Positions 1 through 64,000 of a stretch of DNA of 64,000 nucleotides are shown one piece after another. Each line of letters opens with the position of its first letter. Position 1 is the stretch's first letter. The position numbers and the translations under genes are program-made. The stretch is from an uncultured bacterium (lineage in GTDB: Bacteria > Planctomycetota > UBA1135 > UBA2386). The notes below the pieces were generated by a model. It did no database searches and had not been told where the DNA came from. It saw only the letters and a program-made list of their open reading frames with translations. The stretch lies in NCBI GenBank assembly GCA_937906475.1, contig CALCZA010000026.1:1-64000 (forward strand), in the 5' to 3' direction.

Positions 1-1
1 C

Positions 2-1204
2 GGCGGCGGCGGCGGTGGCGGTGGCCAAGGCGGCGGTGGCAACGGCAACTTCCAGGTCGAGGGACCAACCGAAGATGCCGTTGGCGTTCTCCAATACACC
101 AAGGAAGGCAATGGCTGGCTTCGCAAGGCGATCAACAGCTACATGCCCGACGATATCCCGAACGGCGACACGTTCGTTCCGGGTGCACTGATTCGTCAAC
201 ACCGCTTGCAAGAAGGTAGCGAGGTCGTTGGCCAAGCTGGCTTCCCGGCCCGCGGCCAGCAACGCCTGACGATGGCGGAGGTCCAGAAGGTCGACGGCAT
301 GGAACCGGAGGAGCGGCAAGCGGTGCCGCAGTTCCGCAGCTTGACCGTCATCGACCCCGAGCCGATGTTCGTGTTGGCTCCCGGTAGCGACGAAAACGTT
401 TCGCTGCGTATTGTCGATCTGCTTTGCCCAATTGGCTATGGCACGCGTGGCCTCGTCGTGGCGCCGCCGCGATCGGGCAAGACCGTGCTGATGCAGCAGA
501 TTTGCGCATCGATCAGCGAGCATCATCCCGACGTGCACATCATCGTGCTACTGATCGACGAACGCCCTGAAGAGGCGACCGGTTGGAAGCGCAGTGTCAC
601 CGGCAAGAACCGCGAAGTGCTGGTCTCGACGCTCGACGAAGGTCCCCAGAACCACGTCCAGGTCAGCGAGATCTGCTTGAAGCGCGCCCAGCGCTTGGTC
701 GAAACCGGCCGCGATGTCGTCATCTTGCTCGACTCGATCACACGATTGACGCGCGCCTACAACTCGGCCCTCGGTGGTCGCGGTGGCGGCACGATGTCCG
801 GTGGTCTCGGTTCGAAGGTGCTCGAAGTCCCGAAGAAGTTCTTCGGCGCGGCGCGCAACTGCGAAGACGGTGGCTCGCTGACGATCCTCGGCACGACGCT
901 GGTCGACACCGGCTCGCGTATGGACCAGGTCATCTTCGAAGAGTTTAAGGGCACCGGCAACCAAGAGCTCGTGCTCAACCGCCAGCTCGCCGAACGCCGC
1001 GTTTATCCGGCGATTGACGTCGAGCTGTCCGGCACGCGTAAGGAAGAGTTGCTGCTTGGCGCCGAAGTGACGCAGCGTCTCTACACGCTGCGTCGCGTGC
1101 TTTCGCGCATGAACGCGCTCGATGCGATGCCGCTGTTGATCGACCGTCTGATGAAGACGGATACGAACCAACAGTTCCTGGATAGCTTCCGCCTTGAAGA
1201 ATGA
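2..1204 (+). CDS. rho: Transcription termination factor Rho (5' end outside window)
   Basis: Frame is open to the window edge upstream of the listed ATG at 143 (GGGGGGGGQGGGGNGNFQVEGPTEDAVGVL...). Rho signatures: GLVVAPPRSGKTVLMQ Walker A, LLIDERPEEATGW, VVILLDSITRLTRAYN, GGRGGGTMSGGL. Confidence 0.97.
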   Translation, partial: GGGGGGGGQGGGGNGNFQVEGPTEDAVGVLQYTKEGNGWLRKAINSYMPDDIPNGDTFVPGALIRQHRLQEGSEVVGQAGFPARGQQRLTMAEVQKVDGMEPEERQAVPQFRSLTVIDPEPMFVLAPGSDENVSLRIVDLLCPIGYGTRGLVVAPPRSGKTVLMQQICASISEHHPDVHIIVLLIDERPEEATGWKRSVTGKNREVLVSTLDEGPQNHVQVSEICLKRAQRLVETGRDVVILLDSITRLTRAYNSALGGRGGGTMSGGLGSKVLEVPKKFFGAARNCEDGGSLTILGTTLVDTGSRMDQVIFEEFKGTGNQELVLNRQLAERRVYPAIDVELSGTRKEELLLGAEVTQRLYTLRRVLSRMNALDAMPLLIDRLMKTDTNQQFLDSFRLEE

Positions 1205-1247
1205 TCTGCTGTTGGGAGTGATCTGTCTTTGGCAGTGATCTCCCTTG

Positions 1248-1267
1248 GGTCGGCTATTTGGCCGACC
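1248..1267. terminator. Hairpin GGTCGGC-TATTTG-GCCGACC downstream of rho, no U-tract
   Basis: Perfect 7-bp inverted repeat, 6-nt loop, between rho stop and ABC ATPase start. Confidence 0.4.
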
Positions 1268-1449
1268 GCGGTGCCTTTCCTGCAGTGTGTTCTCGCGCTG
1301 CCTGAAACCACACGGTGAGAACGGATCCGCGCGGCGCTCTGCTGCCGTAATCCGCTTGGCTTAGGGTCTTCTCCGGAACCTGTCTGGATGTTGCGTCCGG
1401 TTCCGGGTTGGCTAGACGTTGGCGTGCTAATCTACGTTCTGCAACTAAC

Positions 1450-2412
1450 ATGATCGAAGTCGACCGTCTCGAGAAGAGCTATGGCTTCGCTCGCGCGCTG
1501 AAGGGCATCTCCTTCTCCGTTAGCAAGGGCGAAGTGATCGGCTTCCTCGGCCCCAATGGTGCCGGCAAGTCGACGACGATGAAGATTCTGACTGGCTACC
1601 TGTCGCCCTCGGGTGGCAGTGGCTCCGTCAATGGACTCGACGTCGTCAAGGACTCGTTGGCCGTGCGCGCGTTGATCGGCTACTTGCCGGAAAGCACGCC
1701 GCTCTACACTGACATGCGCGTCGATGACTACTTGTCATTCTGCGCGGAGATTCGCGGCGTTCCCGCACGCGATCGCAAGGCCGCGTTGGCGCGCGCCTTC
1801 CGACTGTGCGGCCTCGAACGCGTCACCGGTAAGAACATCGTCGAGTTGTCGAAGGGCTACAAGCAGCGCGTCGGGCTCGCCCAGGCGATCGTGCACGAGC
1901 CGCCGGTGCTGATCCTCGATGAGCCGACGTCCGGCCTCGACCCCAACCAGATCGTCGAAGTGCGCAAGCTGATCGAGCGACTGGGCGAAGAACACACGGT
2001 CGTGCTTAGCACGCACTACCTGCAGGAAGTTGAGAAGTCGTGTTCGCGCGTGATCATCGTCAACCATGGCGAGATTGTTGCCGACGGCACGCAGGAGCAA
2101 TTGCTGGCAAAGCAACCCGGTGGCGGCTTGCGCGTGCGCGTTCGCGGTCCCGAGGCCGCCGTGCTCACGCAACTCAAAGAACTGCTGGTCGATGTGCCGG
2201 TCGAAGTCGTCGATCGCAACGATGATGGCAACGATGATGGCAACGATTACCGCATCGCCGGTGACGGCGATCAAGCACCGATGGCCGAAGCGATCGCGCG
2301 CACGGTGATCAACAATGGTTGGGACCTGCTGTCCTTGCAGCGCGAAACCCCGGACCTCGAAGACGTCTTCCGCAAGTTGACGTTGAGCCAGGCGGAGGCC
2401 GCGAATGTCTAA
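1450..2412 (+). CDS. ABC transporter ATP-binding protein (GldA-like)
   Basis: GPNGAGKST Walker A, LSKGYKQRVGLAQ signature, LILDEPTSGLDP Walker B; ATG at 1450 begins the conserved MIEVDRLEKSYG. Followed by permease and GldG-like genes. Confidence 0.93.
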   Translation: MIEVDRLEKSYGFARALKGISFSVSKGEVIGFLGPNGAGKSTTMKILTGYLSPSGGSGSVNGLDVVKDSLAVRALIGYLPESTPLYTDMRVDDYLSFCAEIRGVPARDRKAALARAFRLCGLERVTGKNIVELSKGYKQRVGLAQAIVHEPPVLILDEPTSGLDPNQIVEVRKLIERLGEEHTVVLSTHYLQEVEKSCSRVIIVNHGEIVADGTQEQLLAKQPGGGLRVRVRGPEAAVLTQLKELLVDVPVEVVDRNDDGNDDGNDYRIAGDGDQAPMAEAIARTVINNGWDLLSLQRETPDLEDVFRKLTLSQAEAANV

Positions 2413-3169
2413 CGTGATTACGAGTTTGTGGGGTCGCGAGACGCGCGTCATCTTCCGTCGCGAACTTAAGAGCTACTTCCTGTCGCCGATTGCTTACGTC
2501 TTCGGTGGACTGTTCTTGACGGTGCTGCTGTTTCTGTCGGCGAAGACTAGTCTCGTGCACGGCGCGCCCGCCACGATGCAGCCGTTCTTCCTTTATCTGC
2601 CGTGGCTGTTCCTGATCTTCCTGCCCGGCCTGACCATGCGTCTGTGGGCCGAAGAGCGGAAGCTCGGCACGATCGAACTGCTGTTGACCTTCCCGGTTCG
2701 CACGAGCCAGGTCGTGCTGGGTAAGTTCGGCGCCGTGGTGGCCTACCTCGGCTTCATCTTGCTGCTGACGCTCGGCTTGCCGCTGACGCTCGGTGCCTAT
2801 GGCTCGATCGATTGGCCGCCAGTGTTGGGGCAATACGTCGCCTCGCTGATGTTCGCCGGCAGCTTCGTCGCGGTCGGCATGTTTTGGTCGAGCATGACCA
2901 GGGACCAGATCGTTGCGCTGCTCGCGTCAATCGTGTCGCTGTCGGTGTTGTTCTTGTTGGGCAACCCATCGGTGATCGAGTTCTTCGGTTCGAACTTGCC
3001 GCTGTGGTGCGCGGGCCTGCTTAACGGCATCAGTCCCTACAAGTATTTCCTCAGCATCGCGCGCGGCGTCTTCGACACGCGCGACTTCATCTACTTCACC
3101 TGCTTCTGCGGGTTCTTCCTCTACGCGAACGTGCTCGTGCTGAAGGCGCGGCGGGAGAGTAAGGGATGA
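2405..3169 (+). CDS. ABC-2 type transporter permease (GldF-like)
   Basis: Multi-TM protein (REL...YFLSPIAYVFGGLFL) overlapping the ATPase stop; operon context. Confidence 0.85.
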   Translation: MSNVITSLWGRETRVIFRRELKSYFLSPIAYVFGGLFLTVLLFLSAKTSLVHGAPATMQPFFLYLPWLFLIFLPGLTMRLWAEERKLGTIELLLTFPVRTSQVVLGKFGAVVAYLGFILLLTLGLPLTLGAYGSIDWPPVLGQYVASLMFAGSFVAVGMFWSSMTRDQIVALLASIVSLSVLFLLGNPSVIEFFGSNLPLWCAGLLNGISPYKYFLSIARGVFDTRDFIYFTCFCGFFLYANVLVLKARRESKG

Positions 3170-5286
3170 TCGTTATGCATCCATCGCAATCGAATCGAGG
3201 CAGCGAACAGGGCGCATGCACCGCTCGCGGCGCTGCCATGCCACTGCTGCTGCACGTGGTGCTGCTCCTGCTCGTGCTCGGCCAGATCGTCTACCTCGCG
3301 TCGCGCTATCGCGTGCGCATCGATATGACGTCTGACAAGCTGTGGACGACGACCGCGTCAACCAGCAAGCTGATTGGCAAGCTCGAAGAGCGCCTGATCG
3401 TTGAGGCCTACTTCAGCCCGAAGGAGAACCTGCCGCTGTCGATGAGCAGCAGTCGCGATTGGGCCGACAACTTCCTCGACGAGATCACGCAACTCGGTAA
3501 GGGTCGCGTGATCGTGCAGCGCTTCGATCCGAACAGTGATGCCGCGACCGCCAAGACGGCGGGGCGACTTGGTATCAAGCCGCTGAACCTGCGCAGCCAA
3601 TCGGCGACTTCGTTGTCGGTCGATCAGCACTGGCAGGGCTTGCGATTGCTCTACGGCGGTGGCAAGCAGAAGGTCATCGAGGCCTTCTTGCCCAACAGTT
3701 CGTTCCAAGCGGAAGCGAGGGTCACGCCCAAGATCAAGGAAGTCATCACCGGCACCAAGCGCCGGATCGGCTACATGGAATGGCCGGCGCGAGTGCCGCG
3801 CGGTCGCCAGCAGGCGATCGTTGGCTGGAACATGGTGCGCCGGCTCCGGGATCTAAAGTCGCGCTATGAGTTCCAGAACTTCAAGGACGAGGACGGTGCG
3901 TTGCTGCCGGCCGACTTAGAAGTGCTGTTCTTGTTTCGACCGATGTTGCTGACAGATCGCCAGAAATACGTCATCGATCAGTTCGTCATGAACGGTGGCA
4001 CGCTGGTGCTTTTCGCGGATGCCGTCGAATACCAGATCGATTCAGAACGCACGTTCAAGAAGGTGCCTTTCACGCTCGACGCGAAGGAGAGCGCTTATCC
4101 GTTGGTGCAGCAACTCAGCCACTACGGTGTCGATTGGCAACCGCGTCTCGTCGCGGATATGCACGAGATTGCCTACAAGGCGCAGTTCTCGCTAGTGCAG
4201 GAATACTTCGCTGTGGCAATGCGCGGCGCTGCTGGGCGCGCGCACTTCACTCCGGTTGCCTACCCGTATTTCCTGCACGCAGTGAACTACGACTGGCGGT
4301 TGTCGGCGGATCAACTCGCGGTCGATGTGAACGGTAAGATCGATGATCGCAAGGCCGCGCACTACCGCAAGGTGCTGGTGCCGGGCATGCCTTCGGACGA
4401 CTTTCTGTTCCGCGGCTTCAAGAAGAGTTGGAACCGTGGTCCCGGCTTCTACTGGCCGACGTCGGTGGGCCTGCGCGAACGTGCTGGCGGTGTGCTTGAT
4501 CTACCCGATGGAGTTGAAGGTCGCGTGCTGCTTTGGACGTCGCCGCTGGCGCTGGTCGAAGATCCACCGGCGGGCCTCAATCCAATAGGTCTGAACGAAG
4601 GCGTCATGAGCACCGAGCACAAGCGCTTCATGGATGGGCTCAAGGATCGTGTGATTGCCGAGACGCGCATGCAGGTGCCGTTGATGGTTGAGGTGCAGGG
4701 CGATTTTCAATCGTTCTTCGTGGGCAAGGATGTGCCGAAACGGCCATCTCAAATCAGCGCAGAAGAGGACCGCCCGAAGGACGGCGATAAGCCCGGCGAA
4801 GAGGTGCCCAAGTCGGACCCCAACGGTCCGCAACCGGCAAAGCCCTCGGAGTCGGTTGCCGACAACTCGGAAACTGCAATGAAGTCGCAGTCCGCGTCTA
4901 AGGGCCGCATTGTTGTTGTTGGCGACGCCACCTTCTTGCGTGATGACGTGCTAGGTGGCGACTACACGCGAATGGGTGGTCCGGACTCTGGCGCCACGGC
5001 CATGCCGTTCTTCGCCCAGATGCTGGATTGGCTCAGCGATGATCGCGACCTTGTCGATTTGCAATCGCGCGTGCCTGCGGACCGCACGCTTGCGCTGGTC
5101 GAAGTGAGTTCCAAGACAAACGAAGATGCGCGCGACACGGAGCAGGCACTGCGCAGCAAGACGACGCGCCTAGTCGCGCTCAATGTGTTGATACCGTCCT
5201 TGCTACTGTTGACGTTTGGCCTGTTGGTCTGGCGTCTCCGCCGTAACCAGAAGCGCGCGTTCCTCGCGTCGCTCGATGCAGCCTAG
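3166..5286 (+). CDS. GldG-family ABC transport auxiliary protein
   Basis: N- and C-terminal TM segments with large extracytoplasmic domain; ATGA overlap with permease; order ATPase-permease-GldG. Confidence 0.82.
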   Translation: MIVMHPSQSNRGSEQGACTARGAAMPLLLHVVLLLLVLGQIVYLASRYRVRIDMTSDKLWTTTASTSKLIGKLEERLIVEAYFSPKENLPLSMSSSRDWADNFLDEITQLGKGRVIVQRFDPNSDAATAKTAGRLGIKPLNLRSQSATSLSVDQHWQGLRLLYGGGKQKVIEAFLPNSSFQAEARVTPKIKEVITGTKRRIGYMEWPARVPRGRQQAIVGWNMVRRLRDLKSRYEFQNFKDEDGALLPADLEVLFLFRPMLLTDRQKYVIDQFVMNGGTLVLFADAVEYQIDSERTFKKVPFTLDAKESAYPLVQQLSHYGVDWQPRLVADMHEIAYKAQFSLVQEYFAVAMRGAAGRAHFTPVAYPYFLHAVNYDWRLSADQLAVDVNGKIDDRKAAHYRKVLVPGMPSDDFLFRGFKKSWNRGPGFYWPTSVGLRERAGGVLDLPDGVEGRVLLWTSPLALVEDPPAGLNPIGLNEGVMSTEHKRFMDGLKDRVIAETRMQVPLMVEVQGDFQSFFVGKDVPKRPSQISAEEDRPKDGDKPGEEVPKSDPNGPQPAKPSESVADNSETAMKSQSASKGRIVVVGDATFLRDDVLGGDYTRMGGPDSGATAMPFFAQMLDWLSDDRDLVDLQSRVPADRTLALVEVSSKTNEDARDTEQALRSKTTRLVALNVLIPSLLLLTFGLLVWRLRRNQKRAFLASLDAA

Positions 5287-5297
5287 AGGGTGATGCG

Positions 5298-6407
5298 ATG
5301 AACCTGATGTCTCGCAATATTGTTCTCGGCATCGTGTGCTTGGTGCTGGCGATTCCGACCGCGCTGCAGCTCTACGCCGACGCCGATACGTTCGTCGATG
5401 TGGGCCGCATCCCACTGATGTTCCAAGGCTTCACCAGCGATAACGCTGGTGCGGTGTTGATCGCCGAGCCGAAGGCCGTGCAGCAGCCTGCGCCTGCCAA
5501 CCCGAATCCCAACCAGCCGCGACGAGTCGACTACAATGAGTTGGTCTTCCAGTTGGACGGCGGCACTTGGCGCGTGGGCCAATTGCCTGGCCAAGCACCT
5601 GGTCTGTTGGTCGGCGCGCCAATCAAGGCACCGCGGCTTGAAGCGGACGTGTTCCATCACCTGCGCATGATCCGCAGTGATCCGGAGACGTTGGTGCAAG
5701 CTAACGCGACGGACGAGCAGTTGAAGAAATACGGCCTCGACGTCGATCACGCCTACCTGATCAAGGTTGTCGATAAGGCTGGCCAAAACGTGCTCGCCGA
5801 AGTGTTCGTCGGCGATGACTCCAGCGTTGGCCGTTCGGATACTGAAGCGGTGCGCGGCGTGTTTGTGCGCCAAGTCGGCAGCAACGACGTGGTCCTGTAC
5901 GAATGGCAGACGCCGTGGCGTCGTAACATCGAAACTGACGAGTGGCTCGAGCGTGTCTTGGCGCGCATCCAGCCACCGCAGGTTCGTAAGCTGACCCTCA
6001 AGAACCTCTCCACCAAGGGCAAGACGTTTGTGTTCGAACGCGAGCCGGGCAAGTCGATGTGGCAGTCGAAGGGTGATGGCGAGAGCTTAGGTGCGGTGCG
6101 TCAGACCGAGATTGAAGGTCTGATCCAGCGGTTCAGTTACCTGGCCGTCAATGGCTATGATCGCAGCCTCAAGAGCGCCGGCAACATGGCGACCTACGGA
6201 CTGTTCCCTGCTGGGATCGAGATTACGTTCACGATCGATGAGGGTGGCACCGAGAAGGTTGTCCAGATTGCCGTCGGCAAACGCATCGAGGGCCGCAATA
6301 TTTACTACATGACCTGCAGTTTGGCGCCGTTCATCATGACGTGGGGTTCGTCGATGGTGACGCACTTTGAACTCGACGTGGCGACGCGTCTGTTCGATCC
6401 GAAGTAG
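5298..6407 (+). CDS. DUF4340 domain-containing protein
   Basis: N-terminal TM and repeated beta-rich segments (WRVGQLPGQAPGLLVG...; YLVQ-like DHAYLIKVVDKAGQNVLAEVFVGDDS); typical DUF4340 position after GldG. Confidence 0.72.
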   Translation: MNLMSRNIVLGIVCLVLAIPTALQLYADADTFVDVGRIPLMFQGFTSDNAGAVLIAEPKAVQQPAPANPNPNQPRRVDYNELVFQLDGGTWRVGQLPGQAPGLLVGAPIKAPRLEADVFHHLRMIRSDPETLVQANATDEQLKKYGLDVDHAYLIKVVDKAGQNVLAEVFVGDDSSVGRSDTEAVRGVFVRQVGSNDVVLYEWQTPWRRNIETDEWLERVLARIQPPQVRKLTLKNLSTKGKTFVFEREPGKSMWQSKGDGESLGAVRQTEIEGLIQRFSYLAVNGYDRSLKSAGNMATYGLFPAGIEITFTIDEGGTEKVVQIAVGKRIEGRNIYYMTCSLAPFIMTWGSSMVTHFELDVATRLFDPK

Positions 6408-6610
6408 CCGTCCGCCGGCTGCATTGTGGAGCCTGCCGGGGTGGCTGTAGCCGATTTGCCGTGCAGTCTTACGAAGAGACTAGCGTGAACCTCGCGCTCG
6501 CAGCGCGCGTATCGCCACGCTCGCGCCGGCCGATCTGGGTTCTTCGGGGCTTTCGCGAAGCGATGGTTGTGGCTCTTGCCGAAGAAACCAACATCTCCTC
6601 CTTCTGAGTA

Positions 6611-6653
6611 GGCTGGGGCGGGGGCTCGTTGCCTTCGCCCCGGTCGTTTTTTT
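6611..6653 (+). terminator. Intrinsic terminator: GGCTGGGGCG ... CGCCCCGGTC followed by GTTTTTTTC
   Basis: 10-bp stem (two G-U pairs), 15-nt loop, then seven T; lies after the ABC/DUF4340 operon. Confidence 0.75.
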
Positions 6654-6670
6654 CTGGCGGCAGAACGCGC

Positions 6671-7795
6671 ATGATGAAGGCCGTGCCAGGCTCTTCGATT
6701 GCAGCCACAGCGATGTCTCATGGTTCGGCCTTGCGGCGGTTCGCCAAAGGTCTGCGCTGGCGCCATGTTTTCAGTTGTACGGTTGGAGCCGGCATCCGCT
6801 GGGGGCTGTTGCTCGCCTTGCCACTGTTGTTGCTCGCTTGGATTCGCCCTGATGTATTGCGGCCAGCACTGATCGTTTGCATTGCGATCCTGTTGCCGAC
6901 GATGCTGCTGGCAGCAGTTCGTTCTTGGTGGCATGGCCGGCAAACCTTCTCGGCGTTGCGTCAGAGTCTGTCCGGAAGTGGCACCGAGATTGCTGCGCTT
7001 CACGATGAACTCCAGACGTGGCTCGAGATCGACGACCTGCGCGCGAGTCCCGCTGCGGCTGCAAGCTCTGCTGACCGTGCGAGTATGTTGCGCTGGCTCG
7101 AGAAGGATGTTCAGCAACGGCTGGCGCCGCATCGCAAGCGAGCCCTCGCAGCGGTGACTCTGCCGCGCCTCGGTCGGTGGCGTTGGTTGCTTCCGGTCGT
7201 GTTCTCGTTGCTGTTACTTTGGTTGGTTGCACTGTGGGTCGCGCCGCCGTGGTCGGGCGCCATCGGCGGCTTTGCCAATCAACCCGAAGCTGGCAACGAC
7301 GATGGTCAGGGTGGCAGTGGCTTTGGTCCGGATGCCAACCCCGAGGGCACGCCACCAGCCGATAGTCGCAAGGGCGAGGAACCGCAGTCGCCATCGAAGG
7401 ATGATCCGGGCGATCAGTCTGGCGATCAGCCCGAGCCGCAACCGACGGTCCCAACTCCGGAGCCGGAAGCAAACGTTGCTCCGACAGACCCAGGTGAGGT
7501 GCCGCCGCTGATTGACCTTCCCGATGATCAGCGGTTCGTCGTCCCTGAGTTCATCGGCGATGGTCCGACGAGGCGTGCCCGCATGCACGCGGCGGAACTC
7601 GAAGAGCAGGCGAACGCTGGTTCGAGGTCGTCGAGCGCGGCGGCGTCGGCAGCAGACCCCAACCAACCGAATCGTTCGGAACCCGATTTCGAGCGAGCGG
7701 CCGAGGCAGCTCTTCGTTCTCGTTACGTGCCGCCGGCAGAACGTGCCATGGTGCGGCGCTTCTTCGAAAAACTGCGCCAGAAGGCTAAGAAGTGA
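6671..7795 (+). CDS. Hypothetical membrane protein (two TM regions, acidic/Pro-rich C-terminal region)
   Basis: ORF 6629..7795; ATG at 6671 preferred because the earlier start lies inside the predicted terminator. Overlaps DUF58 start by ATGA. Confidence 0.7.
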   Translation: MMKAVPGSSIAATAMSHGSALRRFAKGLRWRHVFSCTVGAGIRWGLLLALPLLLLAWIRPDVLRPALIVCIAILLPTMLLAAVRSWWHGRQTFSALRQSLSGSGTEIAALHDELQTWLEIDDLRASPAAAASSADRASMLRWLEKDVQQRLAPHRKRALAAVTLPRLGRWRWLLPVVFSLLLLWLVALWVAPPWSGAIGGFANQPEAGNDDGQGGSGFGPDANPEGTPPADSRKGEEPQSPSKDDPGDQSGDQPEPQPTVPTPEPEANVAPTDPGEVPPLIDLPDDQRFVVPEFIGDGPTRRARMHAAELEEQANAGSRSSSAAASAADPNQPNRSEPDFERAAEAALRSRYVPPAERAMVRRFFEKLRQKAKK

Positions 7796-8694
7796 TGCGT
7801 CACAAGCTCACCTTGCCAACTACCCCGGAGCTGTTTCCGAAGCAATTTCGCGCGTTGCTGCCAGCGTTGTTGGCGACCCGTGGCAATATCGATGCGGGCC
7901 GTATCGAACAGCTACGCGCGCGGCGGTCGGTGCTGAGCCAGAGCGGTACGTTCGTCGGCCACCGTCGGTACGAACGCGGCGATGACCTGCGTCATTTGGA
8001 TTGGTCGGCGTATGCGCGCACTGGCGAGTTCTTCACCAAGCAACTGCAGGAAGACGATCGTCGTGCCATCACGGTGGTGGTCGATCTCTCGCCGAGCATG
8101 CTCGCGGGAACGCCACCGCGGCGACTCGGTGCGCTGCGATTGGCTGCGGTTCTCGGTGGGCTGGCGTTGGCCCGGGTCGATGGCGTTTCGATCGTGGCTC
8201 CCGGTGCCAGCAGCGCCAACGCGCGCTTTACCGGTACCGCGCAGTTGCCGCAGTTACTCGAGCATCTTAAGCAATTGCCGACGGCATTCGTGCCGCCTTC
8301 GAGCGCCGTCGCTTTGGCCTTGCAGGCGGAGTCGGTGGGGCGCGTGCACTGGGTCAGTGACTTTGCGCCGGTGCAGGAGTTCTCGCGGCCGTTGCTGATG
8401 TTGCGTCGCCGCGGCGCGAAGGTCGCGGGGTGGATTGCAACCGTTCCCGAGGATGAAGCGGCGCCTGCTGGCGGCTACTTGCGCGTCGTTGATCCCGAAA
8501 CGCGGGCAGAGTTGTCGGTGCCGGTGGATCGCGACCTGCACGACGAATTGCGACGTCAGCTAGTGCTGCTCGAGCGACAGCAACGCCGCATGTTCGCCGA
8601 AGCCGGCAGCCCACTGTGGCGCTGGGATCCGGGCGACTTCGAACATCCTCGCTTGGCCGACTACTTGCCGATTGTGGCCGCGTGCACACGATGA
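7792..8694 (+). CDS. DUF58 domain-containing protein
   Basis: QSGTFVGHRRYERGDDLRHLDWSAYARTGEFFTKQLQEDDRRAITVVVDLSPSM is the DUF58 signature. Confidence 0.93.
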   Translation: MMRHKLTLPTTPELFPKQFRALLPALLATRGNIDAGRIEQLRARRSVLSQSGTFVGHRRYERGDDLRHLDWSAYARTGEFFTKQLQEDDRRAITVVVDLSPSMLAGTPPRRLGALRLAAVLGGLALARVDGVSIVAPGASSANARFTGTAQLPQLLEHLKQLPTAFVPPSSAVALALQAESVGRVHWVSDFAPVQEFSRPLLMLRRRGAKVAGWIATVPEDEAAPAGGYLRVVDPETRAELSVPVDRDLHDELRRQLVLLERQQRRMFAEAGSPLWRWDPGDFEHPRLADYLPIVAACTR

Positions 8695-10295
8695 CGTTGG
8701 CCTCGCCGCAGTTCTTGTGGGCCTTGTTGGTCCTGCCTTTGTTGTGGTGGCTTTCGCAACCGCCGAAGCCGCACCGTGAAGTTTTGACGCCCCACATGCA
8801 GCAGTGGCAACTTGCGATGCGGGCACTGCGTCGCCGGCCGCCGCGCGGTTCGTGGTTGCGCTTCGTGTTGCTGGCTATGGCGACCATCGGGGCGACGATC
8901 GCCGCTTCGCAACCGTTCGTCGAAAGACAGCCTGGGCCGACGCGGTTGGTTGTGTTGCTCGATGTGTCGGCAAGCATGGCGGCCGAGTCCGGAGGTGTTA
9001 GTGCCTTCGAGCAAGCGAAGCAGAAGCTGTTGGCGCAGTTCGCGCAGTTGCCTGAGCACGTCGAAGTGACGGTGTTACGTTGCGGTGGCGAGTTGCGTCG
9101 TCGGCATGGCTCTGCCGCGCGCGCGCTACAGGATCTCGGCGAACCAGCCGGTGCGTTGCATGCCGATCTCAGCGGACTTGCACGGCAAGCCGCGGACGAA
9201 GACTGCGTTGTCTGGACGTTGACCGATGGCCAAGGCATGCAGCAGTTGCCGAGCGTGGGGGCGTTGACTCGGCTCGATACACGCGGCGGCAATGCCGCGA
9301 TTGATGCGGTGCGGATCGTCGATGCCTGGCCGCTAAAGGCGCTGCAGCTAGAGGTCGACATGGTGGCATACCCCGCAGATGGTTCGGACGACCGTGTCTC
9401 TGTCGAACTGCAGGTGCTCGGCGCTACCACCAATGAGCAGCGCTACAGCTGTTGGTTGCGTTCGGGGGTGATGTTGACTCGCACAGTCGAATTGCAGCGC
9501 GACAAGCTCGGCGGCGAACTTGTCATACAATTGATTATGGCCGGCGATCGATTGCCGGCGGATCACCGCTTCGTGTTGACGTTGCCACCACTGCCTGCGC
9601 CGCGCATTGCCGCCTTGGCGGAATCCGATGCGTCGAACTTCGCGGGCGTTGCCGCGGCGACGCTCGCCGAAGAGGTCGGTGGCGAAGTCGTGGCGAACAC
9701 CTCCGACGCGTCGGTCGGCATGCTGTTGGTCGATGGTGGATTGGTACCGTTGCTGGGTGACGATGGCCGCGTTGTGAAGCGGCGCGCGTTGACGTTCGGC
9801 ACCCGCTTGGCGGATTCTGTCGACGCCGAGGTGTGGCGCAGTCCGTCGCCGCTTGATTGGTCGCGCAGTTCGCCGCTAACGGTGGGGCTCGATCTGTCCG
9901 AGCTTCGCATCGATCGAGCGTGGCGCGGTATCCTGCCGGCAGGCGAACCGTTCTTGTGGCAGCAGGATGGTGACCAGCGGGTGCCGCTGGGCGTGCTTGT
10001 CGATGGTGGGGCCACCGCCTCTATGCATCTGGCGTTCCGATTGCAGGACAGCAATCTGCCGCTCTTGGCGGCATTCCCGCAGCTGCTCCGGCGAGCATTC
10101 GTGCGCAGCTACGGCGAAGCCGCGACCAGCATCGTGAGCCCAACGGGGGCGCCCGCCTCCGAGCGGAATCTGTCGGCTCCCGCTGTCGGCGAAGATCGCG
10201 CGCTGCCAGAGTTCGCCGTCGCCGAGCAGGGCTTGGCCCAGTGGTTTGTGCTGGCTGGCTTGTTGGCTTTGGCGTTGCGCGCCTTCGTGCGCTGA
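8691..10295 (+). CDS. BatA/vWA domain membrane protein
   Basis: N-terminal MTLASPQFLWALLVLPLLWWL (BatA-type), vWA MIDAS-like LDVSASMAAES; ATG overlaps DUF58 stop; C-terminal TM. Confidence 0.85.
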   Translation: MTLASPQFLWALLVLPLLWWLSQPPKPHREVLTPHMQQWQLAMRALRRRPPRGSWLRFVLLAMATIGATIAASQPFVERQPGPTRLVVLLDVSASMAAESGGVSAFEQAKQKLLAQFAQLPEHVEVTVLRCGGELRRRHGSAARALQDLGEPAGALHADLSGLARQAADEDCVVWTLTDGQGMQQLPSVGALTRLDTRGGNAAIDAVRIVDAWPLKALQLEVDMVAYPADGSDDRVSVELQVLGATTNEQRYSCWLRSGVMLTRTVELQRDKLGGELVIQLIMAGDRLPADHRFVLTLPPLPAPRIAALAESDASNFAGVAAATLAEEVGGEVVANTSDASVGMLLVDGGLVPLLGDDGRVVKRRALTFGTRLADSVDAEVWRSPSPLDWSRSSPLTVGLDLSELRIDRAWRGILPAGEPFLWQQDGDQRVPLGVLVDGGATASMHLAFRLQDSNLPLLAAFPQLLRRAFVRSYGEAATSIVSPTGAPASERNLSAPAVGEDRALPEFAVAEQGLAQWFVLAGLLALALRAFVR

Positions 10296-10562
10296 GTTTT
10301 GGTGCCTCTCGAGACTTTGTTGGGATCTCCAGTCGGCTCGCAAGTAGCCGTGGCAAGGTCGGTTGCGCGTGTGTCATTGAGTTCACGCTGCGCCTGGCTC
10401 GAATCTGTCCAGCCCCGCAAGGTTCTTCTGCCCCCGGCAGAGCTTTCCAGGCCAGCTCTTGCATCGGAAACGCCGATCCATAGCATTCTTCCCCCTAACA
10501 GCGAACGTAAGCCCGGCCATTGTGGTCTGGCAGGACCTCTTCGCCCCTAACGCAACCCAAGC

Positions 10563-10584
10563 GGGTCCCCTCCCAAAAGGACCC
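10563..10584 (+). promoter_or_regulatory. Leader hairpin GGGTCC-N10-GGACCC just upstream of the rplC Shine-Dalgarno
   Basis: Perfect 6-bp arms directly preceding AACGGAG...ATG(10602). Confidence 0.4.
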
Positions 10585-10601
10585 CAACGGAGTAGATACT
10601 G

Positions 10602-11408
10602 ATGACGGGTAGAAACACCCTCGGCATCCTGGGCAAGAAGCTCGGTATGTCTCAAGTCTTCCTCGACGATGGCACGTGTGTGCCCGTCACGATCGTGCAA
10701 GCTGGCCCGTGTCCTGTCATGCAGGTCAAGATGGTCAACGCTGCCGAGCACCCCGAAGGTCACCGCAAAGCGTCGATCAATAAGGGCAAGAAGAGCGGCA
10801 AGCATGACCGCGCTCGTGCTGCGGACGGTTACTACGCTGTGCAAGTTGGCTTCGACGAGCGCGCCGCGCGCTTGTGCAGCAAGGCCGAGCTCGGCCACGC
10901 TAAGAAGTCCGGCCTCGACAGCGGCCTGCGCTTCATTCGCGAGTTCCGTCTCGACAAGGCCCCGACGCAGGTGCCGGGCGATTCGCTCACCGTCAGCGTC
11001 TTCGAAGGCATCAGCCACGTCGATGTGACGGGCACGACCAAGGGTCGTGGTTGGACCGGCGTCATCAAGCGTTGGAACTTCGCCACGCAAGACCACACGC
11101 ACGGTAACTCGAAGGTTACGCGTCGCGCTGGTGGTATCGGCCGTCAGTACAACACCAGCCACGGTGTCCCTAAGGGCAAGAAGATGGGTGGTCAGTACGG
11201 TGTCGAGCAGGTCACGATCCAGAAGTTGGAAGTCGTCAAGACCGACGCCGAGCGCAACTTGCTCTACATCCGCGGTGCCGTCCCAGGACACGCCAACGGT
11301 TACCTCGTCATCACGCCGACCGTCAAGAACGAGCGCGAGATGTCGGAGAAGCCGGGCATGGCCGTTTCCAACGCAGCAGCCAAGGCGATGATCGCCAAGG
11401 GCCGCTAG
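10602..11408 (+). CDS. rplC: 50S ribosomal protein L3
   Basis: GILGKKLGMSQVF start, KVTRRAGGIG...KGKKMGGQYG, NLLYIRGAVPGHANG. Confidence 0.97.
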   Translation: MTGRNTLGILGKKLGMSQVFLDDGTCVPVTIVQAGPCPVMQVKMVNAAEHPEGHRKASINKGKKSGKHDRARAADGYYAVQVGFDERAARLCSKAELGHAKKSGLDSGLRFIREFRLDKAPTQVPGDSLTVSVFEGISHVDVTGTTKGRGWTGVIKRWNFATQDHTHGNSKVTRRAGGIGRQYNTSHGVPKGKKMGGQYGVEQVTIQKLEVVKTDAERNLLYIRGAVPGHANGYLVITPTVKNEREMSEKPGMAVSNAAAKAMIAKGR

Positions 11409-11445
11409 TTCACACCTTCACCCCCAGACATAAGGAATATCAACT

Positions 11446-11619
11446 ATGGCACGCGCAAATCGAAAGGGCGGCGGTGGCTGCAAGGGTCGCTTCAAGCCGA
11501 AGAAGATGGGTAAGGGCTGGTTGGCCAACCGCAAGGTTGCAATCGGCAGTCGCCCCGTACTTCGCATCACGGAACCAGTCGAAGCGAAGACCGACGAAGC
11601 CCCGAAGTCCGAAGGTTAA
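11446..11619 (+). CDS. Small basic protein (57 aa) MARANRKGGGGCKGRFKPKKMGKGWLANRKVAIGSRPVLRITEPVEAKTDEAPKSEG
   Basis: ATG with AAGGA SD at proper spacing, 37 bp after rplC stop; strongly basic N-terminal half. Below the ORF-track length cutoff. Confidence 0.65.
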   Translation: MARANRKGGGGCKGRFKPKKMGKGWLANRKVAIGSRPVLRITEPVEAKTDEAPKSEG

Positions 11620-11650
11620 GAAACCTAGGGCTTGGGCAGCGATGGCTTAG

Positions 11651-11705
11651 GCCTTCGCCGTTTGCAGTGACGAAGGCATGCGCCTTCGCGCTGCGCACTG
11701 AGTGC
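11651..11705 (+). promoter_or_regulatory. Overlapping mutually exclusive hairpins between small ORF and flavoprotein gene
   Basis: GCCTTCG(11651-57), CGAAGGC(11671-77), GCCTTCG(11682-88), followed by CGCAC-TGA-GTGCG(11693-11705). Confidence 0.5.
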
Positions 11706-11719
11706 GGACCAGCCAGCCA

Positions 11720-12952
11720 ATGACGATGTCGCATGTAGACGTGGTTGTTGTCGGTGCTGGCGCGGCAGGCCTGATGGCCGCCATCCAGGCCGCATCACGC
11801 GGCCGACGCACCGTGCTGCTGGAGAAGAACCGGCAACCAGGATTGAAGATCCTGATCAGTGGCGGTGGCCGCTGCAACCTCACGACGACTCGCGAGGGCA
11901 AGGATCTCGAGGCGCAATACGGCAAGCGACGCGGTCGCTACCTGCGCCACGCGTTGCGGGCTTTCCCGCCGACGGCGCTGCGCTCATTTGTCGAGGATGC
12001 TGGCGTACCGCTGCGCGAAGAGGATCTCGAAAAGCTGTTCCCGGTCAGCCAGAAGGCACGAGATGTTGTCGTCGCGCTGCTCCAACAGGTTGAACAATCC
12101 GGCGCCGAACTGTGGAGCAATGCGCCGCTCACAAGCATCGAGCGCGATGGTGAGCGCTTCGTATTGCAGACGCCCCGCGGCACCGTGACGGCCGCGAGTG
12201 TGGTCTTGGCAACCGGCGGACTGAGTTACCCGAAGACTGGCGCGACCGGCGATGGCTATGCCTGGTGTCGTCAGTTCGGTCATACGATTACGCGCACGTG
12301 GCCAGCGCTCGCGCCATTGCGTTGCGAGGAGTCTTGGGTCCGGGGCTTGCAAGGCATCGTTCTGCAAGGCGTCGACATCGCGTGTCTCGACCAAGCTGGC
12401 AAGGAAACACTGCGTCGTCGCCGACCGATCCTATTCACGCACAAGGGGCTGTCTGGTCCGGCTCCGATGGACCTGGCTGGTGATGTTGAGGAGCAAGATG
12501 GGCACGCCAAAGTGCGCTTCGACTTCCTGCCCGGCACGCAACGCGAGCAGCTAGAGCAGGCATGGCTCGAGCAAGCGAAGCTGCACGGCGCACGTCGCGT
12601 GGAATCGGTGTTGCCGCGCACGTTGCCCGAACGCATGCGCCACGCGTTATTGGCGATCAGTGGTAGCGAGCTTGACGATCGACTTGGCAGCTGGTCCAAG
12701 GACGCGCGCCGGCGCCTGTTGCAAGCGGTCAAGGATTTGCGCGTGCCGGTGCCAAAGAGTCTCGGCTATGGCCACGCAGAAGTAACTCGCGGCGGCGTCG
12801 CCCTCGACGAAGTCGATGCGCGCACCATGCAGTCGAAGCTGCAGAGCGGCCTGTTCATCTGTGGCGAGTTGCTCGACATCGATGGGCCGATTGGTGGCTT
12901 CAACTTCCAGGCAGCCTTTGCGATGGGACGCTTGGCCGGTCTCAACGCCTGA
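11720..12952 (+). CDS. NAD(P)/FAD-dependent oxidoreductase, HI0933/BaiN family
   Basis: VVVVGAGAAGLMAAIQAASRGRRTVLLEKN, KILISGGGRCNLTT, GELLDIDGPIGGFNFQAAFAMGRLAG. Confidence 0.95.
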   Translation: MTMSHVDVVVVGAGAAGLMAAIQAASRGRRTVLLEKNRQPGLKILISGGGRCNLTTTREGKDLEAQYGKRRGRYLRHALRAFPPTALRSFVEDAGVPLREEDLEKLFPVSQKARDVVVALLQQVEQSGAELWSNAPLTSIERDGERFVLQTPRGTVTAASVVLATGGLSYPKTGATGDGYAWCRQFGHTITRTWPALAPLRCEESWVRGLQGIVLQGVDIACLDQAGKETLRRRRPILFTHKGLSGPAPMDLAGDVEEQDGHAKVRFDFLPGTQREQLEQAWLEQAKLHGARRVESVLPRTLPERMRHALLAISGSELDDRLGSWSKDARRRLLQAVKDLRVPVPKSLGYGHAEVTRGGVALDEVDARTMQSKLQSGLFICGELLDIDGPIGGFNFQAAFAMGRLAGLNA

Positions 12953-13104
12953 GCGCGAACGGTTCTTGTTGCCAGTTCAGCAGGGTGACTGCCAGGGTTG
13001 GCAATGACCTGGCCGCCTCTAAGTGAACCCCGGATACTGCGTCAAACGCGGCCTCAAGCAAACTGCCCGTTGACTGGGCGCCCAGCACTCGCGATCGTCC
13101 AGCC

Positions 13105-14460
13105 ATGATCGGCGATACGATCGTCGCGTTGGCGACGCCGTCGGGCCCGGGCGCTCGCGCCGTGCTGCGATTGTCGGGCCCGCAGGCGTTTGCCGCGGCC
13201 GTGCGCTGCTTTGCGAGTAACTCACCGCACGACTCACCCGAGTTGCCAGGCGAACTCGCACACGCCCGCGCCCAGGTTGAAGGTCACGTGCATGTGGTCG
13301 GACGGCGCGTGCCCGCGATGGCACTGACGATGATCGCGCCTCGTTCGTTCACCGGCGAAGACGTCGTCGAACTGCATGTTCCCGGCAGCCCCGTGTTGGT
13401 GCGACTGCTGCAAGACGAACTGCTGCGCGACGGCGAAGCTCACGGCATCCGCGAAGCGCTGCCCGGTGAGTTCACCGCGCGTGCTTGCGAGAACGGGCGA
13501 TTGAACCTCGCCCAAGCCGAAGGCTTGTTGATGTTGCTGCATGCGCAAGATCAGCAGCAGGCTCTCGGAGCGGTGCAGTGGCTACAGGGTGGCTTGACCA
13601 AGGCCGTGCAAGGCGCGCGCATAGAGTTGCAAGATGCCCTGGCCTTGCTCGAAGTCGGATTAGACTTCGATGACGGCGATACCGGCGCCGTGCCTGAAGA
13701 ATTGTGGTTGACGCCGTTGCAACCGCTGGCCGAGCGCATGGACGCGTTGCTGCAGTCGCTGCCGACGGCCGCTCCCGGCGGCGAAGTTCTGCTGGTGGGC
13801 CGCGCCAACGCTGGCAAGTCGTCGTTGGTCAACGCGCTATCGGGCCAGCAGACGCTGCTCGTCGCCGACCATGCTGGCACGACCCGCGACCTGCTGCGCG
13901 TCGAAGTGGCTCCGTCGGTCTATCTCTGGGATGCCCCCGGTGATCTCGCCTCGCCAACCGCCGCCGATGATGCGGCGTTGGCCCTGCGCGAACGCCTCTC
14001 TGGCCGCGCCGCTGGTTTGCTCGTCGTGCTCGATGCTTCCGACCCACACGTGCCGCAGATGGCGCTGTCGTCGCCGCTGCCTTGGTTTGGCATCGTGTTC
14101 ACCAAGTGTGACCTAGTCGAGTCTGCACCAGCGCTTACGGAAGCTGCGCTCGCGAGGCTGCCGGCCGCAGACCGCATTTTCGTCACCAGTTCGACGGCCG
14201 GCACGGGCCTTTCTCGGCTGAAAGATTGCCTTCGTCGCAGCGCTGGATCGTCGACTGTCGACGCCGGCGGACCGCTGCGAACCGCGCTGCAAACAGCCGC
14301 CGATGCGGTCCGGCGGGCCATCGACGCAGCCGCCTTGGCACCGGAGCTTGCGGCTGCGGAATTGCAAGCTGGGCTGCGTGCGATGGACGGTATTGCTGGC
14401 GAACACAGCCCCGAGCAGTTGCTCGACCGAATCTACGGGCGCTTTTGCCTCGGCAAATGA
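13105..14460 (+). CDS. mnmE: tRNA uridine-5-carboxymethylaminomethyl modification GTPase MnmE
   Basis: DTIVALATPSGPGARAVLRLSG, GRANAGKSSLVNAL, DHAGTTRDLLRVEV, C-terminal LDRIYGRFCLGK. Confidence 0.95.
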   Translation: MIGDTIVALATPSGPGARAVLRLSGPQAFAAAVRCFASNSPHDSPELPGELAHARAQVEGHVHVVGRRVPAMALTMIAPRSFTGEDVVELHVPGSPVLVRLLQDELLRDGEAHGIREALPGEFTARACENGRLNLAQAEGLLMLLHAQDQQQALGAVQWLQGGLTKAVQGARIELQDALALLEVGLDFDDGDTGAVPEELWLTPLQPLAERMDALLQSLPTAAPGGEVLLVGRANAGKSSLVNALSGQQTLLVADHAGTTRDLLRVEVAPSVYLWDAPGDLASPTAADDAALALRERLSGRAAGLLVVLDASDPHVPQMALSSPLPWFGIVFTKCDLVESAPALTEAALARLPAADRIFVTSSTAGTGLSRLKDCLRRSAGSSTVDAGGPLRTALQTAADAVRRAIDAAALAPELAAAELQAGLRAMDGIAGEHSPEQLLDRIYGRFCLGK

Positions 14461-14494
14461 CCGTAAACATACGTCTCAGACTCGTCGTGGGGTT

Positions 14495-14524
14495 TTGACA
14501 TACAAGGGGTTGGGGCTGTAGAGT
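14495..14524 (+). promoter_or_regulatory. Putative sigma70-type promoter TTGACA-N18-TAGAGT
   Basis: Consensus -35 with 18-bp spacer, upstream of nrdR operon. Confidence 0.45.
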
Positions 14525-14588
14525 CCATCCGACTGCAAGGTTTGGAATCCGTGGTCAGATGGGTTCCTTTTCCGCTCGTTCGAAACTC

Positions 14589-14634
14589 CCGGTGGTGGGC
14601 GTCAAACACAGGCTGACCGGCTTGTGGCCACCGG
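14589..14634 (+). promoter_or_regulatory. Leader stem CCGGTGG...CCACCGG reaching into the nrdR Shine-Dalgarno
   Basis: 7-bp outer arms with inner GTCA/TGAC; followed by GGAG and ATG(14650). Confidence 0.35.
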
Positions 14635-14649
14635 AGCGAACTAACTGCA

Positions 14650-15144
14650 ATGCGCTGTCCCTACTGCAAGGCCGACAATGATCGGGTCATCGATTCGCGT
14701 GCAAGCGCCGATGGCTTTGCGATTCGTCGTCGCCGCGTTTGTGCCGATTGTGGCCGACGCTACACGACCTATGAGCGCGCCGAGATGGCGCCTTTGCGGG
14801 TCGTTAAGAAGAACGGAGAGCGCGTTGCGTTTGATCGTAACAAGGTTTTGGGCGGCTTATTGCGCGCGTGTGAGAAGCGACCGGTATCCAACGACCAAGT
14901 CGAGGAAGTAACCGATCGCATCGAACGCCAGTGCATGGAGGCCTTCGACAAAGAGGTACCGAGCAAGGTGGTCGGCAACCTCATCATGCAGGAACTGCGC
15001 CAACTCGATCAGGTGGCTTACGTGCGCTTCGCGTCCGTCTACCGCGAGTTCAAGGACGTCAGCCAGTTCCTGGAAGAGTTGAAGCCAATGCTGGAAAAGC
15101 GGCGAGAGGGTGGTCATGAAGCGTCGGACGGAACATCTGGTTGA
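14650..15144 (+). CDS. nrdR: Transcriptional repressor NrdR
   Basis: MRCPYCKADNDRVIDSR...RRRRVCADCGRRYTTYER Zn ribbon plus ATP-cone (VVKKNGERVAFDRNKVLGGLLRACEKRPV). Confidence 0.97.
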   Translation: MRCPYCKADNDRVIDSRASADGFAIRRRRVCADCGRRYTTYERAEMAPLRVVKKNGERVAFDRNKVLGGLLRACEKRPVSNDQVEEVTDRIERQCMEAFDKEVPSKVVGNLIMQELRQLDQVAYVRFASVYREFKDVSQFLEELKPMLEKRREGGHEASDGTSG

Positions 15145-15703
15145 GAAGCGCGATGGTCGTCGCGAATTCCTTAGAGCAACGAAGCTCGCACGGTCAGTGC
15201 ATCTCGCTCTCTATGAGATCGGGGTGGACGAGGACTGGCGTGCGCTCGAACTTGCGAGTGTTGTGCTCGAGGGTCTGCGCCAAAAGCGCAAGGCTTCGCA
15301 GTCATCCTCGCCAACCGCAATGCCTGTTGGAGGTCCGGTCGTGTTGACGACTACGGAGATCGCCGACTCGGTCCAACACCTGTTGGTGGTGACCGGCCAG
15401 CCGACTGCAGCCGTTGCCTATGGCGCGGTGCAGGTCGAGCGCGCCCGTCGTCGTCAGGTCGTTGGTATTGGCGGTGGTGCTGCTGGCAATGGCGTCACTA
15501 GCAGCGGGGTGGCAGGCACAGGCGCGAATCCTTCGCGCATGGGTGTCAGTTCCGTTCCGAAAGCTGGTCGGCGAACAAGCAAGTCTGGCCTTGGAAGTGC
15601 TGGCCCCGGAAGTGCTGGCCCCGAAAGTTCTGGCTCGGCGAAGTCTGGTGCCGCTGCCAAGCCGAACGTGAAGCCGACTAACCGAATCTGGGGAGAAGGC
15701 TAG
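15116..15703 (+). CDS. ATP-cone-like domain protein with low-complexity C-terminus
   Basis: TEHLVEKRDGRREFLRATKLARSVHLALYEIGVDEDW...TTEIADSVQHLLVVTGQPTAAVAYGAVQVER resembles an ATP-cone; overlaps nrdR stop. Confidence 0.7.
   Translation: MKRRTEHLVEKRDGRREFLRATKLARSVHLALYEIGVDEDWRALELASVVLEGLRQKRKASQSSSPTAMPVGGPVVLTTTEIADSVQHLLVVTGQPTAAVAYGAVQVERARRRQVVGIGGGAAGNGVTSSGVAGTGANPSRMGVSSVPKAGRRTSKSGLGSAGPGSAGPESSGSAKSGAAAKPNVKPTNRIWGEG
15578..15652 (+). repeat. 15-bp tandem repeat (GGAAGTGCTGGCCCC and variants, about 5 units) in coding sequence
   Basis: Two identical units 15593-15607 and 15608-15622, degenerate flanking units in register. Confidence 0.8.
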
Positions 15704-15705
15704 CG

Positions 15706-18700
15706 ATGCGGCTGAAGCGATTAGTTGCCCGCGGGTTCAAGTCGTTTGCCGACAAGACCGAGTTCGAGTTCGACTCGCGTCTGACGGGCATTATCGGCCC
15801 GAATGGTTGCGGCAAGTCTAACGTCGTCGACGCGATCAAGTGGGTGCTGGGTGACCAGCGTGCCAAGAGCTTGCGCGGGTCGTCAATGACCGACGTGATC
15901 TTCAAGGGTGCCGAAGGCCGTGAAGCCATGGGTATGGCCGAGGTCACGATTACGTTCGAAGACCTCGGTGGTCGCTTCGATGGCGCGACCGAGATCGATA
16001 TCTCGCGGCGCCTGACGGTCGATAAAGAATCGAGCTACCTCGTCAACGGCTCCGAAGTGCGTCTCAAGGACGTGCGCGACGTGCTGCTTGACACCGGTCT
16101 CGGAACTGGCGGCTATTCCGTCATGGAGCAGGGCCGCATCGATGCGGTGCTGTCGGCCAACCCCGAAGCCCGACGTGCGATCTTTGAAGAAGCCGCTGGC
16201 GTGGCGCGCTTTAAGCTGCAGAAGAAGGAATCCCTTCGCAAGCTTGAGCGCACTGACCAGAACCTGGCGCGCGTCACCGATCTGCTCGAGGAGCGCGGTC
16301 GCCGCATTCGCAGTCTGCGCATCCAGGCGGGCAAGGCGCGCCGCTACAAGGAACTGCAGGCGACCCTGTGTGACCTTCGCGCCGCGCTGGCCGTCATCGA
16401 TGGCGAGAAGTTGCGCGAACAATGGTTGGTGCAAGCCGATCGTCTAAAGGAACTCGAAGAGCAGTTGCATGCGGCCGAAGCAGGTCGCGAGCAGAAGGGC
16501 TCCGAACTCGATGAGCGTGAAGGGGCAATCTCGGTCGCGACCGTAGCCCTGGAGCGCATCCAGGATGAACTGCGTCGTTGCCAGAGTGAGTTGATGCAGC
16601 ACAAGGAGCGCGCCGAGTCGCACGCCCGTCGTGCCGCCGACCGTCTCGCCGAACTCGAGCGCGGCCAGCAACGCTCCGATGGTATGACCGAGCAGCGCGA
16701 TGAGCGCGCGCTGGTCTTGGCGACGACGCGCGACGATCTGGCTGCCAGGGAAGCCGAACTCGTGGAACTCACCAAGGCGCTTGAAGATCAGCGTCTCGCG
16801 ACCCAAGCCGCAGCGACGGCGCACAAGGAGTTGATCCGCGAGCGCGAGACCGTTCGCGAGCGTCAACTCGAGTTGTTGCACCAGCGCACGCGTGCTCGCA
16901 ACTCGGCGTCCGATGCAACTGCCAAGGTTGCTGCCACCAAGAACCGTCAGTCGCGATTGGATGATCGCCGCATTGTGCTCGGCGATGAGTCGGCACGGCT
17001 CGGTGGCGAGTTGACGCGTTGGCGCACCGAACTCGTCGACCACAGCACGCGCGAGCGCTTGCTCGAGGAACGCGAGCAGGTCGCGCTCGGCAATCTTGAA
17101 GGCGCCGACGTGGCGGCCGCTGAGTTGGCCGAACAAGAATCCAAGCTGCGCTACAAGTTGACCGAATGCGAAGGTCGGCGTCAGGCGTTGATGGCGATGG
17201 AAGCCCACATGGAAGGCTTCGATCAAGGCCCGCGCTACGTGCTCGAGCAGAAGCCGCCTGGCTTGCGCGGTCGTTTACTTGATCTGATCGAGATCGACAG
17301 CCAGCACGGCGCCGCACTCGAAGCGGCACTCGGTCCGTTCGTGCAGGCACTGGTCGTCGATACGCGCGAGAACGCCGCAGCGATCGTTCGCGATCTGTCA
17401 GACCAACGCCTTGGCCGCGTCTTGCTGCTGGTTGAAGCAGCGTTTGATGATGAGCCGCCATGCGCTTCGGGTTCGTCGTTGCTGAAGCCGCCGATGGGCG
17501 CCGAATACTTGACGAATCTGGTCCGCCACGTGCTCGACGAGCAAGGCATGCCGAGCGTTGGCGCTGCGATTGATGCGGCGACTGCTGGCGATGCGGCAGA
17601 AGCGCAGGCAATCACCAGCGAAGGTGGTGCTGCCAGTCGCAAGTTGCTCGCTTGGTTGCTACGCGGCGTCGTGGTCGCAGACTTCGACATTGCTGACTCG
17701 GCTCGCGCCGACCTTTGCTTCGTTACGCCGGACGGCACGGTTGTCTGTGGTCCGCGCATGGAAGGTGGCGCTGCTGCCGAAGGCCACCAAGGTCTGGTGG
17801 TGCGCCGTTCGCAGATTGTCGAACTTGGCGAGAGGGCGGCGGTCCTCAAGGTCGAACTCGATGGCCTCCAGCAAGGCAAGCAAGTCGCGACCGGTCGCGT
17901 CGACTCGCTGAAGCGGGAAATCAAGGCGGTTGGCGACGCGCTCAATAAGGTGCGCCGCGAAGCGCAGACTTGCCACGCGCAAGAGTCTCGTCTGGTTGCT
18001 CGTAACCAAGACATCGTTAGCGAGTCGGAAGAGATCGAACAAGAGGCGTTGGAGTTGGGGCGAACCCGGACCGCGGCACTTGCGATCTTAGGTACGTCGC
18101 TGATGAATCAGCACTTGCTGATCCGTCTCGAGAAGGCTTGTGGTGATGCCGAGCAGAACTTTGGCGAACGCATTCGCGAGTCTGAAGATGGTCATCGCGC
18201 CGAGCAGGACAAGGAACAGAATATCCGCATCACGCAGGTCCAGACCGGCGAAGTGCGCGAAGGTCTGGTGCGTTCAATCAAGATGCATGAGGACGCGCTG
18301 CTCGACTTCGAGCGGGCACTGCAGGAGATCGTCGATCGCATGCAGCAAGCCGAGGACGATCGCGCCGACGCGTTGGCTGCTCAAGAAGGTCTGATGGATC
18401 TCGCCGCCGAACTGGAAGAGCAGGTTACGGAGTTGGCGATCACCAAGGACAGTGCCGACGAAGAAGTGCAATCGGCGCGTGCCGCCCGCGAGCAAGTGCT
18501 CGAGGAAGTGCAGCAGTGGGAGCAGCGCTACGCCGTCGCCAATGAATCGATTGGCCAGACGCGTCTCGCCGTTGTTGATGTCGAACACCGCTTCGAGCGC
18601 CTCGAAGAACGACTGCGCGAAGACGCGAGTGTCGAACTGCGTCGTTGCCTGGGCGAAGTCACCGGCATTGGCCTGGTCGATGCGGCGATGTTCCAAGGTC

Positions 18701-19560
18701 CGGTGGCGCCGATTGGCGTTGTCGAATACCTGCAGGGTCCACCGCTAGCACCAGATTTTGTTGCGCAGTGGTTTGGCCTGAAGCGCTTGTGGCTTGAAGA
18801 AGACTTCGATGCGACCACGTCGCGCAAAGAGGTGCAGGTTCTGCAGAGTCAGAAGGATCGCCTCGGATCCGTCAATCTTGATGCTGTCGAAGAGCTTGAT
18901 GAGGAAGAAGGCAACTTCTCGCATCTCGAGCGAGAGGTTGCTGACATCAAGGAAGCGCGCAAGACGTTGATGGAAACGCTGCGCCGCTTGGAGGCCGAAT
19001 CGAAGACGTTGTTCGAAGATACGTTCCACGAGGCTCGCAAGAACTTCCAAGACATCTTCCGCAAGCTCTTCCAAGGCGGCAAGGCCGATATGTTCTTGTC
19101 GAACACGGATGATGACATGCTCGAGGCCGGCATCGAGATCGTTGCACAGCCGCCAGGTAAGCAACTGCAGTCGATCAACCTGCTGTCTGGTGGTGAGCGC
19201 ACGATGACCGCGGTCGCGATCTTGTTTGCACTGTTTAAGGTGCGACCAAGCCCGTTCTGCATTCTCGACGAAGTTGATGCCGCCCTCGACGAAACCAACG
19301 TCGAGCGCTTCTTGCGCGTGCTGCGCGACTTCATTGCCGACACGCAGTTCTGCATCGTGACTCACCACAAGCGCACGATGGCTGAGTGTCAGGTGCTTTA
19401 CGGCATCACGATGCAGCGCCGCGGCGTCAGTTCGCGCATTGCGGTCGCGCTGCACGAGGTCGACACCATCCAGGATGGTGGCGTGCCCGGCACAAGCGGT
19501 GGCGAAGATCCTGAGAGCAAGCAACGCATCGCTGGCGAAGAGCAGGTCGGGTTCGCGTAG
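15706..19560 (+). CDS. smc: Chromosome segregation protein SMC
   Basis: [44 protein letters not shown]; coiled coils; C-terminal [43 protein letters not shown]. Confidence 0.98.
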   Translation: [1284 protein letters not shown]

Positions 19561-19565
19561 AGCCC

Positions 19566-20195
19566 GTGCCTGTCGCCCTTGGGTCGTCCGTGCAGGAGGA
19601 CAGTTGGCGCTCGATACGTCGGTGGCATTTGTTTGGGCTGCTGGCGCCAATCACCTTAGGAAGCCTTCTCGGAGTCGTTGAGTGGTTCGGCTACGGCAGT
19701 TTGTCCTCGGACTTTCTGCTTGGCATCGGCGCGGTGATTGCCTTTGGCGTGATGATGCTCAGCGCGCTGTCGATGCCGTTTGTGCGGCGAAGTGGCGGCC
19801 ATGCGACGCTGTGGGGTGCAATTGCCTTGGTGGCGTGCATGGTCGGGATTCGGTTGCAAGGTATTGGCCGGGTCTGGGGGCTTGCCAGTTGCGCCGAGAA
19901 TGCCAAGCCACTGATTGCAGCCATCGATAAATACCTAGCCGATCACGGTCAGGCACCCGTCGGACTATGGGATCTCGTGCCCGTCTACCTCGATCACGTC
20001 CCGGGCACGGGCTTGTCGCGCTATCCCAAGTGGGACTATGGCATGGCGAACGGTGAGCCCTACGAGTTGTTGGTCAACTGCTCGCTCTTCCTGAGCTTTG
20101 ACTCGTTCGTCTACTGGCCTAGCGGCAACTACCCGCAGCACCTCTACGGCGGTTCTGTCGAGCGCATGGGCGTGTGGGCTTACGTGCACGAATAG
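19566..20195 (+). CDS. Hypothetical membrane protein
   Basis: GTG start just after smc; several hydrophobic segments (LFGLLAPITLGSLLGVVEW; LGIGAVIAFGVMMLSALSM). Confidence 0.6.
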   Translation: MPVALGSSVQEDSWRSIRRWHLFGLLAPITLGSLLGVVEWFGYGSLSSDFLLGIGAVIAFGVMMLSALSMPFVRRSGGHATLWGAIALVACMVGIRLQGIGRVWGLASCAENAKPLIAAIDKYLADHGQAPVGLWDLVPVYLDHVPGTGLSRYPKWDYGMANGEPYELLVNCSLFLSFDSFVYWPSGNYPQHLYGGSVERMGVWAYVHE

Positions 20196-20563
20196 CGGCG
20201 TTAGCGAAGTCTCAACGCCTGCAGGCGTGCTGGCCATGGGGTCAAACTCGGCCAACTGCTCTTTGAATATCACTGTGCGGGCGTTCTGTTGCTCGTGCAG
20301 GTTCTGCAGTTCAGCCAGTCGTTTGTTCAGTACATCCTTCAGCGTGCGCAAGCGAACGAACTCGGACGGTGATGCAAAGCCATGCACGGTCAGCGACGCG
20401 ACCCGATCCGCTTCGACCTCGGCGCGCGTTGCTAGTGCCGTCAGGCGAGCCGACGCGACGTTGGCGGTGCGGCGGCGGCGTTCGATCGTGGTTTTGGCAA
20501 GGTTCCATATTGCCGAAGCGACCGGTCGTTGCCGCCGACTGCCGGAACTGGCACGCTTTTGCT

Positions 20564-22894
20564 ATGCGTAGGATTCTGCTGACGCTCGTGTTCGCCAGTT
20601 GCGTTGCCTCCCCGCGATTCGAAGTCAAACGCTTCGAACCGATTGTTCCGGACCTTGCTGAGTTCGCCAGTCGGCATCAAATCGAGATGGGGGTGCCCGG
20701 GGTTTGGATCGCACTGCTCGAAGTGGACTCGGATACTGGCGAAGAACACCTATGGGCGAGAACGTTTGGTGGCGCTGTCAACTCAGCCTTCGGTGCGACC
20801 TCGTTGGTGTCGGCGCCGAATGACCTGGATGTGCTCGCAACGCATCGCATCGCTTCGATCAGCAAGCTATTCACTGATACCGCGGCGATGGTGTTGGTCG
20901 AGCGCGGGTTGCTAGATCTGGACGAACCGATCAAGACCTACCTGCCGACGTTCGCGCCGAAAAATCCGTTCGGCAAGCCGGTGACGCTACGCAACTTGAT
21001 GGGTCACCGCGCGGGCATCGTGCGGGAGTCGCCGGTCGGCCACTACTTCGATCCATCCGAGCCATCGTTGTCGGCGACGGTTGCGAGTCTCAACGACACC
21101 GAGTTGGTTGCCGAACCGGGATTGACCTACAAATATTCGAACCCTGGCATCGGAGTCGTCGGCGAAGTGATCGCGCAAGTGACCGGCAAGTCGTTTGAGG
21201 ATGCCGTGCGCGAACTCGTGTTGGCGCCGCTCGACTTGCACGATAGTGACTTCGCGCCACGCCCAGATCTGGTTGAGCGGCAAGCCGAAGGCATCATGTG
21301 GACCTACGACGGTCGCAAGATCCCGACCCCGAACTGGCGCTTTGGCTATACGCCGGCGGCGGAGTCGCGGAGCACGGTTGTCGACCTAGTTAAATTTGCC
21401 CGCAGTTGGTTTCCGGATGCCAAGCAACGCGTGCTCAACGTGAACGCGCAGCGAAGCATGTGGCAGTTGCCAGAAGGCAAGTCCAGCGGTTGTGGCTTGG
21501 GCTTCTTTGTTGGTCAGCTTGATGGCCATCTACGGGTGTCCCATGGCGGTGCGGTGTATGGCTTCGCCTCTACGTTGACCGCGCTTCCCGAGGTAGGCCT
21601 GGCCGTCTGTGTCGTCTGCACCAAGGACTTTGCCAATGACGTTTCCGGTGCGATTGCCGACCGAGCGCTGTTGGCAGCATTGGCTAATCGTCGGGGCGAA
21701 ACGTTGCCTAAAGCGGTGTTTCCGAAGCCGCTAGGAGTCGACGCGGCCCGGGCGCTGCAGGGGCGTTGGCAGATCGGCGACAACTGGGTGGAATTGCGCG
21801 AACGTGATGGCGATCTCTACTACGACCCGAACATTGGCGTGCGTACGCGCATGCGCCGCGCCGCCGACGGAACGTTGCTCGCCGATGATCCGTTGGCAAT
21901 CGGAGCAGCGCGGAGTTTGAAGCCATTGCCGAACGGCAACTTCCTCGATGCCGGTGGCGAATACGTTCGCAAAGACGATGTGCCGCTGCCGATGCCTGCA
22001 GAATTGGGCGATCTGCTCGGTGAGTATGGATGGGACCATAACGTGCTCGTGGTCTACGAAGATCACCAGAGGCTCGGCGTTTTGATTGAGTGGGTGGTGC
22101 GCGACTTGCCAGAACGTGAAGGCAAAGATCGCTATCGCTTCCCATTCGGCATGTACACCGCCGATCAATTGCTGTTCGAACGTGACGATAGCGGCCAAGT
22201 GATTGCTGCCGTCGTCGGTGGTGCCCGCTTCCCGCGACGTCCCGGCCCAACCGGCGGTACGTTCCGGATTCCCGTAGTGCATCCAGTTCCTGAGTTGCTC
22301 GCCGCTGCCAAGATCGCGAAGCCGCCAGCACAGCCCGAGGGCTTGCGCGCCTTTGATCTCGTTGACCTAGCGCAGTTGGATCCGACGATCAGGTTGGATA
22401 TTCGTTATGCGACCGACAACAACTTCCTCGGCGCCAAGGTCTATGACCAAGCGAAGGCCAAGATGCAAAAGCCAGCGGCGATGGCGTTGTTGCGCGCGCA
22501 TCGTGGGTTGGCAAAGCTTGGCCTTGGCCTGAAGATCTTTGACGCGTATCGGCCATGGTCCGTGACCAAGGTGTTCTGGGATGCGACGCCATCGCACTTG
22601 AAGCACTTCGTCGCAAACCCCGCCAATGGCTCGCGCCACAACCGCGGTTGTGCGGTCGACCTGACGCTCTACGATCTCGCGACTGGCAAAGAGCACGCAA
22701 TGCCGTCTGGCTACGACGAGTTCACTGCGCGGGCGTATCCCGACTACCCAGGCGGCACGTCACAGCAGCGCTACTACCGTGAGGTTCTGCGGCGGGCGAT
22801 GGAGGCACAGGGCTTCGCCGTCTACGAGCACGAGTGGTGGCACTACGACTTCGCGGAGTGGCGGGCCTACCCGATCGGCAACGTGCCCTTCTAG
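20564..22894 (+). CDS. Fusion: serine beta-lactamase-family (class C/PBP-like) domain plus VanX-type D-Ala-D-Ala dipeptidase (M15D) domain
   Basis: Lipoprotein-like N-terminus MRRILLTLVFASC; SISKLF (SxxK), YKYSNPG (YxN), HGG; C-terminus IRLDIRYATDNNFLG, DAYRPWSV, SRHNRGCAVDLTL, YEHEWWHYDF. Confidence 0.93.
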   Translation: MRRILLTLVFASCVASPRFEVKRFEPIVPDLAEFASRHQIEMGVPGVWIALLEVDSDTGEEHLWARTFGGAVNSAFGATSLVSAPNDLDVLATHRIASISKLFTDTAAMVLVERGLLDLDEPIKTYLPTFAPKNPFGKPVTLRNLMGHRAGIVRESPVGHYFDPSEPSLSATVASLNDTELVAEPGLTYKYSNPGIGVVGEVIAQVTGKSFEDAVRELVLAPLDLHDSDFAPRPDLVERQAEGIMWTYDGRKIPTPNWRFGYTPAAESRSTVVDLVKFARSWFPDAKQRVLNVNAQRSMWQLPEGKSSGCGLGFFVGQLDGHLRVSHGGAVYGFASTLTALPEVGLAVCVVCTKDFANDVSGAIADRALLAALANRRGETLPKAVFPKPLGVDAARALQGRWQIGDNWVELRERDGDLYYDPNIGVRTRMRRAADGTLLADDPLAIGAARSLKPLPNGNFLDAGGEYVRKDDVPLPMPAELGDLLGEYGWDHNVLVVYEDHQRLGVLIEWVVRDLPEREGKDRYRFPFGMYTADQLLFERDDSGQVIAAVVGGARFPRRPGPTGGTFRIPVVHPVPELLAAAKIAKPPAQPEGLRAFDLVDLAQLDPTIRLDIRYATDNNFLGAKVYDQAKAKMQKPAAMALLRAHRGLAKLGLGLKIFDAYRPWSVTKVFWDATPSHLKHFVANPANGSRHNRGCAVDLTLYDLATGKEHAMPSGYDEFTARAYPDYPGGTSQQRYYREVLRRAMEAQGFAVYEHEWWHYDFAEWRAYPIGNVPF

Positions 22895-23140
22895 TGCCCG
22901 CGCTGCGGGTGCTCGACGGCGAGGCCGCGAAGTGCGACTGCGTCGGCATGCTGGCCGATGGTTTTCGGATCCTGGCCGCTTCGAGTCGACCGTTGCCGGC
23001 CGCGATCGCCCCGGGGCGCGCCACTGTTCTTGCGGTTCGACATGGTCAATGCGGCCCGAAAGGTCGCTGCGTCCAGCAATCTGCTGATTGTGGCGCGCGG
23101 TTGAATCGCGTCGATTCGGGCCTAGTAGATACCTGATCGT

Positions 23141-23152
23141 GCGGCATGCCGC
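23141..23152. promoter_or_regulatory. 12-bp palindrome GCGGCATGCCGC flanked by direct repeats TGATCGT
   Basis: Perfect palindrome in gltA upstream region; TGATCGT at 23134-23140 and 23157-23163. Confidence 0.4.
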
Positions 23153-23197
23153 AGTTTGATCGTAACTGGCACCAGAATCCGGCTGCGGAAGTCTAAC

Positions 23198-23237
23198 CGC
23201 CGCGACTTTTTGGTGCGGCGACAGGGCCGTCGGGCCC
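23198..23237. promoter_or_regulatory. Tandem hairpins upstream of gltA (CGCCGC-N11-GCGGCG; GGGCC-GTCG-GGCCC)
   Basis: Two consecutive perfect inverted repeats. Confidence 0.45.
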
Positions 23238-23288
23238 TACTCTCTTTGCGTCCAATACGCCCCAGTAGACTGCTGCCTGATAGCTGTG

Positions 23289-24587
23289 ATGACGAACGAA
23301 AAAGCCCCCAAGACAGCCAAGCTGACGATCGGTGACCACGAACTCGACCTGCCCGTAATGGTGGGGAGTGAGGGGGAACTTGCAATTGACATCAGCAAGC
23401 TCCGTAGCACCACCGGCGCCGTGATGTTTGATCCGGGCCTGGGCAACACCGGTGCTTGCACGTCGAAGATCACCTTCCTCGATGGCGAGCAGGGCATCTT
23501 GCGCTACGCCGGCTACCCGATCGAAGAGTTGGCGCAGCAGTCGAACTTCGTCGAGGTGATGTGGCTGTTGTTGCATCAGGAGTTGCCGAGCGGCAAGCAG
23601 TTGGCGCAGTTCAATCACGATGTAACGCATCACACGATGCTGCACGAGGACCTGAAGCGGCTGTTCGCTAGCCTGCCGAAGGCCGGCCACCCGATGGCCG
23701 TCTGTGCGGCTGCTGTCGGTGCGCTGTCGACCTACTACCAAAAGGCCGGGCCGCAAACTGCCGAGCAGAACTGGATCAACGCGGTCCGCTTGCTGGCGAA
23801 GATGCCGACGATCGCTGCGTACAGCTTTAAGCACTCGATTGGTCAGCCGTTCATGTATCCGCGCAACGATCTCGACTACTCGTCGAACATCCTGCACATG
23901 ATGTTCGCGACGCCGTGCGCCGAGTACGAGCCCAACCCGGTCATCGCTCGCGCGCTTGACCTGCTGCTGATCCTTCACGCCGACCACGAGCAGAACTGCT
24001 CGACCAGCACGGTTCGTACTGTTGGCAGTTCTGGAGCCAACCTGTTCGCCAGTGTTTCCGCAGGCATTTCGGCGTTGTGGGGCCCACTGCACGGTGGCGC
24101 TAACGAAGCCGTGATCGACATGTTGACGTCGATCCGCGACGGTGAGCGCTCGGCTCGCGAGTTTATGGATCTCGCGAAGCAGAAGAACAGTGGTGTGCGC
24201 CTGATGGGCTTCGGCCACCGCGTTTATAAGAACTACGACCCGCGCGCTCTGATCCTCAAGCAAGCGTGCTACGACGTGCTCGGCGAACTCGGTCGCAAGG
24301 ATCCGTTGCTCGACATCGCGCTGGAACTGGAGCAGATCGCGCTCAGCGACAACTACTTCATTGAGCGCAAGCTCTACCCGAACGTCGACTTCTACTCGGG
24401 CATTATCTACAAAGCGCTCGGCATCCCGTCGGACATGTTCACCGTGTTCTTCGCGATCGGTCGCATGCCGGGTTGGGTGGCGCAGTGGCTCGAATACCAG
24501 AGTGATCCGGCGGCTCGCATCACGCGACCGCGTCAGATCTACATGGGTAGTAACGAGCGGAAATACGCGCCTGCCGACAAGCGGTAG
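23289..24587 (+). CDS. gltA: Citrate synthase
   Basis: LRYAGYPIEELAQ, LHADHEQNCSTSTVRTVGSS, LWGPLHGGANEAVI, MGFGHRVYKNYDPRA. Confidence 0.97.
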   Translation: MTNEKAPKTAKLTIGDHELDLPVMVGSEGELAIDISKLRSTTGAVMFDPGLGNTGACTSKITFLDGEQGILRYAGYPIEELAQQSNFVEVMWLLLHQELPSGKQLAQFNHDVTHHTMLHEDLKRLFASLPKAGHPMAVCAAAVGALSTYYQKAGPQTAEQNWINAVRLLAKMPTIAAYSFKHSIGQPFMYPRNDLDYSSNILHMMFATPCAEYEPNPVIARALDLLLILHADHEQNCSTSTVRTVGSSGANLFASVSAGISALWGPLHGGANEAVIDMLTSIRDGERSAREFMDLAKQKNSGVRLMGFGHRVYKNYDPRALILKQACYDVLGELGRKDPLLDIALELEQIALSDNYFIERKLYPNVDFYSGIIYKALGIPSDMFTVFFAIGRMPGWVAQWLEYQSDPAARITRPRQIYMGSNERKYAPADKR

Positions 24588-24638
24588 AGATCTGAGGTTG
24601 CGCTGGGAGGCGGCGCACCTACAGGTGACACTGGCGCC

Positions 24639-26120
24639 ATGCGCGCCAACGCTTCGTTCTCGATCTCTCTGTCGATTCTGTCGGTAGCTGCCACCGCGAT
24701 CAGCCAAGAGCCGGAACGGCCGAACGTCATCGTTATCATTAGCGATGATCAGGGCTGGGCCGACATCGGCTACCACAATCCGAAGGTGTATTCGCCGCGC
24801 CTTGATGCGTTGGCTGCTGCCGGCGTCCAGTTCACGCAGCACTACGTGATGCCGCAGTGTACGCCGACGCGGGTCGCATTGATGACTGGGCGCTATCCAA
24901 GTCGCTTTGGACCTGGATCACAGCAGGCGAGCAACGCGCCGGCGTTCCCGATCGGAACACCGACGATGGCGTCGATGTTTACGGCGTGTGGCTATGAGAC
25001 TTACTTAGCTGGTAAGTGGCATCTTGGTTCGTCGAAGGAACACGGCCCCAATCAGCATGGCTTCCAGCACAGCTATGGTTCGCTAGCTGGTGCGATTGGC
25101 ATGTATGACCATCGCTACCGCACGGGCAAGTTCGCGGATACGTGGCATCGCGATGGCGACTTGATTGCAGGTGCTGAAAACGGTGTGCACGCAACCGATC
25201 TGTTGGCGCGCGAGGCGGTGCGCGTGATCGAGGCGGATCGCCAGCAACCGTTCTTCCTGTGTTTGACGTTCCAGTCGGTTCATACCCCGCTGGACGAGCG
25301 TGGTCGCTTCGTCGATCGGCCGACGCAGCTCGACCCCAAAGATCCCACCCGTTGGCTCGATGAAGATGAGATCGAGTGGTTCCACGATCCCAAGGGCTTG
25401 ATCCAGAGTGAGCAGGACCCGGAGAAGCGGTTGTTACTTGCCGCCGTGCACCACATGGACCATGCGGTTGGCCAAGTGATCGACGCCGTGAAAAAATCCG
25501 GCAGGGCGCAGGACACGTTGATCTTGTTCTCGTCGGACAACGGGCCGCAGGGCAGTTGGGGTGGCAACGCCTACCCGGATGACTTGAAGCTCACCGACTT
25601 CAATCAACCGCTGCCCATGCGTGGCAAGAAGACCGACGTCTACGAAGGTGGCATGCACGTTCCCGGCTTCGCCGTGTGGCCCGGCCACATCGAACCGAGA
25701 CAAGATGGCTCTGCGGTGCACATCATCGATTGGTTTCCGACGTTGGCTCGGTTGATTGGCTACGAGCCTAGTCAGCCACTCGACTGGGATGGCGTCGACA
25801 TTGGCAAGCAGATGTTTGGAGACGCGACTGCGACTGATCGGGCTGCCGACCGGGAACTGTATTGGCTGTGGAGCGCCTCAAGCAGTCGCTGGGCACTACG
25901 TCACGGTCGTTGGAAGATCGTTCGATATGGCAAGGGCGATCCGAAGGATGCCAACGCGTGGCAGCTGTTTGATCTGGACACAGACCCGATGGAGGAACAC
26001 AACGTCGCCAAACAACACTCTGACGTGTTGCAGGCGATGTATGCGCGCTTCTTGGTGCAGCGCAGCAAGGACAAGGTGCAGCGCAAGAAGGGCAAGAAGG
26101 GCAAGGGCGGCAAGCGCTAG
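24639..26120 (+). CDS. Sulfatase (arylsulfatase family), secreted
   Basis: PNVIVIISDDQGWADIGYHNP, CTPTRVALMTGRYPSRFG formylglycine motif, GKWHLGSS, DNGPQGSWGGN. Confidence 0.96.
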   Translation: MRANASFSISLSILSVAATAISQEPERPNVIVIISDDQGWADIGYHNPKVYSPRLDALAAAGVQFTQHYVMPQCTPTRVALMTGRYPSRFGPGSQQASNAPAFPIGTPTMASMFTACGYETYLAGKWHLGSSKEHGPNQHGFQHSYGSLAGAIGMYDHRYRTGKFADTWHRDGDLIAGAENGVHATDLLAREAVRVIEADRQQPFFLCLTFQSVHTPLDERGRFVDRPTQLDPKDPTRWLDEDEIEWFHDPKGLIQSEQDPEKRLLLAAVHHMDHAVGQVIDAVKKSGRAQDTLILFSSDNGPQGSWGGNAYPDDLKLTDFNQPLPMRGKKTDVYEGGMHVPGFAVWPGHIEPRQDGSAVHIIDWFPTLARLIGYEPSQPLDWDGVDIGKQMFGDATATDRAADRELYWLWSASSSRWALRHGRWKIVRYGKGDPKDANAWQLFDLDTDPMEEHNVAKQHSDVLQAMYARFLVQRSKDKVQRKKGKKGKGGKR

Positions 26121-26126
26121 GGGCCG

Positions 26127-27569
26127 TTATCGAGGCGTCTCGAGTGGTTGCACGAGCTGGTAGGTCTTGTCGTAGAACTTGCGATTGAACGCCGACCACA
26201 TCACCGCGCTCGACCACATTGGCGGCCGTTCGTGCGATTCTTCCCACCGGGTCAGCACCGCCATCAGTTCGGTTACACGTTGCGGCTGTTCGGCCGCGAG
26301 ATTCTGCTGCTCGGCGATGTCGGTCTGCAGGTTGTAGAGCTGCGGCGGTGCGAACGGTGTCCGCACGAGTTTCCACTCTGCCTGACGCACCGCGGCGCCG
26401 CGCATCATCATGCGCCAACATAGCGATTCGTGCGGCGCGCCTTGTTGTTGCTTCGAGCCGAAGAACGGCAGCAAGTTGACGCCATCATAAATGCGCTGTT
26501 TCCGCCCTCGGCCGTTGCCGATGGTCTCTGGTTCGATGGCGCTACCAGCTGCTGCCAGCACGGTCGGCAAGATGTCGAGCGAGATGACGGGTTGCTGGTA
26601 GGTCTGCTGGGGTTCGATGTGGCCCGGCCACGACCAGATCATCGGCACGCGCAAGCCACCTTCGAGGAACGTGCCCTTCTCGCCGCGTAGCGGTGCGTTG
26701 ATCGCCGAACTGGCGTAGACCGAGCCACCATTGTCGCTGAGGAAGACGATCAACGTGTCCTTGGTTAGCTTGCGGTTGGCGAGGAACTGTCGGATGCGGC
26801 CAATGTTCTGATCCATGCAATGCTGCATGGCCACGTAGTTGCGACGCCGCTTGTTCTCGATGTGATCCGCGGCGTCGTAGTCTTGCTGCTTCGCCTGCAT
26901 CGGCGCGTGCGGTGTGTTGTAGCTCAGGTAGACGAACCACGGTTGCTTACTCTGCTTAGCTTCGTGGCGTTCGATGAACGCGATCGACTCGGTCGTGAAC
27001 CAGTCCGTCAGGTATGGCTCGTCGATTGCCTTGACCTTGTCGTCGTTGCGATACAACCGGTGCTTGTCTGGCGTTGGGAAGTAGCCATGGCTGCCGTTGC
27101 GCATGCCGAAGAAGTAGTCGAAGCCACGCTGGTTCGGCAGTTGCCAGTCGAGGTGTTCGCCGACGTGCCACTTGCCGATGCAAGCGGTCGCATAGCCAAG
27201 GTCGCTGAGTCGGTCGGCGATGGTTTGCTCGTCTTTTGGAATCGAAAGTGAGCCTTCGCTGTAGACCGAGGTATCGCTGATCAGATTATGTTCGAACCCG
27301 AATCGATTCTGGTAGCGACCAGTCAGTAAGCCCGCGCGCGAGGGTGCGCAAACGCTGGCGCTGACGTAACCATCGGTGCATCGTACTCCGGAAGCCGCCA
27401 GTGCATCGAGGTTGGGCGTTGCGATCTGCTTGCTGCCATAGCAGCCAAGATCGCCGTAGCCCATGTCGTCGGCGACGATCACTAGCACGTTCGGTGGACC
27501 TTGTGCCGCTAGGGCGGCGGTTGCCGAGAGCACGGCAAGCATGGCGCGAACGACGAGGCTGGGCTGCAT
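26127..27569 (-). CDS. Sulfatase (arylsulfatase family), secreted
   Basis: PNVLVIVADDMGYGDLGCYG, CAPSRAGLLTGRYQNRFG, GKWHVGEH, LSDNGGSVYASS. Confidence 0.96.
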   Translation of the reverse strand: MQPSLVVRAMLAVLSATAALAAQGPPNVLVIVADDMGYGDLGCYGSKQIATPNLDALAASGVRCTDGYVSASVCAPSRAGLLTGRYQNRFGFEHNLISDTSVYSEGSLSIPKDEQTIADRLSDLGYATACIGKWHVGEHLDWQLPNQRGFDYFFGMRNGSHGYFPTPDKHRLYRNDDKVKAIDEPYLTDWFTTESIAFIERHEAKQSKQPWFVYLSYNTPHAPMQAKQQDYDAADHIENKRRRNYVAMQHCMDQNIGRIRQFLANRKLTKDTLIVFLSDNGGSVYASSAINAPLRGEKGTFLEGGLRVPMIWSWPGHIEPQQTYQQPVISLDILPTVLAAAGSAIEPETIGNGRGRKQRIYDGVNLLPFFGSKQQQGAPHESLCWRMMMRGAAVRQAEWKLVRTPFAPPQLYNLQTDIAEQQNLAAEQPQRVTELMAVLTRWEESHERPPMWSSAVMWSAFNRKFYDKTYQLVQPLETPR

Positions 27570-27741
27570 GCCTCTAGTTTCTATTGCAGAGTTGCGGTGC
27601 TCGCAGCACGAATCCGGTGCGCGTGAGCGTCACGGGGCCTACAGAGAGCAGTTTCATCGCCTTCTATGCGGCTTCGCGGCCACTGGTTCTGTTGGCCTTC
27701 GTCGTTATGGCGAGGCGAACACGATAGCCTAGTCAGCTATC

Positions 27742-30700
27742 ATGCTGACGCTACGACTGCTGTTGCTCGTGCTTGTCTCCGCGGGATTTGCCTCTGCGCA
27801 AACTAAGGCCCGGCCAAACATTGTCTGGTTGGTTGCCGAAGACATGAGTCCATGGCTCGGTTGCTATGGCGACACCACGGTGCCTACGCCGAATTGCGAC
27901 CGGTTGGCCCGCGAGGGCATTCGCTATGCGAACGCGTTTGCGACGTCGCCGGTCTGTGCGCCGGCGCGCTCGTCGCTGATCACTGGGATGTATGCAACGC
28001 GCATCGGCACCATGCAGATGCGCAATAACAAGCCGAGCAAGGCCGCGGTTGAGAAAGACCCTGACGCGTACAAGGAGATCCCAGGTTACGAGGGGGTTCC
28101 GCCAGCGTTCGTGCGCTGCTTCCCGGAGTTGTTGCGGAAGCAGGGCTACTACTGCACGAACAACGCAAAAAAAGACTACCAGTTTCAGGAGCCATCGACG
28201 GTCTGGGACCAGTCGAACGGCAAGGCGCATTGGCGCGGCAGGGCTGCAGGTCAGCCGTTCTTCGCCGTCTTCAACTATGGCGGCACGCACGAGAGCGGTG
28301 CGTTCCCTTCCCGCAAGCCAAGCCCTGACGCGGTCGCGGTCGAGGACGTGCCCGTCCCGCCGATCTATCCTGATACCAAGAACGTGCGCGCGGCGATGAA
28401 GCGCACCTACGACAACATCGCAGCCATGGACCGCTGGGTCGGCAAGAAGCTAAAGGATTTGGAGGAGGCAGGTCTGCTCGACCGTACGGTCGTGATGTAT
28501 TACAGCGACCATGGCGTTGGCTTGCCGCGCGGCAAGCGTTCGTGCTACGACACTGGCACGCGGGTGCCACTGATGGTGCGCTTCCCTGATCAACGTCGCG
28601 CTGGCGAGACGGAAAAGCGCGTGGTGCAGTTTGTCGACTTCGGTCCGACAGTCCTCTCATTATGTGGCGTCAATCCGGACTCGCGACTCGATGGCATACC
28701 GTTCTTAGGTAAGCATCGCCGCAACGGTACGGGGTATGCCTATAGCCACTCCGACCGCTTTGACGCGGTCTACGATCGTCAACGCAGCGTTACCGACGGC
28801 AGGTTCCGTTACGTTCGCAACTACATCACCGACCAGCCCTATTTGATCGCCAACGCCTACCGCGAGCGGATTCCGATGACGGCGGACCTCTACGCGCTGC
28901 GCGGCCGCCGCGATGTCCCTGCGGCCCAGTGGCAGTTCGCGGTCACGGATAGGCCAGTAGAAGAACTCTACGACTCCCAGATGGATCCTTGGGAGACCAA
29001 CAACCTGATCCATCGGCCGCTAGCCGGAATAGTCGTCGAGGGCTTGCGTGAGCGCCTCGATGATTGGATCGAGGATACCGGCGATCTGGGCTTCGTCTTG
29101 CCGGAGTCTAGGTTGGTGCGTGAGCACATTTGGCCGCCAGATGGTAAGCAACCGACGACGCCGAAGGCCGAGATGCGGCAGGCGGCGGGTGCGATCGCCA
29201 GCGTCGTGACCTTGTCCTGTAAGGAACCGGGCGCATCGATTGGTTATCGGGTGCTACCTGCTAAGAAGAACGCGCCGTGGACTGTCTACAGCAAGCCGTT
29301 TGTGGTTCGTGAAAGCCAGCGCATCGAAGTCGTTACCCATCGCATTGGCTGGCGGCGCAACACCGCGCGCTTCGAGGTCGCGCCGCACAAGCGCCAGCAG
29401 GTGAAAGCGCGCGCCGACGCGCCCAATGTCGTCGTCATCGTCGCCGATGACCTTGGCTTCATGGACATTGGGGCCAACAACCCGAACTGTCTCTACGACA
29501 CGCCCAACATCGATCGCCTGTCGCGCTCGGCGATGCGATTCACGAACGGCTACGCGGCCTGCTCAGTGTGTTCGCCGACGCGCTACGCGTTGATGACTGG
29601 TCGCTACCCGTCGCGTGTCGATGCGACCAACTACTTCATGGGTAGGCGGGCAGCCAAGTTCAAGCCGGCACTGGCCAGTGACCGTATGGAGATCGATGAA
29701 CGCACCATCGCCGAGGAACTTGGTGACCGCGGTTATGCGACGTTCTTTGCCGGCAAGTGGCACCTCGGTCCGACGGCCGAATACTGGCCGAAGAACCAAG
29801 GCTTCGACGTCAATCGCGGCGGTTTCCATCGCGGCGGTCCCTACGGCGGCAAAAAGTACTTCTCGCCCTATGGCAACCCGCGACTGAAGGATGGTCCCGA
29901 TGGGGAGCACTTGCCAGCCCGATTAGCGCAGGAAGCGTGCGACTTCATTGAGCAGAACAAGGACGGTGCCTTCCTGACCTACCTGTCGTTCTATTCGGTG
30001 CATACGCCGTTGATTGGTCGCAAGGATCTGATCGAGAAATACAAGCAACGCATCGCCGCACTGCCCGACGACGGTTCGCCAGAGTTTGGTCCCGAAGAAC
30101 AGTCCTACAACAACGGCAAGCCACGTCGGGTGCGATTGCAGCAGCGACACGCGGTCTATGCCGCGATGGTGGAGGCCATGGATCAGGCCGTCGGCAAGGT
30201 GCTCGACAAGTTGGCGGCGCTCGGTCTCGATGACAATACGATCGTCGTATTCACGTCGGACAACGGCGGCCTGTCGACGAGTGAAGGTTCGCCAACCAGC
30301 AACTTACCGCTGCGTGGCGGCAAGGGTTGGATGTACGAGGGCGGCATTCGCGAGCCGTGGATTTGGCGCGTGCCTGGCGTGACCAAGGCCGGCACGACGT
30401 GTGCCGTGCCGATGAGCAGCGTCGACTTGTTGCCAACAGTGTTGGAGTTGACTGGCCATCGAGCGGCGTCGCAAGAAATCGATGGGGTCAGCATTGCCTC
30501 GCCGCTGCGCGCGCAGCCAATGCCCGAGCGGGCGCTGTTCTGGCACTATCCGCACTACGGCAACCAGGGCGGCTTCCCGAGTGGCGCGATTCGTTTAGGT
30601 CAGTGGAAGTTGATCGAGCGACTCGAAGATGGCCGCGTGCACTTGTTTGATCTTGCCAACGACATCAGTGAACAGAGCGACCTTGCCAAGGACCAACCAG

Positions 30701-30807
30701 AACGCGTCGCGAAGTTGCGTGACATGCTGCACGCGTGGTATCGCAAGATGGATGCGAAGTTCCTGCGCGAGCACAAGGGCGCGGTCCCGTGGCGGCCTAA
30801 GAACTAG
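27742..30807 (+). CDS. Tandem double sulfatase (two complete sulfatase domains in one polypeptide)
   Basis: Domain 1 PNIVWLVAEDMSPWLGCYGD + CAPARSSLITGMY; linker with possible CHB_HEX_C-like fold; domain 2 PNVVVIVADDLGFMDIGANN + CSPTRYALMTGRYPSR + GKWHLGPT. Confidence 0.95.
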   Translation: MLTLRLLLLVLVSAGFASAQTKARPNIVWLVAEDMSPWLGCYGDTTVPTPNCDRLAREGIRYANAFATSPVCAPARSSLITGMYATRIGTMQMRNNKPSKAAVEKDPDAYKEIPGYEGVPPAFVRCFPELLRKQGYYCTNNAKKDYQFQEPSTVWDQSNGKAHWRGRAAGQPFFAVFNYGGTHESGAFPSRKPSPDAVAVEDVPVPPIYPDTKNVRAAMKRTYDNIAAMDRWVGKKLKDLEEAGLLDRTVVMYYSDHGVGLPRGKRSCYDTGTRVPLMVRFPDQRRAGETEKRVVQFVDFGPTVLSLCGVNPDSRLDGIPFLGKHRRNGTGYAYSHSDRFDAVYDRQRSVTDGRFRYVRNYITDQPYLIANAYRERIPMTADLYALRGRRDVPAAQWQFAVTDRPVEELYDSQMDPWETNNLIHRPLAGIVVEGLRERLDDWIEDTGDLGFVLPESRLVREHIWPPDGKQPTTPKAEMRQAAGAIASVVTLSCKEPGASIGYRVLPAKKNAPWTVYSKPFVVRESQRIEVVTHRIGWRRNTARFEVAPHKRQQVKARADAPNVVVIVADDLGFMDIGANNPNCLYDTPNIDRLSRSAMRFTNGYAACSVCSPTRYALMTGRYPSRVDATNYFMGRRAAKFKPALASDRMEIDERTIAEELGDRGYATFFAGKWHLGPTAEYWPKNQGFDVNRGGFHRGGPYGGKKYFSPYGNPRLKDGPDGEHLPARLAQEACDFIEQNKDGAFLTYLSFYSVHTPLIGRKDLIEKYKQRIAALPDDGSPEFGPEEQSYNNGKPRRVRLQQRHAVYAAMVEAMDQAVGKVLDKLAALGLDDNTIVVFTSDNGGLSTSEGSPTSNLPLRGGKGWMYEGGIREPWIWRVPGVTKAGTTCAVPMSSVDLLPTVLELTGHRAASQEIDGVSIASPLRAQPMPERALFWHYPHYGNQGGFPSGAIRLGQWKLIERLEDGRVHLFDLANDISEQSDLAKDQPERVAKLRDMLHAWYRKMDAKFLREHKGAVPWRPKN

Positions 30808-30836
30808 CCGCCTTACGGATCAAGTGCTTGCGATGC

Positions 30837-31622
30837 CTATCGACCAGCTTGGCTAGACTTTGCCTGCTTGGCTGACTTCGGAGTCCAGCCCTTCTCCTCT
30901 TGCACGATGCGCGGGATCATCTTGCGCAGCATCTTGGCTCGCTCGAGTGGATCGGGGTGCGTGCTCATCCATTCTGGACCACTGCTGCCGAGTTCGGCCA
31001 TGCGTTCCCAAACCTTCGGGGCTTCGTTCGGATTGAAGCCAGCGCGGATCGCGTAGCGAATGCCCCAGATGTCAGCCTCCGTTTCGTGGCCGCGGCTGTA
31101 GGGGAGGGTGACGGCGTATTGGCCGATGACGCCGATCGCGCCCATGAGTTGGGCACGTGTCTCCGATTCCATCTCTGCGCTACCGAGGCCAGCATCGATG
31201 ACGGCCATGGTCACGCCATTGAGTTGGTTGCTTGTCATGCGCTTGCCCCCGTGGCGTTGGGTGGCGTGCGCGACTTCGTGGCCCATGACCGCGGCTAGGC
31301 CGTCGATGTTCTTGGTCAGTGGCAGGATGCCGGTGTAGATCGCGATGCGACCATTTGGCAGGCAGAATGCATTGGGCACGTTGTCTGCTTTCAGAAGCTT
31401 GGCCTGCCACGGGAAGTTCTCATCTGCGGCAGCAGCGATCCGCCGAGTGACTTCTTGGACCATCTCGTATTCCGCGCCGCTGGTAACTTCTGGATACTCT
31501 GCGGTGGCTTGCTGGTAGGCCTGGACGCTCAGCGGTTCGAGTTGCTCGTCGGTGTAGAAGTTGAGTCCGCAGCCTGAGAGCAGGAGTAACGACAGAACGG
31601 ACAAACGAACGAAATTCCGCAT
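30837..31622 (-). CDS. M48 family metalloprotease lipoprotein
   Basis: Lipobox LLLSGCG; HExxH in AAVMGHEVAHATQRHGG; GHETEADIWGIRYAIRAGFNP. Confidence 0.93.
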   Translation of the reverse strand: MRNFVRLSVLSLLLLSGCGLNFYTDEQLEPLSVQAYQQATAEYPEVTSGAEYEMVQEVTRRIAAAADENFPWQAKLLKADNVPNAFCLPNGRIAIYTGILPLTKNIDGLAAVMGHEVAHATQRHGGKRMTSNQLNGVTMAVIDAGLGSAEMESETRAQLMGAIGVIGQYAVTLPYSRGHETEADIWGIRYAIRAGFNPNEAPKVWERMAELGSSGPEWMSTHPDPLERAKMLRKMIPRIVQEEKGWTPKSAKQAKSSQAGR

Positions 31623-31706
31623 TGGACCATGTTACGGCGGTTGTGTCCGGGAGCCAGAGCAGGTTTCCCCAGCCGTAGGCGCGCAAGCCTTGCGTCGCCC
31701 CGCTCC

Positions 31707-32924
31707 ATGGCCGATGCTCCGCCGATGCAAGCAGATTTGGTGATTGTCGGCGGCGCGCGTACCGCCATGACGGAATACTCGGGTACGCCCGGTTTCGGTA
31801 AGTTTAAGAATGTCTCCGCGATCGATCTTGGCGCCCACGCAGCCAAGGCTGCGCTGGAGCGCGCGGGTGTGAAGCCCGAAATGGTCGACGAAACCTTCGT
31901 CGGCAACGCCGCGCAAAGCAGCAGTGATGCCATCTACGGCGCTCGCCACGTTGCCTTGAAGGCTGGCGTGCCATTCGACAAGCCGGCTCTGACTGTCAAC
32001 CGCTTGTGCGGTTCCGGCATCCAGTCAGTCGTCTCGGCGGCGCACTCGATGTTGCTTGGTGAGTCGAAGCTCTGCCTCGCGGGCGGCATGGAAAATATGA
32101 GCCAGGTGCCGCACGTGATTCGCGGCGCGCGCGAAGGCTTCCGCTTTGGTCAGGAGCAGAAGATTGAAGACCTGTTGTTTGCCGCTCTCTACGACCCGTA
32201 CTGCAAGTTCTTCATGGCGCAGACCGCCGAGAACGTTGCTAAGAAGATCGGCATCTCGCGCGAAGAGCAGGATGAATACGCACTGCGCAGTCACCAACTC
32301 GGTGCCGCCGCTGTCAAGGCTGGCAAGTTCGCCGCTGAGATTGCGCCGATGACGGTCACTAAGGGACGCAAGGAGTTCGTTGTCGATAGCGATGACCACA
32401 TCAAGCCGGAGACGACGCTCGAAGGCTTGACCAAGTTGCGCGCGGCGTTCGGTAAGGAAGGCACGGTCACGGCCGGCAACGCGTCAGGCATTGTCGACGG
32501 CGCTGCGATGTTGGTTGTCACGACCGCCGAGCACGCCAAGGAGCATGGCCTCAACGTCAAGGCTCGGATCAAGTCATGGGGCATCGCTGGCGTCGAGCCG
32601 GAACTGATGGGCATCGGTCCAGTTCCCGCGATCCAGAAGGCTTGTGCCAAGGCCGGCATTCAAGTGGGCGACTTGGACCTGATCGAAATCAACGAAGCGT
32701 TCTCGGCCCAATACCTCGGCTGCGAGAAGGAACTCGGCCTCGATCGCAACAAGTGCAACGTCAACGGTGGCGCGGTCGCGCTCGGTCACCCGCTCGGTGC
32801 GACTGGCACGCGGTTGCTGCTGACTCTCACCCGCGAGATGGAAGAGACCGGCAAGGCGCTCGGTTGTGCTTCGGCTTGCATTGGCGGTGGCCAAGGCATC
32901 GCCATGATCCTGGAGCGGGCGTAA
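31707..32924 (+). CDS. Acetyl-CoA C-acyltransferase (thiolase)
   Basis: LTVNRLCGSGIQSVVSAAHSM, EINEAFSAQYLG, NVNGGAVALGHPLGATGTRL, CIGGGQGIAMI. Confidence 0.95.
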   Translation: MADAPPMQADLVIVGGARTAMTEYSGTPGFGKFKNVSAIDLGAHAAKAALERAGVKPEMVDETFVGNAAQSSSDAIYGARHVALKAGVPFDKPALTVNRLCGSGIQSVVSAAHSMLLGESKLCLAGGMENMSQVPHVIRGAREGFRFGQEQKIEDLLFAALYDPYCKFFMAQTAENVAKKIGISREEQDEYALRSHQLGAAAVKAGKFAAEIAPMTVTKGRKEFVVDSDDHIKPETTLEGLTKLRAAFGKEGTVTAGNASGIVDGAAMLVVTTAEHAKEHGLNVKARIKSWGIAGVEPELMGIGPVPAIQKACAKAGIQVGDLDLIEINEAFSAQYLGCEKELGLDRNKCNVNGGAVALGHPLGATGTRLLLTLTREMEETGKALGCASACIGGGQGIAMILERA

Positions 32925-32941
32925 GCCCTGGAGGAGTTTCC

Positions 32942-34909
32942 ATGCGCGATAGCACCATTAACTTTAACGGCCGTGTCCTCTACCTCACCGAGGACGAGGC
33001 CGAACTCAAGGCGCAGCTGTATGACGGCGTGCCACTCGACTACGACCCAAACCGCAAGCTGGTCGACAACATCTCGACCGATGAGATCACGCCGGGTTGG
33101 GTTTGTTACTACTACGATGAGACGCTTGCGCGCTACTGCCTGGTCGGTCTGCGCGGCGGCAACATCGAGAAGGACGCGATCAAGAACGGTAAGTTCTCGG
33201 TCATCGTCAGCGGCGTTTCGAAGGGCTGTGGTAGCTCGCGCGAAACGGCGCCGTTCAGCGAACTGAAGTCGGGCATCCAGCTCGTTATCGCTAAGAACAT
33301 CGAGAAGATCTACGGCCAGAACTGCCAGAACATTGGCCTGCTGACCTCGACTGACTTCACGCTGATCGATCGCATCAAGAACGGCGAAGAGATCTCGATC
33401 GAAGAGTTCACCAAGGGCCTCGACGAGATCGCTGCCGAGATCGTGCGCCACGGTGGTCTGTTCGCCTACAATAAGGCGCGTCTGGCGGGCACCACGGTGC
33501 CGCCAATGACTACGACTGAGAAGCGACCGATGACGCTGTGCGAGAAGATCATCTCGAACCGCGCGATCGCCGATGCCAAGACCGGTGCCCTTGGCGTGCC
33601 GGCGGTCAAACCGGGCGACGCGCTGTTCGTGCGCACCGACGTTCGCTTCAGCCACGAATACGTGACGCCGATGGCCGAGGCCCTGTTCAAGATGGGGCTC
33701 GGCGAAGACGCGAAGGTCAATGATCCTAGTTCGGTGTTCGCGTTCCGCGATCACCTGACATTCTTGGATCGCGTCATGCCGCAGAAGCACATCGATATGG
33801 GCTTGAAGGAACAGGCGGCTTCACTGGCGACGGTGCAGCAGAAGTTTGCTGATACCCAAGGCGTGCGTCTCTACGGCGAAGTCGAGCGCGATGGCAAGAC
33901 CGTTGGCTCCGAAGGTATCTGCCACAACATCGTCATCGAAGACCTGGCCGAGCCGGGCCAACTCGTGATCGGTTCCGACAGTCACACCTGCATGGCGGGT
34001 GCGATCGGTTGCTTCGCGTTTGGCGTTGGTTCGACCGACATGGCCAACAGTTGGTTCACCAAGGACGTGCGCGTCAAGGTGCCGGAGTCCGTTCGTGTCA
34101 ACCTGACTGGCGAACTCAAGAACGGTGTCTGCGCTAAGGACGTCATGCTGCACTTGCTGAGCGATGAGTTCTTTAAGACCGGTGCCGGCATCGGCAAGGT
34201 GCTCGAGTTCGCAGGTGTCGGCACGGTGGCCCTGTCGCTCGATGAGCGCGCGACGCTGACCAACATGGCGGTCGAGGCGGGTGGTTTCACCGGCATCATC
34301 GAAGCCGATGAGGTAGTCGTCGAGCAGATCCACGAGATGCGTGGCACCGACAAGGACCATCTGCGCAGCCAGATCGTCAAGGCCGACGAGGGTGCCAGCT
34401 ACTGTAAGACGATCGACATCGATCTGTCAGAGGTCGTGCCGACGGTGGCGACACCTGGTGACCCGCGCAACGGCATCGCGCTCGATGCCTTTAAGAAGGA
34501 CAAGGGCGACGTGCACGTCGACATCGCCTACGGCGGTTCGTGCACTGGCGGCAAGAAGGCCGACATGGACATGTATGCCGAAGTCGTTCGCAAGGCGACG
34601 GACAAGGGGCTCAGCCTGAAGGCCAAGACCTACATCCAGTTCGGTAGCCAACGCATCCGCGACTACGCGCAGAAGATGGGCTACGTGCAGCTGTTTGAAG
34701 GTGCCGGCGTCGAGTTGATTGACCCGAGTTGTGGCGCGTGCATCAAGGCGGGCCCTGGCGTGTCGTTCGAAGCGGACGAAGTCACCGTGTCGGCGATCAA
34801 TCGCAACTTCCCGGGCCGCAGTGGCCCTGGTGACGTCTACCTCGCGAGCCCGTATGTGGTCGTCGCGAGTGCGTTCTTGGGCCACGTTGGTGGCCCGGAA
34901 GAACTGTAG
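32942..34909 (+). CDS. Aconitase-family hydratase with swivel domain N-terminal to catalytic domains
   Basis: GGAGGAG SD; N-terminal STDEITPGW...SGVSKGCGSSRETAPF swivel motifs then LeuC-like SHEYVTPMAEALF, GSDSHTCMAGAIGCFAFGVGSTD, DPSCGACIKAGPG. Confidence 0.92.
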   Translation: MRDSTINFNGRVLYLTEDEAELKAQLYDGVPLDYDPNRKLVDNISTDEITPGWVCYYYDETLARYCLVGLRGGNIEKDAIKNGKFSVIVSGVSKGCGSSRETAPFSELKSGIQLVIAKNIEKIYGQNCQNIGLLTSTDFTLIDRIKNGEEISIEEFTKGLDEIAAEIVRHGGLFAYNKARLAGTTVPPMTTTEKRPMTLCEKIISNRAIADAKTGALGVPAVKPGDALFVRTDVRFSHEYVTPMAEALFKMGLGEDAKVNDPSSVFAFRDHLTFLDRVMPQKHIDMGLKEQAASLATVQQKFADTQGVRLYGEVERDGKTVGSEGICHNIVIEDLAEPGQLVIGSDSHTCMAGAIGCFAFGVGSTDMANSWFTKDVRVKVPESVRVNLTGELKNGVCAKDVMLHLLSDEFFKTGAGIGKVLEFAGVGTVALSLDERATLTNMAVEAGGFTGIIEADEVVVEQIHEMRGTDKDHLRSQIVKADEGASYCKTIDIDLSEVVPTVATPGDPRNGIALDAFKKDKGDVHVDIAYGGSCTGGKKADMDMYAEVVRKATDKGLSLKAKTYIQFGSQRIRDYAQKMGYVQLFEGAGVELIDPSCGACIKAGPGVSFEADEVTVSAINRNFPGRSGPGDVYLASPYVVVASAFLGHVGGPEEL

Positions 34910-34921
34910 CGTTCGGTGCGT

Positions 34922-34948
34922 GTGCGGGAGGCGCTTGCCTCCCGGCAC
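34922..34948. terminator. Hairpin GTG-CGGGAGGC-GCTT-GCCTCCCG-g-CAC between convergent genes
   Basis: 8-bp perfect stem plus 3 bp beyond a single-nt bulge, GCTT tetraloop; no T-tract. Confidence 0.65.
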
Positions 34949-34974
34949 CGCGATCGGCCGGCACGTGTTCGGCC

Positions 34975-36360
34975 TTACTGACCGAGCACCGCATGCACGG
35001 CGTTGCTCATTGCGCCGAACCCGTTCGCCGCCGCAACATCGAGCGAGAAGAACTGCGAGAACAGTTCCTGGCCAGTCAACGCCGGGTTATTTGGAATGGC
35101 GATCTGCGCCAGGCCAATGCCAGCCGTTGTCAGTAGCGTGACGGTTACATCAGGCCGGACTTCTAGCTGGCAGCCAGCAATGCCGGCAGTCGCTAGGTCC
35201 AGCGGCAGCGGGATACCCGGTGCAAGCTCCCGGTTGTTCAGCCCGTGCGCAACGACGACGAACGTGGTCAGGCCGCCGACCGAGATGTCGAGGTCGTAGT
35301 TCGTGCCGAGAACGGGCAGGCTCGCCGGCGTTAAAGACGGCGTGCCCGTGCTGCCAGCGCATGCTTGGCCGTAGGTGCCAGCAATCGCAGTTGTCGGAGC
35401 GGTGAAGGACCAAGTCTCATTTGAGACGCCGGTCGGGCCACTGCCGCCGAACAGCCACGTTGCACCCAGAATCAGGTCGTGGCCGATGTAGCACTCGGTC
35501 GAACGCGCCGGGCCAGTCGCGGCAATCATCGTCCAGTTGTTGCCGTCATATTCCCACGTGCCTTGTAGCGCACCGCTGCCAAATCCACCGTACAGCAGCA
35601 CCCGACCACGCGTGTCGTCGTAGGTGCATGCTGCACGATAGGATGGCGGCGGTGACGTCGGCAGAGTGCGCAGCGTCCAGTCCGAGCCGTCGTATTCCCA
35701 GGTCGTATTGTAGAGCGTTCCGGGGCTGCTGCCGTTCCAGCCGCCGAACATGACGACCACGCCGCGGCCCTTGTCGTAGGTCATCGCCGGCGTCTCGAGG
35801 CCGGGTGGGGCCGTTGGCGTGACGATCTGCGTCCAGGTCGTGCCGTCGTACTCCCAAGTCTCGTCGCCACCGGCAAACGTGCTGCCACTTTGCGCGCCAT
35901 ACATGACGGTAACGCCGCGGCGTTCGTCAAATGCCATCGAGTAGAAGGCGCGCGCGCTTGGATAGTTGGTCGGCGACATCTGTTGCCAGTCGTTGCCATC
36001 CCATTCCCATGTGTCGTTCGTGGTCGTGGTGACGCCAGGTGACCGACCGCCGAAAGTTACGATGCGCGCGCGGTGGCTGTCGTAGACCATGCGGTGGCCC
36101 CAGCGTGCGGGCGGTGTGGTTGCGGGCGAGAGTTGTGACCAGTCCGCGCCGTTAAATAGCCAAGTCTCATTGAGGTTAGCCGTCGGCCCAAACTGCAAGC
36201 CGCCATACATCAGTATGCCGGCGTTTAGCAGACTGAACTCCATAGCGCCGGCGCGGCGCTGGCTTGGGGTCGTCGTCGGGGTGACTTGCGTCCACGTTTG
36301 GCTCGTGACGGCCGAAGCGAGCAGCAAGCAGGTTGCTACTTTTGTCAGTGGTCGTGTCAT
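34975..36360 (-). CDS. Secreted Kelch-repeat-like protein
   Basis: Signal peptide; repeated ARWGHRMVYDSHRARIVTFGG / ARAFYSMAFDERRGVTVMYGA / ETPAMTYDKGRGVVVMFGG motifs with ETWEYDG; distinct C-terminal domain. Confidence 0.88.
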   Translation of the reverse strand: MTRPLTKVATCLLLASAVTSQTWTQVTPTTTPSQRRAGAMEFSLLNAGILMYGGLQFGPTANLNETWLFNGADWSQLSPATTPPARWGHRMVYDSHRARIVTFGGRSPGVTTTTNDTWEWDGNDWQQMSPTNYPSARAFYSMAFDERRGVTVMYGAQSGSTFAGGDETWEYDGTTWTQIVTPTAPPGLETPAMTYDKGRGVVVMFGGWNGSSPGTLYNTTWEYDGSDWTLRTLPTSPPPSYRAACTYDDTRGRVLLYGGFGSGALQGTWEYDGNNWTMIAATGPARSTECYIGHDLILGATWLFGGSGPTGVSNETWSFTAPTTAIAGTYGQACAGSTGTPSLTPASLPVLGTNYDLDISVGGLTTFVVVAHGLNNRELAPGIPLPLDLATAGIAGCQLEVRPDVTVTLLTTAGIGLAQIAIPNNPALTGQELFSQFFSLDVAAANGFGAMSNAVHAVLGQ

Positions 36361-36460
36361 TCCGCTATTAGGCGATGATTCCTGTGGTTGCGGCCAACGA
36401 AAAAGTGTGCGCCGCGTCAGTTAGAGCAGATTTGCGACGATTGCCGGCACGTGTATCCGG

Positions 36461-36949
36461 CTACTTGCCTGGCTTTCGTTTGCGCTGCGGCTGCATCGAG
36501 GCGAACCGTAAGGCGCATGCGACGAGCACCAACATCGACGTGACCGTTCCAATGTAGAGGCTCAGCGTCCAGGTCGCACTGACACCGCGCAGCATGCCTG
36601 GTCCGCGTGCGATATACATCACCACGGCGAGCACCATGATGACGGCCAATATCAGGCTGGCTGGGCGCACTGCTTGACGGGTCGTGCGGGTGCGCGTTTC
36701 GATGAGCGCCATCACCGCGAGCAGCGCGCTCGTGCATAGGCACGTGAAGCCAGCTGAGGTGCCCTGCCAAGCGGGTGGTCCGAAGATCTCGCCGAATAGT
36801 GTGGTGAACTCTACGCGGGTCCATGGGCGGGTTGCTGCGATGACGGTTGCAGCCGCCGCGACCAACAGTAGCCGGCGCCAGAACGGTTTCTCTCTCAGCG
36901 CAGAACCTGGTGGAGAATCGTTGGGCTGTTTGGGGTCGGCGAACTGCAT
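36461..36949 (-). CDS. Hypothetical membrane protein
   Basis: MQFADPKQP start; four hydrophobic segments and basic C-terminus. Confidence 0.6.
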   Translation of the reverse strand: MQFADPKQPNDSPPGSALREKPFWRRLLLVAAAATVIAATRPWTRVEFTTLFGEIFGPPAWQGTSAGFTCLCTSALLAVMALIETRTRTTRQAVRPASLILAVIMVLAVVMYIARGPGMLRGVSATWTLSLYIGTVTSMLVLVACALRFASMQPQRKRKPGK

Positions 36950-36995
36950 GCAGGCGTCACTGTAAGGCGCTTCGCAAGTTCGGAAAGGTCCGGGC

Positions 36996-37451
36996 TTAGC
37001 GGCCCGATGGCACGATGTGGCTATTGTCGCGATCGGTGCGTTCGCGGTGACGCACGGCACGTGCCGCGTCGGCTTCCGTGACCTTGGCGATTTGCTCAGC
37101 CGATGGCTCATACTCCAAGGCGATGTCGGTAATGATCGGCGTGATGATCCACGTGAACGGTGACCAGCCGTACCAGTAGTTCTCGGCGCCACTCTGAATG
37201 ACGCGCACGCGGTCGCCGCCTTCACTGGCAATCTCGGCGGTGGTCTCGTCGATCATCGAGTCGATCGACGTGTTGCCTAGCAGTGGTAGGAGGACCATAA
37301 AGTTGAAGCCGATGTTGGTCGTCACCTTGACGAAGATCGGTTTGCCGTCAGCGTCGCGCAGTCCGTTCCAGTGCGTGGCAGTGCTGTGGAAGGCGCAGGA
37401 AGTCGTGAGGAAGAGCAGGGCGATGCTGACCCAGCGCAGTTGCGAGTTCAT
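36996..37451 (-). CDS. Hypothetical lipoprotein
   Basis: MNSQLRWVSIALLFLTTSCAFHS lipobox; compact ORF. Confidence 0.62.
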   Translation of the reverse strand: MNSQLRWVSIALLFLTTSCAFHSTATHWNGLRDADGKPIFVKVTTNIGFNFMVLLPLLGNTSIDSMIDETTAEIASEGGDRVRVIQSGAENYWYGWSPFTWIITPIITDIALEYEPSAEQIAKVTEADAARAVRHRERTDRDNSHIVPSGR

Positions 37452-37560
37452 GCGAGTCAGGATTACGTGCCGCTGCCCTGCGTGCAAGAGACGATGGCAA
37501 TGGGCTGGTGGCGTGCGCGCTTCGGTGTTGCCCGCGATGTGTCGAAAAGAAGGTCAACAC

Positions 37561-38388
37561 ATGGTGGCAGAGCAGGAAGATGACTGGGCGCCATTGACGC
37601 CTGAGCAGCTGGCGCAGAGGCCGTGGGAGGTCCAGGCCCCGGTGGATGCCGCTGAGGCGGGCTTTGCCGAGGTTGCGCCGAAGCCCACGCCGATCGCGCC
37701 GCTGCCTGAGCCCGCCCCTGAAAAGCCCTTGAGTGCGTGTCAGGAAAAAATGGTGCGTGACCTGCAGGAACGGGTTGCCAAAGCGGGGCCAGGCAACAGC
37801 TTGATCGCGCAGGTGCAGCGACGCGAGCAGCGATGGCAGCGCAAGCAGAAGGCTGCGACGCGGGTTGCTGGTCAGCTGGCCGCGACGTGCGTCATTGGCG
37901 AGGCTCCCAAGGCGCCTGAGCCTGAGTTCGAGATCGAAAAGCAGACGGACATGGATCCGAGGGAACTAGAGCCGTGGTTCCAAGAACTGCCAGAGGTCGA
38001 GCGGCAGCGTCTGCGGGAAAGGTGGACTGCCGAGCGGCACAAATTCGACCACACTGGCAAGGCTTGGCGTAGCCGCATGAAGCGCGCGGCTGCCTACGGC
38101 ACGATGAGCTTCGCGGTGACGGGGTTGCTGATGAGCTTTCTGTTCATGGACCTGATGGTGTTGCTCAGTTGCCTCATCGTCGGGCCCTTCGCCGGCATGG
38201 TTGCGCAGCTGCTCGGCGGCGAGCGCTTCACCTATGGGTTGCTTGGTCTGGTCGGATTCGTCGCCGCCATCGGCAACGGCATCATGCTGCCGTTCGCGTG
38301 GTACGGCATGATCTTCAGCATCGCCACGATGGCAGCGCTCGGCATGGATGGTGAGATGCGACGAGCCGCGGGTTGCCGCGACGACTGA
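37561..38388 (+). CDS. Hypothetical membrane protein
   Basis: MVAEQEDDWAPLTPEQLAQRPWEVQ start; C-terminal TM helices. Confidence 0.65.
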   Translation: MVAEQEDDWAPLTPEQLAQRPWEVQAPVDAAEAGFAEVAPKPTPIAPLPEPAPEKPLSACQEKMVRDLQERVAKAGPGNSLIAQVQRREQRWQRKQKAATRVAGQLAATCVIGEAPKAPEPEFEIEKQTDMDPRELEPWFQELPEVERQRLRERWTAERHKFDHTGKAWRSRMKRAAAYGTMSFAVTGLLMSFLFMDLMVLLSCLIVGPFAGMVAQLLGGERFTYGLLGLVGFVAAIGNGIMLPFAWYGMIFSIATMAALGMDGEMRRAAGCRDD

Positions 38389-38402
38389 TTTGAAACCAGC
38401 GG

Positions 38403-40469
38403 CTAGCGCTTCTTGCGTTCGCGGATCTCGAACGGATGCGCAAGCGCCTGTGGCTTGACGTTGTCGATCAGCGTGCACTGACCCTTATCAAGGTCATCGC
38501 CAACTGCCGCGAGGTGCTTGCGCAGGCGATCCATTTCCCACAGCCCGGTCAGCAACTTGATGCCCTTGACGCGCGTCATCAACTGTTCGCAATGCAAGGC
38601 AGCGATGCGCATCTGGCTGACGTCGCGGTTACTGGTCGAGTGGTGGCATAAGGCCAGCATCGACACCAGTAGTTCGATGCACTTGCCGAGGCGTTGCAGC
38701 GGGATCTGCGCGCGCGTCAACTCGAGTTGGAAGTGCAGGTTGATGCCGAGGTAGGCAAACCTGAGTTGGCGCAGGCGGCGCTCGGCGAAGCGCGCGTAGC
38801 GGCGTAGTTCGACTGGCAGCAGTTGGTAGCGCGGGATCAGGCTGGTCGGCACGAGGCGGAACGGCGTGCGCAGCAGTTCGATCAGCGAGTTGCCAATAAT
38901 CCAGCCCTTGAGCTTCCAGAATGACGGGTTGGTCAGCAAGCGGCGCGTGGCCGTCAGCACCTTGCCCGGTTTGTCGAACACGGTCCCGGGCGTGATCCGC
39001 AGGATGCGTTGGTCGCGCGGCAACGGCTTGCCCTCGTGGTCGACGTTGATCGACTGCAAGACGCCGAGCATGCCGGCCATGTACTTCGACGTGAACTTGT
39101 CGGTGACGTCCTTGACCATGCCCATCAGGATCAAGTCGTCTTCGCCTTCGACGACGCCAAACACGTGCATGTTGTGGCGGGCGTCGTGCACGCGCGAGCC
39201 CTGGTCAAACGAACGGCCGCCGATTACGCGTTCGCAAGCGATCTGCGAGTCGAGTGCGCTGGTTGCGGCTGCCGACTTGGTCAAGTCGCGCAAGCCGGCG
39301 AGGTCGACGCCGTCCTTGTCTTGACGCAGCGACAGATGGCTGAGCGCGCGCGACATCAGTGAGCCACCGAGCATCCTGCCGATGTGTTGCCGCGGCAGTT
39401 CGTGCTTGATGACCGGGCCGCCAACGCCTTCGCGACTGCGCGCATACGCGGTCGCATCGGTTGCGAACATTCGTTGGTAGCCAGACGCCATCGCCGCCAA
39501 CATGCAGCGGCCCATGCGCAGGCAGTAGAACAGCACCTCGACGCCGTCGGCCTGGATCTCTTCGTTGGCCTTCAGCGGGTAGTTGTGAAAGTGCAGGCGC
39601 GAGTTGTAGTTCGCGGTGAAGGCACCGGTGTTCGACGACTGGCACCAGAACTCGTAGCCCTTACCGTCGCTCTTCTGGATGTCTTGTTCCGGCAGTTTGG
39701 TCACGAACAGACCGACCTTCTTGCCTTCCTTGCCGACGCGGCAAACGATGCCGACCAAACCGCCGTGGGTGGCGTTGGTGATCCACAACTTGTTGCGATC
39801 GCCATCGGCGAACAGGCGGAAGCCACCCGACGGATCCGACTCGACGTAGGCGCGCACCTTCTTGGCGTTGACGCCGATGCCGACCTCGGTCAGGCCAAAC
39901 GCCATCAGTTCGCCATCGGAGACTAGCGGCAGGAACGTTTTCTTTTGTTCGTCGGTGCCGTAGGCGAGCAGCGACCCGGCGCCGATCGTCAGTTCGCCGG
40001 AGATCTCGACCGCGAGCGGGCCGAGGCCGTTGGCGGCCATCTCTTCTTCGACCAGCGCGAGTTGCGTGTATTCCGCGTTCTTGCCGCCGAACTCGCCGGG
40101 CACGGTGAAGCCGTAACCGCCAGCTGCCGCGACCTGCTTGCGCAGCGTGCTCGACAGTTTGCCATCGGCGGTGAAGGCCGTGCCTCGCGTCAGTGAGTCC
40201 ATCGCCGCAGCCATGACTTCGTCGCCAGCTACGCGATCTGCCTTGGCAGCACCCATGGCGCCGCTCTGCAGCTCGCCAGTCTCGGGCTGCGGGCCATAGA
40301 TCAAGCGCTCCACCAATCCTTGTTTGCTGGCGCCGAGGCGCTTGGCAGCTTGCTGGGCGGCGTCGTCGAGGGCGCCAACGTCGCGCGCTGATTCGGCGTC
40401 GCCGGCAGCGGCGAGTGCCTGGGCGGCGGTGGATGCGGTGGCGGAGGACTCTGTCGGTTGGGTGCTCAC
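38403..40469 (-). CDS. Acyl-CoA dehydrogenase family protein
   Basis: ELTIGAGSLLAYGTDEQKKTFLPLVSDGELMAFGLTE, RMLGGSLMSRALSHLSLRQD; GTG start (MSTQPTESS) preferred to upstream TTG (40487). Confidence 0.85.
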   Translation of the reverse strand: MSTQPTESSATASTAAQALAAAGDAESARDVGALDDAAQQAAKRLGASKQGLVERLIYGPQPETGELQSGAMGAAKADRVAGDEVMAAAMDSLTRGTAFTADGKLSSTLRKQVAAAGGYGFTVPGEFGGKNAEYTQLALVEEEMAANGLGPLAVEISGELTIGAGSLLAYGTDEQKKTFLPLVSDGELMAFGLTEVGIGVNAKKVRAYVESDPSGGFRLFADGDRNKLWITNATHGGLVGIVCRVGKEGKKVGLFVTKLPEQDIQKSDGKGYEFWCQSSNTGAFTANYNSRLHFHNYPLKANEEIQADGVEVLFYCLRMGRCMLAAMASGYQRMFATDATAYARSREGVGGPVIKHELPRQHIGRMLGGSLMSRALSHLSLRQDKDGVDLAGLRDLTKSAAATSALDSQIACERVIGGRSFDQGSRVHDARHNMHVFGVVEGEDDLILMGMVKDVTDKFTSKYMAGMLGVLQSINVDHEGKPLPRDQRILRITPGTVFDKPGKVLTATRRLLTNPSFWKLKGWIIGNSLIELLRTPFRLVPTSLIPRYQLLPVELRRYARFAERRLRQLRFAYLGINLHFQLELTRAQIPLQRLGKCIELLVSMLALCHHSTSNRDVSQMRIAALHCEQLMTRVKGIKLLTGLWEMDRLRKHLAAVGDDLDKGQCTLIDNVKPQALAHPFEIRERKKR

Positions 40470-40610
40470 TATTCGGATTCCGGCCAAACATGGTGCCCGG
40501 CGGACCCCTGCAGCGCCACGGTCTTGGCGAACGATTGACGGTTCGGTTGCTCAGAAGCCACTGGCAACGGGTCGCAAGGGTTCGTACCGTCGTCCGCTAC
40601 GAATCTACCT

Positions 40611-41207
40611 ATGAGCGAATCAACGACCCTCCAGGTCGGGCAAACGGTGCCCGACTTCACCCTCACCACCTACGAGCCAACCACTAAGGGCTTCGGCGCG
40701 TTCTCGCTGGCCGATGCCAAGAAGAACGGCAAGTGGACCATGCTGTTCTTCTACCCGGCGGACTACACGTTCGTTTGAAGCACCGAATTCGCTGCTCTGG
40801 CAGAGCAGCAACAAAGGTTCGCAAAGATGGGCTGTGAGATCGTCACGGTCAGCGCGGACACGCAATTCGTTCACTTGGCTTGGCAGCGCGAAGAGAAGGA
40901 TCTCGAAGCCGTCACGTTCCACATGGGCTCCGACCGCAATGGCGACCTCGCCAAGCAGTTTGGCGTCTGGAACGGTGGCTTCTGCCTGCGCGGCACCTAC
41001 CTCATCTCGCCGGCAGGCATGCTGATGAACGCTGAGGTCAATTTCCTGAACCTCGGCCGCAACATCGATGAGACGATGCGCAAGTTCAAAGCCAACATCT
41101 ACCTCGGCAAGAAGCCCAACGAAGGCTGCCCGTCGAAGTGGCAGGATGATGGCGATCGCACGCTGACGCCCGGCCCGGAAATGGTCGGTCGCGTTCACGA
41201 CGCGTAG
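40611..41207 (+). CDS. Selenoprotein: AhpC/Prx1-type 2-Cys peroxiredoxin with Sec56 (UGA 40776-40778)
   Basis: Continuous frame through one TGA: MSESTTLQVGQTVPDFTLTTYEPTTKGFGAFSLADAKKNGKWTMLFFYPADYTFV-U-STEFAALAEQQQRFAKMGCEIVTVSAD...NEGCPSKWQDDGDRTLTPGPEMVGRVHDA. UGA occupies the peroxidatic Cys position (FYPADFTFVCPTE); resolving Cys CPSKW retained. Confidence 0.9.
40791..40809 (+). promoter_or_regulatory. Putative bacterial SECIS element of the peroxiredoxin
   Basis: GCTGCTCT-GGC-AGAGCAGC: perfect 8-bp stem, triloop GGC with G in the first two positions; loop starts after 20 nt from the UGA. Confidence 0.85.
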
Positions 41208-41335
41208 CTCCGCGCGGCGAAGTTGGTGGTCGCTCAGCCCGAGCAGGGCGGCGGGCAACCGGCGATGCCAACGGCCGCTTCGCGCGGCTGCACGGGTCTG
41301 CACAAGCACTGCCCGTTACAAGATTGGCGTGTCGC

Positions 41336-41363
41336 TCACGACATTCGTGACTGGCGCGCCAGT
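41336..41363. promoter_or_regulatory. Inverted repeat TCACGA-CAT-TCGTGA abutting 14-bp palindrome ACTGGCGCGCCAGT
   Basis: 41336-41350 and 41350-41363, about 33 bp upstream of the ATG at 41396. Confidence 0.55.
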
Positions 41364-41395
41364 TTCATGTCCCGAGATCTGTTACCTTTTCCGGC

Positions 41396-42379
41396 ATGAA
41401 TCTCAGTAAGTCATGTTTGGTCATGGCGGCGCTAGCATTCGCAGGTGGCACTCTCGCCGCCCAGCAGAAAGGCAGTGAGCCGCCCGCAATCGAGTTCGTC
41501 AAGGTCTGGAACGATGGTCCCAACTCGTTCGACGAACTCGAAGGCAAAGTCGTCATCCTCGATTTCGGCGCCACTTGGTGAGGCCCGTGCAAAGGGGCCG
41601 TCCCGCATCTGAATGAGCTTCACGAGAAGTTCGCAGATCAGGGATTGCTCGTCATCGGCGTGTCCGATGAAGAGGAAAGCAAGATCGAGAAGACGTTCAT
41701 TGACGACCTCGGGGCCAAGTACCCGATGGCGAAGATCAAGAAGTCTGACACCCAGAAGTACGGCATCAAGTTCTACCCGAGCATCTACTGCATCGCGCCG
41801 GATGGCACGGTGCACTCGGTGCCGGATGATCGCATGCCGAGTGAAGCGGTGATTAAGGAACTGCTGCAAAGCGTGTCGCTGGCGCCGAAACTGCCCGACG
41901 AGTCGCGTTACGCGCCGGTTCGCTCGATGTGGGAAGGCAAGCAATACAAGAAGCTTGACGTCTACCTGACCAAGATCCTCGGTGCCGACAACCTCGACGA
42001 TGAGATGCGCACGGTGTTCGAAGCGCAGCGCAAGGAACTCGACAAGCGGGCGGCCAAGCAGGTCGCGCGGGTCGGTAAGGTCGGTCAGGGGCCGGACTAC
42101 TTCGCCGCCAAGGTCACGCTGCAGAAGATCCAGAAGGAGTGGCTAGGCTTCGAGGCTGCCGGCGCGGCTAAGATTGAGTTGGCCCGCTTTGCTAAGGACC
42201 GCACGATCAAGAAGGAGATCGCCGCGAGCAAGTCGCTGAACAAACTGCTGCGCAAATTCGATCCCAGCAAGATCAGCCAGCGGCGCAAGCTGAAGGCAAG
42301 TCTGCAGAAGTTCGCGGCCAAGAACGCTGGCACCTACGCTGGGGAAGATGCCGCGAAGCAGTTCGCTCGCTTCCGCTAA
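41396..42379 (+). CDS. Selenoprotein: secreted TlpA/thioredoxin-like protein with U-G-P-C motif (UGA 41579-41581, Sec62)
   Basis: Signal peptide MNLSKSCLVMAALAFAGGTLAAQQ; frame continues through one TGA: EGKVVILDFGATW-U-GPCKGAVPHLNELHEKFADQGLLVIGVSDEE...YGIKFYPSIYCIAPDG. TGA replaces first Cys of WCGPC; cis-Pro (YPS) conserved; 41645..42379 is in the same frame. Confidence 0.88.
41587..41608 (+). promoter_or_regulatory. Candidate SECIS of the TlpA-like gene (imperfect)
   Basis: GTGC-[AAA]-GGG-(GCCGT)-CCC-GCAT: 4 bp (one G-U), 3-nt bulge, 3 bp, loop with leading G starting after 15 nt from UGA. Alternative larger hairpin at 41607-41638. Confidence 0.45.
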
Positions 42380-42400
42380 GCAGCGTGCCTGCGACTTTGG

Positions 42401-42440
42401 CCTGAGTCCGATGCCTGAGTTCGATGACCTGAGTCCGATG
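42401..42440 (+). repeat. Three 13-bp direct repeats CCTGAGT(C/T)CGATG
   Basis: 42401-42413, 42414-42426 (one mismatch), 42428-42440; immediately upstream of the GT9 gene. Confidence 0.85.
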
Positions 42441-42451
42441 ATCGGCATCCA

Positions 42452-43270
42452 ATGACCCGCATCCTGGTGATCCGGCGAGGAGGACTCGGGGACACGCTGC
42501 TGACAGCGCCGCTGTTGCGTGCGCTGCGTCGGCAACACGATGGTGCCGAAGTGCACCTCGCCGGCACTCGCGAGTTTTGCGATGTGCTGAGCGCCTATGG
42601 CATTGTCGACGCCGCGCATTCGGCTGAAGACTTCCTGCTGTGGATCCCGGACCGCGCCCGGCAACGCTTGGCGTCGTTTGATCTGGTGATCGGTGACGAA
42701 CCGGATTGCGTGCAGCACGCGTTCGATTTGAAGAGTCACGTCTCTGGCACGCCCTACGCGTTGCAGTTGGCGCGCCAGATCGGGTGTGAGCCTGCTTGGC
42801 CAGCGGACTGTCAGTTGCTGCCGCCGAGAGCCACTGCTGCGTCAGGTGCGATGGTGGTGGCCCCCGGCAGCGGTGGTGTCGAGAAGTGTTGGCCGGCGGA
42901 GCACTGGCTAGCGTTGGCGCATCGCTTCCATGCGCAAGGCTACGACTTGCAGGTCGTCATTGGTCCGGTTGAGATCGAGCGCGCTGATCCGCGCGCCTGG
43001 TCGTGGCCGAGCAATACGCATTTCGTGGTTGAACAAGAACCCGTGCGACTTGCGAAGGTGCTCGAGGGCGCGCGTGCGTTCGTTGGCAATGACAGTGGCA
43101 CGACCCATCTGGCGGCGATGTTGGCAGTGCCGACGGTTGCCATCTTTGTCGCGACCGATGCCTCGGTGTGGGCCCCAGTTGGTGCGCACGTGCAGGTGGC
43201 CGGCAATGTTGGTCAGTTGCCGAACGTCAACGAGGTCGCGAGTTCAGCGGCGCTGGCGTGGGGCGGGTAG
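42452..43270 (+). CDS. Glycosyltransferase family 9 (heptosyltransferase-like)
   Basis: MTRILVIRRGGLGDTLLTAPLLRALRRQ; VVAPGSGGVEKCWPAEHWLALAHRF; FVGNDSGTTHLAAMLAVPTVAIF. Confidence 0.92.
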   Translation: MTRILVIRRGGLGDTLLTAPLLRALRRQHDGAEVHLAGTREFCDVLSAYGIVDAAHSAEDFLLWIPDRARQRLASFDLVIGDEPDCVQHAFDLKSHVSGTPYALQLARQIGCEPAWPADCQLLPPRATAASGAMVVAPGSGGVEKCWPAEHWLALAHRFHAQGYDLQVVIGPVEIERADPRAWSWPSNTHFVVEQEPVRLAKVLEGARAFVGNDSGTTHLAAMLAVPTVAIFVATDASVWAPVGAHVQVAGNVGQLPNVNEVASSAALAWGG

Positions 43271-43804
43271 CTGTTTTCTGACGCGCTGCCAGTAGCCCTT
43301 GGTGGCGTTCTTCTGGTGCCCCTTGGGTCCGCCGTTGTGCACCTTCGCGATTGTCTGGCCATCACCGATGGCCCATGCACGTTTGGCGTGGCGACGCATG
43401 TAGGCATCGATGACACGCTCGGCGTAGTCGCGTTTACGGCATTGCTGGTAGGTGCCGCCGAGCGACTGGTCGAACTCGTTGGCGTCGAACCAGTAGACCT
43501 TGTGGATCTGGTACGGACCGATGGCCTTGCCGTCGTCACCGTCCGGAACGTTGTCGCGGTTGCCGCTCTCGACAAAACGAATGGCATCGAGCAGCACGCG
43601 GCGATTCCAAGTGTCGCCCGATGCTTCGCTTTCACCGCCGGTTGCAAGCCAGACGAGTGTCAGCAGCACAACGCCAGCGATTGAGGCGCTACGTCGGGTG
43701 TGTGGTTGCAAGCGTCGCCACGGGATGCGCACCAGCCTGCGCCAAGCCGTTCGTGCGACGGTCGCCGCGGCTTTGCGGCTTCGCAGTAACAGGCGCATCT
43801 TCAT
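43244..43804 (-). CDS. i-type (destabilase-like) lysozyme domain protein with N-terminal membrane anchor
   Basis: IRFVESGNRDNVPDGDDGKAIGPYQIHKVYWFDANEF...CRKRDYAERVIDAYMRRHA...VHNGGPKGHQKNATKGYWQRVRK resembles invertebrate lysozyme fold motifs. Confidence 0.72.
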   Translation of the reverse strand: MKMRLLLRSRKAAATVARTAWRRLVRIPWRRLQPHTRRSASIAGVVLLTLVWLATGGESEASGDTWNRRVLLDAIRFVESGNRDNVPDGDDGKAIGPYQIHKVYWFDANEFDQSLGGTYQQCRKRDYAERVIDAYMRRHAKRAWAIGDGQTIAKVHNGGPKGHQKNATKGYWQRVRKQLPAPRQRR

Positions 43805-44697
43805 TTGCGTACCACCAGGGCAATGCCGAATACCACGCATCCCGCGCCCACCCAAGTCATCGAACCGTGGCTGCCATCGCCAACCAATTGGGCCAGCACT
43901 ATCGCTAGCACTGGAGTCACGTAGTTAATCAAGGCAAGCATCGATACGGGAGCGGTGCGCAGCAGCCAGAAGTAGATACCGAACGTCATGGTCGTGCCAA
44001 ACACTGCCAAGCAGATAGTGGTGACGGTAACGCGTAGCGACCACGTGATGGCGAGGGGATCTTCCCTGATGAACGCGGCGAGCAGCAGCATGGCGGCACC
44101 GAGCAGCATGCCGTTGCGATTGAGCACGACCGAACTGTGCTTACTGCCATACTTCTTGACCACGGTCGTGCCGATCGCGGCGAGGATCGGGCTGAGCAGC
44201 AGCAACCACGCATAGCCGATATTGTGTTCGCCAATGCCGCCGAGGTCGCCGGAGAACACCGCGACGATACCTGTGAACGAAACCGCGAACCCTAGCCACT
44301 GCTTGGCGCTGAGTCGTTCGCCCAAGAAGCAGACGGCGCTGCCGGCCATCAGCAGCGGAAAGATCGCCCAGAGCACGGCAGCGATGCCGGACGGCACCAC
44401 GGTTTCGGCGCAGTACAGGATGCCGTAGGCGGCGCCGAAGTTGGTGATGCCACAGACAACCCACAGCCAAGTCGGCGGCGGCGGCGCGTTCTCCCACTTG
44501 CGAAATATCGGGGTTACGGCGGCCATCGCAATGCCGGCAATGACGAAGCGCACGGCGGCCGACGACAGCGGAGGCTGTTCTTCGAGGCAGATACGGATGG
44601 CCCACCAGGTGCTGCTCCAAGCGAGGCACAGCACGGTGACGAGGGCGAAGATTACGAGGTTGCGGCGGGGTTCGCCCGGGCGGATCGGCGGCACCAT
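43801..44697 (-). CDS. EamA/DMT-family transporter
   Basis: Ten-TM EamA pattern: AWSSTWWAIRICLEEQPPLSSAAVRFVIAGIAM; NYVTPVLAIVLAQLVGD. Confidence 0.92.
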   Translation of the reverse strand: MVPPIRPGEPRRNLVIFALVTVLCLAWSSTWWAIRICLEEQPPLSSAAVRFVIAGIAMAAVTPIFRKWENAPPPPTWLWVVCGITNFGAAYGILYCAETVVPSGIAAVLWAIFPLLMAGSAVCFLGERLSAKQWLGFAVSFTGIVAVFSGDLGGIGEHNIGYAWLLLLSPILAAIGTTVVKKYGSKHSSVVLNRNGMLLGAAMLLLAAFIREDPLAITWSLRVTVTTICLAVFGTTMTFGIYFWLLRTAPVSMLALINYVTPVLAIVLAQLVGDGSHGSMTWVGAGCVVFGIALVVRK

Positions 44698-44785
44698 GCT
44701 CAGCCTATCGTGGCCAATTCAGACTCCGCAAGCGAGCACCGTTCGCGTGCTGGACGCAGGCAAGTTGCGGTGCCACGCTATCGGT

Positions 44786-45430
44786 ATGCGTAGTCGATTG
44801 TGGGCGAGTCTGGTGTTGTTGGTCTTGGTGGCGACTGCGGCGATGGTTGCCCGCGAGAACGTTGCGCCCGAGAACGTGGCATCGCCATCCGAGCAGCGTG
44901 GCGCGCAGGACCCGAAGCCAGCGCCGCGCGGACCGGATGGTGAGACGCTGCGTCGCGCCCAATTACTGTCCCGAACGAGCGTCGAACATGAGCGCCTGCA
45001 GCGACTCGCTGGCGAGTGGCAGGTGACGCTGCGCACGTTCAGCGCCGACGGCAAGGTGCAGGAAGCCAGCGGCAAGATCCTCGGCCAGTCGATGCTCGGC
45101 GGCCGCTACATCGTGCTCAACCTGAAGGCGAAGATGCAGGGCCAAGATGTCGAGGCCGTACAGATCATCGGCTTCGACACGCTGCGTAAGGCCTACACAT
45201 CGTCGTGGCGCGACAACGCAACCACGTGGCCGGTTGCATGTCACGGCGGTCTCGGTAAGGACGCCGACGTGCTGACGATGACTGGCATGTTGCACGACGC
45301 GCACACACCGAACGGGCGCGGCTTCCGGTTGGTGATCGATCTGCGTGAGAAGGATCAGGTAACCGTGAAGATCTTCGAAGAGCGCGGCTTAGATGAAACG
45401 CCGCTGCAGGAACAGATCTGGAAGCGGTGA
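44786..45430 (+). CDS. DUF1579 family protein, secreted/anchored
   Basis: ERLQRLAGEWQVTLRTFSADGKVQEASGKILGQSMLGGRYIVLNL...FDTLRKAYTSSWRDN. Confidence 0.78.
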   Translation: MRSRLWASLVLLVLVATAAMVARENVAPENVASPSEQRGAQDPKPAPRGPDGETLRRAQLLSRTSVEHERLQRLAGEWQVTLRTFSADGKVQEASGKILGQSMLGGRYIVLNLKAKMQGQDVEAVQIIGFDTLRKAYTSSWRDNATTWPVACHGGLGKDADVLTMTGMLHDAHTPNGRGFRLVIDLREKDQVTVKIFEERGLDETPLQEQIWKR

Positions 45431-45475
45431 TCGTGTCCAAGTCGCTCGGTCCGCTATTTCTTCGGGGCCCTGTTT

Positions 45476-46219
45476 CTACTTCTTCGGGGCATCGTCGAGC
45501 CCAAGCTTCGCTAGCTTCGTCTTGATCACGACGCGGCAGTAGCCCTGGTTCTGGTTGTTGCGGAAGTAGTCTTGGTGGTAGGCCTCAGCGGGCCAGAACT
45601 TCACCGCCGGAACCAGTTCCGTCACGATCGGGTTCTCCCAGTTGCTGGCGATCTTGTCCATGAACGCGAGCGCGGTTTGGTGCTGCTGCTTGGAGTGGAA
45701 GAAGATGGCCGAGCGATACTGCGTGCCAACGTCGTTGCCTTGGCGGTTAAGCGTGGTCGGGTCGTGCGAACGGAAGAACCAGTCGAGTAGCGACTCGTAG
45801 CTAATGACCGCAGGGTCGAACGTTACTTTGACGACTTCGGCGTGCTCGGTCGCGCCGCCGCAGATCTGCTCGTAGGTCGGGTTGTCGACGTCGCCGCCGG
45901 TGTAGCCCGACTCGACGTCGCTCACACCGTCGAGTTGTTCGAGCACTGCTTCCGTGCACCAAAAGCAACCGTTACCGAGCGTTGCGACTTCGTGCTTGGC
46001 GGTCGTGGCTGCCGTGGGGGTTTCGGGGGTTTCCGTCATCGTGTTCGCATTGGGTTGCTCGTTCACAGGAGGTTGTTCGCCGCCAGCAGGTTGCTTGGTG
46101 GGAACGGTTGCCACATTCGGGCTGGTGGTGTTGGTGGCGGGACCCGCGACCGGGCCGCAGCACGCCAATGTGAATAGAGGCGGCAGGAGCAGCAACAGTA
46201 GGTGTCGGGCAGTCATCAT
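45476..46219 (-). CDS. msrA: Peptide-methionine (S)-S-oxide reductase MsrA with lipoprotein N-terminus
   Basis: ATLGNGCFWCTEAVLEQLDGVSDVESGYTGG; lipobox TLACC; Thr/Pro-rich linker. Confidence 0.95.
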   Translation of the reverse strand: MMTARHLLLLLLPPLFTLACCGPVAGPATNTTSPNVATVPTKQPAGGEQPPVNEQPNANTMTETPETPTAATTAKHEVATLGNGCFWCTEAVLEQLDGVSDVESGYTGGDVDNPTYEQICGGATEHAEVVKVTFDPAVISYESLLDWFFRSHDPTTLNRQGNDVGTQYRSAIFFHSKQQHQTALAFMDKIASNWENPIVTELVPAVKFWPAEAYHQDYFRNNQNQGYCRVVIKTKLAKLGLDDAPKK

Positions 46220-46731
46220 GAAGGGCTCACCCGGTGGGCGATTGGTTGGCTTGCGCAGGTATCATACGGCGACAGGCCAGATTCGATCCCTGTTAGCTGG
46301 TGGAGACTGTGTTCCTGGCGGGGGCGTTTCTGAGTCCCCAGCTTGGTGAGGAGTGTGGTCCTTTTGGTGGCTGCGGTGAGCATTCATTCGGCGTGTTTGG
46401 CGTTGCCATGGGCGCGCGCTGAGAACACATCTAGCGCGGCGCCACGTGCGAGTAAGTAGGTCGGTGACTGCGAGGCTTCCATCGAAGTGGCTATAGGTGC
46501 ACGTCGCGCGCTGCGCTGCTGGGTGGCTTTGTTGGTCTGGGGTGTTGCACGAATCAAGGTGTGCACCGATTCGCCTCTGTGCGTGATCAAGTAGGCCGTC
46601 GTAACCCGATTTCGTCTCGTTGATCTTTGCCTAGTCGTAAGCCTTTTGATGGCAAGTGATTGTGGTTGGCTTAGGACCCTTGGCCCGGGCTCGGCCCTTG
46701 ATGTTCGTGAAATGTTAGGTATAGCCATGGC

Positions 46732-49700
46732 ATGCCTTTGCTGCTGTCTCGAACGCACTACTCACTGCTGACAGCGCCCGCGTCGCCACAGGCGCTGTGT
46801 GAGGAGGCGGTTCGGCTTGGCCTGACGCACCTGGTGTTGACCGATACCAATGGCCTCTACGGCCTGTATCCGTTCGCGCAGGCGGCGCGGCGCGTTGGCC
46901 TGCAGGCGGTGTTCGGTTGTGAACTCGTGCATCGCGGCCGGCGACTGACGTTGATTGCCCAGGACGAAAGCGGCTACGGCTCGTTGTGCAGTTTGCTGAG
47001 TGCGTTCCATGGGGTTGGACCCGGTCGCTCAGGTAGTCGTATCTCCGGCAGCAGCAGTAGCAGTTCGGAGTTTGATCTCGTGCGCGCATGCGAGCGCTAC
47101 GCGAAGGGCCTGTGGTTCATCTGTGGCGATCCGCGGTTGTTGCCGGAGTTGTCGGTGCGGGTGCCGCGCGAACGGTTGTTGGTGGCGTTGCCGCAGCGCC
47201 CGCCCGGTGGCGAGCCCGCGTGCGATCCGGCCAGTGCGTCCATGGTTTCTGCGGGGCCGCGAATGCAGCGCGGCCGCAAGTTGCCAGATCCAGGTTGTCC
47301 GTGGCCGCGTCGCATGCTGCGCGACATCGCGCGCGATCTTGAGTTGTCGTTGTGCGCTGTGCGCGATGTTTGGTTTGCCGCGCCGCAGGATCATGCGTTG
47401 CACCAACTGTTCTTGGCGGTGAAGTGGAATCGTTCGTTGCGTGGCGGCGATCCGGCTAAGGATCTGCGCGGCATTGGCGTGGCCAGTCCCGATGCGCACT
47501 TGCCGAGTCAGGAGCAGTTGCATGCTGGTCACGAAGAAGACGCCGGCGCCGTCGCTATGGCGCAGCAAGTGCTGGACAGTTGCACCCTGTCGTTTGTCGA
47601 TCGTGCCAAGCCAATCTTCCCGCCGGTCTCGTTGCCAAGTGGTGAGACGGCGGAGGCGAGTCTGCGGCAGTTAGTGCTGACCGGTTTGCAGCAGCGCTAT
47701 GGCAAGCCAGAACAGGCTGCGATCGCGCGCTGCGAACACGAGTTGTCGGTGATCAATTCGATGGGGTTTGCGCCGTATTTCTTGGCGGTGCACCAGATCG
47801 TCGAGTTAGCACGCGCTCGTGATATTCCGTTCGTCGGTCGCGGGTCGGCCGCCGACAGTTTGGTGGCGCATTGCCTAGGCATGACCGATGCCGATCCGCT
47901 GCGTTACGGATTGTTGTTCGAACGCTTCCTCAATCCGGGGCGCAGTGACCTGCCGGACATCGATCTCGATTTCTGTTGGCGGCGCCGGGATGAGTTGATC
48001 GAAGCCGTTTACGAGCACTTCGGGCACGACCACGTCGCGATGATCGCGACCTATAACACGTGTGGTCCACGTTCGGCTTATCAAGAAGCAGCTAAGGTGC
48101 TCGGCTTGCCGCCGGCCGAGGCGGTGCGACGTAGCAAGCGTTTGCCGTGGCATGGCAAGGCTGGGTTGGACTTGGCGGAGATCGCCGCGGAGACGCCGGG
48201 GTTTTGGTGTGAAGGCCAGCGGGTCGGCGATCGCAGTAACTCTGGCCGCAGTAGTTCTGGCAGCAGTAACTCTGGCAGCAGTAACTCTGGTTCGGTTCAT
48301 GACAGCAAGCACCTGCCGCCCGAGCGTGAACAGTTGCTGTTGTCGCTTGCGCAGCAACTGTTGTCGGCGCCGCGCCATCTTGGCGTGCATCCTGGCGGCA
48401 TCGTGATCACGCCGGAACCGATCGCAACCTACGCACCACTCGAACGTGCCGCCAAAGGAGTCGTTGTCACGCAATACGACATGCACTTCGTCGAGGGCCT
48501 CGGCATGGTCAAGATCGACCTGCTCGGCAACCGCGCACTATCGATTGTGCACGACTGCGTGACGATGCTGCAGGCGCATGGCGTGGTCGTTCCCGATCTG
48601 TACGCGATCCCCGAAGATGATGCGCGCACCGCTAAGTTACTGAGCAGCGGCGGCACTCTGGGGTGCTTCCAAGTCGAGTCACCGGCGATGCGCACGCTGC
48701 TGCAGCAGATGGGGGCCAAGACGATGGACCGCGTCATCCAGGCGGTGGCGTTGGTGCGGCCCGGGCCGGCGGCGGCAGGCATGAAGGACGCGTTCATCCG
48801 GCGGGCGCGTGGCCTCGAACCCGTGACGACGGCGCATCCTTTGTTGCGCGAAGTGTTCGCCGACACCTTCGGCATCATGCTCTACCAAGAAGATGTGATC
48901 CGTGCCGCGATGGCGGTCGCCGGGCTTGATGCGACCGAGGGTGATGTGTTGCGGCGAGATCTTGGCAAGCGCGGTCGTAGCCATGCGTTGCGCGATGAAG
49001 CGGATGCGTTTGTGGTCGCTGGGTTGCGGCGTGGGTTGCCGCGTGCGGCGATCGAGCAAGTCTGGGCCGAGATGGCGCGGTTCGCGGCCTACTCCTTTTG
49101 CAAAGCACACTCGGTGACTTACGGCCGACTCGCATATCGCTGCGTGTTCTTGAAGGCGCGTTGGCCTGCAGCATTCTTGGCGGCGATGTTGCGCAACGAC
49201 GCCGGCTATTTTGCTCAAGGCGTGTATGCCGAAGAAGCAAAGCGACTCGGTGCCGAGTTGCGCGGGCCGTGTATCCAAGACGGCTCAGTTGAGCACGAAC
49301 TGCTGCGTCCAACGGTGATTCGCATCGGCTTGTCGAGTGTGCACGGTTTGGGCGACCGCACGGTCTCTGCGCTCTTGACCGCGCGTCGCGCCGGTGGCCC
49401 GTTCCGCAATTTGCAGGACTTCTTGCAGCGCGTGCGACCGATGCGCAATGAGGCCGAAAATCTGATCCTGGTTGGCGCGTGCGATGGCTTTGGCATGACC
49501 CGGCCCGAATTGTTGTGGCGGTTGCAAGTCGCGATGACGCCGCGTGCGCAGAAGGCTGCCGAACGAACGGCGGTAGCCGTGCGCGGTGCTTTGTTTGCAG
49601 ATGCTGTGAGTCCGCGCGAAGCGAGCTATCCACAATTGCCCGATTACGACGAAGCCAAGAAGAGCGAGGCAGAATTGCGTTTGCTTGGCTTCACGCTCGG

Positions 49701-50043
49701 CAGTCATCCTGTGGATGTGTTGTGGCGGCGCGGCGAGTTGCCGGTGCTCAACCAGTGCGTGCCGTGTGGCAAGGTTGCCGAGCACCTGAATCGCACCGTG
49801 CGCATCTGTGGCTTTGCGGTGGCGTTCCGCGGTCACAGTGCTGAGCAAGGTGGCATGTGCTTCGTGACCGTTGAGGACGGCACCGGCATCGTCGAGACCA
49901 CGTTGTTCCCTAAAGTCTACCAGCGCTGTGGTGGCGTGCTGCAGGGCCGCGGCCCGTTCGTGTTCGAGGGTAAGGCGGAGGAACGCCTTGGTGGTGGCGT
50001 TGGCATGCGCGTGTTTGACGTGATGCTGCCAGAGCATGCGTAG
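46732..50043 (+). CDS. dnaE2: DNA polymerase III alpha-family protein, DnaE2/ImuC-like error-prone polymerase
   Basis: PHP start MPLLLSRTHYSLLTAPASPQALCEEAVRLGLTHLVLTD; FVGRGSAADSLVAHCLGMTDADPLRYGLLFERFLNPGRSDLPDIDLDF; C-terminal OB fold. Confidence 0.85.
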   Translation: MPLLLSRTHYSLLTAPASPQALCEEAVRLGLTHLVLTDTNGLYGLYPFAQAARRVGLQAVFGCELVHRGRRLTLIAQDESGYGSLCSLLSAFHGVGPGRSGSRISGSSSSSSEFDLVRACERYAKGLWFICGDPRLLPELSVRVPRERLLVALPQRPPGGEPACDPASASMVSAGPRMQRGRKLPDPGCPWPRRMLRDIARDLELSLCAVRDVWFAAPQDHALHQLFLAVKWNRSLRGGDPAKDLRGIGVASPDAHLPSQEQLHAGHEEDAGAVAMAQQVLDSCTLSFVDRAKPIFPPVSLPSGETAEASLRQLVLTGLQQRYGKPEQAAIARCEHELSVINSMGFAPYFLAVHQIVELARARDIPFVGRGSAADSLVAHCLGMTDADPLRYGLLFERFLNPGRSDLPDIDLDFCWRRRDELIEAVYEHFGHDHVAMIATYNTCGPRSAYQEAAKVLGLPPAEAVRRSKRLPWHGKAGLDLAEIAAETPGFWCEGQRVGDRSNSGRSSSGSSNSGSSNSGSVHDSKHLPPEREQLLLSLAQQLLSAPRHLGVHPGGIVITPEPIATYAPLERAAKGVVVTQYDMHFVEGLGMVKIDLLGNRALSIVHDCVTMLQAHGVVVPDLYAIPEDDARTAKLLSSGGTLGCFQVESPAMRTLLQQMGAKTMDRVIQAVALVRPGPAAAGMKDAFIRRARGLEPVTTAHPLLREVFADTFGIMLYQEDVIRAAMAVAGLDATEGDVLRRDLGKRGRSHALRDEADAFVVAGLRRGLPRAAIEQVWAEMARFAAYSFCKAHSVTYGRLAYRCVFLKARWPAAFLAAMLRNDAGYFAQGVYAEEAKRLGAELRGPCIQDGSVEHELLRPTVIRIGLSSVHGLGDRTVSALLTARRAGGPFRNLQDFLQRVRPMRNEAENLILVGACDGFGMTRPELLWRLQVAMTPRAQKAAERTAVAVRGALFADAVSPREASYPQLPDYDEAKKSEAELRLLGFTLGSHPVDVLWRRGELPVLNQCVPCGKVAEHLNRTVRICGFAVAFRGHSAEQGGMCFVTVEDGTGIVETTLFPKVYQRCGGVLQGRGPFVFEGKAEERLGGGVGMRVFDVMLPEHA
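48232..48291 (+). repeat. Four 15-bp tandem repeats encoding (R/S)S(N/S)SG inside the polymerase gene
   Basis: CGCAGTAACTCTGGC / CGCAGTAGTTCTGGC / AGCAGTAACTCTGGC / AGCAGTAACTCTGGT, codon-aligned. Confidence 0.92.
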
Positions 50044-50332
50044 CTAGCAACGTAGGCGTAGCTTCAGATGATCGGCAGGCTCGCATGTGCTTGACTCAAT
50101 TCGATGCGGGTTGGCACCTGCTGGCCACGCTACCGTTCCGCGACTTTGGCTTCGGCGCGTTTTGACGCATGAATCTGAGCCACGTTCTGCGGTTGTTCGG
50201 ACCCGCAAAAGTGCCGTGCGATGCGTTTTTTGCCCTCGACTCCGCTTGCTAGTCGCGCTTTCGCCCAAAACTCGGGGGGCTGCATCACGCACAACATTAG
50301 CGGATGCGTTACCGATCCGGCACCATGTGTCC

Positions 50333-50854
50333 ATGGCCGGCCCTAAGCGACGACAACCTGACCCGGTGCCGCCGGCACTTCGTGGTCTAGTCATCGATGG
50401 CGCGAACGTGATTGCATCGAGTCGCTTCCGCCCGGTCGAGCGACTTGATCTGGTCGTGCAGTGGTGTCATGACTGGCGTGACGACTTACCGATCCAAGTA
50501 TTCATCGACCACACCACGGCGATGCGTTGCCAGCGCAAAGACCAGGAGACCTTGCGCGGCCGGTGTCAAGATGTGACTCCGGGGCGGCCGCGCTACGCCG
50601 TTTGTCCGCGTGGTGAGTCTGCAGATGGTCACGTGCTCGAGCATGCGCGCGAACACGGTGCGCTGGTGATCTCCAACGATCGCTTCTGGGACTTCGATGA
50701 TCTCCGTATTGGAACGATCACGTTGCAGTTCCGATTGAAGGGCGACGACTTCGCTCCGCATGAAGAGGCCACGTGGTTTCGGCCGCCGGACAGTGCGGTT
50801 CGGGTGCCTGTTACCACGTTGCGCGAGTTGTTCGAAGCTGGCGACTCCGACTAG
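50333..50854 (+). CDS. NYN-domain (Zc3h12a-like) ribonuclease
   Basis: LRGLVIDGANVIASSRFRPVERL...IQVFIDHTTAMR...DGHVLEHAREHGALVISNDRFWDF: PIN/NYN acidic residues. Confidence 0.78.
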   Translation: MAGPKRRQPDPVPPALRGLVIDGANVIASSRFRPVERLDLVVQWCHDWRDDLPIQVFIDHTTAMRCQRKDQETLRGRCQDVTPGRPRYAVCPRGESADGHVLEHAREHGALVISNDRFWDFDDLRIGTITLQFRLKGDDFAPHEEATWFRPPDSAVRVPVTTLRELFEAGDSD

Positions 50855-50923
50855 CAAGTCAGTTTCTGGTCGCCGCGGACGATTGCTGCGCACCGCGTAA
50901 GTGGCTCGGCACCGTTAGGGGCA

Positions 50924-52093
50924 CTAGCTGCGTCGTAGTGCTTGCGTGGGGGTCATGCGCGACGCGCGATAGGCGGGGATGGCACCGCCGATGATGCCGA
51001 GCAAGAGCGCAAAGATGATTGCGACTGCGATGGCGTATGGCGTGGTCCGGAAGGCGAAGGTGACCTCGGTAAACGTCGCGAAGTTTGTGGTGCCGGTTTG
51101 AATGCCATTCAATGGAATGACCATTACGACGCCGATGATGCCGCCCAATAATCCGAGCAAGGCCGCCTCCAGCAGGAACGATAAAAACACCGCGAATGGG
51201 CGGAAGCCGGTTGCTAGCAAGATACCGATTTCGTGAGTGCGCGCGGCGAGTGCCGACAGCATCGCGTTGGTGCCAGTGAAGACGGCGGCCAGGCCCATGA
51301 TGACGGATAAGAACGCGCCAAGGAATGTAAACAGGCCCGTAAGCGCTCCGGTCTGATTGCTTAGATACTCCTTCTCACTGAGAGCTTTGGCGGGGATTCG
51401 CTTGTCGCCCTCGAGTCGCTTGGCGAGATCCTTGACGGATGCATCGGGCCGCATGACGCCAATGATGCGACTGTAGTTCTCGACATCTAGCGCCGCTCGC
51501 ATGCGGTCGACGTCGCCCCATACTTCAGTTTGGTAGGCGCCGGTTGATTCGAACACTCCGACCACGCGGAACGGTGTCACATTGATGCGTAGCGTGTCGC
51601 CGATCTCGCAGTTTTGGATGCGATCGCGCAACGCCTTGCCGACGACGACTTCGTCCGTGCCTGGCGCGAAGTTACGGCCGTCGAGGATGCTCCAGTTGTC
51701 GCCGTGGATTGCGAACGTCGCGGGTTGCACGCCCCGCAACGGGATGTTGGTCTTGCCGCCATCTTTGCGCGCCAGCAGTGTCGCCAGATACAGTTCTGCC
51801 GAGGCGAGTGGCTTGCCGTTGGTGTCGGTCGCGATCTCGGGGATCTCGTTGAGGGCGATTTGTGCGCGGGTGCGATCGAATGCACTCTCACCTTCTGACG
51901 TAGCGCCGGTGCGCAGGAGCACGACCATGTCCTCGCGACCGCGCGACGCAAAGATCGTTTCGAAGCCTTGTTGCAGGCTCAGGATGCCGGCGAGCACGGC
52001 GACGGTTGCCGCGATGCTGAAGATGCAGAGCCATGTGTTGCCAGAGCGAACCAGCAGGCTGCGGATGTTGTACTGCAGTGGTATGAGTGCCAT
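50924..52093 (-). CDS. ABC transporter permease (MacB/FtsX family)
   Basis: MALIPLQYNIRSLLVRSGNTWLCIFSIAATVAV; C-terminal FtsX TMs; GGAIPAYRASRMTPTQALRRS. Confidence 0.92.
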   Translation of the reverse strand: MALIPLQYNIRSLLVRSGNTWLCIFSIAATVAVLAGILSLQQGFETIFASRGREDMVVLLRTGATSEGESAFDRTRAQIALNEIPEIATDTNGKPLASAELYLATLLARKDGGKTNIPLRGVQPATFAIHGDNWSILDGRNFAPGTDEVVVGKALRDRIQNCEIGDTLRINVTPFRVVGVFESTGAYQTEVWGDVDRMRAALDVENYSRIIGVMRPDASVKDLAKRLEGDKRIPAKALSEKEYLSNQTGALTGLFTFLGAFLSVIMGLAAVFTGTNAMLSALAARTHEIGILLATGFRPFAVFLSFLLEAALLGLLGGIIGVVMVIPLNGIQTGTTNFATFTEVTFAFRTTPYAIAVAIIFALLLGIIGGAIPAYRASRMTPTQALRRS

Positions 52094-52095
52094 GT

Positions 52096-53262
52096 TTAGG
52101 CTCCCAACCGCAGAGCGGCGACAGGTTGCAGATTGCGAGCGCGCAGCGCGGGTGCGATGCCCGCGAGGATGCCGAGGCCAACGGCCAGGCTGATGCCGAG
52201 TGTCAGCACCGTCGACGAGATTTCGAAGCCAGGCACCTGCGACGAGACGACGGACCACAGAGGTCGTTCCGCGCTTTTGGCTAAGAAGATGCCAACCGCG
52301 CCACCAGTGGTGCAGATGAGCAGGGATTCAATGACCAGCATGAAGCCGATCTTGCCGTTGCCAAAGCCGAGAGCTTTCAAGATTCCGATGTCGCGAGTGC
52401 GTTCGCGGGCGGCCATCAGCATTGTGTTGAGGACCGCGAAGAAGATCGCGAACAATACGCCGCCGCCGATGCTTGCGAGCAGCGTCGGGACGCTACCAAG
52501 CATGGTGATGAACTGGCGTTGGAACTCCGCTTCGGTGGTTACTCGAACAGCCTGCGGGCCGTTCTCATATTCGGTTTCGATTGCCGCAATGACGTCGTCG
52601 GCGTCTGCGTTTGGCGCCAGTCGCGTCAAGTAGACGCCGACGCCGCCCGGCCCGCCAACAGCGTTCTGTTCCTGGCTCTCACGCAGGTATTGGAAGTCGA
52701 AGAACATCGTCATTTGGTCGATGCTCAGCGAGTTCGAATGGTAGATGCCGGCGACGTCGAACTCCCAGTTGCTGCCATCGAGGCGTGGGAAGATCGTGCC
52801 GATTAGCGGGACGCGATCTCCGACCTTCCAGCCGAAGCGCGCGGCCAAGTCTTCGCCGATGATGCAGCCAGTGCGAGACTTCTCCCATTGATCTAATGAG
52901 CCTTCGCTGAACTCGATCTCGGGATAGCTGTCCTTCCATTTCTTGGGATCGACTGCGAACTGCGCGAAGAAGTTGGAGGTGTCCTGGTAGACGCCACCGA
53001 ACCACTGGAATCGCACGACGTCTTCGACGCCCGGCGTCGATTGGATCTTGCTGGCGTAGGCGTTGGGTAAATCGACGAACAGGCTGACCGACGATTGCAC
53101 CCAGAGTCGGGATGCGCTGGCTTGCGCGACGGCTGCATCGAGTCCGCGGCTGACGGCCATCAGGATGCAGAGCAAGAACACGGCAATCGTGACCGAGCCG
53201 ACGGTCAGGATCGCGCGCAGGGGGTGGCCGAACAAGTTGCGAAGGAGGAGGCGGACGGGCAT
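52096..53262 (-). CDS. ABC transporter permease (MacB/FtsX family)
   Basis: MPVRLLLRNLFGHPLRAILTVGSVTIAVFLLCILMAVSRGLD; APALRARNLQPVAALRLGA. Confidence 0.92.
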   Translation of the reverse strand: MPVRLLLRNLFGHPLRAILTVGSVTIAVFLLCILMAVSRGLDAAVAQASASRLWVQSSVSLFVDLPNAYASKIQSTPGVEDVVRFQWFGGVYQDTSNFFAQFAVDPKKWKDSYPEIEFSEGSLDQWEKSRTGCIIGEDLAARFGWKVGDRVPLIGTIFPRLDGSNWEFDVAGIYHSNSLSIDQMTMFFDFQYLRESQEQNAVGGPGGVGVYLTRLAPNADADDVIAAIETEYENGPQAVRVTTEAEFQRQFITMLGSVPTLLASIGGGVLFAIFFAVLNTMLMAARERTRDIGILKALGFGNGKIGFMLVIESLLICTTGGAVGIFLAKSAERPLWSVVSSQVPGFEISSTVLTLGISLAVGLGILAGIAPALRARNLQPVAALRLGA

Positions 53263-53265
53263 CGC

Positions 53266-53991
53266 TCAGTTCTCCTTGCTGTTGTTGGCGTCACCAGTGA
53301 TCGTGTGGTTCTCCTCGATACGGCCGAGTTTGCCCTTATCTAGGTGGATCGTCTTTGATGCGTAGCTTGCGGCTTGCGGGTCGTGCGTGACCATCAAGAT
53401 GGTCTTGTCAAGTTCGCGATTGAGTTGCTGCAACACCGCCAACACAGCATCGGCGGTGTCCCTATCGAGGTCCCCCGTTGGTTCGTCGGCGAGAATGACC
53501 TTGGGGTCGCTAGCGATGGCCCGTGCAATCGCGACGCGCTGCTCTTGGCCACCCGAGAGTTCGCGTGGCTTGTGGTTCATGCGGTCCTTGAGTCCGACCA
53601 GATCGAGGGCGCGTTCGGCCTGTTCACGGCGTTGCGCTTTGGACAGTGGCGCGAGCAGGAGCGGCAACTCGACGTTCTCGCGGGCGCTGAGCACCGGCAG
53701 CAAGTTGAAGCCCTGGAAGACGAACCCGATGTTCTCGGCGCGCCATTGCGCGAGTTCGGTGCCGTTCAGATCGTTGATGTCTTCGTCGCCAACGCGAATG
53801 ATGCCGCTGTCTGAGTGGTCGAGACCACCGACGAGGTTGAGCAGCGTGGTCTTGCCAGATCCGGACGGGCCCATGAGCGCGTAGAACGTGCCGCCATCCA
53901 TGTCGAGATCCAGTTCATCAAGAACGCGCAGCGTCTCGCCGCCGCGGGAATATGACTTGGTGACGGTGCGCAAAGTGATTGGGGCTGACAT
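53266..53991 (-). CDS. ABC transporter ATP-binding protein (LolD/MacB-like)
   Basis: [51 protein letters not shown]. Confidence 0.96.
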
Positions 53992-54077
53992 GCTGAATAC
54001 TGGTCGGTGGTGCGGCCTGACGAGGTCGGCCTGCACGGGGGGCGGAATGGCTGTTGACGCGAACGGCTTTTGGCAGG

Positions 54078-55490
54078 CTATTGCGTTTCGATGCGGATGC
54101 GATCTCCGTCCTGCAATGAGGTTGGTGGGTTAACCACGATAGTCTGGTTGGCGCGCAGGCCCGCATCGATGGCAACGCGACCGCTCTTGCGATCGCCGGT
54201 CTTTACCTCCATGAATCGTACTGTGTCCCGTTCGACCAGGAAGGTGCCAGTCTTGCCGGCGATCTGCACCAGAGCTTCGACTGGAATGATGATGCTGCGT
54301 GCCGCGATGCCGCTCTGTGCGGTCGGTTCGGGAGCATCGCCGGCGCGGAATACGACGCGAACGCCCATCTCCGGCCGCAAGCGGTCGTCGCGCTGTGTGA
54401 AGCGTACACGTACTTCGACCGTGCCTTTTTGCCGGTCCGCAGTTGGCCAGATGCGATCGACGATGCCTGCGTAGCGGTCGTCGGGGAATGCCTCCAGGAA
54501 GATGTCCGCTGCGGCACCAGCGGTAACCGAAGACAGTGCTGATTCCGGTACATTGGCCTGCACTTCCAGACTGTCGAAGTCGACCATTGTGCAAACTGCG
54601 CCGCGGGCGTTGCCGCCACCCTGGACGTTGGGAGAGACGACTTCACCGACTTCGGCGTCCTTGAGCACGACGATGCCGTCGAACGGGGCGCGGACGTCGG
54701 TCTTGTCCAGGGTGGCCCTGGCTTGGTCGCGGCCGGCCTTGGCGGCATCGGTCTGACTTTTGGCTACCGCCACTTCCGCGGCGGCAACCTTGGCACGCTG
54801 TACCGCAGTTTCTACGCGGGCACTGCTTGAGTCCATGCCGGCGACGAGCGACGAGAGGCGCGCAGTCGCTGCGGCGAAGTCTCGGTCAGCCTGTTGCTGC
54901 CGGCGGATGCCTTCAATGCCCGTGGTGGTCAGTTGTGCCACGCGGGTCCGTTCCTGGGCCAAATAATCGCGTTGCGTTTTACCTTCGTCGCGCAAGGCGG
55001 TTGCAGCCAACAAGGAACTGCGCGCCTCGGTGATGGCCGCGTTGGCAACCGCGAAGTTTGCTACTGCGCGGGTCACTCCGGCATTTGCCACGGCGAGATT
55101 TGCCTCCGATTGTTGCCATGCGGCCCGGTATTCAGCTGAGAACAGTCGAGCAACGATATCGCCCTTCTTGACGATCGAGCCCTCGGTGACGTTGAGTTCG
55201 ACGATCCGTCCTGGCACGTCAGACGATAACGCGGCCCGGCGAGCCGCGACGACGTAGCCATTTGCCGCGGTTCCGCTGACCGCCGCAGCCGCTGCTGGAG
55301 CCGCTTCCTTGACTAGGAAGGTGCGGACCTGGGGCAGGCGCACCTGGTCGAAGAATTTGCTGGCCATCGGCCAGACCAGCCATCCGGCACCCGCGAGCAC
55401 GGCGAGGATGCCGAGTCGCAGTGGCCACGGATTGCTGGAACGGCGTTTCTGCTTCGGTTGACGTTCGATCTTGAGGTCTTTGAGGTCCAA
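54078..55490 (-). CDS. Efflux RND/ABC periplasmic adaptor (HlyD family)
   Basis: Barrel-sandwich GYVVAARRAALSSDVPGRIVELNVTEGSIVKKGDIVARL; coiled-coil hairpin; VRAPFDGIVVLKDAEVGEVV. Confidence 0.93.
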   Translation of the reverse strand: MDLKDLKIERQPKQKRRSSNPWPLRLGILAVLAGAGWLVWPMASKFFDQVRLPQVRTFLVKEAAPAAAAAVSGTAANGYVVAARRAALSSDVPGRIVELNVTEGSIVKKGDIVARLFSAEYRAAWQQSEANLAVANAGVTRAVANFAVANAAITEARSSLLAATALRDEGKTQRDYLAQERTRVAQLTTTGIEGIRRQQQADRDFAAATARLSSLVAGMDSSSARVETAVQRAKVAAAEVAVAKSQTDAAKAGRDQARATLDKTDVRAPFDGIVVLKDAEVGEVVSPNVQGGGNARGAVCTMVDFDSLEVQANVPESALSSVTAGAAADIFLEAFPDDRYAGIVDRIWPTADRQKGTVEVRVRFTQRDDRLRPEMGVRVVFRAGDAPEPTAQSGIAARSIIIPVEALVQIAGKTGTFLVERDTVRFMEVKTGDRKSGRVAIDAGLRANQTIVVNPPTSLQDGDRIRIETQ

Positions 55491-55573
55491 TTAGCTAACT
55501 CTGGGGGATGGGTAGGCGCACAGGATACCTGACGACTTCTCGAATTGCTGGCCGCGCAGCGTAGGATCGCATC

Positions 55574-56029
55574 ATGGTGACATCGTTGGTGAAGCGCATT
55601 CTGGCGCCAGTCGATCTCGCGGAGTCCCGCGAACCCGATCTTAGCTATGCGATTAGTTTGGCGGCACAGCTACGTGCCGAGTTGCTGCTGCTGGCAGTGA
55701 TTGACACCCCAGCGACGCTCAATCTTATTGGGCACCACGGTGCGGCCGGAGGTGGGCGTAGCTTCGAGCAGGAGCTCCAGGAAGAAGTGAAGGCCAAGCT
55801 GCAGCGCGTCGTGGACCAAGCTGCCGAGGCCGGCGTGCATGCGCTCGGTCATTTAACGTTCTCCGAAGATGTCGAAGAACAGATTCTCAAGGAAGCGCTA
55901 GTCGAGCGCGTCGATCTGATCCTGGTTCGTTCGCAGGGTCGCCACGGATTCATGAAAGCACTCCTCGGTAGTACGGCTGGCGAAATCTTGAAAGCGGCAC
56001 CGTGTCCGGTCCTCGTGGCGCGCGCGTGA
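55574..56029 (+). CDS. Universal stress protein (UspA family)
   Basis: VKRILAPVDLAE...YAISLAAQLRAELLLLAV...GSTAGEILKAAPCPVLVARA. Confidence 0.93.
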   Translation: MVTSLVKRILAPVDLAESREPDLSYAISLAAQLRAELLLLAVIDTPATLNLIGHHGAAGGGRSFEQELQEEVKAKLQRVVDQAAEAGVHALGHLTFSEDVEEQILKEALVERVDLILVRSQGRHGFMKALLGSTAGEILKAAPCPVLVARA

Positions 56030-58551
56030 GTGCATCCAAGAAGAAGGCCGCGAAAGGCAGTGCGAAGGGTGTCGGCAGCAAGAGCGGTAGCAGCCGTGCC
56101 GTAGGTCGCCGACGCGTGGGCGACTCTCCGGCTGGTGGCAGCCGGAGAGTCGTCAAGGCGCGTTCGGCCGGCGACGCTGCCGCCAGCCGATCACGCTCGG
56201 TGCCCGCCGATCAGTTGCGTTGGACGTGTCCACCGCTGAAGCCCGCTAAGAAGGCGCCGACCGCCAGGTTCTTGATCGGTCAAGAGCGTCCGATGGCGGC
56301 GCTGCGCACTGGCTTGTCGATCCACGCGCAGGGTTACAACATCTTCGTGTCGGGGCTGATTGGATCCGGTCGCACCGCTGTGGTGGAGATGTTGCTGCGC
56401 GATATCCAACCGGTTTGCTATCGCGTCCCGGACCGTGTGTTCGTGACCAACTTCCGTGAACCCAACCGGCCGCTGTTGATCTCGTTGCCGCCGGGTCGCG
56501 GTCCCGCGTTCCGCAATGACCTCGTTGAGCTTGGCCGCATCTTGCACGGCGCACTGCTCAATACCCTGCGGTCGCGACCGCATCGCATGTCGCGTCGCAT
56601 GGTCAAGCGCTCAAGCGGGGCGCGCGAGCGGCGCATCATGTCTGCATTGCAGCGGCAGGCCTCAAAGCAGGGTTGTGCGTTGGTGACGTTCCAGGCGCAG
56701 GATGGCTCGTCGACAGCCGACATCTATCCGGTATTCGAAGGCGACCCAGTGACGCTCGATGCGTTGTCGCAGTTGGTTATCGAAGGCAAGATCAAAGACG
56801 ACCAGCGGCAACTGCTACTGCGTCAACGCGAGCTGTTGCTTGAGCGACTCGACGAAGTCAACGATCGTGTTCGCGAGGAGTTCATTCGCTCCGAAGGCGA
56901 ATTGCGCACGATGGACAATCGCCTCGCGTGGAAGGTGCTGCAGAGCCATCAGAAGGAGTTCGTCAAGAAGTGGCCCGAACCCGATGTCGCGGACTGGCTG
57001 GATCAAGCTGGTGAGTTTATCGAGCGCAACCTGCATGAGTTTGTCGGTACGGAGGTCGAACTCGAAGACGAGACCAAGGTGCTTGAGTTGCTGCCCATGA
57101 CCGGCGAGCCACGACTCGGTGAGTTCCACTCGCAAGTCGTCAAAACGTCGTTCACGGCTGCATGTCCGGTGGTCATTGAGACCAACCCGACCTTCGGCAA
57201 CTTGTTCGGCACGATCAGCGCGAGCGAACTGCCTGGTCCGCTGCAGGTGCACCCCGGTTCGCTGTTGCGTGCCGAAGGTGGTTACTTGGTGTTGCGCTGC
57301 CTCGATGTGCTGCGCGAACCTGGTGTCTGGATGCACTTGAAGCGCGTGCTGCAATCCGGGCGACTTGAGATCCGAGACTTTGATCTTAGCGCGGGTGCCC
57401 AGACTGGCTCGTTGCAGCCGCAGGCGATCCCGGTCGACGTCAAGGTTGTGCTGATTGGCGAGCCAGGTGTCTATGAAGAGCTCGCTGCTGAGGATCCTCA
57501 GTTCAGTCAGGTGTTCAAGATCCACGCCGAGTTCGACAGTACGATTCCAGTCAACAAGCAGAGCTTGACTCGCTACGCGGGCTACCTGCAGTGGTTGGTC
57601 GAAGGTGAAGGCTTGCCCAAAATGCAGCCGGACGCGATGGCGGCGATCGCCGAATACGGCGCTCGCTGTGCTGGTCGTCGCGACCGACTGATCACGCGCT
57701 ACAGCGAGATTGGTGATTTGGCGCGCGAGTCGGCCTTTCAAGCTAGTGAAGCCGGGGCCGATAAGGTCACTCGCGATCATGTCGAATTGGCGATGCAAAT
57801 GCAGCGGCAGCGGCATGACCTAGCCCAAGAGCTTACCGAGCGCGGCTACGCGGCCGGTTACATGCGGTTGTCGACCAGCGGTTCCGCTGTTGGCCAGATC
57901 AACGCATTGACGGTGCTTGATACTGGCTCAATTGAGTTTGGTCGCCCGTGCCGCATCACCTGTAATTCGGGCGTCGCCACCGCGCAGCGTTCGGGCCTGG
58001 TCAACATTGAAGGATTGGCGCATCTGTCCGGACCGATTCACGACAAGGGCGTGATGATCCTCGAGGGCTTCCTACTGCAGGAGTTTGGCGACGATGGGCC
58101 TCTGTGCATGCAGGCGACGATCTGCTTTGAACAGCTCTACAACGGTGTCGAGGGTGACAGTGCCTCGCTGGCGCAATTGTTGGCGCTGCTCTCGTCGCTA
58201 GCCAACGTGCCGCTGCTGCAAGGCCACGCGATCACCGGCTCGGTCAATCAGAAGGGTGAAGTTCAGGCCGTTGCAGGCGTGAACGAAAAGATCGAAGGCT
58301 TCTTCCGCCTGTGCAAAGCGCGTCGGTTGACGAAAAAGCAGGGTGTTGTCCTGCCGGCGGCAAACGTCGGCGACTTGATGCTCGACGTTGATGTTGTGCA
58401 AGCCGTCGAAGCGAACAAGTTCTCGGTGCAATCCGTGAGCACGGTCCAGGACGCGATCGAGTTGTTCACCGGCAAGTCAGCGGCGTCGATACTCGATGCC
58501 GTGCGCGCGACGTTGGCGCGCTTTCGCAAGGCTGCGGGCTTCGGGCTTTAG
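56026..58551 (+). CDS. Lon-related ATP-dependent protease (AAA + S16 domains), basic low-complexity N-terminus
   Basis: RFLIGQERPMAALRTGLSIHAQGYNIFVSGLIGSGRT; catalytic EGDSASLAQLLALLSSLANVPLLQGHAITGSVNQKGEVQAVAGVNEKIEGFF. GTG 56026 overlaps USP stop (GTG 56002 alternative). Confidence 0.92.
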   Translation: MSASKKKAAKGSAKGVGSKSGSSRAVGRRRVGDSPAGGSRRVVKARSAGDAAASRSRSVPADQLRWTCPPLKPAKKAPTARFLIGQERPMAALRTGLSIHAQGYNIFVSGLIGSGRTAVVEMLLRDIQPVCYRVPDRVFVTNFREPNRPLLISLPPGRGPAFRNDLVELGRILHGALLNTLRSRPHRMSRRMVKRSSGARERRIMSALQRQASKQGCALVTFQAQDGSSTADIYPVFEGDPVTLDALSQLVIEGKIKDDQRQLLLRQRELLLERLDEVNDRVREEFIRSEGELRTMDNRLAWKVLQSHQKEFVKKWPEPDVADWLDQAGEFIERNLHEFVGTEVELEDETKVLELLPMTGEPRLGEFHSQVVKTSFTAACPVVIETNPTFGNLFGTISASELPGPLQVHPGSLLRAEGGYLVLRCLDVLREPGVWMHLKRVLQSGRLEIRDFDLSAGAQTGSLQPQAIPVDVKVVLIGEPGVYEELAAEDPQFSQVFKIHAEFDSTIPVNKQSLTRYAGYLQWLVEGEGLPKMQPDAMAAIAEYGARCAGRRDRLITRYSEIGDLARESAFQASEAGADKVTRDHVELAMQMQRQRHDLAQELTERGYAAGYMRLSTSGSAVGQINALTVLDTGSIEFGRPCRITCNSGVATAQRSGLVNIEGLAHLSGPIHDKGVMILEGFLLQEFGDDGPLCMQATICFEQLYNGVEGDSASLAQLLALLSSLANVPLLQGHAITGSVNQKGEVQAVAGVNEKIEGFFRLCKARRLTKKQGVVLPAANVGDLMLDVDVVQAVEANKFSVQSVSTVQDAIELFTGKSAASILDAVRATLARFRKAAGFGL
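56121..56152 (+). repeat. Perfect 13-bp inverted repeat CGACTCTCCGGCT-GGTGGC-AGCCGGAGAGTCG
   Basis: Read directly; lies in the 5' part of the Lon-related ORF. Confidence 0.9.
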
Positions 58552-58578
58552 CAGCCTCGCGCTGGGGAGCGAACCCAA

Positions 58579-58600
58579 TGGCCAGATCGACTGCTGGCCA
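58579..58600. terminator. Hairpin TGGCCAG-ATCGACTG-CTGGCCA between convergent genes
   Basis: Perfect 7-bp inverted repeat in the 75-bp convergent intergenic gap. Confidence 0.55.
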
Positions 58601-58625
58601 GAGGTGCTTATCGAATGTGTGGCCC

Positions 58626-60728
58626 TCAGCCGTTCGACTCGCCGCGATTCTCAGGCTTGGTGTCTTGCTTGGCCGGTTGCTGCGGTGCCTTCGGGTTGCT
58701 CCCGACGACCTTGGTCTGCGGGGTGAACTCGGCATCGTGAACGAACGTCGTCGCGAGATCACCCAGTTGCTTCTTGGTGCCGCTAGTCAGTGCACTGAGG
58801 TCGCGAAGCGGTGAGGCAACCGACATCAGGTAAGTGCGTTCCGACTCGATGCTGGCCAGTTTCTCGGAGAGACGCGGCGCATACTCACTCAGGTGCTCGC
58901 GCAGCATCTTGTCGGCAACCTCCATGAAGCGCGCGCCAAAGTGATAGCCAATGCTCCCGGTTGTCTGCGGCAGTAGCGTGCCGCGGAACTGCGCCACGCA
59001 TTGGTGTAGATGCAGTCGGCCTGGCTCACCAAGATACTTGGCCTTGTCCTTGCCAGGGACCTTGATGTCGGGCTTGTCAAATGCTCCGAAGATGCGCGTG
59101 CGCACCTTGTCGAGCGAGCGGAAGGTGAGGCGGTCTACGACGCCCTTCTTGACGGGGATCGTGCGCACGTCGACCGGCACGACCGCGTGCTTGGGCCACG
59201 CGACCTGCCCCAAGCTATCGAGCGAGCGCGCCCGCATCAGGCGCAGGTCGATCCCGGCACGGCGCGTCAGTTCGCTCATGCCGTCAGGTAGGTCGAGTCC
59301 TGCGTCAATCTGGGCGCCGGCCTGCGCGAACGCCTTGGCAGCCGCTTCGAGGCACGCTTGACGGTAGTCATTGACTAGCGGTGTCCACAGGTCTTGCACC
59401 AGCCATTCGAGGCTTTGGCTCGACAAGAACCACGTGTCAATCGAAGCGCCTAGCGTGCGCAGTAACTTGGCGCCGTGGTCGCGCGCGCTGCGCTCGACTT
59501 CGGCGATGATGTCGCGGTGGCTGCGCGCGAAGGGTTCGATCAAGTCGAGTTTCAGTGCGTTCTCGACCTTCTGCCGCTCGGCCTTCAGCCATTCGCGTTC
59601 TCCATCGAGTTCGGTAAGTCGGCTCTCGAGGCGCTTCGCATCTTCGTGGTCGAAGTACGACTGCATCTCCGTGAGTAGACCTTCGGCGCGTTGCAATGAG
59701 TCGCGCAAGAACGCTGACAAGTAATCCGAACTGGCGAGGTAGTCGCTGAGGTCCTTCTCGAAGGCACGGAAGCTGGCGGGCGACTTGCTCTTGTCTTCCT
59801 TTGACAGCGCGTTGCTCGCGGCATGTAGCAGGTCGACCGGATACATGTGCACGCGACCGTCCCTGGCAGCTTTTTGTAGCGGCGCCGACATCGCGAGTTG
59901 TTCGAAGGCCTTCAGGACTTCTTCGGGTCGTGACTGCTCAAGACTTGGCACAAGCTTGCCATCGGGGCTGACGTCGCGCTTGTGCGAGTCGACGTTGACG
60001 ACCAGGAAGATGCGGCTGAATAGGTCGAGCAGTTGTTGGAACTCGGAGAAGACCTGCTCCAAGAACAACGTGTCACTCTTAACGACGAAGATCGCGCAAG
60101 CCGCCGCATCGCGGAAGTCACGCGTCATGCGGTCGTAGCCAAAGCGCATGCGCGTGTAGAGGCCGGGAGTGTCGACTAAGACCGCGCCCGTTTTTTCGAG
60201 TTGGCTGTCCGGGACGTGCACGTCGACACGGCGGATGGCCCTTGGATAGTGTTCCGCCGGATCGAACTTGAGGCCGCGGGCCTCTGTATCACGAATGGCA
60301 TCCGCCAATGCGATGTGCGCCTTGGCGATGTCGTCGTGCAGTTCGTCCGCCTGTTTGAACGTGCGCGTCGTGCCATTGTACAGCTTAACGACATACTCGC
60401 GCTTCGTGCCGGAACGCACGAACACGAGGCACGGGTATGCCGGCAAGCTTGAGACTTCGCTGACATACGACGCGGCAATCGCGTTCATCAATGTCGACTT
60501 ACCGCTCTTTAGTGGACCGAAGATCAGCACATAGGCTTGCTGTTCCGCGACCTTGTCGCACAACGCGCGCAACTGATGTTGCAACTCGAGCAATGGCACG
60601 TGCAGCGACTTGCTCGGGGTGTCATCCGAGGCCGCTTCGAGAGCATTGATAGCGAGATCGAGATCTTTCAGTACGGGGCGCAGTGTGCCGTCGAACTGTT
60701 GGCAGTAGGTGCCAAGCTGGGTGCGCAT
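58626..60728 (-). CDS. Dynamin-like GTPase
   Basis: LIFGPLKSGKSTLMNAIAASYVSEVSSLPAYPCLVFVRSG (G1), VLVDTPGLYTRMRFGYDRMT (G3), IFLVVNVDSHKRD (G4-like); long helical regions. Confidence 0.87.
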   Translation of the reverse strand: MRTQLGTYCQQFDGTLRPVLKDLDLAINALEAASDDTPSKSLHVPLLELQHQLRALCDKVAEQQAYVLIFGPLKSGKSTLMNAIAASYVSEVSSLPAYPCLVFVRSGTKREYVVKLYNGTTRTFKQADELHDDIAKAHIALADAIRDTEARGLKFDPAEHYPRAIRRVDVHVPDSQLEKTGAVLVDTPGLYTRMRFGYDRMTRDFRDAAACAIFVVKSDTLFLEQVFSEFQQLLDLFSRIFLVVNVDSHKRDVSPDGKLVPSLEQSRPEEVLKAFEQLAMSAPLQKAARDGRVHMYPVDLLHAASNALSKEDKSKSPASFRAFEKDLSDYLASSDYLSAFLRDSLQRAEGLLTEMQSYFDHEDAKRLESRLTELDGEREWLKAERQKVENALKLDLIEPFARSHRDIIAEVERSARDHGAKLLRTLGASIDTWFLSSQSLEWLVQDLWTPLVNDYRQACLEAAAKAFAQAGAQIDAGLDLPDGMSELTRRAGIDLRLMRARSLDSLGQVAWPKHAVVPVDVRTIPVKKGVVDRLTFRSLDKVRTRIFGAFDKPDIKVPGKDKAKYLGEPGRLHLHQCVAQFRGTLLPQTTGSIGYHFGARFMEVADKMLREHLSEYAPRLSEKLASIESERTYLMSVASPLRDLSALTSGTKKQLGDLATTFVHDAEFTPQTKVVGSNPKAPQQPAKQDTKPENRGESNG

Positions 60729-61509
60729 TGCGGGAGCGTGGGGGGGGGGCTGAGTCTGGCCCCGAGCGGGGCGAAGTGGCGAGTGGCGGATCGCTTAGGA
60801 AAGCGTGCGGTCAACCATTGGAGCCGACATGGCTTCCGGAAGGGAGACTTTGCGGCAGGTTCTTTTCTGCACAACTCGTGGAAAAGTGGAGTGTTCTCCA
60901 CATCGTCCTCGCTGTCGGGGTCAGTCTGATGGCTGTACCTTCCGCTACTTTATTGGTGCGAGGGGGAACTCTTGGTCTCGCCGCTGCATGCATTGGATGG
61001 CGTTCGTTGCGTTATCGATGCCGCTGGCCATGACGCGTAGTTGGTCGCGCTTGTCTAGGTCCCGCATCATGCAGTCATCGGTGCCCTTTGTCCGCAATCG
61101 CAAGGAGTCGCGCTAAGGGTGGGGCAGCACCAGGATCAGAGTCGTGCCATACTTCTTGCTGGTGCGATCGAGCAGCGCGACGGTTCCCGCGTTGGTGAAT
61201 GGCCTGGCTAGGCGCAACTCCAACACGTCGTTTAAGGCGAACCCCCGCAGCGTCTTCGAAGTGTGCTGGATGGCAGCTTGCCGGGGGCTGTGAGTTCGCG
61301 CGCCCGGGCATGGCCGAAGCTCGGCTGTCCTACCTGGGCCAATAGGGTCCGCGGACAGCGTGAGGCAGTCGCCGAGAAGCGGCGTGTGCATTGGTTTCGG
61401 CCTGTGAGGCCCTGATAGTTGCTAGACGTTACGTGGAATTGGGCCCCGTGATGTAACTAGCGGTGATCACAGCCGATCCGCGGCTATATTGCACCGCACA
61501 CAAACTTCG

Positions 61510-63414
61510 ATGACAGGCACTGATACCAACCGCGGGCTCACCTCGAGCAATCCTGAATCTGGCATCCCGGAATCTGGTACCAAGGAACTGGACCAAGTCG
61601 TTATCCGCTTTGCCGGCGACTCCGGTGACGGCATGCAGTTGACGGGTGACCAGTTCACACGCACGACTGCGTTGATGGGCAACGACATCGCCACGTTCCC
61701 TGACTTCCCGGCCGAGATTCGCGCGCCTGCCGGCACGCTCCCGGGAGTCAGCGCGTTCCAGTTGCGCTTCTCGAGCTTCGATATCCACACGCCAGGCGAT
61801 GCGCCGGACGTGTTGGTGGCGATGAACCCTGCGGCGCTGAAGGCGCACATCGGCCAACTCAAAAAGAACGGCATCCTGCTGCTCAACAACGCGAGCTTCA
61901 AAGCTCTCGACTTGAAGAAGGCGACCTACACGGTCGACCCGCGCACCGACGGTTCGCTCGACGGCTTCCGCGTCATCGAGATCGACTTGACGGCGCGCAC
62001 CCGCGAAGCGCTGGCAGAATCCGATCTCGACAACCGAGGCAAGGACCGCTGCAAGAACATGTATGCGCTCGGCATCCTCTACTGGTTGTTCCAGCGAGAA
62101 GTTGATCCAACCAAGAAGGCGTTGGCGGAGAAGTTCGCCAAGAGGCCGGCGATTGTCGAAGCCAACTTGAAGGCGATGGCCGCTGGTCACGCGTATGCCG
62201 AGACGGTTGAGATCTTCCAGGTCTCCTACAAGGTCGCGCCCGCGAAGATGCCGCCCGGCACTTACCGCAACATCATGGGCAATCAGTCGCTGTGCCTGGG
62301 ATTGGTCGCCGCCAGTCAGAAGGGCAACGTGCCGTTATTCTTGGGTAGCTACCCGATCACGCCGGCATCCGACGTGTTGCACCAACTGAGTAGTTACAAG
62401 AACCTCGGCGTGGCGACGTTCCAGGCCGAAGACGAAATCGCAGCCGTCTGTGCGGCGATCGGCGCGAGTTACACCGGCAAGCTCGGCATCACGTCGACAT
62501 CTGGTCCAGGTGTCGCGTTGAAGGCCGAAGCGATCGGCCTCGCGATCATGGCGGAGTTGCCGTTGGTGGTGCTCAATATCCAGCGCGCTGGCCCTAGCAC
62601 CGGCATGCCGACCAAGACCCAGCAGGCCGACTTGCTGCAAGCGATGTATGGCCGCAACGGCGAGTCGCCGATGGTCGTGATCTCTTGCTCGACGGCAGCC
62701 GATGCGTTCGAGGTTGGCTACGAAGCGGTGCGCATTGCGACCAAGCACATGGTGCCGGTGATGGTGCTGTCCGATGGCTACATCGCCAACGGCAGTGAGC
62801 CATGGCGACTGCCCGACATCGACAAGTTGCCGCCAGTGGAAGTCAACTACGCGCCGGAAGGCGTGGCCGGCGTCAAGTTCAAGCCCTACGAGCGCAACCC
62901 GGAGACGCTGGCGCGTCCGTGGGCGAAGCCGGGCACCAAGGGGCTTGTGCACCGCATCGGTGGTCTTGAGAAGCAGGACATCACTGGCAACATCAGCTAC
63001 GACGCCGACAACCACCAGCACATGATCAATACGCGCGCCAAGAAGGTTGCGATGGTCGCCAACGACTTGGCGCCGATGGAGACCATTGGCGAAAAGTCCG
63101 GCGACGTATTGGTGCTCGGGTGGGGCAGCCCGCGCGGTGCGATCACCGCTGCGGTGACGCGGTTGCAGGAGCAAGGCGAGAGCATCAGTTGCGCGTTCTT
63201 GCGCTACCTGAACCCACTGCCCAATGACCTCGAAGCGCTGATGCGCTCGTTCAAGAAGGTCGTGCTACCAGAACTGAACTGCGGCCAACTCGCGATGATG
63301 CTGCGTTCGAAGTATCTGATCGACGTGCAAAGTTACAGCCAGGTCAACGGCCAGCCGTTCCAGAGCCAGGCAGTGGAAGATTACATGCGGACCGTGCTTC
63401 AGGAGGTGAAGTGA
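61510..63414 (+). CDS. 2-oxoacid:acceptor oxidoreductase, alpha subunit (KGOR/POR type)
   Basis: Gamma-like domain FAGDSGDGMQLTGDQFTRT fused to alpha: GSYPITPASDVLHQLSSYKNLGVATFQAEDEIAAVCAAIGASYTGKLGITSTSGPG. Confidence 0.95.
   Translation: MTGTDTNRGLTSSNPESGIPESGTKELDQVVIRFAGDSGDGMQLTGDQFTRTTALMGNDIATFPDFPAEIRAPAGTLPGVSAFQLRFSSFDIHTPGDAPDVLVAMNPAALKAHIGQLKKNGILLLNNASFKALDLKKATYTVDPRTDGSLDGFRVIEIDLTARTREALAESDLDNRGKDRCKNMYALGILYWLFQREVDPTKKALAEKFAKRPAIVEANLKAMAAGHAYAETVEIFQVSYKVAPAKMPPGTYRNIMGNQSLCLGLVAASQKGNVPLFLGSYPITPASDVLHQLSSYKNLGVATFQAEDEIAAVCAAIGASYTGKLGITSTSGPGVALKAEAIGLAIMAELPLVVLNIQRAGPSTGMPTKTQQADLLQAMYGRNGESPMVVISCSTAADAFEVGYEAVRIATKHMVPVMVLSDGYIANGSEPWRLPDIDKLPPVEVNYAPEGVAGVKFKPYERNPETLARPWAKPGTKGLVHRIGGLEKQDITGNISYDADNHQHMINTRAKKVAMVANDLAPMETIGEKSGDVLVLGWGSPRGAITAAVTRLQEQGESISCAFLRYLNPLPNDLEALMRSFKKVVLPELNCGQLAMMLRSKYLIDVQSYSQVNGQPFQSQAVEDYMRTVLQEVK
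61552..61581 (+). repeat. Two 15-bp tandem units CCTGAATCTGGCATC / CCGGAATCTGGTACC at the start of the oxidoreductase
   Basis: Encodes PESGI/PESGT near the N-terminus. Confidence 0.75.
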
Positions 63415-64000
63415 TGACTAGCGTTGATGAACCCAAGTTGACCAAGAAGGACTTCAAGAGCGATCAAGATGTTCGTTGGTGTCCAGGCTGTGGCGACTAC
63501 TCGATCCTGAACTCGGTGCAGGCTGCGTTTGCCGATCTCGGCAAGAAGCTGCACGAGACCGTGATCATCTCCGGCATCGGTTGTAGCTCGCGGTTTCCGT
63601 ACTACATGGATACCTATGGCTTCCACACGATCCACGGCCGGGCGCCAGCGGTGGCGACCGGCGTCAAGCTGAGCAATGCCGCGCTCGATGTCTGGGTCGT
63701 GACCGGTGACGGCGACGCGATGTCGATCGGCGGCAACCACTTCATCCACGCGATGCGCCGCAACGTGGGCCTGAAGATCCTGCTGTTCAACAACCGGATC
63801 TACGGACTCACCAAGGGCCAGTTCTCGCCGACCAGCCCGCAGGGCAAGGTCACCAAGAGTTCGCCGTTAGGGTCGGTCGACTACCCATTCTCGCCGATCG
63901 CATTGGCGCTCGGCGCCGGTGGCACGTTTGTCGCTCGCGCTGTCGACATCCTCGGCCCGCACCTGCAGAGCATGGTCAAGCAAGCCGACAGCCACACCGG
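63414..64000 (+). CDS. 2-oxoacid:ferredoxin oxidoreductase, beta subunit (3' truncated by window)
   Basis: ATG overlaps alpha-subunit TGA; DVRWCPGCGDYSILNSVQAAF, ISGIGCSSRFPYYMDTYGFHTIHGRAPAVATG, VVTGDGDAMSIGGNHFIHAMRRN. Confidence 0.96.
   Translation, partial: MTSVDEPKLTKKDFKSDQDVRWCPGCGDYSILNSVQAAFADLGKKLHETVIISGIGCSSRFPYYMDTYGFHTIHGRAPAVATGVKLSNAALDVWVVTGDGDAMSIGGNHFIHAMRRNVGLKILLFNNRIYGLTKGQFSPTSPQGKVTKSSPLGSVDYPFSPIALALGAGGTFVARAVDILGPHLQSMVKQADSHT

Follow-up and report, generated by a model that had tools for sequence, protein, structure and literature searches.

In a 64,000-nucleotide stretch of DNA from an uncultured bacterium (hereafter the window), a single gene encodes a serine hydrolase domain of family S12 and a zinc dipeptidase domain of family M15D, with two complete sets of catalytic residues and an export signal on one chain. 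The phylum is probably Planctomycetota, because sister families carry PSCyt1, PSCyt2, and PSD1 domains; PF07596 was uninformative as a marker of the phylum, with none of the control genomes giving a hit. The fusion is conserved, and genes for D-amino-acid catabolism recur next to it in relatives. On this basis, we consider it reasonably probable that the protein is an exported two-enzyme peptidase for D-amino-acid peptides, chiefly peptidoglycan fragments, and that it serves feeding rather than antibiotic resistance. Both domains belong to known families, and neither half reaches the equivalog cutoff of a characterized enzyme. Their combination is common in its phylum, is not characterized in any of the papers searched, and has a function that is suggested by context.

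The fusion protein and its catalytic residues

The gene (positions 20564 to 22894, plus strand) is a single uninterrupted frame that runs from an ATG at 20564 to a stop at 22894 and encodes 776 amino acids in the order S12-MIDa-MIDb-M15D, an arrangement supported by the frame, by Pfam matches, and by orthologues. An alternative in-frame GTG lies upstream at 20369, but the ATG at 20564 was preferred because the hydrophobic signal of the homologues begins at the same place. This N-terminal signal, shared by homologues, makes it likely that the protein is exported, as the initial annotation had proposed. The signal sequence includes a candidate lipobox (20564 to 20602, plus strand; TLVFASC) in which Cys13 follows a short hydrophobic stretch (LVFASC), and relatives in the window's family (f1) have LAGC, LVGC, LAAC, and similar motifs there. 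The position of the cysteine is kept in the alignment of family f1, and the residue at position -3, Phe, is atypical. Lipidation at this candidate Cys13 would anchor the protein to the membrane in the window's lineage. Homologues from another family, f32, have signal peptides that look ordinary rather than lipobox-type.

The S12 domain (PF00144; residues 94 to 371, positions 20843 to 21676, plus strand) was recognized with a Pfam score of 177 bits against a cutoff of 27 (E value, 6.3e-52). Alignment of homologues placed the SxxK motif at S98-I-S-K101 (20855 to 20866), the YxN motif at Y191-S-N193 (21134 to 21142), and an HxG motif, H327-G-G329 (21542 to 21550), in place of KTG, all on the plus strand. 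The third motif was HxG in 52 of 52 aligned sequences, whereas class C beta-lactamases have KTG, and the NCBIfam class C beta-lactamase model gave the window protein 50.8 bits against a cutoff of 415. Thus, the initial assignment of this domain to class C beta-lactamases was not upheld.

Among solved structures, the top match of the S12 domain was 7spn, the thermophilic esterase IS11, followed by Pab87 (2qmi; E value, 5e-23); ClbP and a D-amino-acid amidase were also among the matches. Pab87, which has the motifs SxxK/YxN/HxG, takes D-Ala off the pentapeptide of a muropeptide, and of the two p-nitroanilides of Ala it favors the D form (PMC2651629). This CubicO-type S12 enzyme of Pyrococcus abyssi resembles the window protein in these motifs, in the sequence of the S12 domain, and in having a beta-rich domain behind the catalytic domain, and by analogy the likeness may extend to D-stereospecific peptidase activity and a peptide-metabolism gene context. 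Pab87 carries a lipocalin domain, a type to which MIDa might also belong, and it lacks M15. AmpH was among the best NCBIfam matches, and enzymes of the AmpH/PBP4B type likewise have an envelope S12 domain; however, they lack M15, and the window protein scores far below their cutoffs (71 versus 266 and 25 versus 385, respectively).

The approximately 200 residues that separate S12 from M15D consist of two beta-rich segments that have no Pfam match and are conserved in homologues, MIDa (residues 392 to 475, positions 21737 to 21988, plus strand) and MIDb (residues 479 to 572, positions 21998 to 22279, plus strand). MIDb was also found fused to M15D in proteins without an S12 domain. The strands of both segments come from a low-confidence whole-protein model (mean pLDDT, 54; few input sequences) in which the M15 domain, at approximately 75 to 97, was the sole well-predicted part; the model does not support the S12 fold, the MID folds, or the mutual placement of the active sites.

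The M15D domain (PF01427; residues 597 to 764, positions 22352 to 22855, plus strand) scored 109 bits against a Pfam cutoff of 27 (E value, 4.7e-31). The roles of the zinc ligands, the catalytic Glu, and the catalytic Arg of VanX are established, and in an alignment with VanX (1r44; E value, 3e-18) and in the homologue alignment, the counterparts of all of these residues were identified on the plus strand: R663 (DAYRP; 22550 to 22552), matching the catalytic Arg; the zinc ligands H692 and D699 (SRHNRGCAVD; 22637 to 22660); and the catalytic E757 with the zinc ligand H760 (EWWH; 22832 to 22843). This alignment excludes a loss of the zinc ligands. The predicted fold also matched 1r44 (TM score, 0.78 by target length; 30% identity in the fold alignment). 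With both Pfam domains recognized and their motifs intact, the earlier reading of one polypeptide that joins an S12 enzyme to a complete M15D zinc dipeptidase was confirmed, as were its coordinates.

The known substrate of DdpX/VanX-kind enzymes is D-Ala-D-Ala. The M15 part alone had its highest NCBIfam score with the DdpX-type model (PRK10178; 147.3 bits), under the equivalog cutoff of 176, and scored 95.5 bits with the dipept_VanX model, under the cutoff of 320. The proposed D-Ala-D-Ala dipeptidase activity fits the VanX fold and residues but is putative, with scores below both equivalog cutoffs. In Escherichia coli, ddpX is induced approximately 100-fold by nitrogen depletion, and a D-Ala-D-Ala transporter is encoded in the same operon (PMC8743547). 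DdpX thus shares with the window domain the zinc/Glu/Arg set and the highest NCBIfam score, along with a nutrient-scavenging context, but it is a stand-alone enzyme paired with a dipeptide importer, whereas the window domain is fused and predicted to be exported. VanX is a zinc-dependent D-Ala-D-Ala dipeptidase, and VanY accepts the pentapeptide but not dipeptides (PMC6403190). Despite its common fold and catalytic residues, VanX is a stand-alone resistance enzyme, and there is no van cluster at the window fusion.

Distribution and ancestry of the fusion

A search for PF00144 plus PF01427, which the initial annotation had suggested in order to learn how widespread the architecture is, showed that it is common within the phylum; none of the openly licensed papers searched describes an S12-M15D protein. 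A fusion with both S12 and M15 parts was present in 21 of 34 genomes sampled from family f1, where orthologues were 59 to 79% identical along nearly the whole length, far more than chance would give. Beyond f1, it occurs in six or more further families of the phylum. PF01427 itself was detected in 57 of 392 sampled genomes of the phylum. Intact S12-MID-M15 was found at 16 of the 30 PF01427 loci inspected, and at one further locus (L079) it was split across overlapping frames. VanX-type M15 domains in long frames, with S12 verified in part, were detected in family f32 (21 of 120 genomes) and family f72 (27 of 100 genomes), so that the distribution is patchy inside all three families. Outside the phylum, shallow searches returned M15 or MIDb-M15 forms only, and no relative was found among the viral contigs searched.

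When 84 M15 domains were placed in a maximum likelihood tree, every one of the 53 fusions fell into a single group (support, 99/92), along with five MID-M15 proteins and one acidobacterial protein, and six state changes lay inside this group. The tree is compatible with a single fusion event followed by loss or splitting, which fits better than many separate fusions.

The catalytic residues are highly conserved. H692 and D699 were invariant in 52 aligned fusions, and R663, E757, and H760 were each present in 51 of 52. S98 was kept in 38 of the 39 fusions that cover the site, the other 13 of the 52 loci ending before it. At one locus (L017), the catalytic Ser of S12 is replaced by Ala (AIGK) and M15 is retained; at another (L026), the M15 residues are gone (AYQP, KWWQ) and S12 is retained. 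These losses indicate that each half can decay alone, and thus strict coupling of the halves is not required. Several f32 frames of approximately 1,130 to 1,200 amino acids (L108, L104, L106, L116, and L119) appear to hold a tandem pair of S12 domains before M15D; the double S12 was confirmed by Pfam in L108 (5953 to 9348, minus strand) only.

Gene neighborhoods in relatives and in the window's genome

In the genomes of nine relatives (seven from f32 and two from f72), the fusion lies downstream of a DgcN-like DUF1611 gene (PF07755) and a DgcA-like epimerase gene of the MR_MLE type. DgcN and DgcA convert D-Glu to L-Glu (PMC10845958; PMC12363236). DgcN and DgcA were the best NCBIfam matches of these genes, both below the cutoffs (287 versus 480 and 216 versus 400, respectively). 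The genes were adjacent to the fusion at L102, L103, L105 to L108, and L133 and separated from it by one intervening gene at L104 and L120.

Eight f32 genomes had both a long-frame M15D and DUF1611, and in seven of the eight they were on the same strand within approximately 7.5 kb. The order DUF1611, MR_MLE, fusion was found in G284, G231, G540, G534, G385, and G510, and in G479 a gene for an S12 domain plus an amidohydrolase intervenes in the cluster. At L105, the epimerase was located by tblastn (67% identity), and the gene order is the same as at the other f32 loci. In the eighth genome (G453), the DUF1611-epimerase pair is on a different contig and is followed by a convergent gene. In f72, linkage was found in 2 of the 23 genomes having both genes: they are adjacent in G629, and in G407 an amidohydrolase-plus-S12 gene intervenes and a divergent XylR-type regulator is present. 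Family f17 provided an example of the parts as separate neighbors, with DUF1611 lying between a lone M15 gene, which follows it directly, and an S12 gene in divergent orientation (G176). A rough binomial estimate that ignores relatedness puts the probability that the linkage arose by chance at 1e-20 in f32 and 3e-4 in f72, and the linked f32 cases stem from two genera and may represent one inherited event each.

The intervening genes at L104 (7675 to 10428, plus strand) and L120 (8893 to 11742, plus strand) encode fusions of S12 with Amidohydro_3, which resembles N-acyl-D-amino-acid deacylases. They have opposite domain orders and occupy the same position in the DgcN-DgcA-fusion cluster of two families. 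At L099 (G184), a same-strand gene of 686 amino acids upstream of the fusion looks, by eye, like glucosamine-6-phosphate deaminase.

The best plasmid relative of MIDb-M15D is on plasmid 2 of Gemmatirosa kalamazoonensis (Gemmatimonadota), in a same-strand run of tricorn protease, S12, M19 dipeptidase, MIDb-M15D, amino-acid permease, and a D-aminoacylase-like gene. Here, S12 and M15D are separate proteins in one run, the pattern expected of fusion partners. Stand-alone M15D genes of Bacteroidales (L033 to L044) had no S12, epimerase, or DUF1611 neighbors, a context that neither supports nor opposes a catabolic role.

In the window, the fusion gene is preceded by SMC and a protein of no known family and followed by citrate synthase and sulfatases, and no recognizable operon surrounds it. 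The gene between SMC and the fusion (19566 to 20195, plus strand; 209 amino acids; no Pfam family) has a relative of similar size at the same place in G020 (L083). A tandem pair of sulfatase domains is encoded by the gene at 27742 to 30807 (plus strand; 1,021 amino acids), which is adjoined by two more sulfatase genes (24639 to 26120, plus strand; 26127 to 27569, minus strand). In the window's genome (G000, a draft assembly that is 94% complete), DUF1611 was absent and a clear DgcA-type epimerase was not found, so that the gene pair preceding the fusion in relatives is absent or unrecognizable in this genome. The same genome encodes a GH3 domain, beta-N-acetylhexosaminidase-like, fused to PF00144 (C133, 5566 to 6525; L129, 1 to 2514), another pairing of a wall-breakdown type. 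In both this protein and the S12-amidohydrolase fusions of relatives, the enzyme joined to S12 could plausibly act in degrading the wall or D-amino acids, but these partner domains differ from M15D. A 12-kb tandem array of paralogues, with approximately ten PF07969 amidohydrolase matches on one strand, lies at C90, 21679 to 33397.

Proposed function and alternatives

The initial annotation had suggested peptidoglycan scavenging, a reading supported by the genes around the fusion in relatives and by the Gemmatirosa run. By analogy with Pab87 and AmpH-type enzymes, S12 most likely trims D-amino acids from peptide ends, and M15D would cleave small dipeptides of the D,D type (for example, D-Ala-D-Ala). 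The freed D-amino acids would then be imported and catabolized. We infer these substrates and this order of steps, as well as a site of action outside the cell, probably at a membrane anchor in the window's lineage, and that the window's own copy would act likewise without linked genes. It is not chemically obvious that S12 would supply D-Ala-D-Ala to M15D, because DD-carboxypeptidases release single D-Ala. The lack of DUF1611, a clear DgcA, or an operon in the window's genome speaks against scavenging, as do the infrequent linkage in f72, the presence of esterases such as IS11 among S12 enzymes, and the DgcN and DgcA matches under equivalog cutoffs.

Some of these features would also fit remodeling of the cell's own wall, with S12 as a DD-carboxypeptidase/endopeptidase, M15D clearing the small peptides released, and nutrition secondary. 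AmpH, an enzyme with both of these activities, is among the best matches of S12, export and a lipobox would put the protein at the envelope, and the fusion is conserved through f1, where no catabolic operon was seen. However, the informative contexts are catabolic (DgcN/DgcA, permease, and D-aminoacylase), and the patchy occurrence (21/34, 27/100, and 21/120 genomes in f1, f72, and f32) argues against a core role in wall building, which makes self-remodeling rather unlikely. The matches to IS11, ClbP, and D-amino-acid amidase, together with neighboring S12-Amidohydro_3 genes that resemble N-acyl-D-amino-acid deacylases, could instead indicate that S12 acts as an esterase or amidase on different compounds, D-configured or N-acylated, such as secondary metabolites or N-acyl-D-amino acids, and that the fusion handles N-acyl-D-peptides, not wall fragments. 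This seems quite improbable, given that the partner domain is of a kind that is known to act on D-Ala-D-Ala and that a D-peptidase, Pab87, carries the same motifs (PMC2651629).

A response to antibiotics, which the initial annotation had also raised, would have S12 hydrolyze beta-lactams and/or M15D deplete D-Ala-D-Ala in the manner of VanX. PF00144 and VanX-fold homology are in its favor, but the third motif is HxG, not KTG, and the scores fall short for class C (51 versus 415 bits) and VanX (95 versus 320). VanX acts on cytoplasmic D-Ala-D-Ala, whereas the fusion has an export signal, and the neighborhoods inspected showed neither a ligase gene nor any further gene of the van type. With motif, model scores, and gene context all opposed, and no resistance-gene link seen, antibiotic resistance is extremely unlikely and was rejected. 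Automatic labels of "beta-lactamase" or "VanX" on such genes should not be equated with antibiotic resistance.

If the fusion does serve feeding on D-amino-acid peptides, S12 and M15D would be predicted to share one substrate class. It is possible, though less likely than not, that the fusion is the outer-surface entry of a Planctomycetota-type D-amino-acid feeding pathway, with end-trimming and dipeptide-splitting on one anchored protein, and that it belongs, along with DgcN, DgcA, a permease, and the S12-D-aminoacylase fusions, to a system dedicated to eating the peptidoglycan peptides of other bacteria. D-Amino acids in wall fragments are a widespread, slowly degraded pool in the sea and in soil. 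If this proposal is right, a large polymer-degrading phylum would gain access to that pool through an exported enzyme with a few conserved genes around it.
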